Part shown: one piece after another, positions 1 to 38,217 of the stretch
Layout of the letters: each line of letters starts with the position of its first letter
Numbering within the stretch: the stretch's first letter is position 1
From: Butyrivibrio sp.
Lineage (GTDB): Bacteria; Bacillota; Clostridia; Lachnospirales; Lachnospiraceae
Direction: 5' to 3'
NCBI GenBank assembly: GCA_017446685.1
Contig: JAFSQI010000109.1
Coordinates: forward strand, 1 to 38,217
Length of the DNA stretch: 38,217 nt
Position numbers and translations under genes: made by a program
The notes under the pieces: model-generated
Database searches by the model: none
Seen by the model: only the letters and a program-made list of their open reading frames with translations
What the model was told of the DNA's origin: nothing

Positions 1-60
1 AACTTCTGGTATCTTGATATGAATCTGCTTGTCACATGGAACATATTCTTTACTCCACAT
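1..60 (-). CDS. Unknown protein, N-terminal 20 residues only (truncated by window edge)
   Basis: An ATG at 58-60 on the minus strand opens a frame that stays open to the window edge and reads MWSKEYVPCDKQIHIKIPEV. It is preceded by a very strong ribosome binding site (AGGAAGGAGGTG, 69-80) with suitable spacing, which is the main reason to call it. It is divergent from the XRE regulator at 274, so the two may share a control region. Too little is visible to name a family. The arrangement resembles control regions at the edge of integrative elements in Lachnospiraceae, but that is only inference. Confidence 0.6.
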   Translation of the reverse strand, partial: MWSKEYVPCDKQIHIKIPEV

Positions 61-198
61 TTGTTTTTCACCTCCTTCCTCAGATATATTTCTTAAGTAC
101 GAACTAATTATCTAAGAATTAAAGGCGCTATCCCGTATATCCAAAAAGTAGGATTTTTTTACTCCATTCAGTTTTTTCCACGAAATTGGAATGTAACA

Positions 199-227
199 TT
201 TATAGTGAACGTACATTCTGTTATGAT
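199..227 (+). promoter_or_regulatory. Possible promoter with palindromic operator for the XRE gene
   Basis: A TATGAT -10 element lies at 222-227, with a weak -35 (TTTATA, 199-204) at 17-bp spacing. The spacer holds GAACGTACATTC (207-218), one base away from the Gram-positive LexA-type half-site arrangement GAAC-N4-GTTC. The site could be an SOS box or an operator for the adjacent XRE protein. The -35 is poor, so confidence is low. Confidence 0.3.
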
Positions 228-273
228 TAGTATGTAGTAGTAATCTTGAAAATAACTTGGGGGAAATTAATCA

Positions 274-1086
274 TTGAAGTGTAAATTATCAATTCAGGAA
301 AAACTAAAAGATTTGAGAATAGAAAAAGGTCTGTCTCTACAAGAATTGTCAGAGCAGACCGGAATATCCAGAGCATCACTTGGAAATTATGAAACGGATG
401 ATTATAAAGAAATCTCTCACAAGGCAATCATCACGCTTGCAGATTTTTATGGAGTAACATCAGACTATCTTTTGGGACTTACTGAAAATAGAGAACAACA
501 TTCGTTTCCTGTAGACGAACTTGGACTGGATGATGAAACTGTCGATGTATTGAAAAGCGGAAAGCTTAATGTCCGATTAATTTGTGAAATGATTAAGCAT
601 CCAGATTTTATAAATTTTCTTTCAGACATGGAAATCTATGTTGATAATCTTGCCGGAATGCAATTTCGAAACATCAACAAAATGATTGAACAGACAAGGG
701 TTCGTCTTCAAAATAAAGGGATTTCTGATGAAGATCATTACATGAAAACTTTAGAAGCAGCAACAATATCTGAAGACAACTACTTTAACAATCTTCTAGG
801 AAATGACATTGTCAAAATAGCAAAAGCTATACGAGATGCCCATGGCAAAGATGCAGAAACTGGTGATGCAACTACACCGGTTGACGATATTCTTGATTCA
901 TTTGAAGAATTAAAGACTGCCGACAATGCTACGCAAGCACAGATGGTCATGTACAGCAAACTCTTCAAAATCAATTTTACAAAAATGGATCCATACGAGT
1001 TCAAGACATTTACCGACATTTTGCAGCGCTACTCTGATCTCTGCAAACCGATAAAAGGAAATGGACGTGGAAAAAAGAAAAAATAA
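274..1086 (+). CDS. XRE-family helix-turn-helix transcriptional regulator
   Basis: This 270-residue protein has an N-terminal Cro/C1-type helix-turn-helix (about residues 7-66; core LSLQELSEQTGISRASLGNYE, followed by ADFYGVTSDYLLGLTENRE). The remaining ~200 residues form a helical, charged region with no motif I recognise, ending in a basic tail GRGKKKK. The start is TTG at 274, about 9 bases after a G-rich ribosome binding site (TTGGGGG, 258-264); no ATG fits better. Similar long XRE proteins are familiar from conjugative or integrative elements of Lachnospiraceae (recalled, not searched). It probably controls itself and the divergent gene at the left edge. The DNA-binding role is secure; its targets are unknown. 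Confidence 0.85.
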   Translation: MKCKLSIQEKLKDLRIEKGLSLQELSEQTGISRASLGNYETDDYKEISHKAIITLADFYGVTSDYLLGLTENREQHSFPVDELGLDDETVDVLKSGKLNVRLICEMIKHPDFINFLSDMEIYVDNLAGMQFRNINKMIEQTRVRLQNKGISDEDHYMKTLEAATISEDNYFNNLLGNDIVKIAKAIRDAHGKDAETGDATTPVDDILDSFEELKTADNATQAQMVMYSKLFKINFTKMDPYEFKTFTDILQRYSDLCKPIKGNGRGKKKK

Positions 1087-1120
1087 TACAATCCAAGAGA
1101 TTGTCTAGGATTGTATTATT
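1082..1120. terminator. Bidirectional terminator between XRE gene and nitroreductase
   Basis: A perfect 13-bp inverted repeat (AATAATACAATCC, 1082-1094, and its complement at 1108-1120) with a 13-nt loop overlaps the XRE stop codon. On the minus strand the stem is followed by a U-rich run from the lysine codons (complement of 1069-1083), so it should also end the operon at 1172-3310. Confidence 0.75.
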
Positions 1121-1171
1121 ATAAAATGTAATGAAAAGACATGTGTAGAACTCACTCTATAATCAGACTTT

Positions 1172-1762
1172 TTATCGCCATACAATAACCTCTGAAATAT
1201 CATGTCTTGGTCTTTCACTTGGATTTTCATCAGGATAACCAACAGAAACCGCTCCCACTAACTGTCCTTCTTCGCCTATGTATTCAATTAAATCATTATA
1301 GGCAAAACATGTATTTGCAATCCATAACGTTCCAAGTCCAATCTCTGTTGCTTTCAATAACATGTTTTCAATAGATGCTCCTAATGACAAGGTGTCACAT
1401 ATTTCTGTTATCCTCTCATCTGGTTCTATATCTTCGAATGGAGATTTACCGTTTGAATTTATAACAATTATCAAAACTGGTGCTTCTCGCATAATCCTCA
1501 ACGTGTTATACGCATCTGCAAGTCCTCCAGCCGACTTGGGAAGTAATGCATGTGCTTCGGATTCTTTATCAAGCCCTTGCTCCATTACATCCAATAGTTG
1601 TTTTTTAGCTTTATCAGAGTATATAAGATATTTCCATGGCTGCCTATTCTTTGCCGAAGGTGCTTTGATTGCAGCTTCTATAATTTTTGTTATCTGTTCT
1701 TTAGATATTTCCTGTGCCTTATATTTTCTAATGCTTCGCCTTTCAATAATACTATCCATCAT
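1172..1762 (-). CDS. Nitroreductase family FMN oxidoreductase
   Basis: A 196-residue protein (195 if it starts at the second ATG, 1759, which is better spaced from GGAGG). It shows the family's N-terminal pattern IIERRSIRKYKAQEIS, the FMN-contacting segment APSAKNRQPW (about residues 35-44), and the C-terminal GLGTLWIAN and VGYPDENPSERPR segments. Length and layout are normal for a small NAD(P)H-dependent nitroreductase acting in the cytosol. It is the last gene of a three-gene operon, starting 7 bases after the RibD-like reductase. With an AraC/GyrI-type regulator upstream, a role in reducing a small xenobiotic or quinone-like compound is plausible. The substrate cannot be read from sequence. 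Confidence 0.88.
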   Translation of the reverse strand: MMDSIIERRSIRKYKAQEISKEQITKIIEAAIKAPSAKNRQPWKYLIYSDKAKKQLLDVMEQGLDKESEAHALLPKSAGGLADAYNTLRIMREAPVLIIVINSNGKSPFEDIEPDERITEICDTLSLGASIENMLLKATEIGLGTLWIANTCFAYNDLIEYIGEEGQLVGAVSVGYPDENPSERPRHDISEVIVWR

Positions 1763-1769
1763 GCCTCCA

Positions 1770-2450
1770 TCATCTAGTTATTTTGTATTTTAGCCTTATA
1801 TATGAGTCTTCCAGTTTTTCACAATCTATAAGTTTCATAACACCGAGCGTATTTAACTCATCAACTGACGTTATTGATTCCCCATCAATCAATGTTGAGG
1901 TATCCTTTCCTCCCACAAGAACTGGTGCAACAACGATATCAACATAATCAAACAACTTATTTCGTAAAAAAATGCCATTCATGGTTCCACCACTTTGAAT
2001 AGTAATTCTTTCACAGCCATATTGATTCTTCAATTCTTCAAGAGCCTTTTCAAGTATGAATTCCTCTTGAAAAATAATTCCCAGATTTTCAGCCTCAACC
2101 TTAAATGCTGGATGATTCTTATTAGTGGTTATCAAAACGAATTGCTTAGATAGCTCACAAAAATACTTTATTCCATGTTCTGTCAAATGTGAGTTATCAA
2201 TAAGAACAAAGGATACTGGAGTTTTTGATGGCATTGGTTTATGATTAACACCAAGCTTTGCTTGAACCCTTCCTGTGTTTAGCGACCATAAATCAGTTGT
2301 CTGTTCTATCTCATAGTATTGATGAAGCCCTTCTTTTAGTCCATCAATTCCAGGAAAATCCCGGTCTACATCCAGTTCATCTGATGCCCCAGTGCTAATT
2401 TTGCCATCAACTGACATCAGCATAAATAATGTTGTGATTGGTCTGTCCAT
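1770..2450 (-). CDS. RibD C-terminal-domain (dihydrofolate-reductase-like) reductase
   Basis: A 226-residue single-domain protein of the RibD_C/DHFR-like fold. Visible signatures are the N-terminal strand with MSVDGKIS (about residues 12-19) and the NADPH-site segment IQSGGTMNGIFL (about 150-161), followed by VDIVVAPVLVGGKDT. There is no deaminase domain, so it is not full-length RibD, and no rib operon is present. The ribosome binding site AAGGGG precedes the ATG. It lies 20 bases after the AraC/GyrI regulator and 7 before the nitroreductase, so all three are probably co-transcribed. Likely an NAD(P)H-dependent reductase of unknown substrate; a true role in riboflavin synthesis is unlikely. 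Confidence 0.82.
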   Translation of the reverse strand: MDRPITTLFMLMSVDGKISTGASDELDVDRDFPGIDGLKEGLHQYYEIEQTTDLWSLNTGRVQAKLGVNHKPMPSKTPVSFVLIDNSHLTEHGIKYFCELSKQFVLITTNKNHPAFKVEAENLGIIFQEEFILEKALEELKNQYGCERITIQSGGTMNGIFLRNKLFDYVDIVVAPVLVGGKDTSTLIDGESITSVDELNTLGVMKLIDCEKLEDSYIRLKYKITR

Positions 2451-2470
2451 TCTACTAATTCCCCTTTCTC

Positions 2471-3310
2471 TTAAATTTTTCTTAATGGAATCCAGATATA
2501 GGTTTCCTTATCTTTAGGGTTATCAGTAGATGAACCATATACTTCAATATTATATTTCCCTGCCAGCTCATATCCTTTTAAAGATGGTAACCATTCAGAC
2601 CAAATTCTTGTATTAAGATTCTGCAAATCGTCCGTTGATTGTCCATTGCAAACAAATTGCGCCCAAATACTTTCAGGAATCTGATAAGCTTCACATTCTT
2701 CAGGAATATCATTCCCAGGTTCATATAAATCAGCAATCCAATAGTCTGAATCTTTTCCACCAACATCAACGCAAATTCCAAATGTTCCTTTAACTGGACG
2801 ATTCGCTCCCATTTCTTTATATTCATCCCAGAACTTTGGTATATCCTGATAACTTGTATCAGAATTGAAACGTCTCTTAATACCAAAAATAGTAAAAGAG
2901 CTCTTCTCAACAATTCGATAATCTAACATAGTTCCACCTTCCATCGTAATCTTGATATGGAGTGGCGCAAAAGATTTTAGAGATGCCCCCGTTTCCCGTG
3001 CCTGAGATGGAGTAATTCCATGAAATTTTTGGAACGTCTTTGCAAAACTATCCGGTGAATCATAACAATATCTGTTAGCTATATCGATTACTTTCACATC
3101 TTCTCTACTAAGATCCTGCGCAGCTAAAGACATCCTTCGTGCACGAATATATTCACCGACAGTCATTCCGCACAAAGCGCCAAATATGCGCTGATAATAG
3201 GATGGTGAAAGAGCAGCAATACTTGCAATATCTTCAATATCCAATTCCCTCGTCAGATTCTTTTCAATGAAATCGATTGATTCCTGAATTCCCTCAATCT
3301 TTCCTTGCAT
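2471..3310 (-). CDS. AraC-family regulator with GyrI-like effector-binding domain
   Basis: About 279 residues. Residues ~5-100 carry two helix-turn-helix units of the AraC DNA-binding domain (IEDIASIAALSPSYYQRIFG; then VIDIANRYCYDSPDSFAKTF and FHGITPSQAR). Residues ~115-279 form a GyrI-like/SOUL-type effector-binding domain (YRIVEKSSFTIFGIKRRF, ending ETYIWIPLRK). This layout is known from multidrug-sensing activators such as Rob and BmrR-like proteins. The ATG at 3310 is preferred over the GTG at 3319, because GGGAG lies 8 bases before the ATG but abuts the GTG. It is the first gene of the operon with the two reductases, which it probably activates when a ligand binds. Confidence 0.88.
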   Translation of the reverse strand: MQGKIEGIQESIDFIEKNLTRELDIEDIASIAALSPSYYQRIFGALCGMTVGEYIRARRMSLAAQDLSREDVKVIDIANRYCYDSPDSFAKTFQKFHGITPSQARETGASLKSFAPLHIKITMEGGTMLDYRIVEKSSFTIFGIKRRFNSDTSYQDIPKFWDEYKEMGANRPVKGTFGICVDVGGKDSDYWIADLYEPGNDIPEECEAYQIPESIWAQFVCNGQSTDDLQNLNTRIWSEWLPSLKGYELAGKYNIEVYGSSTDNPKDKETYIWIPLRKI

Positions 3311-3341
3311 CTTTTTCACTCCCTTCGCTCACTGTAATGCA

Positions 3342-3350
3342 AGTATATCA
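3342..3350 (-). promoter_or_regulatory. Possible extended -10 promoter for the AraC/GyrI operon
   Basis: On the minus strand TGATATACT forms an extended -10 (TG-N-TATACT; complement of 3342-3350) about 30 bases before the AraC/GyrI ATG. No good -35 is seen at 16-18 bp, which fits an activator-dependent promoter but keeps confidence low. Confidence 0.35.
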
Positions 3351-3428
3351 TTCCATGAAAATAAATCCCGACATTTTGTGCTTTCTTTGACCGGTATCTC
3401 TTTCATCAAATTAATATCTTATCTTTTA

Positions 3429-5246
3429 CTAAATCATCTGAAAATGCCTCAAAGCATCCTCTATCGCCTTAACCTTTTCCTCCGGACATCCAGGCTGTCT
3501 ACTATTCTCAGATTTTGGCTTATTGTAATTTTCACGCTCTATAATCCCATGCTTCTGCTTCACCTGAGCAATGTTCAGATTTGTCACATGAAATCCGTAG
3601 TGCTCCTGCACCCATTCCTCGATTTCTTTGTATGTTGCCTTAGCTTCTGCACTTGTAAGATCAAGCTCGTCCATATCTACCTTTACGTTGATATGATGCT
3701 TTGCCTCATGAAGTTTGGACAATAAACATACCGTCTCTACATGTACAGTATGACTAAACATATCACATGCGCGTATTGCCTTCAGCTCATAACCTCCATC
3801 TACAAGGATTCTAAGATCCCTTGCAAGCGTTGCTGAGTCGCAGCTAACGTATACTATACGCTCAGGTGCCATCTTGAGCATAGTACTAAGGCATTCCTCA
3901 TCACAGCCTTTGCGAGGAGGATCAACAACAATTACATCAGGATGTATAGCAGATTCAGACAACTGCTTATCTGATTTTTCTTTGCTTGCTTCACCAGCTC
4001 CGGTTTCAACCTGCTTGAAATCCACTCTTTGCGCTTCATTACCTGCAACTGCATTTTTGTAAAAAGCCGGTAGCACTTCTTCAGCTTTTCCACAGAAGAA
4101 ATCCGCATTAGCCAGATTATTTCTCTCTGCATTCTTTTTTGCATCTTCTATAGCATCGGGAATAATCTCCACACCATAAACATGCCCGGCCTTCCTAGCC
4201 ATTGACAAAGTAATGGTTCCTATTCCGCAATAAAGATCCCACACAGTCTCTTTTCCACTAAGTCCGGCGAATTCAATTGCCTGCTCATATAGCTTTTGAG
4301 CCTGCACCGGATTTACCTGGTAAAAAGAAAGAGGCGAAATTTCAAACTCAAGCCCGCACAATTTATCTGAAATAGTGTCTTTTCCCCAGATAGTATGAAT
4401 TTCCGTACCCATGATAACATTGGTCTTTTCTCTATTAATGCTGACAGAAACACTTGTCATCCCTTTTATTGCAGACAGCTTTTGAACAAGCTTATCCTGC
4501 ACAGGTATATATTCCTTGGAATTCTGATGCTTTGCTCCACTTCCCTGCATATTGGGATTTATGACAATGCATACCATTATCTGCCCACTTGTAAAACCTT
4601 TTCTTATAAGGACATGTCTCACAAGTCCCTTGTGCTTTTCTTCATCATAGGGCTGAATTTTGTATTTTTCCATGTGAGAAGTGATAATATCAAGAATTTC
4701 TCTATTCTCATCAGTTCCTATAAAACAGTCTTTTACCGGAATAATACTGTGTGTTCTACCGGCATAAAAACCTGCAATTATTTTTCCGTTTTTATCTCTT
4801 CCTATCGGAAACTGAGCTTTATTGCGATATCTCCAGGGATTTTCCATGGAAATGATAGGCTGCATTATTGAATCTACAAATTCTTCATCAAAACCGCCTA
4901 GTCTTACAATGTTGTTCTTTACCTTATTCTGCTTAAACTCAAGTTCACGCTCATAGGTCATATTTTGAGTCTGGCAACCACCACACTGTCTGGCAATCGG
5001 GCATCTCGCTTCGCATCTATATTCAGAAGCTTTTATGACTTCCTCCAAATGTGCATAAGCGTAGTTCTTTTTTGCTTTCATAATCTTTACTTTTACTACA
5101 TCTCCGATTACCGCATCTTTAATAAAGAGGGTATAGCCATCTATTTTGCCTATGCCCTCTCCGTCATTTCCTATATCTGTAATTTCTACTGTAAGCAAAT
5201 CATCTTTCCGATACTTTTCGTTTAGAATTTTCTTTTTTTCACCCAT
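3429..5246 (-). CDS. rlmD: 23S rRNA (uracil-5-)-methyltransferase, RlmD/RumA family, with extra C-terminal domain
   Basis: About 605 residues from the ATG at 5246, which overlaps the trmL stop (TAAAATG) and has an upstream GGAAGG; an upstream in-frame extension inside trmL is rejected. Order of parts: TRAM domain (~10-65), iron-sulfur cysteines (CEARCPIARQCGGC, ~75-88), FYQVNPVQAQKLYEQ, SAM motif DLYCGIGTITL (~338-348), a non-conserved acidic insert (~395-430), catalytic VVDPPRKGCDEE (~440-451), and YVSCDSATLARDL (~463-475). The catalytic Cys and Fe-S Cys are present. Residues ~520-605 are an additional domain not needed for methylation (see findings). It modifies a uridine in rRNA or tRNA; the exact site cannot be read. 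Last gene of the mutS2 operon. Confidence 0.93.
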   Translation of the reverse strand: MGEKKKILNEKYRKDDLLTVEITDIGNDGEGIGKIDGYTLFIKDAVIGDVVKVKIMKAKKNYAYAHLEEVIKASEYRCEARCPIARQCGGCQTQNMTYERELEFKQNKVKNNIVRLGGFDEEFVDSIMQPIISMENPWRYRNKAQFPIGRDKNGKIIAGFYAGRTHSIIPVKDCFIGTDENREILDIITSHMEKYKIQPYDEEKHKGLVRHVLIRKGFTSGQIMVCIVINPNMQGSGAKHQNSKEYIPVQDKLVQKLSAIKGMTSVSVSINREKTNVIMGTEIHTIWGKDTISDKLCGLEFEISPLSFYQVNPVQAQKLYEQAIEFAGLSGKETVWDLYCGIGTITLSMARKAGHVYGVEIIPDAIEDAKKNAERNNLANADFFCGKAEEVLPAFYKNAVAGNEAQRVDFKQVETGAGEASKEKSDKQLSESAIHPDVIVVDPPRKGCDEECLSTMLKMAPERIVYVSCDSATLARDLRILVDGGYELKAIRACDMFSHTVHVETVCLLSKLHEAKHHINVKVDMDELDLTSAEAKATYKEIEEWVQEHYGFHVTNLNIAQVKQKHGIIERENYNKPKSENSRQPGCPEEKVKAIEDALRHFQMI

Positions 5247-5247
5247 T

Positions 5248-5748
5248 TTACTGCTCATCCTTCCAATGAAGTCTGTGAAGCGCTCCTTCTGTCTCAAGAC
5301 CAGAAAAGTTATTCTGTCTAAGCGCCTCATAAAGCACTATTGCTACAGAGTTTGACAAGTTCAAAGACCTGATATCATGTCCCATTGGTATGCGGATACA
5401 GTTTTCTTCATTTTCAACCAGAATCTCTTCCGGAATACCGGCACTTTCCTTGCCAAACATTATAAAATCATCCATTCCAAAAGACACTTCGGTATAAGAA
5501 CGCTTTGCCTTGGTCGTAGCCATCCAAATCTTTGCATTCGGATGCTTTGACTTGAAATCCTCATAATCCATGTATCTTTGAACCTCAAGATGCTGCCAGT
5601 AATCCATTCCGGCTCTACGAAGAGCCTTTTCTGTAATTCTAAAACCAAGTGGTTCTATAAGATGAAGACTTGTCCCTGTTGCAACACAGGTTCTGCCGAT
5701 ATTTCCGGTATTCTGTGGAATCTCCGGTTGATGTAAAACTATATGCAT
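5248..5748 (-). CDS. trmL: tRNA (cytidine(34)-2'-O)-methyltransferase TrmL
   Basis: A single-domain SPOUT methyltransferase of ~166 residues, the normal TrmL length. The N-terminal signature MHIVLHQPEIPQNTGNIGRTC and the C-terminal knot motifs FGKESAGIPEEI, IPMGHDIRSLNLSNSVAIVLYEALRQ are complete. It 2'-O-methylates the wobble base of certain leucine tRNAs. The ATG at 5748 is chosen over the GTG at 5760, because GTGAGG lies 6 bases upstream of the ATG and the alternative start overlaps the kinase stop. It sits between the histidine kinase and rlmD with essentially no gaps, so two RNA-modification genes are co-transcribed with a two-component system. Confidence 0.94.
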   Translation of the reverse strand: MHIVLHQPEIPQNTGNIGRTCVATGTSLHLIEPLGFRITEKALRRAGMDYWQHLEVQRYMDYEDFKSKHPNAKIWMATTKAKRSYTEVSFGMDDFIMFGKESAGIPEEILVENEENCIRIPMGHDIRSLNLSNSVAIVLYEALRQNNFSGLETEGALHRLHWKDEQ

Positions 5749-5756
5749 TTTATTCC

Positions 5757-7190
5757 TCACTCATCTTCGTCATCCATAACTGCTGATTTAGGTAGGGAAA
5801 AGATAAACTCAGTCCCGACACCTACTGTACTGATGACGTTAATATTCTCTTCATGGGCTTTGATTATTTCTTTTACAATACAAAGGCCAAGCCCTGTGCC
5901 TTTCTTGTCCTTACCTCGTGATGCATCAGATTTGTAAAATCTGTCAAACACAAGCTTCTGGTCTTCTTTTGGAATTCCGATTCCACTGTCTTTTACTGAA
6001 ACAAAAACTTTGCTGTGTTTTTCTGTGGTCTCTATCTTGACTGTAGAATCCTTGTGACTGAATTTAATAGCATTATCCACAAGATTATATAGCACCTGCT
6101 GGATCTTGCCCATATCTGCATTGACCAGCATTTTTTCATCTGTAAGTACAAGCTCTATTCCAATCTTTTTATCTATACAAGTTCCGCCGAAAGACTCAGC
6201 GACACTCCTTATTACAGCATTAATATCAAAATCAGTTTTATCAAGAAGCATTCCTCTTGTATTTAGATTATTCAAAGTCAAAAGCTCATTGGTTAATTTT
6301 GTAAGTCTGTCAGTCTCGTTAATTACTATCCCCAGATATTTCCCGTGCATTTCGTCCGGAATAGTCCCATCCTGCATAGCAACCAGATATCCCCTGATAG
6401 AAGTAAGCGGCGATCTGAAATCATGTGAGACATTTGCTATAAATTTCTTTTGATCCTCTTCCTGTCTCGCTATTTCACCAGCCATATATGACAGGGAAGC
6501 CGCAAGATATCCCATTTCATCCTCTGACTCTACCGAAAACTCATAGCTCATATTTCCTGCTGCATACTGCTCTGTTGCAGTTGTTATCTTTCTCAGTGGT
6601 ACATATACAAGCTCTGTAAAAAAGATAAGAATTATCAAAGCCAAAAGAAAAAGTACAACCAGCATAAGATATGAAATATTCAAAAACTCATTTGCGGATT
6701 TCTGAACATCGGCTATCGGCATATGAACAACTACATATGCCTGAACCTTATAATTGGCAGTAATAGGTGCAAACACACTAAGCGTCTCACTATTAAAGCT
6801 TCCCCAAAAGTCTCCGGTTGTATAATAAGAACTTCCCGTAATGGTAGGATCAAATCCGTTTACCACGATTTCATCCCCCGGGCCAAGCACCCTTGAAGAA
6901 TCAAGAACAAGTCTTCCCGATGGATTTACAATCCAGATAGTTGCTCCTGACATGTATTTTGATAATGCCACCATCTGTGTATGCACTGCCTCAAGAGAAG
7001 TTTCGCTATTATACAAATCCGCAGCATAAGTATTGGCAATCTGAGTAGCAACCTGATACATACTGTCAGCCTTGTCACGTCGAATACGTTCATAAGTCAT
7101 ACTATAAACAAAAGTTGCAACGACAATAAATCCAAATATCCCAAACAAAAGATATGCCAAAAGAAACTTTAAATAAAGCGTTCTTTTCAT
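5757..7190 (-). CDS. Sensor histidine kinase (HAMP, HisKA, HATPase)
   Basis: A 477-residue membrane kinase. TM1 is at ~8-30, followed by an extracytoplasmic sensor region (~31-170, with a PAS/Cache-like run around IWIVNPSGRLVLDSS), TM2 at ~173-193, a HAMP linker (~195-245), and the dimerisation/phosphoacceptor motif FIANVSHDFRSPLTSIRGY with the His near residue 255. The ATPase domain has N-box NLVDNAIKFS, DSGIGIPKE, FDRFYKSD and GTGLGLCIVKEI. All catalytic boxes are intact. It starts directly after the response-regulator stop codon and is its obvious partner. The N-terminal architecture resembles ResE/PhoR-type kinases of Firmicutes; the signal is unknown. Confidence 0.93.
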   Translation of the reverse strand: MKRTLYLKFLLAYLLFGIFGFIVVATFVYSMTYERIRRDKADSMYQVATQIANTYAADLYNSETSLEAVHTQMVALSKYMSGATIWIVNPSGRLVLDSSRVLGPGDEIVVNGFDPTITGSSYYTTGDFWGSFNSETLSVFAPITANYKVQAYVVVHMPIADVQKSANEFLNISYLMLVVLFLLALIILIFFTELVYVPLRKITTATEQYAAGNMSYEFSVESEDEMGYLAASLSYMAGEIARQEEDQKKFIANVSHDFRSPLTSIRGYLVAMQDGTIPDEMHGKYLGIVINETDRLTKLTNELLTLNNLNTRGMLLDKTDFDINAVIRSVAESFGGTCIDKKIGIELVLTDEKMLVNADMGKIQQVLYNLVDNAIKFSHKDSTVKIETTEKHSKVFVSVKDSGIGIPKEDQKLVFDRFYKSDASRGKDKKGTGLGLCIVKEIIKAHEENINVISTVGVGTEFIFSLPKSAVMDDEDE

Positions 7191-7892
7191 TTACTGCTGC
7201 ACCTCGAATTTATATCCTATTCCCCAAATAGTAGCCAGCCTCCAGTTAGCATGGTCACTAAGCTTTTCACGGAGTCTTTTTATATGTACATCAACTGTTC
7301 TTGTATCACCTATATATTCATAGCCCCAAATCTGATCCAGAAGCTGCTCTCTTGTAAAAACATGGTTTGGAGATGCTGCAAGGAAATATAAAAGTTCCAG
7401 TTCCTTTGGCGGCATATCAACTCTTTCTCCCATATAGGTAACTGAATAATTGGTCATGTTTATCTCAAGATCAGGATATTTTACGACCTTATCGTCTGAT
7501 TTTGGTGCCTCCTGAACCTGTGGTTTGTAACGACGAAGGACAGCCTTAACCCGCGCAACCAGCTCTTTTGAGTCAAAAGGCTTTTCCATATAGTCATCAG
7601 CTCCCATCTCAAGTCCCAACACCTTATCGAAGACTTCACCTTTAGCAGATAACATGATGATAGGTGTCTGTGATTTTGACCTGATTTCTCTGCATACCTG
7701 ATATCCATCAATTCCCGGAAGCATTAAATCCAAAAGAACCAGATTAGGTTCAAAGGTATCAAAAGTATTGATAGCGGACTCGCCATCATTGCATATTTTT
7801 GTCTCAAAACACTCTTTTACAAGATAAAGAGAAATCAGCTCTGCTATATTATTATCATCATCAACTATTAATATTTTCTGTTTTGTAACCAT
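7191..7892 (-). CDS. OmpR/PhoB-family response regulator
   Basis: A 233-residue two-domain regulator. The receiver domain has the acidic pair in ILIVDDDNN, the phospho-acceptor Asp near residue 56 in VLLDLMLPG, the Thr/Ser region PIIMLSAKG and the Lys in MEKPFDSKELVARV. The C-terminal winged helix (~130-230) has MPPKELELLYFLAASPNHVFTREQLLD and DTRTVDVHIKRLREKL. The ribosome binding site GAGGGGG precedes the ATG. It lies 9 bases after mutS2 and abuts the histidine kinase, so mutS2, regulator and kinase form one transcript. Targets are unknown. Confidence 0.95.
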   Translation of the reverse strand: MVTKQKILIVDDDNNIAELISLYLVKECFETKICNDGESAINTFDTFEPNLVLLDLMLPGIDGYQVCREIRSKSQTPIIMLSAKGEVFDKVLGLEMGADDYMEKPFDSKELVARVKAVLRRYKPQVQEAPKSDDKVVKYPDLEINMTNYSVTYMGERVDMPPKELELLYFLAASPNHVFTREQLLDQIWGYEYIGDTRTVDVHIKRLREKLSDHANWRLATIWGIGYKFEVQQ

Positions 7893-7901
7893 TTATCCCC
7901 C

Positions 7902-10298
7902 TCACTTAATAAAAGTAACTATCGTAACACCGGCATCGCCCTCACCGAATTCCCCTAGCTTAAATGATTTTACATAAGGAACGCTCTTAAGATACGAATG
8001 AACAGCCTGTCTTAGAATTCCTGCTCCTTTGCCATGTACAACCCTCACAGTGCCAAGGTGTGACATATATGCGTCATCTAGATATTTATCCAAAGCGGAA
8101 ATCGCATCATCACTGTTTTTTCCGATAAGATTAATTTCGGTTCTGATGCTTGCTGCTCTGGACAAATCCATCTTACTGCTGCTTCCGGAAGTTCTTCCAT
8201 AAAACTTCTTCATCGCAGCTTTGCCATCATCGTCTTTAATCAGAACAAGATCTCGTACATTGGCTTTTGTCTTCATTATTCCGCACTGAACATAGATATT
8301 TCCGTCTTTGTCAGGCTTTGAACTGATTGTTCCTTTAAGTCCCATAGAAACAATCTTTACACTCTCTCCAAGCTTAAGCTGTGATTCCTTTAAAATTGGA
8401 TGTGTTTCCTTTGAAGTCTCTTTTCTGGCAGCAATCGCCTTATTCTTATCAGAAATCTTCTGGCCGACTTTGGTTCTTGCTCTCTCAAGATCCTGCATTG
8501 TTGCATTCGGCCCGGCTTTTCTAAAGGTTCTGATAGTTTCATCGGCAACATCCTTCGCTTCCTGAAGAATATTCCTTGCCTGTTCATTTGCCTCGCGAAG
8601 AATTTCCTCTTTTTGTTTATCAAGCTTATCAGTCTTTCTTTCAAGCTGCTTTTTAAGTTCTTCTACTTCCTGCCTGTACTTGGCAATCTCCTGACGTTCA
8701 CTTTCAATTGTCTTACGGCTCATCTCAAGATCTGCCAAAAGATCTTCAAACTTCTTATCCTCAGTGCCAATCTGCTCTTTTGCCGCCTCAATAATTTCAT
8801 CAGAAAGTCCAAGCTTAGACGAGATAGCAAAAGCATTACTCTTCCCCGGTATTCCTATAAGAAGTCTGTAAGTAGGCCTTAAGGATTCCACATCAAATTC
8901 ACAACTTGCATTCTGTATCCCCGGTGTGTTAAGTGCATATACCTTAAGCTCGCTGTAATGCGTAGTAGCAAGCGTTCTGATCTTTCTCCTGTGAAGATCA
9001 TTAAGTATTGAAATTGCAAGAGCCGCACCCTCAGTCGGATCAGTTCCTGCACCAAGCTCATCAAAAAGACAAAGCGAATTTTCATCGGCATTTTCCAATA
9101 TAGCAACAGTATTAGTCATATGCGATGAAAATGTTGACAAGGACTGTTCAATACTCTGCTCATCTCCTATATCAGCATATACTTCGTTGAACACTGAAAG
9201 CTCCGACCTGTCACCTGCAGGAATAGCAAGTCCTGCCTGTCCCATCAACGTCAAAAGTCCCACTGTCTTGAGTGTAACAGTCTTACCACCGGTATTAGGT
9301 CCCGTTATTATCAGCATATCAAAATTTTCACCTGCGTAAACATCAATTGGAACCACCTTATCTTTTGCAATAAGCGGATGTCTTCCCTTTCTGATATTAA
9401 ATGAGTGATGTTCATTAAAAACAGGAGTGATTGCATTAATTGAAAGCGCATAGGATGCCTTTGCAAATACAAAATCCAGATCCGTCATAATATCAGAATT
9501 GTATTTTATTGCGTCAACATGCTCTGCAATCTGAAGGCTGAGTTCTAATAAGATTTTCTCTATCTCTGCCTGTTCCTGAAGCGCCATCTCTTTTAACTTA
9601 TTATTTAGTTCAACTACTGCTGCCGGCTCTACAAAAAGAGTAGATCCCGATGATGACTGATCGTGCACAATACCGTTAATTTGTGATTTGTACTCCGCTC
9701 TAACCGGAACACAATATCTGTCATCACGCATCGTAACTACAGCATCCTGCAGATACATTCTCATTGAACCATTGATAAGTCTGTTAAGCTGCTCGTGTAT
9801 CCTGTCATTGGTAAGCATGATTCCCCTGCGGATATGCTTAAGTGCAGGACTTGCATCCGAGCTTACTTCATCCTCTGATACTATGCATCTTCTAATTTCA
9901 GTTGACACAAATGTCAGTGGCTCAAGAAGATTAAAGCTCTCTGACAAAGAATCCTGTGCTTCATCCTCACGCTGACTTCTTCCATAGGACTTAACTCTGT
10001 TTACATTCTCAAGAAATGCAGCTACACGCAGTAAATTCTGCATATCAAGCGCACTTCCTATCTTGAGAGCCTTTAATACTCCTGTAAAGTCCCTGTTATC
10101 ACCAAAAGAAATAGAGCCTTTTTTGAATATTCTGGCTATTGCATCTTGTGTCTTTTGCTGATTTTTTCTGATTTCTTTTATATTCGAAGAAGGCTGTAGC
10201 TCAACACACAGCTTCCTTCCCGGCTCAGAGCTGGCATACTCCGAGAGTTTCTCTATTATCTTGTCATATTCCAATACATGTAATGCTTTTTTATTCAT
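7902..10298 (-). CDS. mutS2: Endonuclease MutS2 (ribosome rescue / anti-recombination ATPase)
   Basis: A 798-residue protein of typical MutS2 length. It has the N-terminal helical/clamp region, Walker A (TGPNTGGKTVTLKT, ~333-346), Walker B (LCLFDELGAGTDPTEGAALA, ~408-427), a long coiled coil (~515-600) and a C-terminal Smr domain (~716-798) with VRVVHGKGAGILRQAVHSYL. MutS2 suppresses homologous recombination in some bacteria and splits collided ribosomes in Bacillus subtilis. Here the Smr motif that is usually LDLRG reads INLIG, while the HGKG loop is kept (see findings). First gene of the operon with the two-component system, trmL and rlmD. The linkage to two RNA-modification genes fits a translation role but is no proof. 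Confidence 0.95.
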   Translation of the reverse strand: MNKKALHVLEYDKIIEKLSEYASSEPGRKLCVELQPSSNIKEIRKNQQKTQDAIARIFKKGSISFGDNRDFTGVLKALKIGSALDMQNLLRVAAFLENVNRVKSYGRSQREDEAQDSLSESFNLLEPLTFVSTEIRRCIVSEDEVSSDASPALKHIRRGIMLTNDRIHEQLNRLINGSMRMYLQDAVVTMRDDRYCVPVRAEYKSQINGIVHDQSSSGSTLFVEPAAVVELNNKLKEMALQEQAEIEKILLELSLQIAEHVDAIKYNSDIMTDLDFVFAKASYALSINAITPVFNEHHSFNIRKGRHPLIAKDKVVPIDVYAGENFDMLIITGPNTGGKTVTLKTVGLLTLMGQAGLAIPAGDRSELSVFNEVYADIGDEQSIEQSLSTFSSHMTNTVAILENADENSLCLFDELGAGTDPTEGAALAISILNDLHRRKIRTLATTHYSELKVYALNTPGIQNASCEFDVESLRPTYRLLIGIPGKSNAFAISSKLGLSDEIIEAAKEQIGTEDKKFEDLLADLEMSRKTIESERQEIAKYRQEVEELKKQLERKTDKLDKQKEEILREANEQARNILQEAKDVADETIRTFRKAGPNATMQDLERARTKVGQKISDKNKAIAARKETSKETHPILKESQLKLGESVKIVSMGLKGTISSKPDKDGNIYVQCGIMKTKANVRDLVLIKDDDGKAAMKKFYGRTSGSSSKMDLSRAASIRTEINLIGKNSDDAISALDKYLDDAYMSHLGTVRVVHGKGAGILRQAVHSYLKSVPYVKSFKLGEFGEGDAGVTIVTFIK

Positions 10299-10442
10299 TT
10301 CTTTTCCTTATGATTAAACTTTTCTCAAACTAACCCATAATATAATATCATCTAACCAAGTGGTGCGACTAGTATTAAATCAAAAAAGTATATATAATAA
10401 AAAAATATGTAGACTAATTCTGCAATGAAAATCGAGGTCACT

Positions 10443-11792
10443 ATGTCACTAAATCAAAACGAAAATAAAAATGAAAATCTCGCAAATACTGCATTCATTA
10501 GTGAAAAAATAAAGCAACGCCCCATAAATCGAAAAAAACTTTTCAGAAGGACTGTAATAACCGTTTCTCTTGCTGTTATATTCGGTGTTGTTGCATGTTT
10601 TACATTTTTATTGCTTCAGCCGGTTTTCAGTGACAAACTGTATCCGGAAACAGAGCCTGAAGTCATCTCGCTTCCTGCTGAATCTGCCAGTAACGAGCTC
10701 ACTCCGGAAGAAATGATTGCTGATGAAAATGAAATTGCAGCCAATGAGGCAATGAGCTTAGAGGCATCCCAAAAAGATCAAATTGATCAGGCAATTGCTT
10801 CTTACGTGTTCACCTCAAAAGATTACAACAATATGATGACATCACTTAAAGGTGTAGCTTCAGAAGCCAACAGATGTCTGGTAAATGTAACCGCAGTCTC
10901 AAACGACACAAACTGGTTCAGTTCATCTTATGAGAGCAGCGGCTCCACATCAGGCCTTATAGTTGCCGAATCCAGTTTAGGTTATTATATACTTGTTCAT
11001 TACCAGCCCCTTTCCGATGCAGAATCAATAAGTGTAACCTTCTGTGATAACACAAGAGCAGATGCTCAGATAAAGCTAGTTGACAATATAACAGGTCTTT
11101 GTGTACTCAACGTAAAAAAGAGTTCTGTAAGCGCTGAAACAAGTGAGAAAATAATGATAGCCAATCTCGGTAGTTCCAACTCAAACAGTATTACCGGTCT
11201 TCCGGTTATTGCCATTGGAAGCCCAATCGGAGTTCAAGGCTCAATATCCTATGGAATAATCACAAGTGAAAAGACAACAATTGATCTTGTAGATAGTGCC
11301 TATAAGCTTCTGACAACCGATATTTACGGCAGTTCATCCGGAAGCGGTGTTTTAATTAACTTGAGCGGACAAGTTGTCGGTATCCTTGATCAGTCACATA
11401 AATCCTCCGAGCTTTCAGGCAACATTTGCGGTATCGGTATCACGGAGCTCAGACCATTAATAGAAGATCTTTCCAACGGAAAAGAAAGAGTATATCTTGG
11501 AATACACGGAACCACTGTTCCTCAGGAAATACAGACCACTCAAAATGTTCCCGCCGGAGTATATGTCTCCAAAACCGAAATGTCTTCTCCCGCCATGAAA
11601 GCCGGTATTCAAAGCGGCGATATAATTACAGCTATTGATGATCTTGAAATCACAAGTTATGAACAGCTTATAAGCAAGCTTGCCGGATTTGCACCTGATG
11701 ATATAATATCATTTACAGTAATGCGCCAGGCTCCATCTGACTACATTGAAATGGATATAGAAGTTACTTTTGAAAGTTCCACACATGAGTAA
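10443..11792 (+). CDS. Membrane-anchored HtrA-like protein with PDZ domain, probable pseudoprotease
   Basis: About 449 residues from the ATG at 10443, chosen because GAGG (10434-10437) lies 5 bases upstream; an earlier in-frame ATG at 10425 has no such site. The short Asn/Lys-rich cytoplasmic tail is followed by one TM helix (~37-59), an acidic linker, a trypsin-like fold (~130-330) and a PDZ domain (~345-430; VYLGIHGTTV, GVYVSKTEMSSPAMKAGIQSGDIITAID). The protease core aligns with HtrA/DegP, but the usual NNHVV reads VHYQPL, TDLAVL reads TGLCVL and GNSGGP reads GSSSGSG. All three triad positions therefore look altered. Likely a binding or scaffolding protein outside the membrane. Followed 47 bases on by the YhaM-like gene, probably one operon. 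Confidence 0.85.
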   Translation: MSLNQNENKNENLANTAFISEKIKQRPINRKKLFRRTVITVSLAVIFGVVACFTFLLLQPVFSDKLYPETEPEVISLPAESASNELTPEEMIADENEIAANEAMSLEASQKDQIDQAIASYVFTSKDYNNMMTSLKGVASEANRCLVNVTAVSNDTNWFSSSYESSGSTSGLIVAESSLGYYILVHYQPLSDAESISVTFCDNTRADAQIKLVDNITGLCVLNVKKSSVSAETSEKIMIANLGSSNSNSITGLPVIAIGSPIGVQGSISYGIITSEKTTIDLVDSAYKLLTTDIYGSSSGSGVLINLSGQVVGILDQSHKSSELSGNICGIGITELRPLIEDLSNGKERVYLGIHGTTVPQEIQTTQNVPAGVYVSKTEMSSPAMKAGIQSGDIITAIDDLEITSYEQLISKLAGFAPDDIISFTVMRQAPSDYIEMDIEVTFESSTHE

Positions 11793-11839
11793 CTTATGTT
11801 TTAATACAAATGCAATATAACAAGAAATGAGGTTATTTA

Positions 11840-12781
11840 ATGAAATTTATTAAGGATTTAAAAGCAGGCGACAGAGTTGCTGACATTTATATGTGTAAGC
11901 ATAAACTGATTGCCACTACCAAAAACGGTAAAGAGTACTACTCAGTCACACTTCAGGACAAGACAGGCACTGTAGATGCCAAGGTTTGGGAGCCAAACAG
12001 TGACGGAATAGATGAGTTTGATGATACAGACTATGTAGATGTATTCGGAGAAGTGACAAGCTTTAACGGTGCACTTCAGATAAATGTAAAACGTGCCAGA
12101 AAATGCCACGAAGGTGAGTATGATCCATCTCTTTATCTTCCGGTTTCCAAAAAAGATATAGAAGTAATGTACAAAGAACTGCTCGGAATCATTTCCGGTA
12201 TTTCAAATCCATACTTAAAGAAACTTCTGGAAGAATTCTTTGTAAAAGATACAAAATTCATTGATCAGTTTAAAAAATCAAGCGCAGCAAAAACAGTTCA
12301 TCATGGATTTATTGGCGGATTGTTGGAGCACACTCTTAGTGTTACCAAGCTTTGTGACTACTATTGTACTGCTTATCCAAAGCTCAACAGAGATCTTCTT
12401 TTAACCGCTGCTATCTGTCACGATATCGGAAAAACCAGAGAACTTAGTCTTTTCCCGGTAAATGACTACACTGATGAAGGCCAGTTTTTGGGTCACATTG
12501 TAATGGGTGCAGAAATGATTGGAGTTAAGGCCGCTGCAATTGAAGGCTTTCCTATTCTTCTTAAGCAGGAGCTTCAGCACTGTATCCTTGCACATCATGG
12601 CGAATACGAGTATGGTTCTCCTAAAAAACCATCGATTATAGAAGCCGTAGCTTTGAACCTCGCTGACAATACAGACGCCAAAATGGAGACTTTCACTGAA
12701 ATTCTTGATAATGCAGCCGCTCCCGGCTGGCAGGGATACAACAAATTTTTTGAAACAAATATCTATGACACAAATATATAA
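11840..12781 (+). CDS. yhaM: YhaM-family 3'-5' exoribonuclease (OB-fold + HD domain)
   Basis: A 313-residue protein, the normal YhaM length. Residues 1-90 form an OB-fold nucleic-acid-binding domain (AGDRVADIYMCKHKLIATTKNG, TVDAKVWEP). Residues ~150-295 form a metal-dependent HD domain, with the metal ligands in HHGFIGGLLEHT (~153-164), AICHDIGKTRE (~191-201), HIVMGAEMI and LAHHGEYEYG. This arrangement is diagnostic of YhaM/CBF1, a cytosolic 3'-5' exonuclease that trims RNA ends. GAGG lies 7 bases before the ATG. A strong terminator follows directly. Confidence 0.9.
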   Translation: MKFIKDLKAGDRVADIYMCKHKLIATTKNGKEYYSVTLQDKTGTVDAKVWEPNSDGIDEFDDTDYVDVFGEVTSFNGALQINVKRARKCHEGEYDPSLYLPVSKKDIEVMYKELLGIISGISNPYLKKLLEEFFVKDTKFIDQFKKSSAAKTVHHGFIGGLLEHTLSVTKLCDYYCTAYPKLNRDLLLTAAICHDIGKTRELSLFPVNDYTDEGQFLGHIVMGAEMIGVKAAAIEGFPILLKQELQHCILAHHGEYEYGSPKKPSIIEAVALNLADNTDAKMETFTEILDNAAAPGWQGYNKFFETNIYDTNI

Positions 12782-12792
12782 CAGTTAATAGA

Positions 12793-12833
12793 AAAAAGTC
12801 GGACAGGATTACTTAATCCTGCCCGACTTTTTA
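12793..12833. terminator. Strong bidirectional intrinsic terminator
   Basis: Stem AAAAAGTCGGACAGGATTA pairs with TAATCCTGCCCGACTTTTT almost perfectly (one mismatch) around a 2-4 nt loop. A/T runs on both sides serve the convergent yhaM and aminotransferase genes. Confidence 0.9.
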
Positions 12834-12847
12834 TTTGGCGCTAAAAA

Positions 12848-14005
12848 TTACAATCTGGATATGAATCTTTCAAGTCTTTCCATCGCAGCTTTAAGATTCT
12901 CAAGTGAATAAGCATACGATATCCTGATGTATCCTTCACCACAATCTCCAAAAGCTGTTCCCGGCACAACTGCAAGTTTTTCTTCTTTCAGTAGCCTTGT
13001 ACAGAATTCGTCACTACTCATTCCGAATTTCTTTATACTTGGGAATACATAAAAGGCCCCATATGGTTCAAAGCAGGGAAGCCCTATCTTTTTAAACTCA
13101 TTCAAAAGATATCTTCTTCTGTGATTGTATTCTTCTCGCATGATCTTAACATCTTCATCTCCATTTTTAAGTGCCTCTACCGCCGCATACTGGCTTGTTG
13201 TTGGCGCACACATAATAGCAAATTGATGTATCTTGATCATCTGCTTCATGATTTCTTCAGGGCCGCATGCATAACCAAGTCTCCAACCGGTCATAGCATA
13301 AGCCTTTGAAAATCCGTTAATAAGAATTGTTCTCTCCTTCATTCCGGGAAGAGATACTATAGAAACATGCTTACCATTATAGGAAAGCTCTCCATATATT
13401 TCATCAGAAATCACATAAAGATCTTTTTCAATGACAACCTTGGCAATCTTTTCAAGATCCTCTTTTTCCATTATTGCACCGGTTGGATTGTTTGGAAAAG
13501 GAAGTACCAGAATCTTTGTTTTATCTGTTACTTTTTCCAAAATCTCTTCTGCTGTTAATCTGAATTCGTTTTCTTCTTTTAATTCAATTATAACCGGCTT
13601 GGCGTCAGCCAGAATAGCACACGGCTCATATGAAACATAGCTTGGCTGAGGAATAAGTACCTCATCGCCTTCATCTATCATAGCCCTGAATGCCAGATCA
13701 ATAGCCTCAGATCCTCCAACTGTTATAAAGATCTCCTTTAGCGGATCATAAGTAACGCCCTGAGACCTCTTGATATAATTGGAAACTTCCTGTCTTAACT
13801 CTTTCAATCCGGCATTGGAAGTATAGAAAGTTCTTCCTTTCTCCAGGGAATAGATACCCTCATCTCTTATATGCCACGGCGTATCAAAATCTGGTTCTCC
13901 AACGCCAAGAGATATTGCCCCTTCTGTTTCCTGCACAATGTCAAAAAACTTTCTTATTCCCGATGGCTTTATATCAACAATTTTCTTTCCTATCGGATTT
14001 CTCAT
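12848..14005 (-). CDS. Pyridoxal-phosphate aminotransferase, class I/II fold
   Basis: A 385-residue aminotransferase of the AspC/PatA-like group. Visible are ISLGVGEPDFDTP near the N terminus, VGGSEAIDLAFRAM, PFPNNPTGAIMEKEDL, SDEIYGELSY, the PLP-lysine motif INGFSKAYAMTGWRLGYA (Lys near residue 235) and GYIRISYAYS near the C terminus. The substrate (aspartate, alanine or aromatic amino acid) cannot be fixed from sequence. The ATG overlaps the stop of the Lrp-type regulator (ATGA), so they are translationally coupled. The regulator probably responds to an amino acid handled by this enzyme. Confidence 0.92.
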   Translation of the reverse strand: MRNPIGKKIVDIKPSGIRKFFDIVQETEGAISLGVGEPDFDTPWHIRDEGIYSLEKGRTFYTSNAGLKELRQEVSNYIKRSQGVTYDPLKEIFITVGGSEAIDLAFRAMIDEGDEVLIPQPSYVSYEPCAILADAKPVIIELKEENEFRLTAEEILEKVTDKTKILVLPFPNNPTGAIMEKEDLEKIAKVVIEKDLYVISDEIYGELSYNGKHVSIVSLPGMKERTILINGFSKAYAMTGWRLGYACGPEEIMKQMIKIHQFAIMCAPTTSQYAAVEALKNGDEDVKIMREEYNHRRRYLLNEFKKIGLPCFEPYGAFYVFPSIKKFGMSSDEFCTRLLKEEKLAVVPGTAFGDCGEGYIRISYAYSLENLKAAMERLERFISRL

Positions 14006-14490
14006 GGTGTGATCTTCTCCCTTGTATCTTCATATTGTTTAGTGAGGATCGTTCCATGATCCTTATATTTTTTCAGAATAAAGTGTGTTGCTGTACTAAG
14101 AACAGTATCAAGAGTAGCCAGTTTGTTATTAACAAATCCTGCAACTTCCTGAAGTGATTTTCCTTCAAGAATTACCATAAGGTCGAATCCGCCGCTCATA
14201 AGATAAACACTGGTAACCTCAGGATACTTGTAAATTCTCTCTGCAATACTGTCAAATCCAAGCCCTCTTGTCGGAGTTACCTTAACCTCAATAAGCGCAT
14301 TTACTTTTTCTATGCTGGTCTTAGACCAGTCTACCATTGTATGATAACCGCAGATCACGCCCTCATCTTCAAGAGCCTTGAGCTCATTTGCTACAAGAAG
14401 CTCCTCTGCTCCAAGCAAAACGCTGAGCTCATGAACATCAATACGGCTGTTCTTTTCAATAATATTTAATATTTCTTCCCTTGTACCCAT
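14002..14490 (-). CDS. Lrp/AsnC-family transcriptional regulator
   Basis: A 162-residue regulator. The N-terminal winged helix (~3-60: ILNIIEKNSRIDVHELSVLLG) is followed by an AsnC-type ligand-binding alpha/beta domain (~65-150; VNALIEVKVTPTRGLGFDSIAERIYKYPEVTSVYLMSGGFDLMVIL). AGGAG precedes the ATG. Family members bind amino acids and control amino-acid metabolism. It is coupled by a 4-base overlap to the aminotransferase. Confidence 0.92.
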   Translation of the reverse strand: MGTREEILNIIEKNSRIDVHELSVLLGAEELLVANELKALEDEGVICGYHTMVDWSKTSIEKVNALIEVKVTPTRGLGFDSIAERIYKYPEVTSVYLMSGGFDLMVILEGKSLQEVAGFVNNKLATLDTVLSTATHFILKKYKDHGTILTKQYEDTREKITP

Positions 14491-14571
14491 ACTTTTCTCC
14501 TGTTATCTCAACCTGTTACCAAAGTAGCTTTTATCCATCATACTATATATCATAATACAAAATGCTATAGT

Positions 14572-15543
14572 TTAACCCAATATTTTGTGTATTTCATCTG
14601 TTTGTGGCATTTCCAGAAATCTGGTTTCATCCGAATTATTAACTATTTTATCGTTTCCTTCAGTCAAAATTCCCACAATTGATGCCGGAATATCGTTATT
14701 TTGAAGCTCAGCTACAAGGTCCTCAGCTTTTTCTGTAGCAAATAAAACTGCGCCTCCCGACAATAGCTGATAAGGATTCACTTCAAAAAACTCACATATT
14801 TCGACTGTCTCCTGTCTGACAGGAATGCTTTTAAGATCGGCCTTAAGGCCGCATCCCGCTCGTGCTGCCATATCCCACAGGCCTGCATAAACTCCGCCGT
14901 TTGAAAGATCATGAGCTGATGTAATGCCTGTCCTTACAGCTATTTCCATTTCTTTTCGGATATCCATCAGATTTTTAAACTTCATCCCTTCTTCTACAAA
15001 AGGAACCGGATACCTGGTCGTCAGCTCCCGAAACTTCTCTTTTGCAAGCATTGCAGTTCCTTCAAGTGCAATCCACTTACTGATAACCAAAACATCTCCT
15101 GCCTTTGGCTTTGACAAAAAAAGCTCATCACCACAAGGGACTCCGGCACAAGATGCCGTAACTACAGGTCTGTTTACCGCGCCTGTTACCTCTGTATGGC
15201 CTCCGGTGTAGGGAACATCGCATAACTTGGCAGCTTCAAGCGCATCCTTTACTATTGTTTTCAAAACGCTCTCTTCTGTTTCCTCTGGTAAAAGAATACT
15301 TAAATTAACCTGATTTGGCTTTACGCCTTGAGAATAAAGAGCTCCTGCTGCTTTCATTACTGCATAGTAACCTATGTCGCTAATATTTTCTGCAAAAGGA
15401 CAAATTGATGTAATTGTCTTTTTATCTTCAAAAAAAGCGCAGTCTGTCCCTACAGCTGCGCTTACGCCTGATTTATATTCTGTTTTGAGAGGCTTCAAAA
15501 CCGAGCGTTTTAAAGCATTCTCTGTTATTTTGCCTACTCTCAT
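14572..15543 (-). CDS. AIR-synthase-related protein (HypE/ThiL/PurM fold)
   Basis: A 323-residue protein with the two-domain AIR-synthase fold: an N-terminal half with VGTDCAFF, ISDIGYYAVMKAAGALYSQGVKP and PYTGGHTEVTG, and a C-terminal half with ISKWIALEGTAMLA, TSAHDLSNGGVYAGLWDMA and LLSGGAVLFA. It resembles proteins annotated as hydrogenase maturation factor in Clostridia. It lacks the C-terminal PRIC-type cysteine tail of genuine HypE, and no hyp genes are nearby. ATP-dependent chemistry is likely; the substrate is unknown. It lies between the VanW gene (36 bases upstream) and the Lrp gene, all on the minus strand. Confidence 0.78.
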   Translation of the reverse strand: MRVGKITENALKRSVLKPLKTEYKSGVSAAVGTDCAFFEDKKTITSICPFAENISDIGYYAVMKAAGALYSQGVKPNQVNLSILLPEETEESVLKTIVKDALEAAKLCDVPYTGGHTEVTGAVNRPVVTASCAGVPCGDELFLSKPKAGDVLVISKWIALEGTAMLAKEKFRELTTRYPVPFVEEGMKFKNLMDIRKEMEIAVRTGITSAHDLSNGGVYAGLWDMAARAGCGLKADLKSIPVRQETVEICEFFEVNPYQLLSGGAVLFATEKAEDLVAELQNNDIPASIVGILTEGNDKIVNNSDETRFLEMPQTDEIHKILG

Positions 15544-15579
15544 TTAATATTCTATTTCTCCGTCAACATTTATCATATA

Positions 15580-17184
15580 TCAATTAACTACAATTGATTC
15601 TGCATCTTCAGCAGGAGCCTGTTCCTGTGCCGCAGCTGCCGCATTGGCTGCTTCCTGTGCCTGCTGAAGCTGTGCATTGGCAGCATTTACCGCCTCTGCA
15701 GCCGCAATCGCCGCAGCTTCTGCATTCTCAGTTCCTACAGCCTTCTTGGCTGCTGAAAGAGCTGCCGCTACAGCTTTTACAGTTCCTACATCCCTGGTTG
15801 CAATCGCTGCCTGAAGCTGTGCCATATCATTTTCATCAGCACCTGCTGTACCAACGCTAATGATTCTCGGAACCATCTTATAATTACTACTGTTTACAAC
15901 TTCTTCACTTACAACAGTACCATTTTCTTTAACAATCTTTTTGAGCTGAGCCTTGTAGCCTATATGAGCAGACTGTGTTCCAACATATCCAAGCCCGTTT
16001 GAGGAATCTGTCACATATTGATCCTCTGATGCCGGAGTTGTTGAAAGCACCTCACTTTCAAATGAAACTGTGCGATTACCAGGTCTTGTCTCAACACCAT
16101 ATATGGTAAATGTAATGTGCTTGTCAGATGTTGTTACACCTTCTATGTAAATCGGATAGTCCGTGCTGTTTACAAACTTAAAATTCTTTCCGCCTGATTC
16201 TGCGATAGCTGCATCGGCTGAAGGATCAACATAAGTAACTATCATAGAATGATTATGTCTTTCGGTAACATCAAGCTCTGCCAGTAAAACTGCATTGTAA
16301 AGAGTTGTTGACACCTGGCAGATACCACCTCCTATGCTCTCTACAACTACACCGTTAAGATATGAGCCGGCAGGATAATATCCATTTGCCTCTGTGAAAG
16401 GAGTAATTGTATCAAGTACAGAAAATTCTTCACCGGGATAAAGTGTTGTGCCATTAATCAATGAACAACCGTTGGCAACATTTGCGCTTCTGGATGCACC
16501 TGAAGACTTGTAGCTTGTTGTAAAGGTTCCAAGTACATCTTTTACCTTAGAAAGCTCCTCAGCACTTCCAAGTGGCTTATCCTCTGTAACCACAAGATTA
16601 ACTGCAGCCGTTTCTCCATTCCACTGTGTTGCCACAAAATTCTCTATTGCACTTACCGATGCATCAATATCAATGACATATCCGGTCTGTCCGTTTGTCA
16701 CAGTAAATCCATCAGATGTCTTCACCAGTGCATAATTTATTTTTTCCTGGTTAAAAGAACTGCATCTGTTCTCAACTATATCTCTGATCTGTTCTTCATT
16801 AAATCCATACTCAAGATCAAAAGAATATCCGGTCTGTTCCAGATCCTTAAGAGCCTTATAGCGCTGAACAATATTTCCTTTATGACCAAGCGCATATGCC
16901 TGTTCAATTACGTCCGGATTACTCCATGAAATTCCAAGCTCAGAGCCACTGACTTCAATGCTTTTTCCATCGCCAACTGTCAGAGAAAGTTCTCCCTGTT
17001 CCAGACTGGCAAAGCGATTTGAAATGGCATCCTGCGCATCAGTAATTGTCATACCGGAAACATCTATTCCACCAATCGTGATTCCATTGGCTAGAATTCT
17101 GCCATCCTCGGCTTGAGCTGTCACTGCCGGCACAACTAAAAACAACGATACCAGGAGAAAAACTCCACCTATTAATTTTTTCAT
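15580..17184 (-). CDS. Secreted VanW-family protein with peptidoglycan-binding-like N domain
   Basis: A 534-residue exported protein. A signal peptide (~1-26, ending AVTAQA) is followed by a YoaR/PG_binding_4-like region (~30-210, with GITIGGIDVSGMT) and a VanW domain (~225-360; LYPGEEFSVLDTI, GGGICQVSTTLYNAVL, ERHNHSMIVTYV). A G5-like beta region (~370-440) comes next. The tail (~465-534) is a low-complexity Ala/Gln/Glu stretch (AAAIAAAEAVNAANAQ), helical and possibly wall-spanning. VanW proteins are common in Gram-positive envelopes, but their biochemical role is unsettled; no vancomycin-resistance cluster is present. GAGGGG lies 5 bases before the ATG. Confidence 0.9.
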   Translation of the reverse strand: MKKLIGGVFLLVSLFLVVPAVTAQAEDGRILANGITIGGIDVSGMTITDAQDAISNRFASLEQGELSLTVGDGKSIEVSGSELGISWSNPDVIEQAYALGHKGNIVQRYKALKDLEQTGYSFDLEYGFNEEQIRDIVENRCSSFNQEKINYALVKTSDGFTVTNGQTGYVIDIDASVSAIENFVATQWNGETAAVNLVVTEDKPLGSAEELSKVKDVLGTFTTSYKSSGASRSANVANGCSLINGTTLYPGEEFSVLDTITPFTEANGYYPAGSYLNGVVVESIGGGICQVSTTLYNAVLLAELDVTERHNHSMIVTYVDPSADAAIAESGGKNFKFVNSTDYPIYIEGVTTSDKHITFTIYGVETRPGNRTVSFESEVLSTTPASEDQYVTDSSNGLGYVGTQSAHIGYKAQLKKIVKENGTVVSEEVVNSSNYKMVPRIISVGTAGADENDMAQLQAAIATRDVGTVKAVAAALSAAKKAVGTENAEAAAIAAAEAVNAANAQLQQAQEAANAAAAAQEQAPAEDAESIVVN

Positions 17185-17262
17185 AATGTCCCCTCATAGC
17201 TATTGTGCTATTATATAATTAACGAAATTTAACCTTTAGATTTTTCTGAAAGGATATTATAG

Positions 17263-17910
17263 ATGAAATTCCCTTTTTTAGCAAGTTTCATATTGTTATG
17301 CATTTTCCTTAATTACAACATGCGCAGAGTCTCAAGAAAGGCTGAAAATAAGGAAGAAAATTTTTGGGAAAGAGAACGTGAATCCAACAACGTCAGAAAA
17401 AAAAGTCTGGATACACTCGAATATATTCATATTCCTTTTGACCTGCTTCCTTTTGGTACATCCGATGGTGATGTCATCTTAAAGGACTGCGAAAATTCCC
17501 TTATGGCGCTCAAGGATGAAAAGATAGTCAATTTTACAGGGATTCCAAACACTGACCTTAAATTAGAGTATGGAACAGCCAACATCACTTTACTGACCGA
17601 ATACGATCAGAACTATACAACTCTTGTTGTCACTTTGCAAAAATGGGGACAACAGCTCTATGATCTGGGCAGATTTGAGGATGCCACCAAAGTTCTTGAA
17701 TTCTCGCTTAAGACCAGAAGCGACATTTCCGGAACATATCGCCTTCTTGTTGACCTGTACAAAACAAAACTTGGTCTTACCGAATCAGAAATTCAGCACA
17801 AGCTTGAAGCAATGCTTCCTATAGCAAAAGAGCTGAATTCACTTAGTAAGAATCAGATTCTTAACATGATAAATTCAGCTCTTGAGCCATCCACAAGTGC
17901 AGTTAGCTAA
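17263..17910 (+). CDS. Conserved-looking hypothetical protein with N-terminal anchor and TPR-like region
   Basis: I do not recognise a named family. The 215-residue protein begins with a short hydrophobic stretch (FPFLASFILLCIFLNY, ~3-18), which suggests a membrane anchor. A charged region follows (AENKEENFWERERESNNVRKK). Residues ~125-170 look like a tetratricopeptide repeat (LQKWGQQLYDLGRFEDATKVLEFSLKTR). AAAGGA lies ~9 bases before the ATG. It is divergent from the VanW gene and convergent with galT. A scaffold or envelope role is possible but not shown. Confidence 0.75.
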   Translation: MKFPFLASFILLCIFLNYNMRRVSRKAENKEENFWERERESNNVRKKSLDTLEYIHIPFDLLPFGTSDGDVILKDCENSLMALKDEKIVNFTGIPNTDLKLEYGTANITLLTEYDQNYTTLVVTLQKWGQQLYDLGRFEDATKVLEFSLKTRSDISGTYRLLVDLYKTKLGLTESEIQHKLEAMLPIAKELNSLSKNQILNMINSALEPSTSAVS

Positions 17911-17935
17911 AGCAGCCCGTGGATGGCTGTTTTTT
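17885..17935 (+). terminator. Intrinsic terminator overlapping the 3' end of the upstream gene
   Basis: Two competing stems exist. AGCCATCCAC (17885-17894, inside the last codons) pairs perfectly with GTGGATGGCT (17919-17928). A shorter stem AGCAGCC/GGCTGTT (17911-17931) is followed at once by a T run. Either would terminate the plus-strand gene. Confidence 0.75.
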
Positions 17936-19476
17936 TAATCGTTCAAAGTCTTAACAAATCTGTCAAATGCAGCTTGTCCTTCAGTTGTTCTCTTATAGAC
18001 ACCGGCATCTTCCAAAACATGCATAAATACTTTTCCGATTTCTTTTTCCACTATTTCATCTATATTATCCGCGTCAATATGGTCATAGTTCTTAGAGAAT
18101 TCATCCACCCAGTCTGCGTGCTTCTCAAGAACTTCATCTTTTCTTAAATCATCACCGTTTAACATAGCTTTTTTAAGAGCTGCCATCTCGCCCTTAAGTC
18201 TGGCAGGCAAAACTGCAAGTCCCATAACCTCAATAAGACCAATGTTCTCCTTTTTGATGTGATGAAGTTCTGCATGAGGATGATATACTCCAAGAGGGTG
18301 TTCCTTTGTTGTTATATTGTTTCTAAGAACCAGATCAAGCTCATAATTTTCACCGCGCTTTCTTGCAATTGGTGTAATTGTGTTATGAGGCGTTCCGTCA
18401 GTCTCTGCATATATAAACGCAGCTTCATCAGTATATCCTCTCCACTTTGCAAGTATAACATCAGCAAGCTCTATAATCCTGTCAGTACTCTTTCCGGAGA
18501 GTCTGATTACAGACATTGGCCATCTTACAATACCACTCTCAACATCTTCAAAGCCATTGACTGTAAATGTCCTTTCTACAGGTGCTTTTGCCATTGCAAA
18601 GGTGTAATGACCACCCTGAAAATGATCATGGCTTAAAATTGATCCGCCTACTATCGGCAAATCCGCATTTGAACCCACAAAATAGTGCGGGAACTGTTTA
18701 ACAAAATCAAAAAGCTTGCAGAATGTATTGTGTTCAATCTTCATCGGAATATGCTGAGAATTAAATACAATACAGTGCTCATTGTAGTAAACATATGGAG
18801 AATACTGAAATCCCCACTTTGAATTCTGTATGGTTACCGGAATAATCCTGTGATTCTCCCTTGCCGGATGATCTACCCTTCCTGAATAGCCTTCATTTTC
18901 CCAGCAAAGCTGACATTTCGGATAGCCGCTCTGCTTTGCATTTCTCGCTGCAGCAATTGCCTTGGGATCTTTTTCAGGCTTAGATAAATTAATTGTAATA
19001 TCCAGATCACCATATTCTGTCGGTGCAGTCCATTTCATATCCTTTGAAATTCGATAGCGCCTTATATAATCACTGTTCTTGGACAAATTATAATAATAAT
19101 CTGTTGCCTTTACAGGATCTTCCTTGTATAAAGAGTTAAATTTCTTTATAATCTCGCTTGGTCTTTCTACAAGTAGTCCCATTATCTTTGTATCAAAAAG
19201 ATCTCTGTAAACCACACTGTCATTTTCCAAAAGACCATTTGATGCAGCATAGTCATCGATTTCCTTGAGAACTTCCTCAAGATAAGCAGAAAGATCAGCC
19301 TCCTCTAAAGAAATTTCATCTGAAAGCTTCTCGATTTCAGCAACTTCATACTCCGCAGAATCCATTCCCAACGCAATCAAAATACTGTTAACAGTGTAAA
19401 TAATATCTTCTTTTTCAATGAGCCCTGTCTTTACACCATAGGCAGTCAGCTTGTTTACAGCTTTTTGAATATTCAT
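17935..19476 (-). CDS. galT: UDP-glucose--hexose-1-phosphate uridylyltransferase (type 2 GalT)
   Basis: A 513-residue protein of the long Firmicute type-2 GalT family. The N-terminal helical part is followed by the catalytic half with CQLCWENEGYSGR, NEHCIVFNSQHIPM, and the active-site histidine cluster SILSHDHFQGGHYTFAM (~275-291). It transfers UMP between UDP-glucose and galactose-1-phosphate in the Leloir pathway. Its ATG comes 2 bases after the galK stop (TGACTATG), with the ribosome binding site GGAAAGGA inside the galK end. Neither galE nor a galactose transporter is in the window. Confidence 0.96.
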   Translation of the reverse strand: MNIQKAVNKLTAYGVKTGLIEKEDIIYTVNSILIALGMDSAEYEVAEIEKLSDEISLEEADLSAYLEEVLKEIDDYAASNGLLENDSVVYRDLFDTKIMGLLVERPSEIIKKFNSLYKEDPVKATDYYYNLSKNSDYIRRYRISKDMKWTAPTEYGDLDITINLSKPEKDPKAIAAARNAKQSGYPKCQLCWENEGYSGRVDHPARENHRIIPVTIQNSKWGFQYSPYVYYNEHCIVFNSQHIPMKIEHNTFCKLFDFVKQFPHYFVGSNADLPIVGGSILSHDHFQGGHYTFAMAKAPVERTFTVNGFEDVESGIVRWPMSVIRLSGKSTDRIIELADVILAKWRGYTDEAAFIYAETDGTPHNTITPIARKRGENYELDLVLRNNITTKEHPLGVYHPHAELHHIKKENIGLIEVMGLAVLPARLKGEMAALKKAMLNGDDLRKDEVLEKHADWVDEFSKNYDHIDADNIDEIVEKEIGKVFMHVLEDAGVYKRTTEGQAAFDRFVKTLND

Positions 19477-19478
19477 AG

Positions 19479-20660
19479 TCAGATCCTTTCCGGGCCTCCG
19501 CCAATTTCAACTGTATAGAAGGTTGCTTCATAACCGATTTTATTCAAATATTTTTCTCCAACAGTCTTTTTAAAGTTCTCTACTGCTTCATCTTTGACGA
19601 TAGAAACTGTGCAGCCTCCAAATCCGCCGCCGGTCATTCTTGAGCCGATAACTCCCGGAATCTTCCATGCCTCTTCTGCAAGTGTATCAAGCTCGACTCC
19701 TGTAACATCATAATCATCCCTAAGTGACTCATGTGACTGTCTCATAAGCTCACCAAAGTGCTCAATATCTCCTGCCTTAAGCGCCTTTACTGCCTCAATA
19801 GTACGCTGGTTTTCATAAACAGCATGCTTTGCTTTTTTCTGCATATCAGGATCTGTAAGAACATCCTTATGAGCTTCAAACTCTTCAATAGAAAGATCTC
19901 CAAGCCCCTTAATATCAACGCTCTTTTGCAAAATAGAAAGAGCTTCTTCGCACATACTGCGCCTTGCGTTGTACTGCGAATCAGTAAGCTTGTGCTTCTT
20001 ATTTGTATTGGCAATTACAATCTTAGCTCCATCAAGCTTGATAGGCGCATATTCAAAAGAAAGGTCTGCTGTATCAAGGAAAATAGCATTATTTTCTTTT
20101 CCCATTGCTACTGCAAACTGATCCATTATTCCACAGTTACATCCGTTGTAGTTGTTTTCAGAATATTGACCAATAAGTGCAAGATCCTGATTACTTACAT
20201 CAAATCCATAAAGATCTCTTAATACAAAACCTGTAAGAACTTCAAGTGATGCGGATGAAGAAAGTCCTGAACCATTTGGAATATTTCCGCTTATCACCAT
20301 ATCAAAGCCCTTATCGAGTTTAAATCCACGCTTAGCAAAAGCCCAGATAACTCCGATAGGATAGTTCGTCCATCCTGCAGCTTCCGAGGGATTTTCTATA
20401 TCATCAAGTGACACTCCGTATACACCAAATCTGTCCTGATTCAAAGAATAAAACTGAATCATTCTGTCATCTCTTTTTGCAACTGCTGCATAAGTACCGA
20501 TTGTCAATGCACATGGAAATACATGTCCGCCGTTATAGTCTGTATGTTCACCGATAAGGTTTACTCTTCCCGGTGCAAAATATGCTCTCACATCTTCTTT
20601 TTTACCGAATTCTTTTTCAAAGCTGTCAAGTACAGCCTGCTTCATGTTCTGATCTATCAT
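19479..20660 (-). CDS. galK: Galactokinase
   Basis: A 393-residue GHMP kinase. The galactokinase signature GRVNLIGEHTDYNGGHVFPC is near the N terminus (~27-46), the ATP-binding motif IPNGSGLSSSASLEV is at ~128-142, and the third GHMP motif GSRMTGGGFGGCTVS is at ~341-355. It phosphorylates galactose at C1 in the cytosol. A strong ribosome binding site (AGGAGG) and a convincing promoter precede it. First gene of the galK-galT operon; no operator or adjacent regulator was seen. Confidence 0.97.
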   Translation of the reverse strand: MIDQNMKQAVLDSFEKEFGKKEDVRAYFAPGRVNLIGEHTDYNGGHVFPCALTIGTYAAVAKRDDRMIQFYSLNQDRFGVYGVSLDDIENPSEAAGWTNYPIGVIWAFAKRGFKLDKGFDMVISGNIPNGSGLSSSASLEVLTGFVLRDLYGFDVSNQDLALIGQYSENNYNGCNCGIMDQFAVAMGKENNAIFLDTADLSFEYAPIKLDGAKIVIANTNKKHKLTDSQYNARRSMCEEALSILQKSVDIKGLGDLSIEEFEAHKDVLTDPDMQKKAKHAVYENQRTIEAVKALKAGDIEHFGELMRQSHESLRDDYDVTGVELDTLAEEAWKIPGVIGSRMTGGGFGGCTVSIVKDEAVENFKKTVGEKYLNKIGYEATFYTVEIGGGPERI

Positions 20661-20699
20661 CCTGGCCTCCTTAGGTTTTACAGTTCATTTCATGTTTAT

Positions 20700-20728
20700 A
20701 TCATATATTTACTGTCATCTTATTTGAA
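20700..20728 (-). promoter_or_regulatory. Sigma-A type promoter of galK-galT
   Basis: Minus strand: -35 TTCAAA (20723-20728), exactly 17-bp spacer, -10 TATGAT (20700-20705). This predicts a start about 30 bases before the galK ATG. Confidence 0.6.
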
Positions 20729-20780
20729 GACCGCTTTGTTTCACATACCTGTCAAAATGTTATATTTATTATAAAAACAA

Positions 20781-20822
20781 AAAAATCCCACAAAACTATA
20801 ACTTAGTAATGTGGGAATTTTT
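20781..20822 (-). terminator. Intrinsic terminator of the xpaC-telA operon
   Basis: TCCCACA (20786-20792) pairs with TGTGGGA (20810-20816), extended by flanking A/T pairs. On the minus strand the stem is followed by a long U run (complement of 20774-20785). Confidence 0.75.
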
Positions 20823-20842
20823 ACCGGGAACTTATTAAATAT

Positions 20843-22003
20843 TTACTGCTTTGCCGCCTCAAGAAGCTTATCCTTAAGCTGTGTCTCAATCTGAGCAAGC
20901 TCAGCTTCTGCTTCATGACGTTTTGCCTTGCCTTCTGTCTGGATTTTTAATACTTCATCAAGTGTAGTGATAAGCGATTCGTTTGTGTGCTTTAATGTTT
21001 CAATATCAACAATTCCTCTCTCTGCCTCTTTAGCGCTCTCAATTGTAGCAACCTTGAGTGCATCAGCATTTTGTCTGAGAAGTTTGTTTGTCATATCATT
21101 AACTTCGCGCTCAGCCTGTGCTGCCTGTGTTGAATGCTCAATTCCGATAGCGATTACCATCTGATTCTTCCAGAGCGGAATTGTATTTACTATAGTTGAC
21201 TGAATTTTCTCAGCCATAACTGTATCTGAGCTTTGTACCATCCTGATCTGAGGACCTGTCTGCATTGCGATAGTTCTTGTAAGCTCAAGGTCATAGATCT
21301 TTTTCTCAAATCTGTCGCACTTATTGGCAAAATCCTTTGCCTTCTCTGCATCCTCGGGAAGTCCTGAGCTTTCTGCCTTTTTCTGAAGTTCAACTAAAGT
21401 TGTGTTTCTCTCTTCCTCAAGCTTCTTCTTGCCGGCAAGAATGTACATAGTAAGTTCTTTATAATAATTGAGGTTAAGGTCATACATCCTGTCAAGAAGC
21501 TCAACGTCCTTCATCAGCGTGATCTGATGCTTTTCAAGCTCATTGCTGATAGTCTGAACATTTGTCTCAACTTTGCTGTATTTTGCCTTCATACCCTCTA
21601 TCTTGTTGGCACTTTTTTTGAAAAGAGCCTTGATTCCCTTTTCATCCTCGGCAACGTCAAAATTCTTGAGCTGAGTAACAAGATCTGTAATCATGTCACC
21701 AACCTGCCCCATATCCTTGGTTCTTACATTATCAATTGCCTTCTCGGAAAAATCTGCAAGCTTTTTCTGTGTACCCACACCGTAATTCATGATTCCGGCT
21801 GAATTGCTGAGATCAATCTGCTTGCTGAAATCCTCAACCTGCTTTAATTCTTCCTGTGAAAGCTGAGCTTCCATTGCAAGATTTCCGTTGTCCTTTGCAG
21901 GCTCCTCTTTTTTCTCCGGTTCGGGAGCCTCCTGTGCTGCTTCTGCCCCAAAAGATAATGAAGGTGCAGCGGGTGCTGCGTCAAAATTAAAATCGTCTGC
22001 CAT
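20843..22003 (-). CDS. TelA-family toxic anion resistance protein
   Basis: A 386-residue cytosolic, mostly helical protein. The N-terminal ~45 residues are a low-complexity acidic/Ala-rich tail (DFNFDAAPAAPSLSFGAE). The rest matches the TelA/KlaA family with long coiled coils, including LLDRMYDLNLNYYKELTMYILAGKKKLEEE, split here as ~168-197, and IPLWKNQMVIAIGIEHSTQAA (~276-296). TelA proteins were first linked to tellurite resistance but are found in general envelope-stress clusters. AGGAGG precedes the ATG. It lies 37 bases after the XpaC-like gene, and the pair is a recurrent Firmicute unit. Confidence 0.9.
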   Translation of the reverse strand: MADDFNFDAAPAAPSLSFGAEAAQEAPEPEKKEEPAKDNGNLAMEAQLSQEELKQVEDFSKQIDLSNSAGIMNYGVGTQKKLADFSEKAIDNVRTKDMGQVGDMITDLVTQLKNFDVAEDEKGIKALFKKSANKIEGMKAKYSKVETNVQTISNELEKHQITLMKDVELLDRMYDLNLNYYKELTMYILAGKKKLEEERNTTLVELQKKAESSGLPEDAEKAKDFANKCDRFEKKIYDLELTRTIAMQTGPQIRMVQSSDTVMAEKIQSTIVNTIPLWKNQMVIAIGIEHSTQAAQAEREVNDMTNKLLRQNADALKVATIESAKEAERGIVDIETLKHTNESLITTLDEVLKIQTEGKAKRHEAEAELAQIETQLKDKLLEAAKQ

Positions 22004-22040
22004 TTTTTCCTCCTCTATTAAAAAGAATTAAATTCTTTAT

Positions 22041-23234
22041 TTACTTAAATTCCATCTGGACTGCTGATTGTCCTTGGGATGCCGTTGCCCCCTGTCCCGT
22101 AAGTCCATCTTGTGCCATCATGGTCTTCATAACAGAAATGTCAGAAGAAATATCCCATGCCATATCCTGGAAAAGACTGTCAAGAAGATTCTCAAAGGCG
22201 AGATTTATTGTATCCATCGCCTGATCGATTTCGCTCTTAGTCTGCTGAACATTAACGCCTCCGCCGGTCTGCTTGTCAAGCTCCACATAGGCTGTCAGAA
22301 GTTTTTTGGTGGTGGGAAGATAATAGTTCATGAGTTTGTGCAAATCTTCCGCACTTGCAGGTTCTTTTTTTACCTGTTCAAAAATTCTGTTCATAATATT
22401 CTCAAGCTTGTAAAGCTTATTGGACATTTCCTCGGTGTCAGGAATAATATCATTAATTCCTCTTACAAACTTGATATATTCACTGCCTTCATTAAGTATC
22501 TGACTTGCCTTCGGTGAGAGCTCATCACTCTGCTTCTCATTCTTACCAAGAACCTCATTTTCATGTGCAATTCTCTGTTCTCTGGCAATTCTGTCCTTCT
22601 CAGCTCCCAGATACATTTCATATGCAGCATCTGTTATCATGCATGTCTTTTCAGATGCATCAAGCTTGGCTCTTGGAAGATATCCTGCCTTAATCATGTC
22701 CTTGATATCTTTAAGAACTTCTTCATCAGACAATACCGCAGCCTTCGCGAGATCTGAAATATCAAAATATTCTGCTCTCTGAAGAATGCTTCCATATTTA
22801 TAAAACTTCTTAGACAGTTTTAATTTCTTAAATCCCTTAACACCTGCAAAAGCACATGCCGCTGTAGCAATAAGAAAGATAATACTTCCAACAAAAGACT
22901 GTGACAGCAACATAGCAAGTGTCGGAAGTGCCAGACACACACCAAGACCAATTCCGAGTAAAAACTGAGTCAGTCCGTCATATCTGCTAACCTTTTTCTG
23001 CAAAAAAGGAAAGGGCTTATTGTTAGTATTCCGATAATTGGGATTGTTATTTACCTGTCTGTAGTTGTTTCCCACTCCACTGGCATAAGTTGTTCTTTTC
23101 TCAAAACTGACAGATTTAACTGTTTTGGAAATATCTGATGCAAGTCTGCTGTAATCATTAGTGTCTATTGCCTTGGAAACGCTTTTAAGAATATTATTTC
23201 CGGCATCTATTATATCCTGAGTTCCTTTATCCAC
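22041..23234 (-). CDS. XpaC-like (5-bromo-4-chloroindolyl phosphate hydrolysis) membrane protein
   Basis: About 397 residues from a GTG at 23234, chosen because GGAGG (complement of 23240-23244) lies 5 bases upstream. The longer in-frame start at 23285 would place that site inside the gene. Order: a polar, Asn-rich N-terminal region, two close hydrophobic segments (around FLLGIGLGVCLALPTLAMLL and FVGSIIFLIATAACAFAGV), then a helical cytosolic part with KLKLSKKFYKYGSIL and YLPTTKKLLTAYVELD. This matches the XpaC family, whose true activity is unclear. First gene of the operon with the TelA protein. Confidence 0.85.
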   Translation of the reverse strand: MDKGTQDIIDAGNNILKSVSKAIDTNDYSRLASDISKTVKSVSFEKRTTYASGVGNNYRQVNNNPNYRNTNNKPFPFLQKKVSRYDGLTQFLLGIGLGVCLALPTLAMLLSQSFVGSIIFLIATAACAFAGVKGFKKLKLSKKFYKYGSILQRAEYFDISDLAKAAVLSDEEVLKDIKDMIKAGYLPRAKLDASEKTCMITDAAYEMYLGAEKDRIAREQRIAHENEVLGKNEKQSDELSPKASQILNEGSEYIKFVRGINDIIPDTEEMSNKLYKLENIMNRIFEQVKKEPASAEDLHKLMNYYLPTTKKLLTAYVELDKQTGGGVNVQQTKSEIDQAMDTINLAFENLLDSLFQDMAWDISSDISVMKTMMAQDGLTGQGATASQGQSAVQMEFK

Positions 23235-23268
23235 AACAACCTCCAAACAACCATTTTTGTTTGCCTTT

Positions 23269-23274
23269 ATTATA
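23269..23274 (-). promoter_or_regulatory. Possible -10 box for xpaC-telA
   Basis: A perfect TATAAT on the minus strand lies 35 bases before the GTG start. No good -35 is seen at the right distance. Confidence 0.3.
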
Positions 23275-23319
23275 CGCAAATGCAATTTTTATTTTACAGT
23301 ATCTGCCTCAAAAAAACAA

Positions 23320-23346
23320 TTGACACCGCATTCTATTGCATATCTT
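23320..23346 (+). promoter_or_regulatory. Possible promoter for the AraC-type regulator
   Basis: A perfect -35 TTGACA (23320-23325) is followed after 15 bp by TATCTT (23341-23346). The spacing is short, so it may need an activator. A start near 23352 would place the perfect inverted repeat at the very 5' end of the mRNA. Confidence 0.4.
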
Positions 23347-23348
23347 TC

Positions 23349-23392
23349 GCCAATGCTGATAAAATAATTGTGATTATTTTATCAGCATTGGC
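23349..23392. repeat. Perfect 20-bp inverted repeat with 4-nt loop
   Basis: GCCAATGCTGATAAAATAAT (23349-23368), TGTG loop, then the exact reverse complement (23373-23392). It lies between the divergent xpaC and araC-type genes, ending 15 bases before the ribosome binding site of the latter. It may be an operator, an mRNA 5' hairpin, or a terminator-like block. Confidence 0.95.
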
Positions 23393-23419
23393 AAAAGCAA
23401 TTATTTTTGAGGAAACTAT

Positions 23420-24331
23420 ATGGAAAAAGCTTATAAACTTCTATTTAATACAGAAGAATCTGATGATCTTTATGTTTATTGTTGCGGATTATCCAAAACT
23501 GAGCCTGGTCACAGCTTTGGCCCTGCACTTAAGCCTCATTTCATGATTCATTTTTGTTTAAACGGCAAGGGGTCATTTACCATAGGCGGAAAAAAATACC
23601 CTCTAAAAGAAGGATACGGTTTTTTAATTGTTCCTGACGAACTGGCATATTATGTTGCAGATGACATTGATCCCTGGACATATGTATGGATTGGATTTGG
23701 TGGTCGAAGAGCAGAGGAAATTGTATCTCAGCTTGGCCTGTCTCTCCAACAGCCTGTCTTCAAAAGTGATAAGTCCAAAGAAATCTACGCTCTTGTAAAA
23801 GACATGATGGAGCACAATACTTTCAGTGTGGAGGACTCACTTAGAAGAAACGGTCTTTTATCACTATTTCTTTCTCTTATTGCTTCAGGTCTTTCTGTCA
23901 CTCCAAAAAGCGACTCCGGAAGCGCCAATGACTATGTTAACAGAGCGCAGGCATACGTTCGCAGCAATTACTGCAATCCAATAAAGGTTACTGATATTGC
24001 TGACTACGTCTGTATAAATAGAAGTTATCTTTATACTCTTTTTGAAGATGCTCTCGGCATTTCACCCCAGCAATACCTTTCCAGATACAGGATAGCCAAA
24101 GCCGTTGAACTATTACAGCTTACCCGGCTTCCCATTGAATCCATCGCTATTTCCTGCGGGTATTCTGATCCTTTGGTGTTTTCCAAAGCCTTCAGACAAG
24201 AAAAAGGTCTGTCGCCTTCTGCATACAGAAAATCTCTTCCCAAAAGCAATAATGCTGAAAGCAAAGAACACTTATTGCAAGTTGAGAAACTTATAGAAGA
24301 ACATCATCTTGATTCCAACGATCCTAACTAA
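23420..24331 (+). CDS. AraC-family transcriptional regulator with cupin-type sensor domain
   Basis: A 303-residue regulator. The N-terminal ~150 residues form an AraC_binding cupin (HFMIHFCLNGKGSFTIGGKKY, EGYGFLIVPDELAYYV, YVWIGFGG). The C-terminal ~100 carry two helix-turn-helix units (IKVTDIADYVCINRSYLYTLF; RLPIESIAISCGYSDPLVFSKAF followed by GLSPSAYRKS). GAGG lies 7 bases before the ATG. This architecture is typical of regulators that sense sugars. It is convergent with glgP and divergent from xpaC; its target is not evident. Confidence 0.92.
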   Translation: MEKAYKLLFNTEESDDLYVYCCGLSKTEPGHSFGPALKPHFMIHFCLNGKGSFTIGGKKYPLKEGYGFLIVPDELAYYVADDIDPWTYVWIGFGGRRAEEIVSQLGLSLQQPVFKSDKSKEIYALVKDMMEHNTFSVEDSLRRNGLLSLFLSLIASGLSVTPKSDSGSANDYVNRAQAYVRSNYCNPIKVTDIADYVCINRSYLYTLFEDALGISPQQYLSRYRIAKAVELLQLTRLPIESIAISCGYSDPLVFSKAFRQEKGLSPSAYRKSLPKSNNAESKEHLLQVEKLIEEHHLDSNDPN

Positions 24332-24375
24332 AAAAAAGATTTATCACCCGGCTTTTGGATGATAAATCTTTTTTT
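24331..24375. terminator. Bidirectional intrinsic terminator between araC-type gene and glgP
   Basis: AAAAAAAGATTTATCA pairs perfectly with TGATAAATCTTTTTTT across a 13-nt loop, with A/T tracts on both sides. Confidence 0.9.
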
Positions 24376-24384
24376 ATCTTAATA

Positions 24385-26868
24385 TTACTTATTCTCAGGC
24401 ATATTTAGCTTATCAAGATGCCAAACCTCATCAACATATTCCTGAATAGTTCTGTCAGATGAGAATTTACCACAGCAAGCTGTATTCATAAGTGCCATCC
24501 TAGCCCAACGCTTCTTATCACTATAAGCATCTGAAATCCTCTTTTGAGCTTCCATATATGACTCAAAGTCTTTTAATATGAAGTACTGATCTGCCTTGTT
24601 GGAGTTAATTGTATTAAGAAGGCAGTTGTAAAGCGGTCTGAACAATTCTCTGTCACTTGAAAATGTTCCGTCAACAAGCATATCCAAAACTCTCTTTACA
24701 TTAGGATTGCTGTTGTAAATATCCATAGGATTATAGCCGCCGTTCTTTTCATATTCCATTACTTCCTGTGAAGTAAGGCCGAAAATAAATGCATTCTCTT
24801 CACCAACTTCATTTACAATCTCAACATTTGCACCATCCATCGTTCCAAGAGTAACTGCTCCGTTAAGCATCATCTTCATGTTACCGGTTCCTGATGCCTC
24901 TTTACTTGCTGTAGAAATCTGCTCAGAAACATCAGCAGCAGCAAAAATCAGCTCAGCATTAGAAACTCTGTAGTCTTCGATGAATATTACCTTGATCTTA
25001 CCCTTGATATCCGGATCATTATTGATCACATCAGCTACAGAATTGATAAGCTTTATTGTCAGCTTCGCTGTAAGGTAGCCTGCTGCAGCTTTTGCACCAA
25101 AGATATATGTCTTTGGATAAAAATCTTTACTCGGATGTGTTTTGAGATCGTAATATTTATACATAACAGCCAGAATATTAAGTAGCTGTCTCTTATATTC
25201 ATGAAGTCTTTTTACCTGAACATCAAAGATAGATTTGGGATCTACCTTTACTCCGTTGTGCTCAAGAATATATGCTGCAAGTCTTTCCTTATTTTTAAGC
25301 TTAATCTCCATGAACTCGTTCTGAGCCTTCTTGTCATCAACAAAGGCTTTTAGCTTATCCATCTGAGAAAGATCTGTGATCCAGCCATCGCCGATTTTTT
25401 CTGTTACCCAGTCTGCAAGTAGCGGATTAGCATGCATAAGGAATCTTCTCTGAGTAATACCATTTGTCTTATTGTTGAACTTTTCAGGCATCATCTCATA
25501 GAAATCTTTAAGTTCTCTCTTTTTAAGAATTTCTGTATGAAGTCTTGCAACGCCATTTACAGAATGTCCGCCTACTATTGCAAGGTGCGCCATCTTAACC
25601 TGGTTATCATAAAGAATTGCCATACTACGAATCTTCGCCTGCACATCAATTCCTGCTGAACCTGAATATTGACGCATGATCTGATCAACAAATCTTCTAT
25701 TAATTTCATCGACAATCTGATATATTCTTGGAAGAAGTCTCTGGAAAAGATCTACCGGCCACTTCTCAAGCGCTTCAGCCATGATTGTGTGGTTGGTATA
25801 GCAGCAGGTCTTCGTTGTAACTTCCCACGCCTCATCCCATGAAAGATAATACTCATCCATAAGAATACGCATAAGTTCTGCAACCGCAACGGTAGGATGC
25901 GTATCATTAAGCTGGAATACAGCCTTTTCATAGAATTTTCTTATATCATCATGATTCTTTAAATATCTCTGAATAGCAGTCTGAACAGAAGCAGAGATAA
26001 AGAAATACTGCTGTTTTAATCTCAGCTCTTTTCCTGCGATATGATTGTCATTAGGATAAAGAACTTCACAAAGCTGACTTGCAAGATTCTCCTGCTCAAC
26101 GGCCTTCTGATAATCTCCCTTGTCAAAAGAATCAAGCTGGAAACACTGAACAGGCTCAGCATCCCAGATTCTGAGAGTATTTACCACGCCATTGCCATAT
26201 CCGACTACAGGAAGGTCATAGGGGATAGCCTTAACAACCTGATACCCCTCCTGCTTGAATACAGTTCTTCCGTACTCATCTGTATACATATTTACATAAC
26301 CGCCAAATTTAACTTCCTTGGCATATTCATTTCTTCTAAGTTCAAATGGATTTCCGTTTTCAAGCCATGTATCAGGAACCTCCACCTGATAACCGTCCTT
26401 GATCTTCTGACGGAACATGCCGTATTTGTATCTGATTCCGCAACCATATGCAACATAACCAAGGGTAGAAAGTGAATCGAGGAAACATGCAGCCAGTCTT
26501 CCAAGACCACCGTTACCAAGTGCAGGATCAGGTTCCTGATCTTCAATAAGATTTACGTCTATTCCAAGCTCATCCAATGCTTCTTTTACAGGCTTATATG
26601 CCTGAAGATTAATAAGGTTATTACCAAAGGCTCTGCCCATCAAAAACTCCATGGACATATAGTAAACAATCTTGGGATCCTGCTCAGCTGTCGCCTTCTG
26701 AGTTGTCATCCAGTGATCTACAATCGCATCTTTAATAGCGTAAGCCGCCGCCTGATATAACTGCTGTGGCGTAGCTTCTTCCATTGTTTTCCTATACAGC
26801 GTCTTAACGTTATACTGCACACTGCGCTTAAATAAATCCTTATCAAAAGATAACTGCTTTTTCTTCAT
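24385..26868 (-). CDS. glgP: Glycogen/starch alpha-glucan phosphorylase
   Basis: An 827-residue GT35 phosphorylase of full family length. Visible: the N-terminal YYMSMEFLMGRAFGNNLINL, EPDPALGNGGLGRLAACFLDS, QLNDTHPTVAVAELMRIL, KVKVIFIEDYRVSNAE-type segment (KIKVIFIEDYRVSNAE), and the PLP-lysine motif EASGTGNMKMMLNGAVTLG (Lys near ~667). It releases glucose-1-phosphate from stored glycogen or imported glucans in the cytosol. The ribosome binding site is GAGGAGG. It is monocistronic, with an unusually long leader that may fold (26869-27036). Confidence 0.97.
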   Translation of the reverse strand: MKKKQLSFDKDLFKRSVQYNVKTLYRKTMEEATPQQLYQAAAYAIKDAIVDHWMTTQKATAEQDPKIVYYMSMEFLMGRAFGNNLINLQAYKPVKEALDELGIDVNLIEDQEPDPALGNGGLGRLAACFLDSLSTLGYVAYGCGIRYKYGMFRQKIKDGYQVEVPDTWLENGNPFELRRNEYAKEVKFGGYVNMYTDEYGRTVFKQEGYQVVKAIPYDLPVVGYGNGVVNTLRIWDAEPVQCFQLDSFDKGDYQKAVEQENLASQLCEVLYPNDNHIAGKELRLKQQYFFISASVQTAIQRYLKNHDDIRKFYEKAVFQLNDTHPTVAVAELMRILMDEYYLSWDEAWEVTTKTCCYTNHTIMAEALEKWPVDLFQRLLPRIYQIVDEINRRFVDQIMRQYSGSAGIDVQAKIRSMAILYDNQVKMAHLAIVGGHSVNGVARLHTEILKKRELKDFYEMMPEKFNNKTNGITQRRFLMHANPLLADWVTEKIGDGWITDLSQMDKLKAFVDDKKAQNEFMEIKLKNKERLAAYILEHNGVKVDPKSIFDVQVKRLHEYKRQLLNILAVMYKYYDLKTHPSKDFYPKTYIFGAKAAAGYLTAKLTIKLINSVADVINNDPDIKGKIKVIFIEDYRVSNAELIFAAADVSEQISTASKEASGTGNMKMMLNGAVTLGTMDGANVEIVNEVGEENAFIFGLTSQEVMEYEKNGGYNPMDIYNSNPNVKRVLDMLVDGTFSSDRELFRPLYNCLLNTINSNKADQYFILKDFESYMEAQKRISDAYSDKKRWARMALMNTACCGKFSSDRTIQEYVDEVWHLDKLNMPENK

Positions 26869-27020
26869 GTTGCCTCCTCGTCATGAATTATTTGCTATCA
26901 TTCGGCCTATCTTAGGTAAAACGCATTTCCAACTCTCTACTCCGATGGAGATTGCTCCTCATATAAACTGATGTGGCCACACTAAACGTTCCTTAGGCGA
27001 CAACCCAAGAAACGTTTAAT
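26869..27020 (-). promoter_or_regulatory. Structured 5' leader of glgP, possible unclassified cis-regulatory RNA
   Basis: Read on the minus strand, the leader starts with a 14-bp hairpin: AAACGTTTCTTGGG pairs with CCTAAGGAACGTTT (complement of 26984-27017, two G-U pairs, 6-nt loop). A self-complementary TGTGGCCACA and the series GGAG-CAAT-CTCC-ATC-GGAG follow. In the latter, the central CTCC can pair with either GGAG or with the GAGGAGG ribosome binding site. A CCTA-AGA-TAGG hairpin comes next. I do not recognise a known riboswitch class. Confidence 0.45.
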
Positions 27021-27036
27021 CGCAATACTTGTTAAT

Positions 27037-27065
27037 ATTCTACCGCAAATATGTACACAATTCCA
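27037..27065 (-). promoter_or_regulatory. Possible glgP promoter
   Basis: The minus-strand -10 TAGAAT (27037-27042) is preceded after 17 bp by TGGAAT (27060-27065), a weak -35. A start near 27030 would give a leader of ~160 nt. Confidence 0.35.
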
Positions 27066-27118
27066 TAAAATATCTGTAAACTCATTTTTGCAATATTAAT
27101 AAATACTAAAGCACGTTT

Positions 27119-29026
27119 TCAACTCAATAAAGCCATTACCCCCTGATAAGTCTGATTTGCCTGCCCAAGCATCGCTTCCCCTGCATTAGTCAGAATATTA
27201 CTATTTGAATATTTCACCATTTCTGCTGCCATATCAGCATCTCTGATGATTGACTCGGATGTTGTTGTATTCTCCACTGTGTTATCAAGATTTCGAATTG
27301 CATGTTCCATCCGGTTCTGATATGCACCAAAAACCGCTCTCTGACCGTCAACAATCTGCGCTGCTGCATCAATTGTATCAAGTCCTTTTCTTGCATCTAC
27401 ATTAGTAAGAGTATTCAAATTGTTTATACCAAGCGAATTATTGTTAAGCACCTCATAAACAATCGGAATGATATCATCGGGAGTATTATCCGCGCCAGCC
27501 TGTATATTAAGCGCCATAGTACCTCCGTAGATATTTGCATCAAAATTGCTGGCAAAGATATTTCCTCTTGATATTCCATTAAGATTGCTACTGGTTAAAT
27601 CTGCTCCTGTTATTCCCTTTATCCTTTGTAGGACACTATCAGTCGTTTCATCCTTTGACACAGGAATGTACAATGAAAGTGCTCCAATTCCACCTTGTCC
27701 GGTAGTAAGTGATGAACCATTTGCTCCATATTTAAGTGCCACATCAGAAGCTACTCCAAGACTAATCCTAAGCGTTCCACCGTAGTCGTTTAGTTCAACT
27801 GATTTTTGATTATATGGATTTACTTTCGCTGATAATGCACTTTTAACTGCCTCCTCAAGATCACTATTTGATGTAGACGGATTTATACCATACTGCCCAT
27901 GAATATATGTATCCCACCATAATCCTTTAGTACTGTCATTTCTCGCCCCACATGAAGTAGAAACAGAGTTATTATAGCTTACTGTTACAGGAAATGTGCT
28001 TGGTGAAGAAGGTTCTGTTTTACTGCTTTTTCCAAAATCAAATTTAAAAGATATAGTATCGGCAGTATCTGACTCCTGCCTGTTATTCGTTGAATCTTTC
28101 GGATCCATTCTATCTTCTTCTCCGGATATTTTATCCCTATATATCAGACCTGCCAGATAATTAAATGTACCACTTATTGAAAAATTTTCTCCATCACCTA
28201 TAGCGCTTCCTGACACGCTGTAACTTGTCCATACCTGAGCTTGTTTTCCATTTAAATCCTGTACGAGCATATCCAAAGTTGCATCTTCATCGAGCGTAAA
28301 TGTAAAGCCCATCTCAATACCTTTTGCTGCTTTATATTTATCGCTATAATCCATAGTCGTTTCATCCAGTCTAACTGTAAATCCGCTTTTCAATTCATCC
28401 TCAGATGGCCATGGAATTTCATTGCTTTCATAATCAATACCATCGTAGCCCTTCCAACTTACCTTTAAGCCACTATCAGTTGCTGAATAGTGAAAATATG
28501 AGTCACTGGGCCACGCAGCTTTGTTGACATCATCAATTGTTCCGGTATTTCCTATAGTCGAGGTATAAATAGGTCTTGGTTCAGTTCCGATAGGAACTTT
28601 AGTTTGATTATTCTCATCCCAAATAGGTCTTTCATTAAATTTTGTGGTATGAAAAACCCTATTACATTCCATCTTTATTTGCTGTATTTCTTTGTTTATC
28701 TCGGCTCTGTCTTCATCTGTAAGTGTGTCAGTTGCAGCCTGCACACATAGCTGAGTCATTCGTGCCAGCATTTCATCAATTTCCGCAAGTGCTCCATCTG
28801 CCACCTGAACATAGGAAACCCCATCCTGCACGTTTTCAGAAGCCTGTGACAAACCTCTGATCTGTCTTCTCATTTTTTCGCTGATTGCAAGACCTGCAGC
28901 ATCATCTGCAGCGCGGTTGATTTTATATCCCGATGACAACTTTTCAGAAGTTTTTGATTTAACATCATTCATTAATCCAAGCTGTCTATTAGAATTAATC
29001 GCAGATAGGTTATGTTGAATTTTCAT
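27119..29026 (-). CDS. Flagellin with large central variable domain
   Basis: About 635 residues from the ATG at 29026, chosen because AGAGGT lies 7 bases upstream and the protein then starts with the classical MKIQHNLSAINSNRQLG. The open frame continues further upstream but through the sigma-28 promoter, so that extension is not coding. N-terminal D0/D1 (~1-140: EKLSSGYKINRAADDAAGLA, ASENVQDGVSYVQVADGALA) and C-terminal D1/D0 (~550-635: IRNLDNTVENTTTSESIIRD, NSNILTNAGEAMLGQANQTY) are intact. The ~400-residue middle is variable and surface-exposed by analogy. It is the filament subunit, exported by the flagellar type III system. No other flagellar gene is nearby. Confidence 0.95.
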   Translation of the reverse strand: MKIQHNLSAINSNRQLGLMNDVKSKTSEKLSSGYKINRAADDAAGLAISEKMRRQIRGLSQASENVQDGVSYVQVADGALAEIDEMLARMTQLCVQAATDTLTDEDRAEINKEIQQIKMECNRVFHTTKFNERPIWDENNQTKVPIGTEPRPIYTSTIGNTGTIDDVNKAAWPSDSYFHYSATDSGLKVSWKGYDGIDYESNEIPWPSEDELKSGFTVRLDETTMDYSDKYKAAKGIEMGFTFTLDEDATLDMLVQDLNGKQAQVWTSYSVSGSAIGDGENFSISGTFNYLAGLIYRDKISGEEDRMDPKDSTNNRQESDTADTISFKFDFGKSSKTEPSSPSTFPVTVSYNNSVSTSCGARNDSTKGLWWDTYIHGQYGINPSTSNSDLEEAVKSALSAKVNPYNQKSVELNDYGGTLRISLGVASDVALKYGANGSSLTTGQGGIGALSLYIPVSKDETTDSVLQRIKGITGADLTSSNLNGISRGNIFASNFDANIYGGTMALNIQAGADNTPDDIIPIVYEVLNNNSLGINNLNTLTNVDARKGLDTIDAAAQIVDGQRAVFGAYQNRMEHAIRNLDNTVENTTTSESIIRDADMAAEMVKYSNSNILTNAGEAMLGQANQTYQGVMALLS

Positions 29027-29174
29027 GCTTATTACCTCTGTCTTGTAATGCTTCCCTGCATGTATTCCACTATCCCTATGAAAAAAACAACACATTTTTA
29101 CCGCCAGACTTTTTCTGGTCCCATCACAATAACCAATTCGTAAAAAAGATAAAAAATATGCTGTCACAATTAAT
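29027..29174 (-). other. Flagellin 5' untranslated leader
   Basis: About 140 nt between the sigma-28 promoter and the ATG. It holds a small hairpin (CCAGA-loop-TCTGG, 29104-29118) and no credible ORF. Several GGA triplets are present (GGGACC, AGGGAT, GCAGGGAAG), so CsrA-type control is possible but unproven. Confidence 0.5.
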
Positions 29175-29201
29175 TTATCGGATGTTATTTTCATATTTTT
29201 A
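29175..29201 (-). promoter_or_regulatory. Sigma-28 (SigD/FliA) flagellin promoter
   Basis: On the minus strand, TAAA (29198-29201), exactly 15 bp, then TCCGATAA (29175-29182). This matches the motility sigma factor consensus TAAA-N15-GCCGATAA with one mismatch. Confidence 0.88.
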
Positions 29202-29256
29202 TAGATTTTCAGATATTTTGTTTCAATCTTTTTTAAAAGAAAAGCATTTTTCATGC

Positions 29257-29306
29257 AAAAAAAGAGCAGATTTCTTCGAAATAGTCTCGAAAAAATCCGC
29301 TCTTTT
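29257..29306 (-). terminator. Intrinsic terminator of ileS
   Basis: A ~20-bp stem (AAAAGAGCAGATTTCTTCGA with its near-complement TCGAAAAAATCCGCTCTTTT, 29260-29306) followed on the minus strand by a U run. Confidence 0.85.
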
Positions 29307-29364
29307 ATATGAATTTACGTCACAATTCAATTTCTGAAATTAACTGTATTTCTTTATCCTTAAT

Positions 29365-32300
29365 TCAGACCTTCTCAACACCAATAGTAACCTTCTCGCC
29401 ATTGATATCCCACTCTTTTGCATTAGCTACATCTGATCCATATACAATATCATTTGCAAGAACCTTGGTTGAAATGCTGTCTGCATTTGCCTTAACTATC
29501 TCAGCAAGCTTATCGTTTCCGTTAAGAGATACCTTGATGTGATCCATAACTTCAAAGCCTGAATCCTTACGCATAGTCTGTACTTTACTGATGACTTCAA
29601 GAACAAAGCCCTCATTAATAAGCTCTTCTGAAAGGTTTGTATCAAGAACAACAGTAATTCCCCAGTTTTCCTGAGAAATGAAGCCTTCCTTCTGCGCCAT
29701 CTCTATAAGAAGATCTTCTTTTACAAGTTCAACATCAACATCATTTACAGTAAACTTGATTGAACCGCTGTTGTTAAGCTCATCCATTGTAGCATTGCCA
29801 TCGAGCTCTGCAAGATAATTCTTGATTGCTCCGATATTCTTGCCATATTTAGGTCCCAGAGTCTTAAGCTGAGGCTTGAAGCTGTAACTTGTAAAGTCTC
29901 TAACATCATCTGTAAATGAAACATTCTTTACATTGAGCTCTTCTCTGATAATATCTGTGTAGAACTCTCCAACAGTCTCCTCTGCTTTAACATACATCTG
30001 ACCGATTGGCTGACGGTTCTTTATATTTGCTGCATTTCTTGCTGCTCTACCAAGTACAACGATATCAAGTACTTCTTCCATGTCTTTTTCAAGCTTGCTG
30101 TCGATAAGTGACTCATCTACAGCAGGGAAGTCACAAAGATGTATACTCTCAGGAGCATCTGTAAAGCTCTTTCTGACAAGGTTCTGATAGATTTCTTCTG
30201 TCATAAACGGAACCATAGGAGCTGCTGCCTTTGATACAGTTACAAGTGCTGTATAAAGTGTCATATAAGCAGAAATCTTATCCTGTTCCATTCCCTTAGC
30301 CCAGAATCTCTCACGAGAACGACGAACATACCAGTTGGACATTTCGTCAACAAAGTTATCCAGCGCTTTTCCTGCTTCAGGGATTCTGTAGTTATTGAGA
30401 TTCTCATCAACTGCTTTTACGCAACTGTTTAACTTGGAAAGAAGCCATTTATCCATAACTGTAAGCTTATCAAGCTCAAGCTTGTAGTTGGCAGCATCAA
30501 ATCCATCAATGTTTGCATAAAGAACAAAGAATGCATAAGTGTTCCAAAGAGTACCAAGGAACTTTCTCTGGCCTTCCATAACCGCATCACCTGAGAAACG
30601 GCTTGGAAGCCATGGAGCACTGTTAGTGTAGAAATACCATCTGATTGCATCAGCACCGTACTTCTGAAGTGCATCAAAAGGATCTACGGCATTGCCCTTG
30701 GACTTACTCATCTTCTGTCCATTCTCATCCTGAACGAGACCAAGAACGATTACATTCTTGAAAGCAGGCTTATTAAAGAGAAGAGTAGCCTCAGCGTGAA
30801 GTGAATAGAACCATCCTCTTGTCTGGTCTACAGCCTCTGAAATAAACTCAGCAGGGAACTGCTTTTCGAAGAGCTCCTTGTTTTCAAATGGATAGTGGAG
30901 CTGTGCAAAAGGCATTGCTCCTGAATCGAACCAGCAGTCAATAACTTCTTTTACCCTGTGCATCTTCTTTCCGCACTTAGGACATGTAATTTCAAATTTA
31001 TCAATATATGGTCTATGAAGCTCAACTGTCTCAGCAGCAGGATCGCCTGAAAGCTCAGCCAGTTCTTTTCTTGAACCAACAGAAAGCTGATGGCCGCAAT
31101 CATCGCACTCCCAGATATTAAGTGGTGTTCCCCAATATCTGTCACGGGAAATACCCCAATCCTGGATGTTTTCAAGCCAGTCACCAAAACGTCCCTTACC
31201 GATTGATTCAGGAACCCAGTTGATTTCTTTGTTATTGCGGATAAGATCTTCTTTAACCTCTGTAACCTTAATAAACCATGAAGAACGTGCATAGTAAAGA
31301 AGCGGTGTTCCACATCTCCAACAGTGAGGATAATCATGTTCCATCTTAGGTGCGCCAAACAAAAGACCTCTCTTGTCAAGATCTTTTAAAACCTCTGGAT
31401 CTGCACTAATTGCGCCTTCATCCATTTCCTTCTGTGTAGGTTTACATCTCATTCCTGCAAAAGGAGTTTCTGGTTTCAAACGTCCCTGAGCATCTACCAT
31501 CTGAACAAGCGGCGCATCATACTTACGTCCTACTCTTGCGTCATCTTCACCGAAAGCAGGAGCAATATGAACTATACCAGTACCATCCGTCATAGTTACA
31601 TATGTGTCACAGTAGATAAAGAATGCCTTCTTGTGCTGTTTTTCAGTCTCATCTGCAGCACACTGATAAAGAGGTTCATACTCTTTGTACTCAAGATCTG
31701 TTCCAACATATGTTTCAAGAACTTCGTATGCCTTTTCGCCTTCCTCTTTTGCAAGAGCGCCAAGAACGTTATCTGCAAGTGCCTGTGCAAGATAGTAAAC
31801 ATTGCCATCAGCTGCCTTAACCTTGATATATTTTTCATCAGGGTTTACGCAAAGACCGATATTGGAAGGAAGTGTCCATGGTGTTGTTGTCCAGGCAAGG
31901 AAATAAGCATCCTCATTCTTTACCTTGAAACGTACTATTGCTGAACGCTCCTTAAGAGTCTTGTATCCCTGTGCAACTTCGTGAGAAGAAAGAGGGGTAC
32001 CACAACGAGGGCAATAAGGAACTACCTTGAATCCCTTATACAAAAGACCTTTCTTCCAAATTTCATTAAGAGCCCACCATTCAGACTCGATAAAATTGTC
32101 ATCATAGGTTATGTAGGGATGCTCCATATCAGCCCAGAATCCTACTGTTCCGGAGAAATCCTCCCACATACCCTTATATTTCCAAACAGATTCCTTACAT
32201 TTTTTGATGAAAGGCTCCATTCCGTACTCTTCAATCTGCTCTTTGCCATCTAGACCAAGCATTTTCTCAACTTCGAGCTCAACAGGAAGACCATGCGTGT

Positions 32301-32556
32301 CCCATCCTGCCTTACGGGGAACTGTGTATCCTTTCATTGTGCGGTATCTGGGAATCATATCCTTTATCGCACGAGTAAGAACGTGTCCGATATGTGGCTT
32401 ACCATTGGCTGTTGGAGGACCATCATAGAACATATACATTTCACCCTTGCTGCGGGTATCAACACTCTTCTGGAATATATTTTCTTCTTTCCAGAACTTC
32501 TCGACTTCTTTTTCTCTGCCGACAAAATTCATGTCAGTTTCGACTTTGTTATACAT
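29365..32556 (-). CDS. ileS: Isoleucyl-tRNA synthetase, long eukaryotic-like type (IleS2)
   Basis: A 1063-residue class I synthetase. The HIGH motif lies in PPTANGKPHIGHVLTRAIKD (~48-67), CP1 editing domain in the middle (GWDTHGLPVELEVEK, TTTPWTLPSNIGLCV), and KMSKS in GQKMSKSKGNAVDPFDAL (~611-628). The anticodon-binding and C-terminal domains complete it. Length and the TANGKPHIGHVLTR wording fit IleS2 rather than the ~930-residue IleS1 with a terminal zinc ribbon. IleS2 enzymes are known for low mupirocin sensitivity. AAAGGAG precedes the ATG. It is expressed alone behind a T-box. Confidence 0.96.
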   Translation of the reverse strand: MYNKVETDMNFVGREKEVEKFWKEENIFQKSVDTRSKGEMYMFYDGPPTANGKPHIGHVLTRAIKDMIPRYRTMKGYTVPRKAGWDTHGLPVELEVEKMLGLDGKEQIEEYGMEPFIKKCKESVWKYKGMWEDFSGTVGFWADMEHPYITYDDNFIESEWWALNEIWKKGLLYKGFKVVPYCPRCGTPLSSHEVAQGYKTLKERSAIVRFKVKNEDAYFLAWTTTPWTLPSNIGLCVNPDEKYIKVKAADGNVYYLAQALADNVLGALAKEEGEKAYEVLETYVGTDLEYKEYEPLYQCAADETEKQHKKAFFIYCDTYVTMTDGTGIVHIAPAFGEDDARVGRKYDAPLVQMVDAQGRLKPETPFAGMRCKPTQKEMDEGAISADPEVLKDLDKRGLLFGAPKMEHDYPHCWRCGTPLLYYARSSWFIKVTEVKEDLIRNNKEINWVPESIGKGRFGDWLENIQDWGISRDRYWGTPLNIWECDDCGHQLSVGSRKELAELSGDPAAETVELHRPYIDKFEITCPKCGKKMHRVKEVIDCWFDSGAMPFAQLHYPFENKELFEKQFPAEFISEAVDQTRGWFYSLHAEATLLFNKPAFKNVIVLGLVQDENGQKMSKSKGNAVDPFDALQKYGADAIRWYFYTNSAPWLPSRFSGDAVMEGQRKFLGTLWNTYAFFVLYANIDGFDAANYKLELDKLTVMDKWLLSKLNSCVKAVDENLNNYRIPEAGKALDNFVDEMSNWYVRRSRERFWAKGMEQDKISAYMTLYTALVTVSKAAAPMVPFMTEEIYQNLVRKSFTDAPESIHLCDFPAVDESLIDSKLEKDMEEVLDIVVLGRAARNAANIKNRQPIGQMYVKAEETVGEFYTDIIREELNVKNVSFTDDVRDFTSYSFKPQLKTLGPKYGKNIGAIKNYLAELDGNATMDELNNSGSIKFTVNDVDVELVKEDLLIEMAQKEGFISQENWGITVVLDTNLSEELINEGFVLEVISKVQTMRKDSGFEVMDHIKVSLNGNDKLAEIVKANADSISTKVLANDIVYGSDVANAKEWDINGEKVTIGVEKV

Positions 32557-32574
32557 TTTGAGCTCCTTTCGTAA

Positions 32575-32608
32575 ATAAAAAAACCTCGTCCCTGTAAAAA
32601 GGACGAGG
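32575..32608 (-). terminator. T-box-controlled terminator before ileS
   Basis: An 8-bp GC-rich stem (CCTCGTCC 32584-32591 with GGACGAGG 32601-32608) followed on the minus strand by seven or more U residues. Confidence 0.88.
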
Positions 32609-32850
32609 CTCTGTTTTCTCGTTAACCACCTGTTTACACATACGCGCAGAAAATAATCTGTTGAATACGTTTCCCAATAACGCAGGGGACGCGTCAGAAT
32701 CTAATCGTATCAACATACACCTTTCGATTCTGCAGCTCAGAAGTGATTTTCAACAACCATTACTCGTACCGGCTCACACCAACCGCCGGCTCTCTGCAAA
32801 CTTTCAAAAGTCATCTACTGTCTTCGTCACAGCCTTTATTTAATCTATTT
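32575..32850 (-). promoter_or_regulatory. T-box leader (isoleucine-specific) of ileS
   Basis: The minus-strand leader has T-box landmarks: stem I with GACGAAGACAGTAG and AGAGAGCCGGCGGTTGGTGTGAG-type AG-bulge/distal-loop segments, a specifier region AAAATCACTTCTGAGCTGC in which ATC (complement of 32745-32747) is an Ile codon, and a T-box-like ACAGGTGGTTAACGAG (complement of 32618-32633). A terminator stem CCTCGTCC/GGACGAGG follows (32584-32608) with a T run. CGAG beside the T-box can pair with the 5' arm of the terminator, giving the antiterminator. Uncharged isoleucine tRNA would permit ileS transcription. Confidence 0.88.
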
Positions 32851-32861
32851 ATAATGTTGAC

Positions 32862-32890
32862 ATTTTACTACTTATTTTTCTTTATTGCAA
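32862..32890 (-). promoter_or_regulatory. Sigma-A type promoter of the ileS T-box transcript
   Basis: -35 TTGCAA (32885-32890), 17-bp spacer, -10 TAAAAT (32862-32867) on the minus strand, just upstream of the T-box stem I. Confidence 0.6.
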
Positions 32891-32922
32891 TAATAAAAAG
32901 CTCTTATTGTCCACCTTCTGAA

Positions 32923-33083
32923 CTACTCTCGTTACTGTTCACTCGCATACTGCTCGCTCCAGTAACCACTTCGCGCATTCATTCCAAATCGACTTCGTCG
33001 ATGGAATGCGCTCACTCCTGCATCAGGTTTTCACGAAATGCGCAGCTTAGTGCGCATTTCTGTCTGAACAGTAACCTACTCTC
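32923..33083. mobile_element. MITE-like element, copy 1, with 8-bp target-site duplication
   Basis: The 145-bp element (32931-33075) starts with GTTACTGTTCA and ends with its exact reverse complement TGAACAGTAAC. It is flanked on both sides by CTACTCTC (32923-32930 and 33076-33083), an 8-bp direct repeat as made by transposition. Inside are a 10-bp perfect hairpin (GAAATGCGCA, loop GCTTAG, TGCGCATTTC, 33035-33060) and a second stem (CATTCC..ATCGA/TCGAT.GGAATG, 32980-33008). It encodes nothing. It lies 8 bases beyond the stop codon of the hydrolase gene and may act as its 3' end. Confidence 0.85.
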
Positions 33084-34580
33084 TTAGGGTTGCGACTCAT
33101 CATTTTGATTTTCTTGCGACTGACTTTCCTCAGGCTGAGTCTCTTCAGTTTGAGTTTCTTCTGATGGTGCTTCTTCCGTTGGTGTTTCTTCTGTTGGTGT
33201 TTCTTCTGTTGGTGTTTCTTCTGATGGTGCTTCTTCTGTTGGTGTTTCTTCCGGCTGCGGCTGCTCTGTAGAAGCCTCCTCATTTGACTGAGTGTTTTCT
33301 TCCGTAGTCTCAGTAACTTCCGGTTTATTAGTAACCCATCTGTAAAAGAATGCATGGTTACCAATCATTGTATATTCGCTGATTCCATAATAATCAGCAT
33401 AATATTTTGTCATAAAAAACAGATAATCTCCCACACGGGCTCCGTCAAGAACCTCCTGTGCAGCCTGTATACATGTAGAATTTGCTCCGTTTGCAATGAT
33501 CAGCTCTACCTTTCCTGATCTATAAGAAGCAAACTGCATTGTCTGAGTAATTACACCAATAATAGTATTTGGAAATGCCGAGCTCTTAACTCTGTTCATT
33601 ATTACAGAACCAACCGCAAGCTTTCCGGTGTAAGATTCTCCACCTGCCTCTGCCTGAATCGTTGCAGCAAGCCACTCAAGTTCTGTCGCATTAGCTGCAT
33701 AAGATCCTGATGTATCTTCCTTGGTAAGAGCAAGCCTTTCAGCAACCTGCTGAGCCAGCTTTGCCTGCGCAGCCGCTGTCTGTGATTCCAAAGCCTTCAT
33801 TTTGTCATCTAAAGACTTTAACTGACTGTCATAATCTGCCAGCTTACTTTTTTCAGAAGTAATAGAATTATTGGTCGATGTAAGCTGACCTTTTACAGCA
33901 TCAGTAAGAGATGCAAGCTCATCATGCTTTTCATCCAGCATATCCTGGTATTCATCAAGCTGTGCCTCTTTTTCTTCTACCGCTTCAGTCTGTGTTTTTA
34001 TATTGTCCTGAAGCGCCTGATACTCAGCAATTATTCTCTTATCGTATCTGATAATTGCATTAAGATATTCAAACTTAGTCAGAAATTCCTGAATTGAGCC
34101 CGACTCCAGCATTATTCGCAAAAGACCTTTCGAACCGCCGTTTTCATAGGTTGACTTTAAGCGCATCTTCAAAAGCTCATAACGCTCTTTTTCCTGCTCT
34201 TTAGCCTCCTGAAGCTCATTATCCAGTCTGACAATCTCTGAAGAGACTTCCGCCATTTTACTCTCCGCCTCGGAAATCTCTTCATTCAGATCGTTTAACT
34301 TACTGGAATATCCATTAATTGTGTTCTGAAGTGCAGAACTCTGATTCTGTAAACTTGAAATATTACTCTGAGTCTGATCCTTTTGCCCCTGCAGCGCTGA
34401 AATAGCATCCTTTGTCTCTTTTGTCTGCTTTTCAAGATTGGAAATCGTATCCTTTGTTTCCTGTTCCTGCTGCTGCATGTTAGCAATTGTTTCATTGTAC
34501 TCCTCAGCACTTACAGCAAGGGAAAACTGCCCTGTGCCAAGCACAAGTATCAACATTCCCAACAGTATTCTTTTTTTCAT
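33084..34580 (-). CDS. Secreted coiled-coil cell-wall hydrolase (SleB/Hydrolase_2 domain)
   Basis: About 498 residues from the ATG at 34580, preferred because GAGGG lies 5 bases upstream and the protein then starts with a signal peptide (MKKRILLGMLILVLGTGQ, cleavage near VSA-EE). Residues ~27-275 form a long coiled coil of the PcsB/EnvC type. Residues ~297-415 are a SleB-like Hydrolase_2 domain (LEWLAATIQAEAGGESYTGK, LAVGSVIMNRVKSSAFP, catalytic Glu in AEAGGE). The tail (~420-498) is acidic with a pentapeptide repeat (EETPT/EEAPS). This suggests a septal or wall-remodelling amidase/lytic enzyme whose coiled coil could be an autoinhibitory or FtsEX-type partner. Expressed singly. Confidence 0.88.
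   Translation of the reverse strand: MKKRILLGMLILVLGTGQFSLAVSAEEYNETIANMQQQEQETKDTISNLEKQTKETKDAISALQGQKDQTQSNISSLQNQSSALQNTINGYSSKLNDLNEEISEAESKMAEVSSEIVRLDNELQEAKEQEKERYELLKMRLKSTYENGGSKGLLRIMLESGSIQEFLTKFEYLNAIIRYDKRIIAEYQALQDNIKTQTEAVEEKEAQLDEYQDMLDEKHDELASLTDAVKGQLTSTNNSITSEKSKLADYDSQLKSLDDKMKALESQTAAAQAKLAQQVAERLALTKEDTSGSYAANATELEWLAATIQAEAGGESYTGKLAVGSVIMNRVKSSAFPNTIIGVITQTMQFASYRSGKVELIIANGANSTCIQAAQEVLDGARVGDYLFFMTKYYADYYGISEYTMIGNHAFFYRWVTNKPEVTETTEENTQSNEEASTEQPQPEETPTEEAPSEETPTEETPTEETPTEEAPSEETQTEETQPEESQSQENQNDESQP
33156..33245. repeat. Six tandem 15-bp units inside the hydrolase gene
   Basis: Units of TTCTTCTG(A/T)TGGTG(C/T) repeat six times in frame. They encode the pentapeptide repeats EEAPS and EETPT on the minus strand. 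The near-identity of units predicts length variation between strains. Confidence 0.95.
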
Positions 34581-34709
34581 ATATCCCTCACCAAAGTGCA
34601 TTTGAACGACAGATTCATCTGACGTTTTTACTATAAATAAATGTCACTCACTACTAATTATATTCAACAACGTTCACGAGTATATCATAATCTAAATCCC
34701 AAGTGTATA

Positions 34710-35396
34710 TCAGCTTTCAAGATTCTTGTATACTACGGCTGCAATTGCTGCTCCTACAAGTGGTCCGACAATGAATACCCATAACTGTGCAAGCGGAGCC
34801 ATGTTTCCTGAAAAAGCTGCTACAAGCGCAGGTCCAAAGCTTCTGGCAGGATTAACTGATGTTCCTGTAAGTCCAATTCCAAGAATATGTACAAGAGTAA
34901 GTGTAAGTCCTATTACAAGTCCTCCAAATGAGCCATGACCGGCTTTCTTTGATGTTACTCCCAATATTGCAAGCACAAATACAAATGTAAGAACTATTTC
35001 AACCAAAAGACCTGCAAGCGCACTTCCATTTACACCTGCAAGTCCATTTGAACCAAATCCACCGGTCTTATCAATAACGCCGCCAAAGCCAAAAATCACT
35101 GCCAGAATTCCGGCTCCCGCAAAAGCACCTATACACTGTGATATAACATAACCGATAAAATCACTGACAGACATACCTCCGGTCATAAGGACTCCAAGTG
35201 AAACCGCCGGATTAATATGGCATCCTGAGATATTACCTATCGAATACGCCATACCTACGATAACAAGGCCAAACGCAAGAGCTGTCAAAAGATACCCCGA
35301 TCCGTTTGCAGCATCACACCCCACAAGCATTGCGGTCCCGCAGCCAAGTACAACAAGCACACATGTTCCAATACACTCTGCTACATATTTTTTCAT
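34710..35396 (-). CDS. Aquaporin / MIP-family channel
   Basis: A 228-residue protein with six predicted TM helices and both half-helix motifs: GCHINPAVSLG (~58-68) and SVNPARSFGPAL (~180-191), with the selectivity-filter Arg directly after the second NPA. The motif spacing and the short loops resemble AqpZ-type water channels more than the longer glycerol facilitators, but glycerol transport cannot be excluded. Starts MKKYVAECIGTCVLVVLGCG. GGAGG lies just upstream. It is monocistronic, with a divergent GH28 gene behind it. Confidence 0.93.
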   Translation of the reverse strand: MKKYVAECIGTCVLVVLGCGTAMLVGCDAANGSGYLLTALAFGLVIVGMAYSIGNISGCHINPAVSLGVLMTGGMSVSDFIGYVISQCIGAFAGAGILAVIFGFGGVIDKTGGFGSNGLAGVNGSALAGLLVEIVLTFVFVLAILGVTSKKAGHGSFGGLVIGLTLTLVHILGIGLTGTSVNPARSFGPALVAAFSGNMAPLAQLWVFIVGPLVGAAIAAVVYKNLES

Positions 35397-35560
35397 ACAA
35401 ACCTCCTAGAATTCTTCTGCCACGCATTTGGCAAAAGGTGATGTTGCCGCCTCATAATGCTTTTGTGTGATTTGAACATTCTTTTCCGACAACAAATTTA
35501 CGTTTCATTAATATTATATCCAATTCAGTCAAAATTTGTTATATATTTACAATATTTGCT

Positions 35561-35589
35561 TTGAATAATCCATGCGGCAAATGTAAAAT
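35561..35589 (+). promoter_or_regulatory. Sigma-A type promoter of the GH28 gene
   Basis: -35 TTGAAT (35561-35566), 17-bp spacer, -10 TAAAAT (35584-35589), about 40 bases before the start codon. Confidence 0.55.
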
Positions 35590-35628
35590 TTTTTTATAAA
35601 CAATCACCATAAGAAGGAGGACATGGGG

Positions 35629-37170
35629 ATGATGAATTTTGATTTTATGCTAGATTACAGAGCAACTGATACATTTGCTGAAATATTTTGGGATCTTCCG
35701 CTTGATGCAACTCCCAAGTGCCAATATATAGTAGAGAATTCAACCACAAATAATAAGCAGGTTGTTTCAAAAACTCACGTATCGCTTGACAATCTTGTAC
35801 CCGACACAGAATATGACATTTCAGTATACCTTGTCGAAGACATCGATAAAGAGCCGTCTTTACTTGGCAGCCTAAAGGTTCATACACACAGAACAAAAAA
35901 TAAAATTGATATAACCGATTCTCCCTACAACGCTGTAGGCGACGGCAAAACTCTAAACACCACAGCAATACAGGATGCTCTTAATGCCTGCGATGAAGAT
36001 AGTTTCGTTTACATTCCATCCGGAACTTTTTTAACCGGAGCTCTTAATGTACACTCAAATACAGAAATATATGTTGAAGAAGGAGGTCTTTTGCAGGGTA
36101 CAGATAGCCCTTCTGATTACCTCCCCAAAATAAAGAGTCGTTTTGAAGGACATGAAATGGAGTGTTACAGAAGCCTTCTTAATCTCGGCACATTGGATCA
36201 TGATGCAGACTATAACTGCAAAAATGTCATCATTCACGGCAAAGGAGCAATCATGGGCGGAGGAAGCACCCTTGCAAAGTCAATTGCCAAAATTGAACAG
36301 GAACGCTTAAAAGATTACATCGCATCTCTCGGCGACAAAATTAAGGAATATGAAAAACCTGAAACAATAGCCAGCAGATTCCGCGGCAGACTTATCAATA
36401 TGAGCAATTGTCAGAATATCTGGATACATGGTCTTACACTAGGCTTTGCCCCTTCATGGAACCTGCACTTTATTTATTCCGATAGCATCGTAACAGATCA
36501 TTGCACAATCAAATCACAAGGTGTTTGGAACGGTGACGGATGGGACCCTGATTCATCTACCAATTCAACTCTTTTTGCCTGTGACTTCTACACAGAGGAT
36601 GATTCAGTTGCTATCAAGTCAGGAAAAAATCCTGAGGGCAATGTTATTAACAGGCCGACCAAACACATTCGAGTTTTTGACAGCATCTGCCATTTTGGGC
36701 ATGGTCTTTGCATCGGAAGTGAAATGTCAGGTGGTGTTGAAGATGTTCGTCTCTGGGACTGCGAAATGGGTCCAACCTGGTCGGGAATTGAGATAAAGGC
36801 CACCAAAAAACGTGGAGGCTATGTTAAAAACATTCTCGTTCGCGATATAACTGCTTCACATATACAGATGCACTCAGTAGGTTATAATGATGACGGTGAA
36901 GGCTCTAAAGTTCCTCCTGTACTTGGCGATTGCCGCTTTGAGCGTATGCACCTTCTTGGACGATATCTTGATAATAATGCAGGAAAAGACGAATGGCACG
37001 ACTGCCCTTCAATTCTCCTGTGCGGATTTGATGTACCTGGTTATGAAATAAAAAACATTGAATTTAAAGATATTGAAATGGAAAACCCTGAAAACGGAAC
37101 AGACAGCATTCACATGGAATTCTGTGAAAATATCAGTTTTAACAATATAAAAAGTGTTCCCAGAAAATAA
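35629..37170 (+). CDS. Cytosolic glycoside hydrolase family 28 (polygalacturonase-like)
   Basis: About 513 residues. ATGs at 35623, 35629 and 35632 are in frame; 35629 is best spaced from AAGGAGG (35614-35620). There is no signal peptide. Residues ~8-90 resemble a fibronectin type III module. The right-handed beta-helix of GH28 follows, with catalytic motifs NGDGWDPDS (~300), EDDSVAIKSG (~323), GHGLCIGSE (~356) and GIEIKATKKRGG (~385), the last corresponding to the RIK motif. It likely removes galacturonic-acid residues from oligogalacturonides already imported into the cell. No pectin transporter or uronate genes adjoin. Confidence 0.92.
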   Translation: MMNFDFMLDYRATDTFAEIFWDLPLDATPKCQYIVENSTTNNKQVVSKTHVSLDNLVPDTEYDISVYLVEDIDKEPSLLGSLKVHTHRTKNKIDITDSPYNAVGDGKTLNTTAIQDALNACDEDSFVYIPSGTFLTGALNVHSNTEIYVEEGGLLQGTDSPSDYLPKIKSRFEGHEMECYRSLLNLGTLDHDADYNCKNVIIHGKGAIMGGGSTLAKSIAKIEQERLKDYIASLGDKIKEYEKPETIASRFRGRLINMSNCQNIWIHGLTLGFAPSWNLHFIYSDSIVTDHCTIKSQGVWNGDGWDPDSSTNSTLFACDFYTEDDSVAIKSGKNPEGNVINRPTKHIRVFDSICHFGHGLCIGSEMSGGVEDVRLWDCEMGPTWSGIEIKATKKRGGYVKNILVRDITASHIQMHSVGYNDDGEGSKVPPVLGDCRFERMHLLGRYLDNNAGKDEWHDCPSILLCGFDVPGYEIKNIEFKDIEMENPENGTDSIHMEFCENISFNNIKSVPRK

Positions 37171-37174
37171 TAAA

Positions 37175-37216
37175 CATTGCCCGATACACGCTCAGATGAT
37201 ATTGTATCGGGCAATG
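37175..37216. terminator. Long hairpin between convergent GH28 and msrC genes
   Basis: CATTGCCCGATACA (37175-37188) pairs perfectly with TGTATCGGGCAATG (37203-37216) over a 14-nt loop. On the minus strand it is followed by a U-rich stretch, on the plus strand by none. Probable factor-aided or bidirectional terminator. Confidence 0.65.
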
Positions 37217-37270
37217 CCATATTCCTGCGAACAAAATCGGAATATACCCGCTTTTACTCCAATTCTTTTT

Positions 37271-37738
37271 TTAAAAAATCAGCTCTTTAAACTCAACAAT
37301 TTTCTCAAGCTCTTTTACAAAACGTTCAAGTCCTACCTGATCATCCAACTTAAATCTGTCTATCACCGGACTATCTATATCAAGAACTCCGATTACTTTA
37401 CCATCTTTGTGAATAGGCACAACTATCTCTGAGTTAGATGCTCCGTCACAAGCGATATGCCCTTCAAATTCATGTACATTCGGAACAAGAATCGTCTTAT
37501 CTTTCTGAGCGGCAGTTCCACAAACTCCCTTACCAAGCGCAATCCTTATACATGCAATTTTCCCCTGAAACGGTCCAAGTAAAAGTGAACCATTATCCAT
37601 GAGATAAAAGCCTGCCCAGTTGAGGTCTTCCAGCGAATTAAAAATAAGCGCTGAAACATTTGAAAGAAGTGGAATGAAATTTGGTTCATCCTCCCCAAGT
37701 GCCTTTAGCTGCTGAATTATAAGATTATAATCTGTCAT
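37271..37738 (-). CDS. msrC: Free methionine-(R)-sulfoxide reductase (GAF-domain fRMsr)
   Basis: A 155-residue single GAF domain. The family's LNWAGFYLMDNGSLLLGPFQG and SNSEIVVPI / VIGVLDIDSP segments are present. The three redox cysteines lie at residues 63, 73 and 97, with the same spacing (10 and 24) as the catalytic Cys of E. coli fRMsr. The enzyme repairs free oxidised methionine in the cytosol using thioredoxin. The ATG is at 37738; a weak GAGGAAA lies upstream. It stands alone between a hairpin and the terminator of the microprotein gene. Confidence 0.93.
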   Translation of the reverse strand: MTDYNLIIQQLKALGEDEPNFIPLLSNVSALIFNSLEDLNWAGFYLMDNGSLLLGPFQGKIACIRIALGKGVCGTAAQKDKTILVPNVHEFEGHIACDGASNSEIVVPIHKDGKVIGVLDIDSPVIDRFKLDDQVGLERFVKELEKIVEFKELIF

Positions 37739-37770
37739 TTATTTTTCCTCTTATTGCTTTATATTAATGA

Positions 37771-37802
37771 AAAAAGGTGTGAAACCAATAATTTCACACC
37801 CA
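37771..37802 (-). terminator. Intrinsic terminator of the microprotein gene
   Basis: GGTGTGAAA (37776-37784) pairs perfectly with TTTCACACC (37792-37800), followed on the minus strand by a run of U (complement of 37770-37775). Confidence 0.8.
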
Positions 37803-37865
37803 AAATTCTAGCACGCTTTTTACTTGTGCACAATGCAATATTTCAATTTCAAATTTCTTGCTGGA

Positions 37866-38045
37866 TTAAAGCAATGACAGCAAAATTGATGCAATCATTC
37901 CGGCCAATGCTGACAAAGATAAAACCTTTACTGTCTGTTGCCTGAAAACAGACGCATTTATATATTTTCCATTTATCTTTATAGTATCTATAATAACCGG
38001 TTTCTTTTTGTCTTTGTATCGGCAGGAAGTACCTTCATTAAACAT
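37866..38045 (-). CDS. Small membrane protein, 59 residues, unknown
   Basis: The frame starts with ATG (38043-38045) behind a consensus GGAGG at 8-base spacing and ends in TAA, with its own terminator downstream. The N-terminal part is polar and basic (RYKDKKKPV, INGKYINASVFRQQT). The C-terminal 19 residues form one hydrophobic segment (VLSLSALAGMIASILLSLL) that ends at the terminus. This would be a tail-anchored or single-span microprotein. No family recognised. The second MITE copy begins 33 bases upstream of its ATG, so the element may carry or disrupt its promoter. Confidence 0.6.
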   Translation of the reverse strand: MFNEGTSCRYKDKKKPVIIDTIKINGKYINASVFRQQTVKVLSLSALAGMIASILLSLL

Positions 38046-38078
38046 CGGCTGATCCTCCTATTTAAACCTCAACACTAC

Positions 38079-38217
38079 GTTACTGTTCACTCGCATACTG
38101 CTCGCTCCAGTAACCACTTCGCGCATTCATTCCAAATCGACTTCGTCGATGGAATGCGCTCACTCCTGCATCATGTTCTCACGAAATGCGCAGCTTAGTG
38201 CGCATTTCTGTCTGAAC
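38079..38217. mobile_element. MITE-like element, copy 2, truncated by window edge
   Basis: 139 bases match copy 1 in the same orientation with two substitutions (CATCAGGTTTTC reads CATCATGTTCTC). It begins with the same GTTACTGTTCA terminus and is cut 6 bases before the expected end. The left flank is AACACTAC, so the same 8 bases should follow the missing right end. Confidence 0.85.

Follow-up and report, generated by a model that had tools for sequence, protein, structure and literature searches.

Bacterial MITEs are usually regarded as remains of insertion sequences. The bcr1 repeats of the Bacillus cereus group are mobile repeats of ~150 bp with a conserved folded transcript, REP/BIME elements are palindromic and often lie behind stop codons, and the IS66 family is characterized by GTAA ends and an 8-bp duplication. 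Prokaryotic MITEs are short, non-coding sequences with inverted ends and direct repeats, whose transcripts have stable folds (PMC10969869), the RU-type small mobile sequences of enterobacteria are intergenic MITE-like repeats of 103–168 bp (PMC2229807, PMC2759123), and REPs have a length of 20–40 bp (PMC3733652).

The element analysed here, 145 bp long, lies in a contig of Butyrivibrio sp. (JAFSQI010000109.1, assembly GCA_017446685.1), the whole of whose 38,217 nucleotides is hereafter called the window. It shares with prokaryotic MITEs the short non-coding form, the inverted ends, the direct repeats and the folding; however, the passages of the review on this subject treat fold stability and not the covariation of a core across genera, and its main text contains none of the terms Lachnospir, Clostridi, 8-bp or stop codon (PMC10969869). 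The RU-type sequences, which occur in other taxa, resemble the element in being intergenic and MITE-like. The element, with its 145 bp, its inverted ends and its 8-bp duplications, differs from REPs of 20–40 bp, and for the same reasons it does not fit the REP/BIME type with RAYT either (a palindrome of 20–40 bp with a GTAG or CGTC tag). The bcr1 repeats are similar as mobile folded repeats of ~150 bp, but have different ends and a different duplication. With the IS66 family, the element has the 8-bp duplication in common, and many of its relatives in other genera begin with GTAAC, whereas several of the IS66 genes examined are, as judged by eye, followed by ends of the GTAAG type. No paper on this element was recognized among the open-licence PMC papers searched.

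The element and its neighbouring genes

The features of the locus are collected in Table 1. On the forward strand, CTACTCTC (32923-32930) is followed by GTTACTGTTCA (32931-32941) and, at the other side of the element, TGAACAGTAAC (33065-33075) is followed by CTACTCTC (33076-33083) and by TTA (33084-33086), which on the minus strand reads TAA and closes the ORF 33084-34601. Both the terminal inverted repeats, over 11 bp, and the 8-bp duplication are exact, and nothing but this duplication separates the stop codon from the element, which confirmed in the sequence the MITE described in the earlier note (145 bp, 11-bp inverted ends, 8 bp behind a stop). Reading along the minus strand, the order is hydrolase, stop codon, duplication, element (33075 to 32931), duplication, promoter-like site, T-box and tRNA synthetase, the latter being inferred from its size, domains and T-box to be isoleucyl-tRNA synthetase (ileS). 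As a side observation, the C-terminus of the hydrolase is encoded by a run of short repeats (window 33090-33300), a region in which the ortholog of genome G040 differs.

Table 1. Features of the locus in the window and the basis of their assignment.
Feature	Position	Strand	Basis
MITE, 145 bp	32931..33075	- (= RNA-like strand)	read in sequence, genome copies, flanking duplications
Left terminal inverted repeat, GTTACTGTTCA on minus strand	33065..33075	-	sequence
Right terminal inverted repeat, TGAACAGTAAC on minus strand	32931..32941	-	sequence
Target-site duplication copy 1, CTACTCTC, separating stop codon from element	33076..33083	.	sequence
Target-site duplication copy 2, CTACTCTC	32923..32930	.	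sequence
Core with conserved structure (P1, linker and P2), matched by model R1 over its full length	32973..33060	-	91.6 bits at L001:1543-1630 (R1 was built from closely related copies)
Hairpin P1, 10 bp	33035..33060	-	seed alignment
Hairpin P2, asymmetric internal loop	32973..33011	-	seed alignment
Hairpin P3, internal GTTACTG (32960-32966) with terminal CAGTAAC (32931-32937)	32931..32966	-	sequence, pairing count
Upstream gene, cell-wall hydrolase (Hydrolase_2, PcsB coiled coil)	33084..34601	-	ORF list, domain match
T-box leader of downstream gene	32596..32839	-	Rfam scan of window
Downstream gene, class I tRNA synthetase	29365..32556	-	ORF list, domain match
Second copy, clipped by contig end, 139 of 145 bp	38079..38217	-	genome match, same window

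No transposase gene is present in the 145 bp, as the ORFs of at least 80 aa that touch the element cross its borders (32743-33087 on the plus strand and 33047-33364 on the minus strand). The fold energy was far below that of shuffled sequences, with z-scores of -4.4 for the minus strand and -6.9 for the plus strand (0 of 200 shuffles each). The element is therefore non-coding and strongly folding, as had been claimed. Its hairpins could, according to the earlier note, define the 3′ end of the hydrolase mRNA; a consensus scan found no intrinsic terminator on its minus strand.

Copies, target sites and empty sites

A total of 43 matches to the 145-bp query were found in the 3.24-Mb genome, 26 of them spanning 137–145 bp at 89–100% identity, a count in which one physical copy may appear on two contigs, as many matches lie at contig ends, where a repeat is expected to break the assembly. 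Moreover, TGAACAGTAAC occurred 68 times in the genome, compared to twice for its reversed control, and these figures together with the 43 matches indicate that the element is not a chance feature. Mobilization by a transposase, as proposed in the earlier note, was borne out by the 8-bp duplication at all seven own-genome copies of 144-145 bp having both flanks on one contig (6 exact and one with 7 of 8 positions). The same genome harboured another subfamily, 132 bp long, whose ends are nearly identical to those of the element but whose stems differ; it also has 8-bp duplications, and seven copies had the duplication (L031, L036, L043, L044, L046, L058 and L059; 5 exact, two with 7 of 8), as well as a 187-bp variant and two 66-bp forms without the core, both with exact 8-bp duplications (L055 and L057). 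A 219-bp element, GTTACAATTCAG...CTGAATTGTAAC, was also observed at L027:1235-1453 with the exact 8-bp duplication CTTAATTA.

When duplication lengths from 2 to 12 bp were scanned openly, 8 bp came out best in 73 of 155 core hits, while 46 had no duplication and the rest were scattered, 12 of them at length 2. Under other scan settings, 8 bp was the best length in 76 of these 155 hits (first set) and in 46 of 110 hits of a second set, 5 of which repeat sites of the first. The target was AT-rich, with a purine at position 1 in 76%.

Regarding the genus, 20 of 41 genomes matched the element (own genome counted), and several of them carried their own near-identical, species-specific burst of copies. 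An empty site of the kind to be sought in relatives was found: in genome G040, the neighbour genes of the window adjoin without the element, which is a clear syntenic empty site, and the core was present only in the window's own locus out of 25 orthologous loci and absent from the other 24, these being matched on the ileS or the hydrolase side, with the gene pair not shown to be kept together in all 24. Neither a blastn search of plasmids with the 145 bp nor a search of viral contigs with one exact pattern gave any match. The element is thus real, recently inserted, mobile and devoid of a gene of its own.

A structured core with covarying stems

The core was recognized because some matches in the genus covered only the interior of the element, without its ends. 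It comprises hairpin P1, the linker GURAGAANNUGAUNCA, hairpin P2 and then hairpin P3, whose 3′ strand is provided by the right inverted repeat, the last 7 bases of which are shared. A seed alignment was built from 26 sequences of the window's genus alone; in it, 21 of the 24 P1/P2 pairs had changed on both sides, and 93.6% of the cells were paired, compared to 28.0–38.5% for slid controls. The seed value was reached by 0 of 500 shuffles on four measures and by 3 of 500 on a fifth, and it should be borne in mind that covariance-model alignments are biased towards the structure. The loop of P1 appeared as CACUUGCUG or CAUUUACUG, and tandem G.A/A.G stood in place of pairs 5 and 6 of P1 in 20 of 169 sequences, replacing two Watson-Crick pairs, so that the length of the helix is kept.

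As for P3, 111 distinct elements with duplications were compared: its pairing was complete (7 of 7) in 96 of them and reached at least 6 of 7 in 107, while the left and right ends paired 7 of 7 in 63, a comparison that somewhat favours P3 over the fixed end-to-end count because the best of several positions was taken (shuffle mean 4.9/7). In several types, such as the one with left GTAACTA, internal GTAACTG and right CAGTTAC, the right end fits the internal strand and not the left end. No family of Rfam 15 covered the core, either in the window at the gathering threshold or in 33 loci searched with E limits of 1 or 5.

If no RNA strand were under selection, G-U and A-C would be expected to be about equally frequent. 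Among 169 distinct sequences, 3591 cells were Watson-Crick, 101 were G-U and 33 were A-C (P-value of 3e-9). By set, G-U exceeded A-C by 22 to 6 in A2 and by 67 to 20 in A4 (64 to 20 after removal of 5 rows whose core had already been seen), while the difference in A3 alone, 15 vs. 7, was not significant (P-value of 0.13). The excess of G-U over A-C therefore points to selection on the RNA of one strand, and selection of the core as a one-strand RNA is supported by this excess together with the covariation.

These data bear on the simplest alternative, an ordinary MITE whose hairpins would be remains of the parent IS, kept through common ancestry and because the transposase recognizes them as DNA, and whose placement would be the result of purifying selection. 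The inverted ends, the 8-bp duplications and the many near-identical copies are MITE hallmarks, the AT-rich target with its initial purine is consistent with this explanation, and a loss of insertions from promoters would leave those behind stops. Nevertheless, it is unlikely, as the P1 and P2 stems show wide sequence differences between subfamilies yet keep their pairing, G-U is more frequent than A-C, and conservation is not limited to the ends but includes residues of the single-stranded linker and of the bulge.

Distribution in Lachnospiraceae

With the genus-built model, the core was found in 53 of 299 genomes of the family, representing 52 of 298 genera (E up to 0.001), and at least two core matches were present in 32 of the 53 positive genomes (up to 14 candidates scored per genome). 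In a class sample of 391 genomes, five, each of them a member of the window's genus, matched at E up to 0.0001, and none of about 375 Clostridia outside the family had the core at this threshold, 16 of the 391 genomes belonging to the family and the kinship of 366 rows being read from their sort order. Among the matches listed in a pattern scan, the records were mostly labelled as Lachnospiraceae or its genera, namely Butyrivibrio, Fusicatenibacter, Parablautia, Eisenbergiella, Lacrimispora, Acetatifactor and Candidatus Limivivens, and some carried the labels Eubacterium, Eubacteriales, Ruminococcaceae or uncultured bacterium. The idea of a small family confined to one genus was thus too narrow, the element representing a superfamily that extends through Lachnospiraceae and shares a conserved, structured core. 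The folded core common to relatives across the family is probably an RNA.

Placement relative to genes

After sites common to both sets were removed, 125 copies were considered whose duplication agreed in 7 or all 8 positions, core hits without such a duplication and hits near a locus edge having been left out beforehand. With genes called by ORF length only, 77 of these copies lay between genes of one direction, while 10 were inside a called ORF, 26 were between divergent and 7 between convergent genes, and 5 had a one-sided gene call. Sense orientation predominated among the 77 (52 sense and 25 antisense, P-value of 0.003), 59 of them were closer to a stop than to a start, and 48 lay at most 20 bp from a stop. 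Before the 5 shared sites were removed, the figures were 54:25 for sense and antisense, 60 of 79 nearer the stop and 49 of 79 within 20 bp. In the first set, the ratio was 37:16, with 44 of 53 nearer the stop, and in the second set without shared sites it was 15:9, with 15 of 24 nearer the stop, neither value of this second set being significant (both with a P-value of 0.31). By group before this removal, the genus showed 22:9 and 25 of 31 nearer the stop, while the first set showed 15:7 and 19 of 22 for the other genera. When the duplication was not required, the ratios were 75:23 in the first set and 30:18 in the second (P-value of 0.11).

The pooled data thus show a preference for gene ends and for sense orientation, which is weak in the second set alone. 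Regarding the preference for gene ends proposed in the earlier note, it held for the pooled family data but not for the own genome alone, where 7 of 10 copies were nearer the stop (P-value of 0.34, not significant); nor was there any strand bias in this genome (5:5). Promoter avoidance or insertion linked to the direction of replication could give the same placement pattern.

A mobile gene-end fold of the REP/BIME kind, acting as a 3′ mRNA stabilizer or a processing site for the upstream gene, would also explain the position right behind stop codons, the pooled sense bias and the strong folding. This reading is somewhat unlikely, given that a simple stabilizer would have no need of a conserved linker of about 20 nt.

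Furthermore, the core was present in the gap between mreB and flgG, gene names read from the sequence, in three species (L436, L461 and L080), while most of 30 fetched loci were without it. As their flanks and element types differ and most loci are empty, these copies look like separate insertions, and a riboswitch or conserved cis-element was accordingly rejected as a general reading.

Search for a transposase and a second type of ends

The earlier note had named IS66 and IS256 as the families to look at first, and neither was supported as the source of the element. No IS66 transposase (PF03050) with the same ends was found in 18 genomes, and no IS66 gene was bounded by these ends, several being followed by GTAAG-type ends as judged by eye; in a single case, an IS66 gene fragment of G107, the reverse complement of GTAACAATTCAG lay 26 bp past its stop. 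For the transposases PF00872, PF01609 and PF01610, searched in 9 genomes each, none with the same ends was found among the matches listed. In particular, the 14 Transposase_mut matches of the IS256 type, found in 7 of 9 genomes, had no matching end pair among the matches listed, and the own genome had no match of this type. Hits of IS256 and ISL3 were therefore rejected as partner on the same grounds. Moreover, no autonomous partner was found when 343 loci were examined for end pairs spanning over 400 bp, and 20 stretches with ends but no partner in three genomes were repeat fragments or chance. As the own assembly consists of 137 contigs, the parent may lie in a gap.

A DDE_Tnp_1 element of ~1.65 kb (G020 and G289) was rejected as parent and read as a guest, because it has its own ends, CAATGTCATT, and lies inside the P3 arm of the repeat. 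This IS was found inserted in the P3 arm in two genera (L359:1063-2907; L360 and L366; G289 and G020). Other copies of the CAATGTCATT ends also lay at ACTGTTC or GTGAAC-like sites, so this IS may target such hairpins.

In the genus, 14 core copies had left ends of the TATGA(C/T) or CATGA(C/T) type (including L083, L084, L101-L107 and L110). The right end of this TATGAC class was imperfectly inverted (8-13 of 14 positions), and its borders were mostly TA, some of them CA. The 2-12 bp scan gave no 8-bp duplication at these borders except for a direct repeat in L106, which is due to a tandem arrangement. This class is suggestive of a second transposon type, with one core carried by two kinds of ends.

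Such an arrangement is relevant to another explanation, according to which the structure would be needed for transposition, the core RNA or ssDNA serving as cofactor or recognition site of the transposase and any effects on the host being incidental. P3 has the right transposon end as its 3′ strand, the structure is retained in recently amplified subfamilies, and just two core-less forms were found among the own-genome elements with duplications, all of which agrees with this explanation. It is nonetheless quite unlikely, since the same core lies between other ends in the TATGAC class and the two core-less 66-bp forms carry exact 8-bp duplications, so the core is maybe not strictly needed, unless these forms shrank after insertion.

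Discussion

The reading that we prefer, with a probability of about 0.6, is a MITE with a one-strand RNA core that makes insertions at gene junctions tolerable, so that the fold has been kept by the amplifying lineages. The element is a non-autonomous DNA transposon, moved by a transposase that would recognize the ends GT(T/A)AC(T/A)(G/A)TTCA, and this putative enzyme would make staggered cuts of 8 bp, a size deduced from the duplications. In the pooled data, insertion favours the bases immediately following a stop codon and the orientation of the adjacent genes, and through this proximity to stops and this orientation the element would join mRNAs. There, the folded RNA may protect or insulate the transcript at the gene junction and keep the neighbour genes expressed; the fold would be kept in the lineages that amplify because it makes their insertions tolerable. 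In the window, the copy lies between the stop codon of the hydrolase and the synthetase gene with its T-box and promoter-like site. That relatives across the family carry the same folded core suggests that the fold itself helps the element to spread.

A bolder proposal, which we consider doubtful, goes further and takes the core as a new class of functional RNA, for instance anti-terminating or transcript-insulating. Such an RNA would be mobile, carried by at least two unrelated types of ends (the GTTAC/GTAAC type, which has 8-bp duplications, and the TATGAC type, which has TA), with one end built into the third hairpin, and would be dropped behind stops across many genera of Lachnospiraceae.

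If the preferred reading is true, MITEs can be selected as RNA, with one fold kept through the turnover of its stems and a transposon end tied to a hairpin. Among the genera sampled from this dominant gut family, about one in six has the core, and the many natural insertions behind stops would allow one to measure how a defined RNA affects the expression of an operon.
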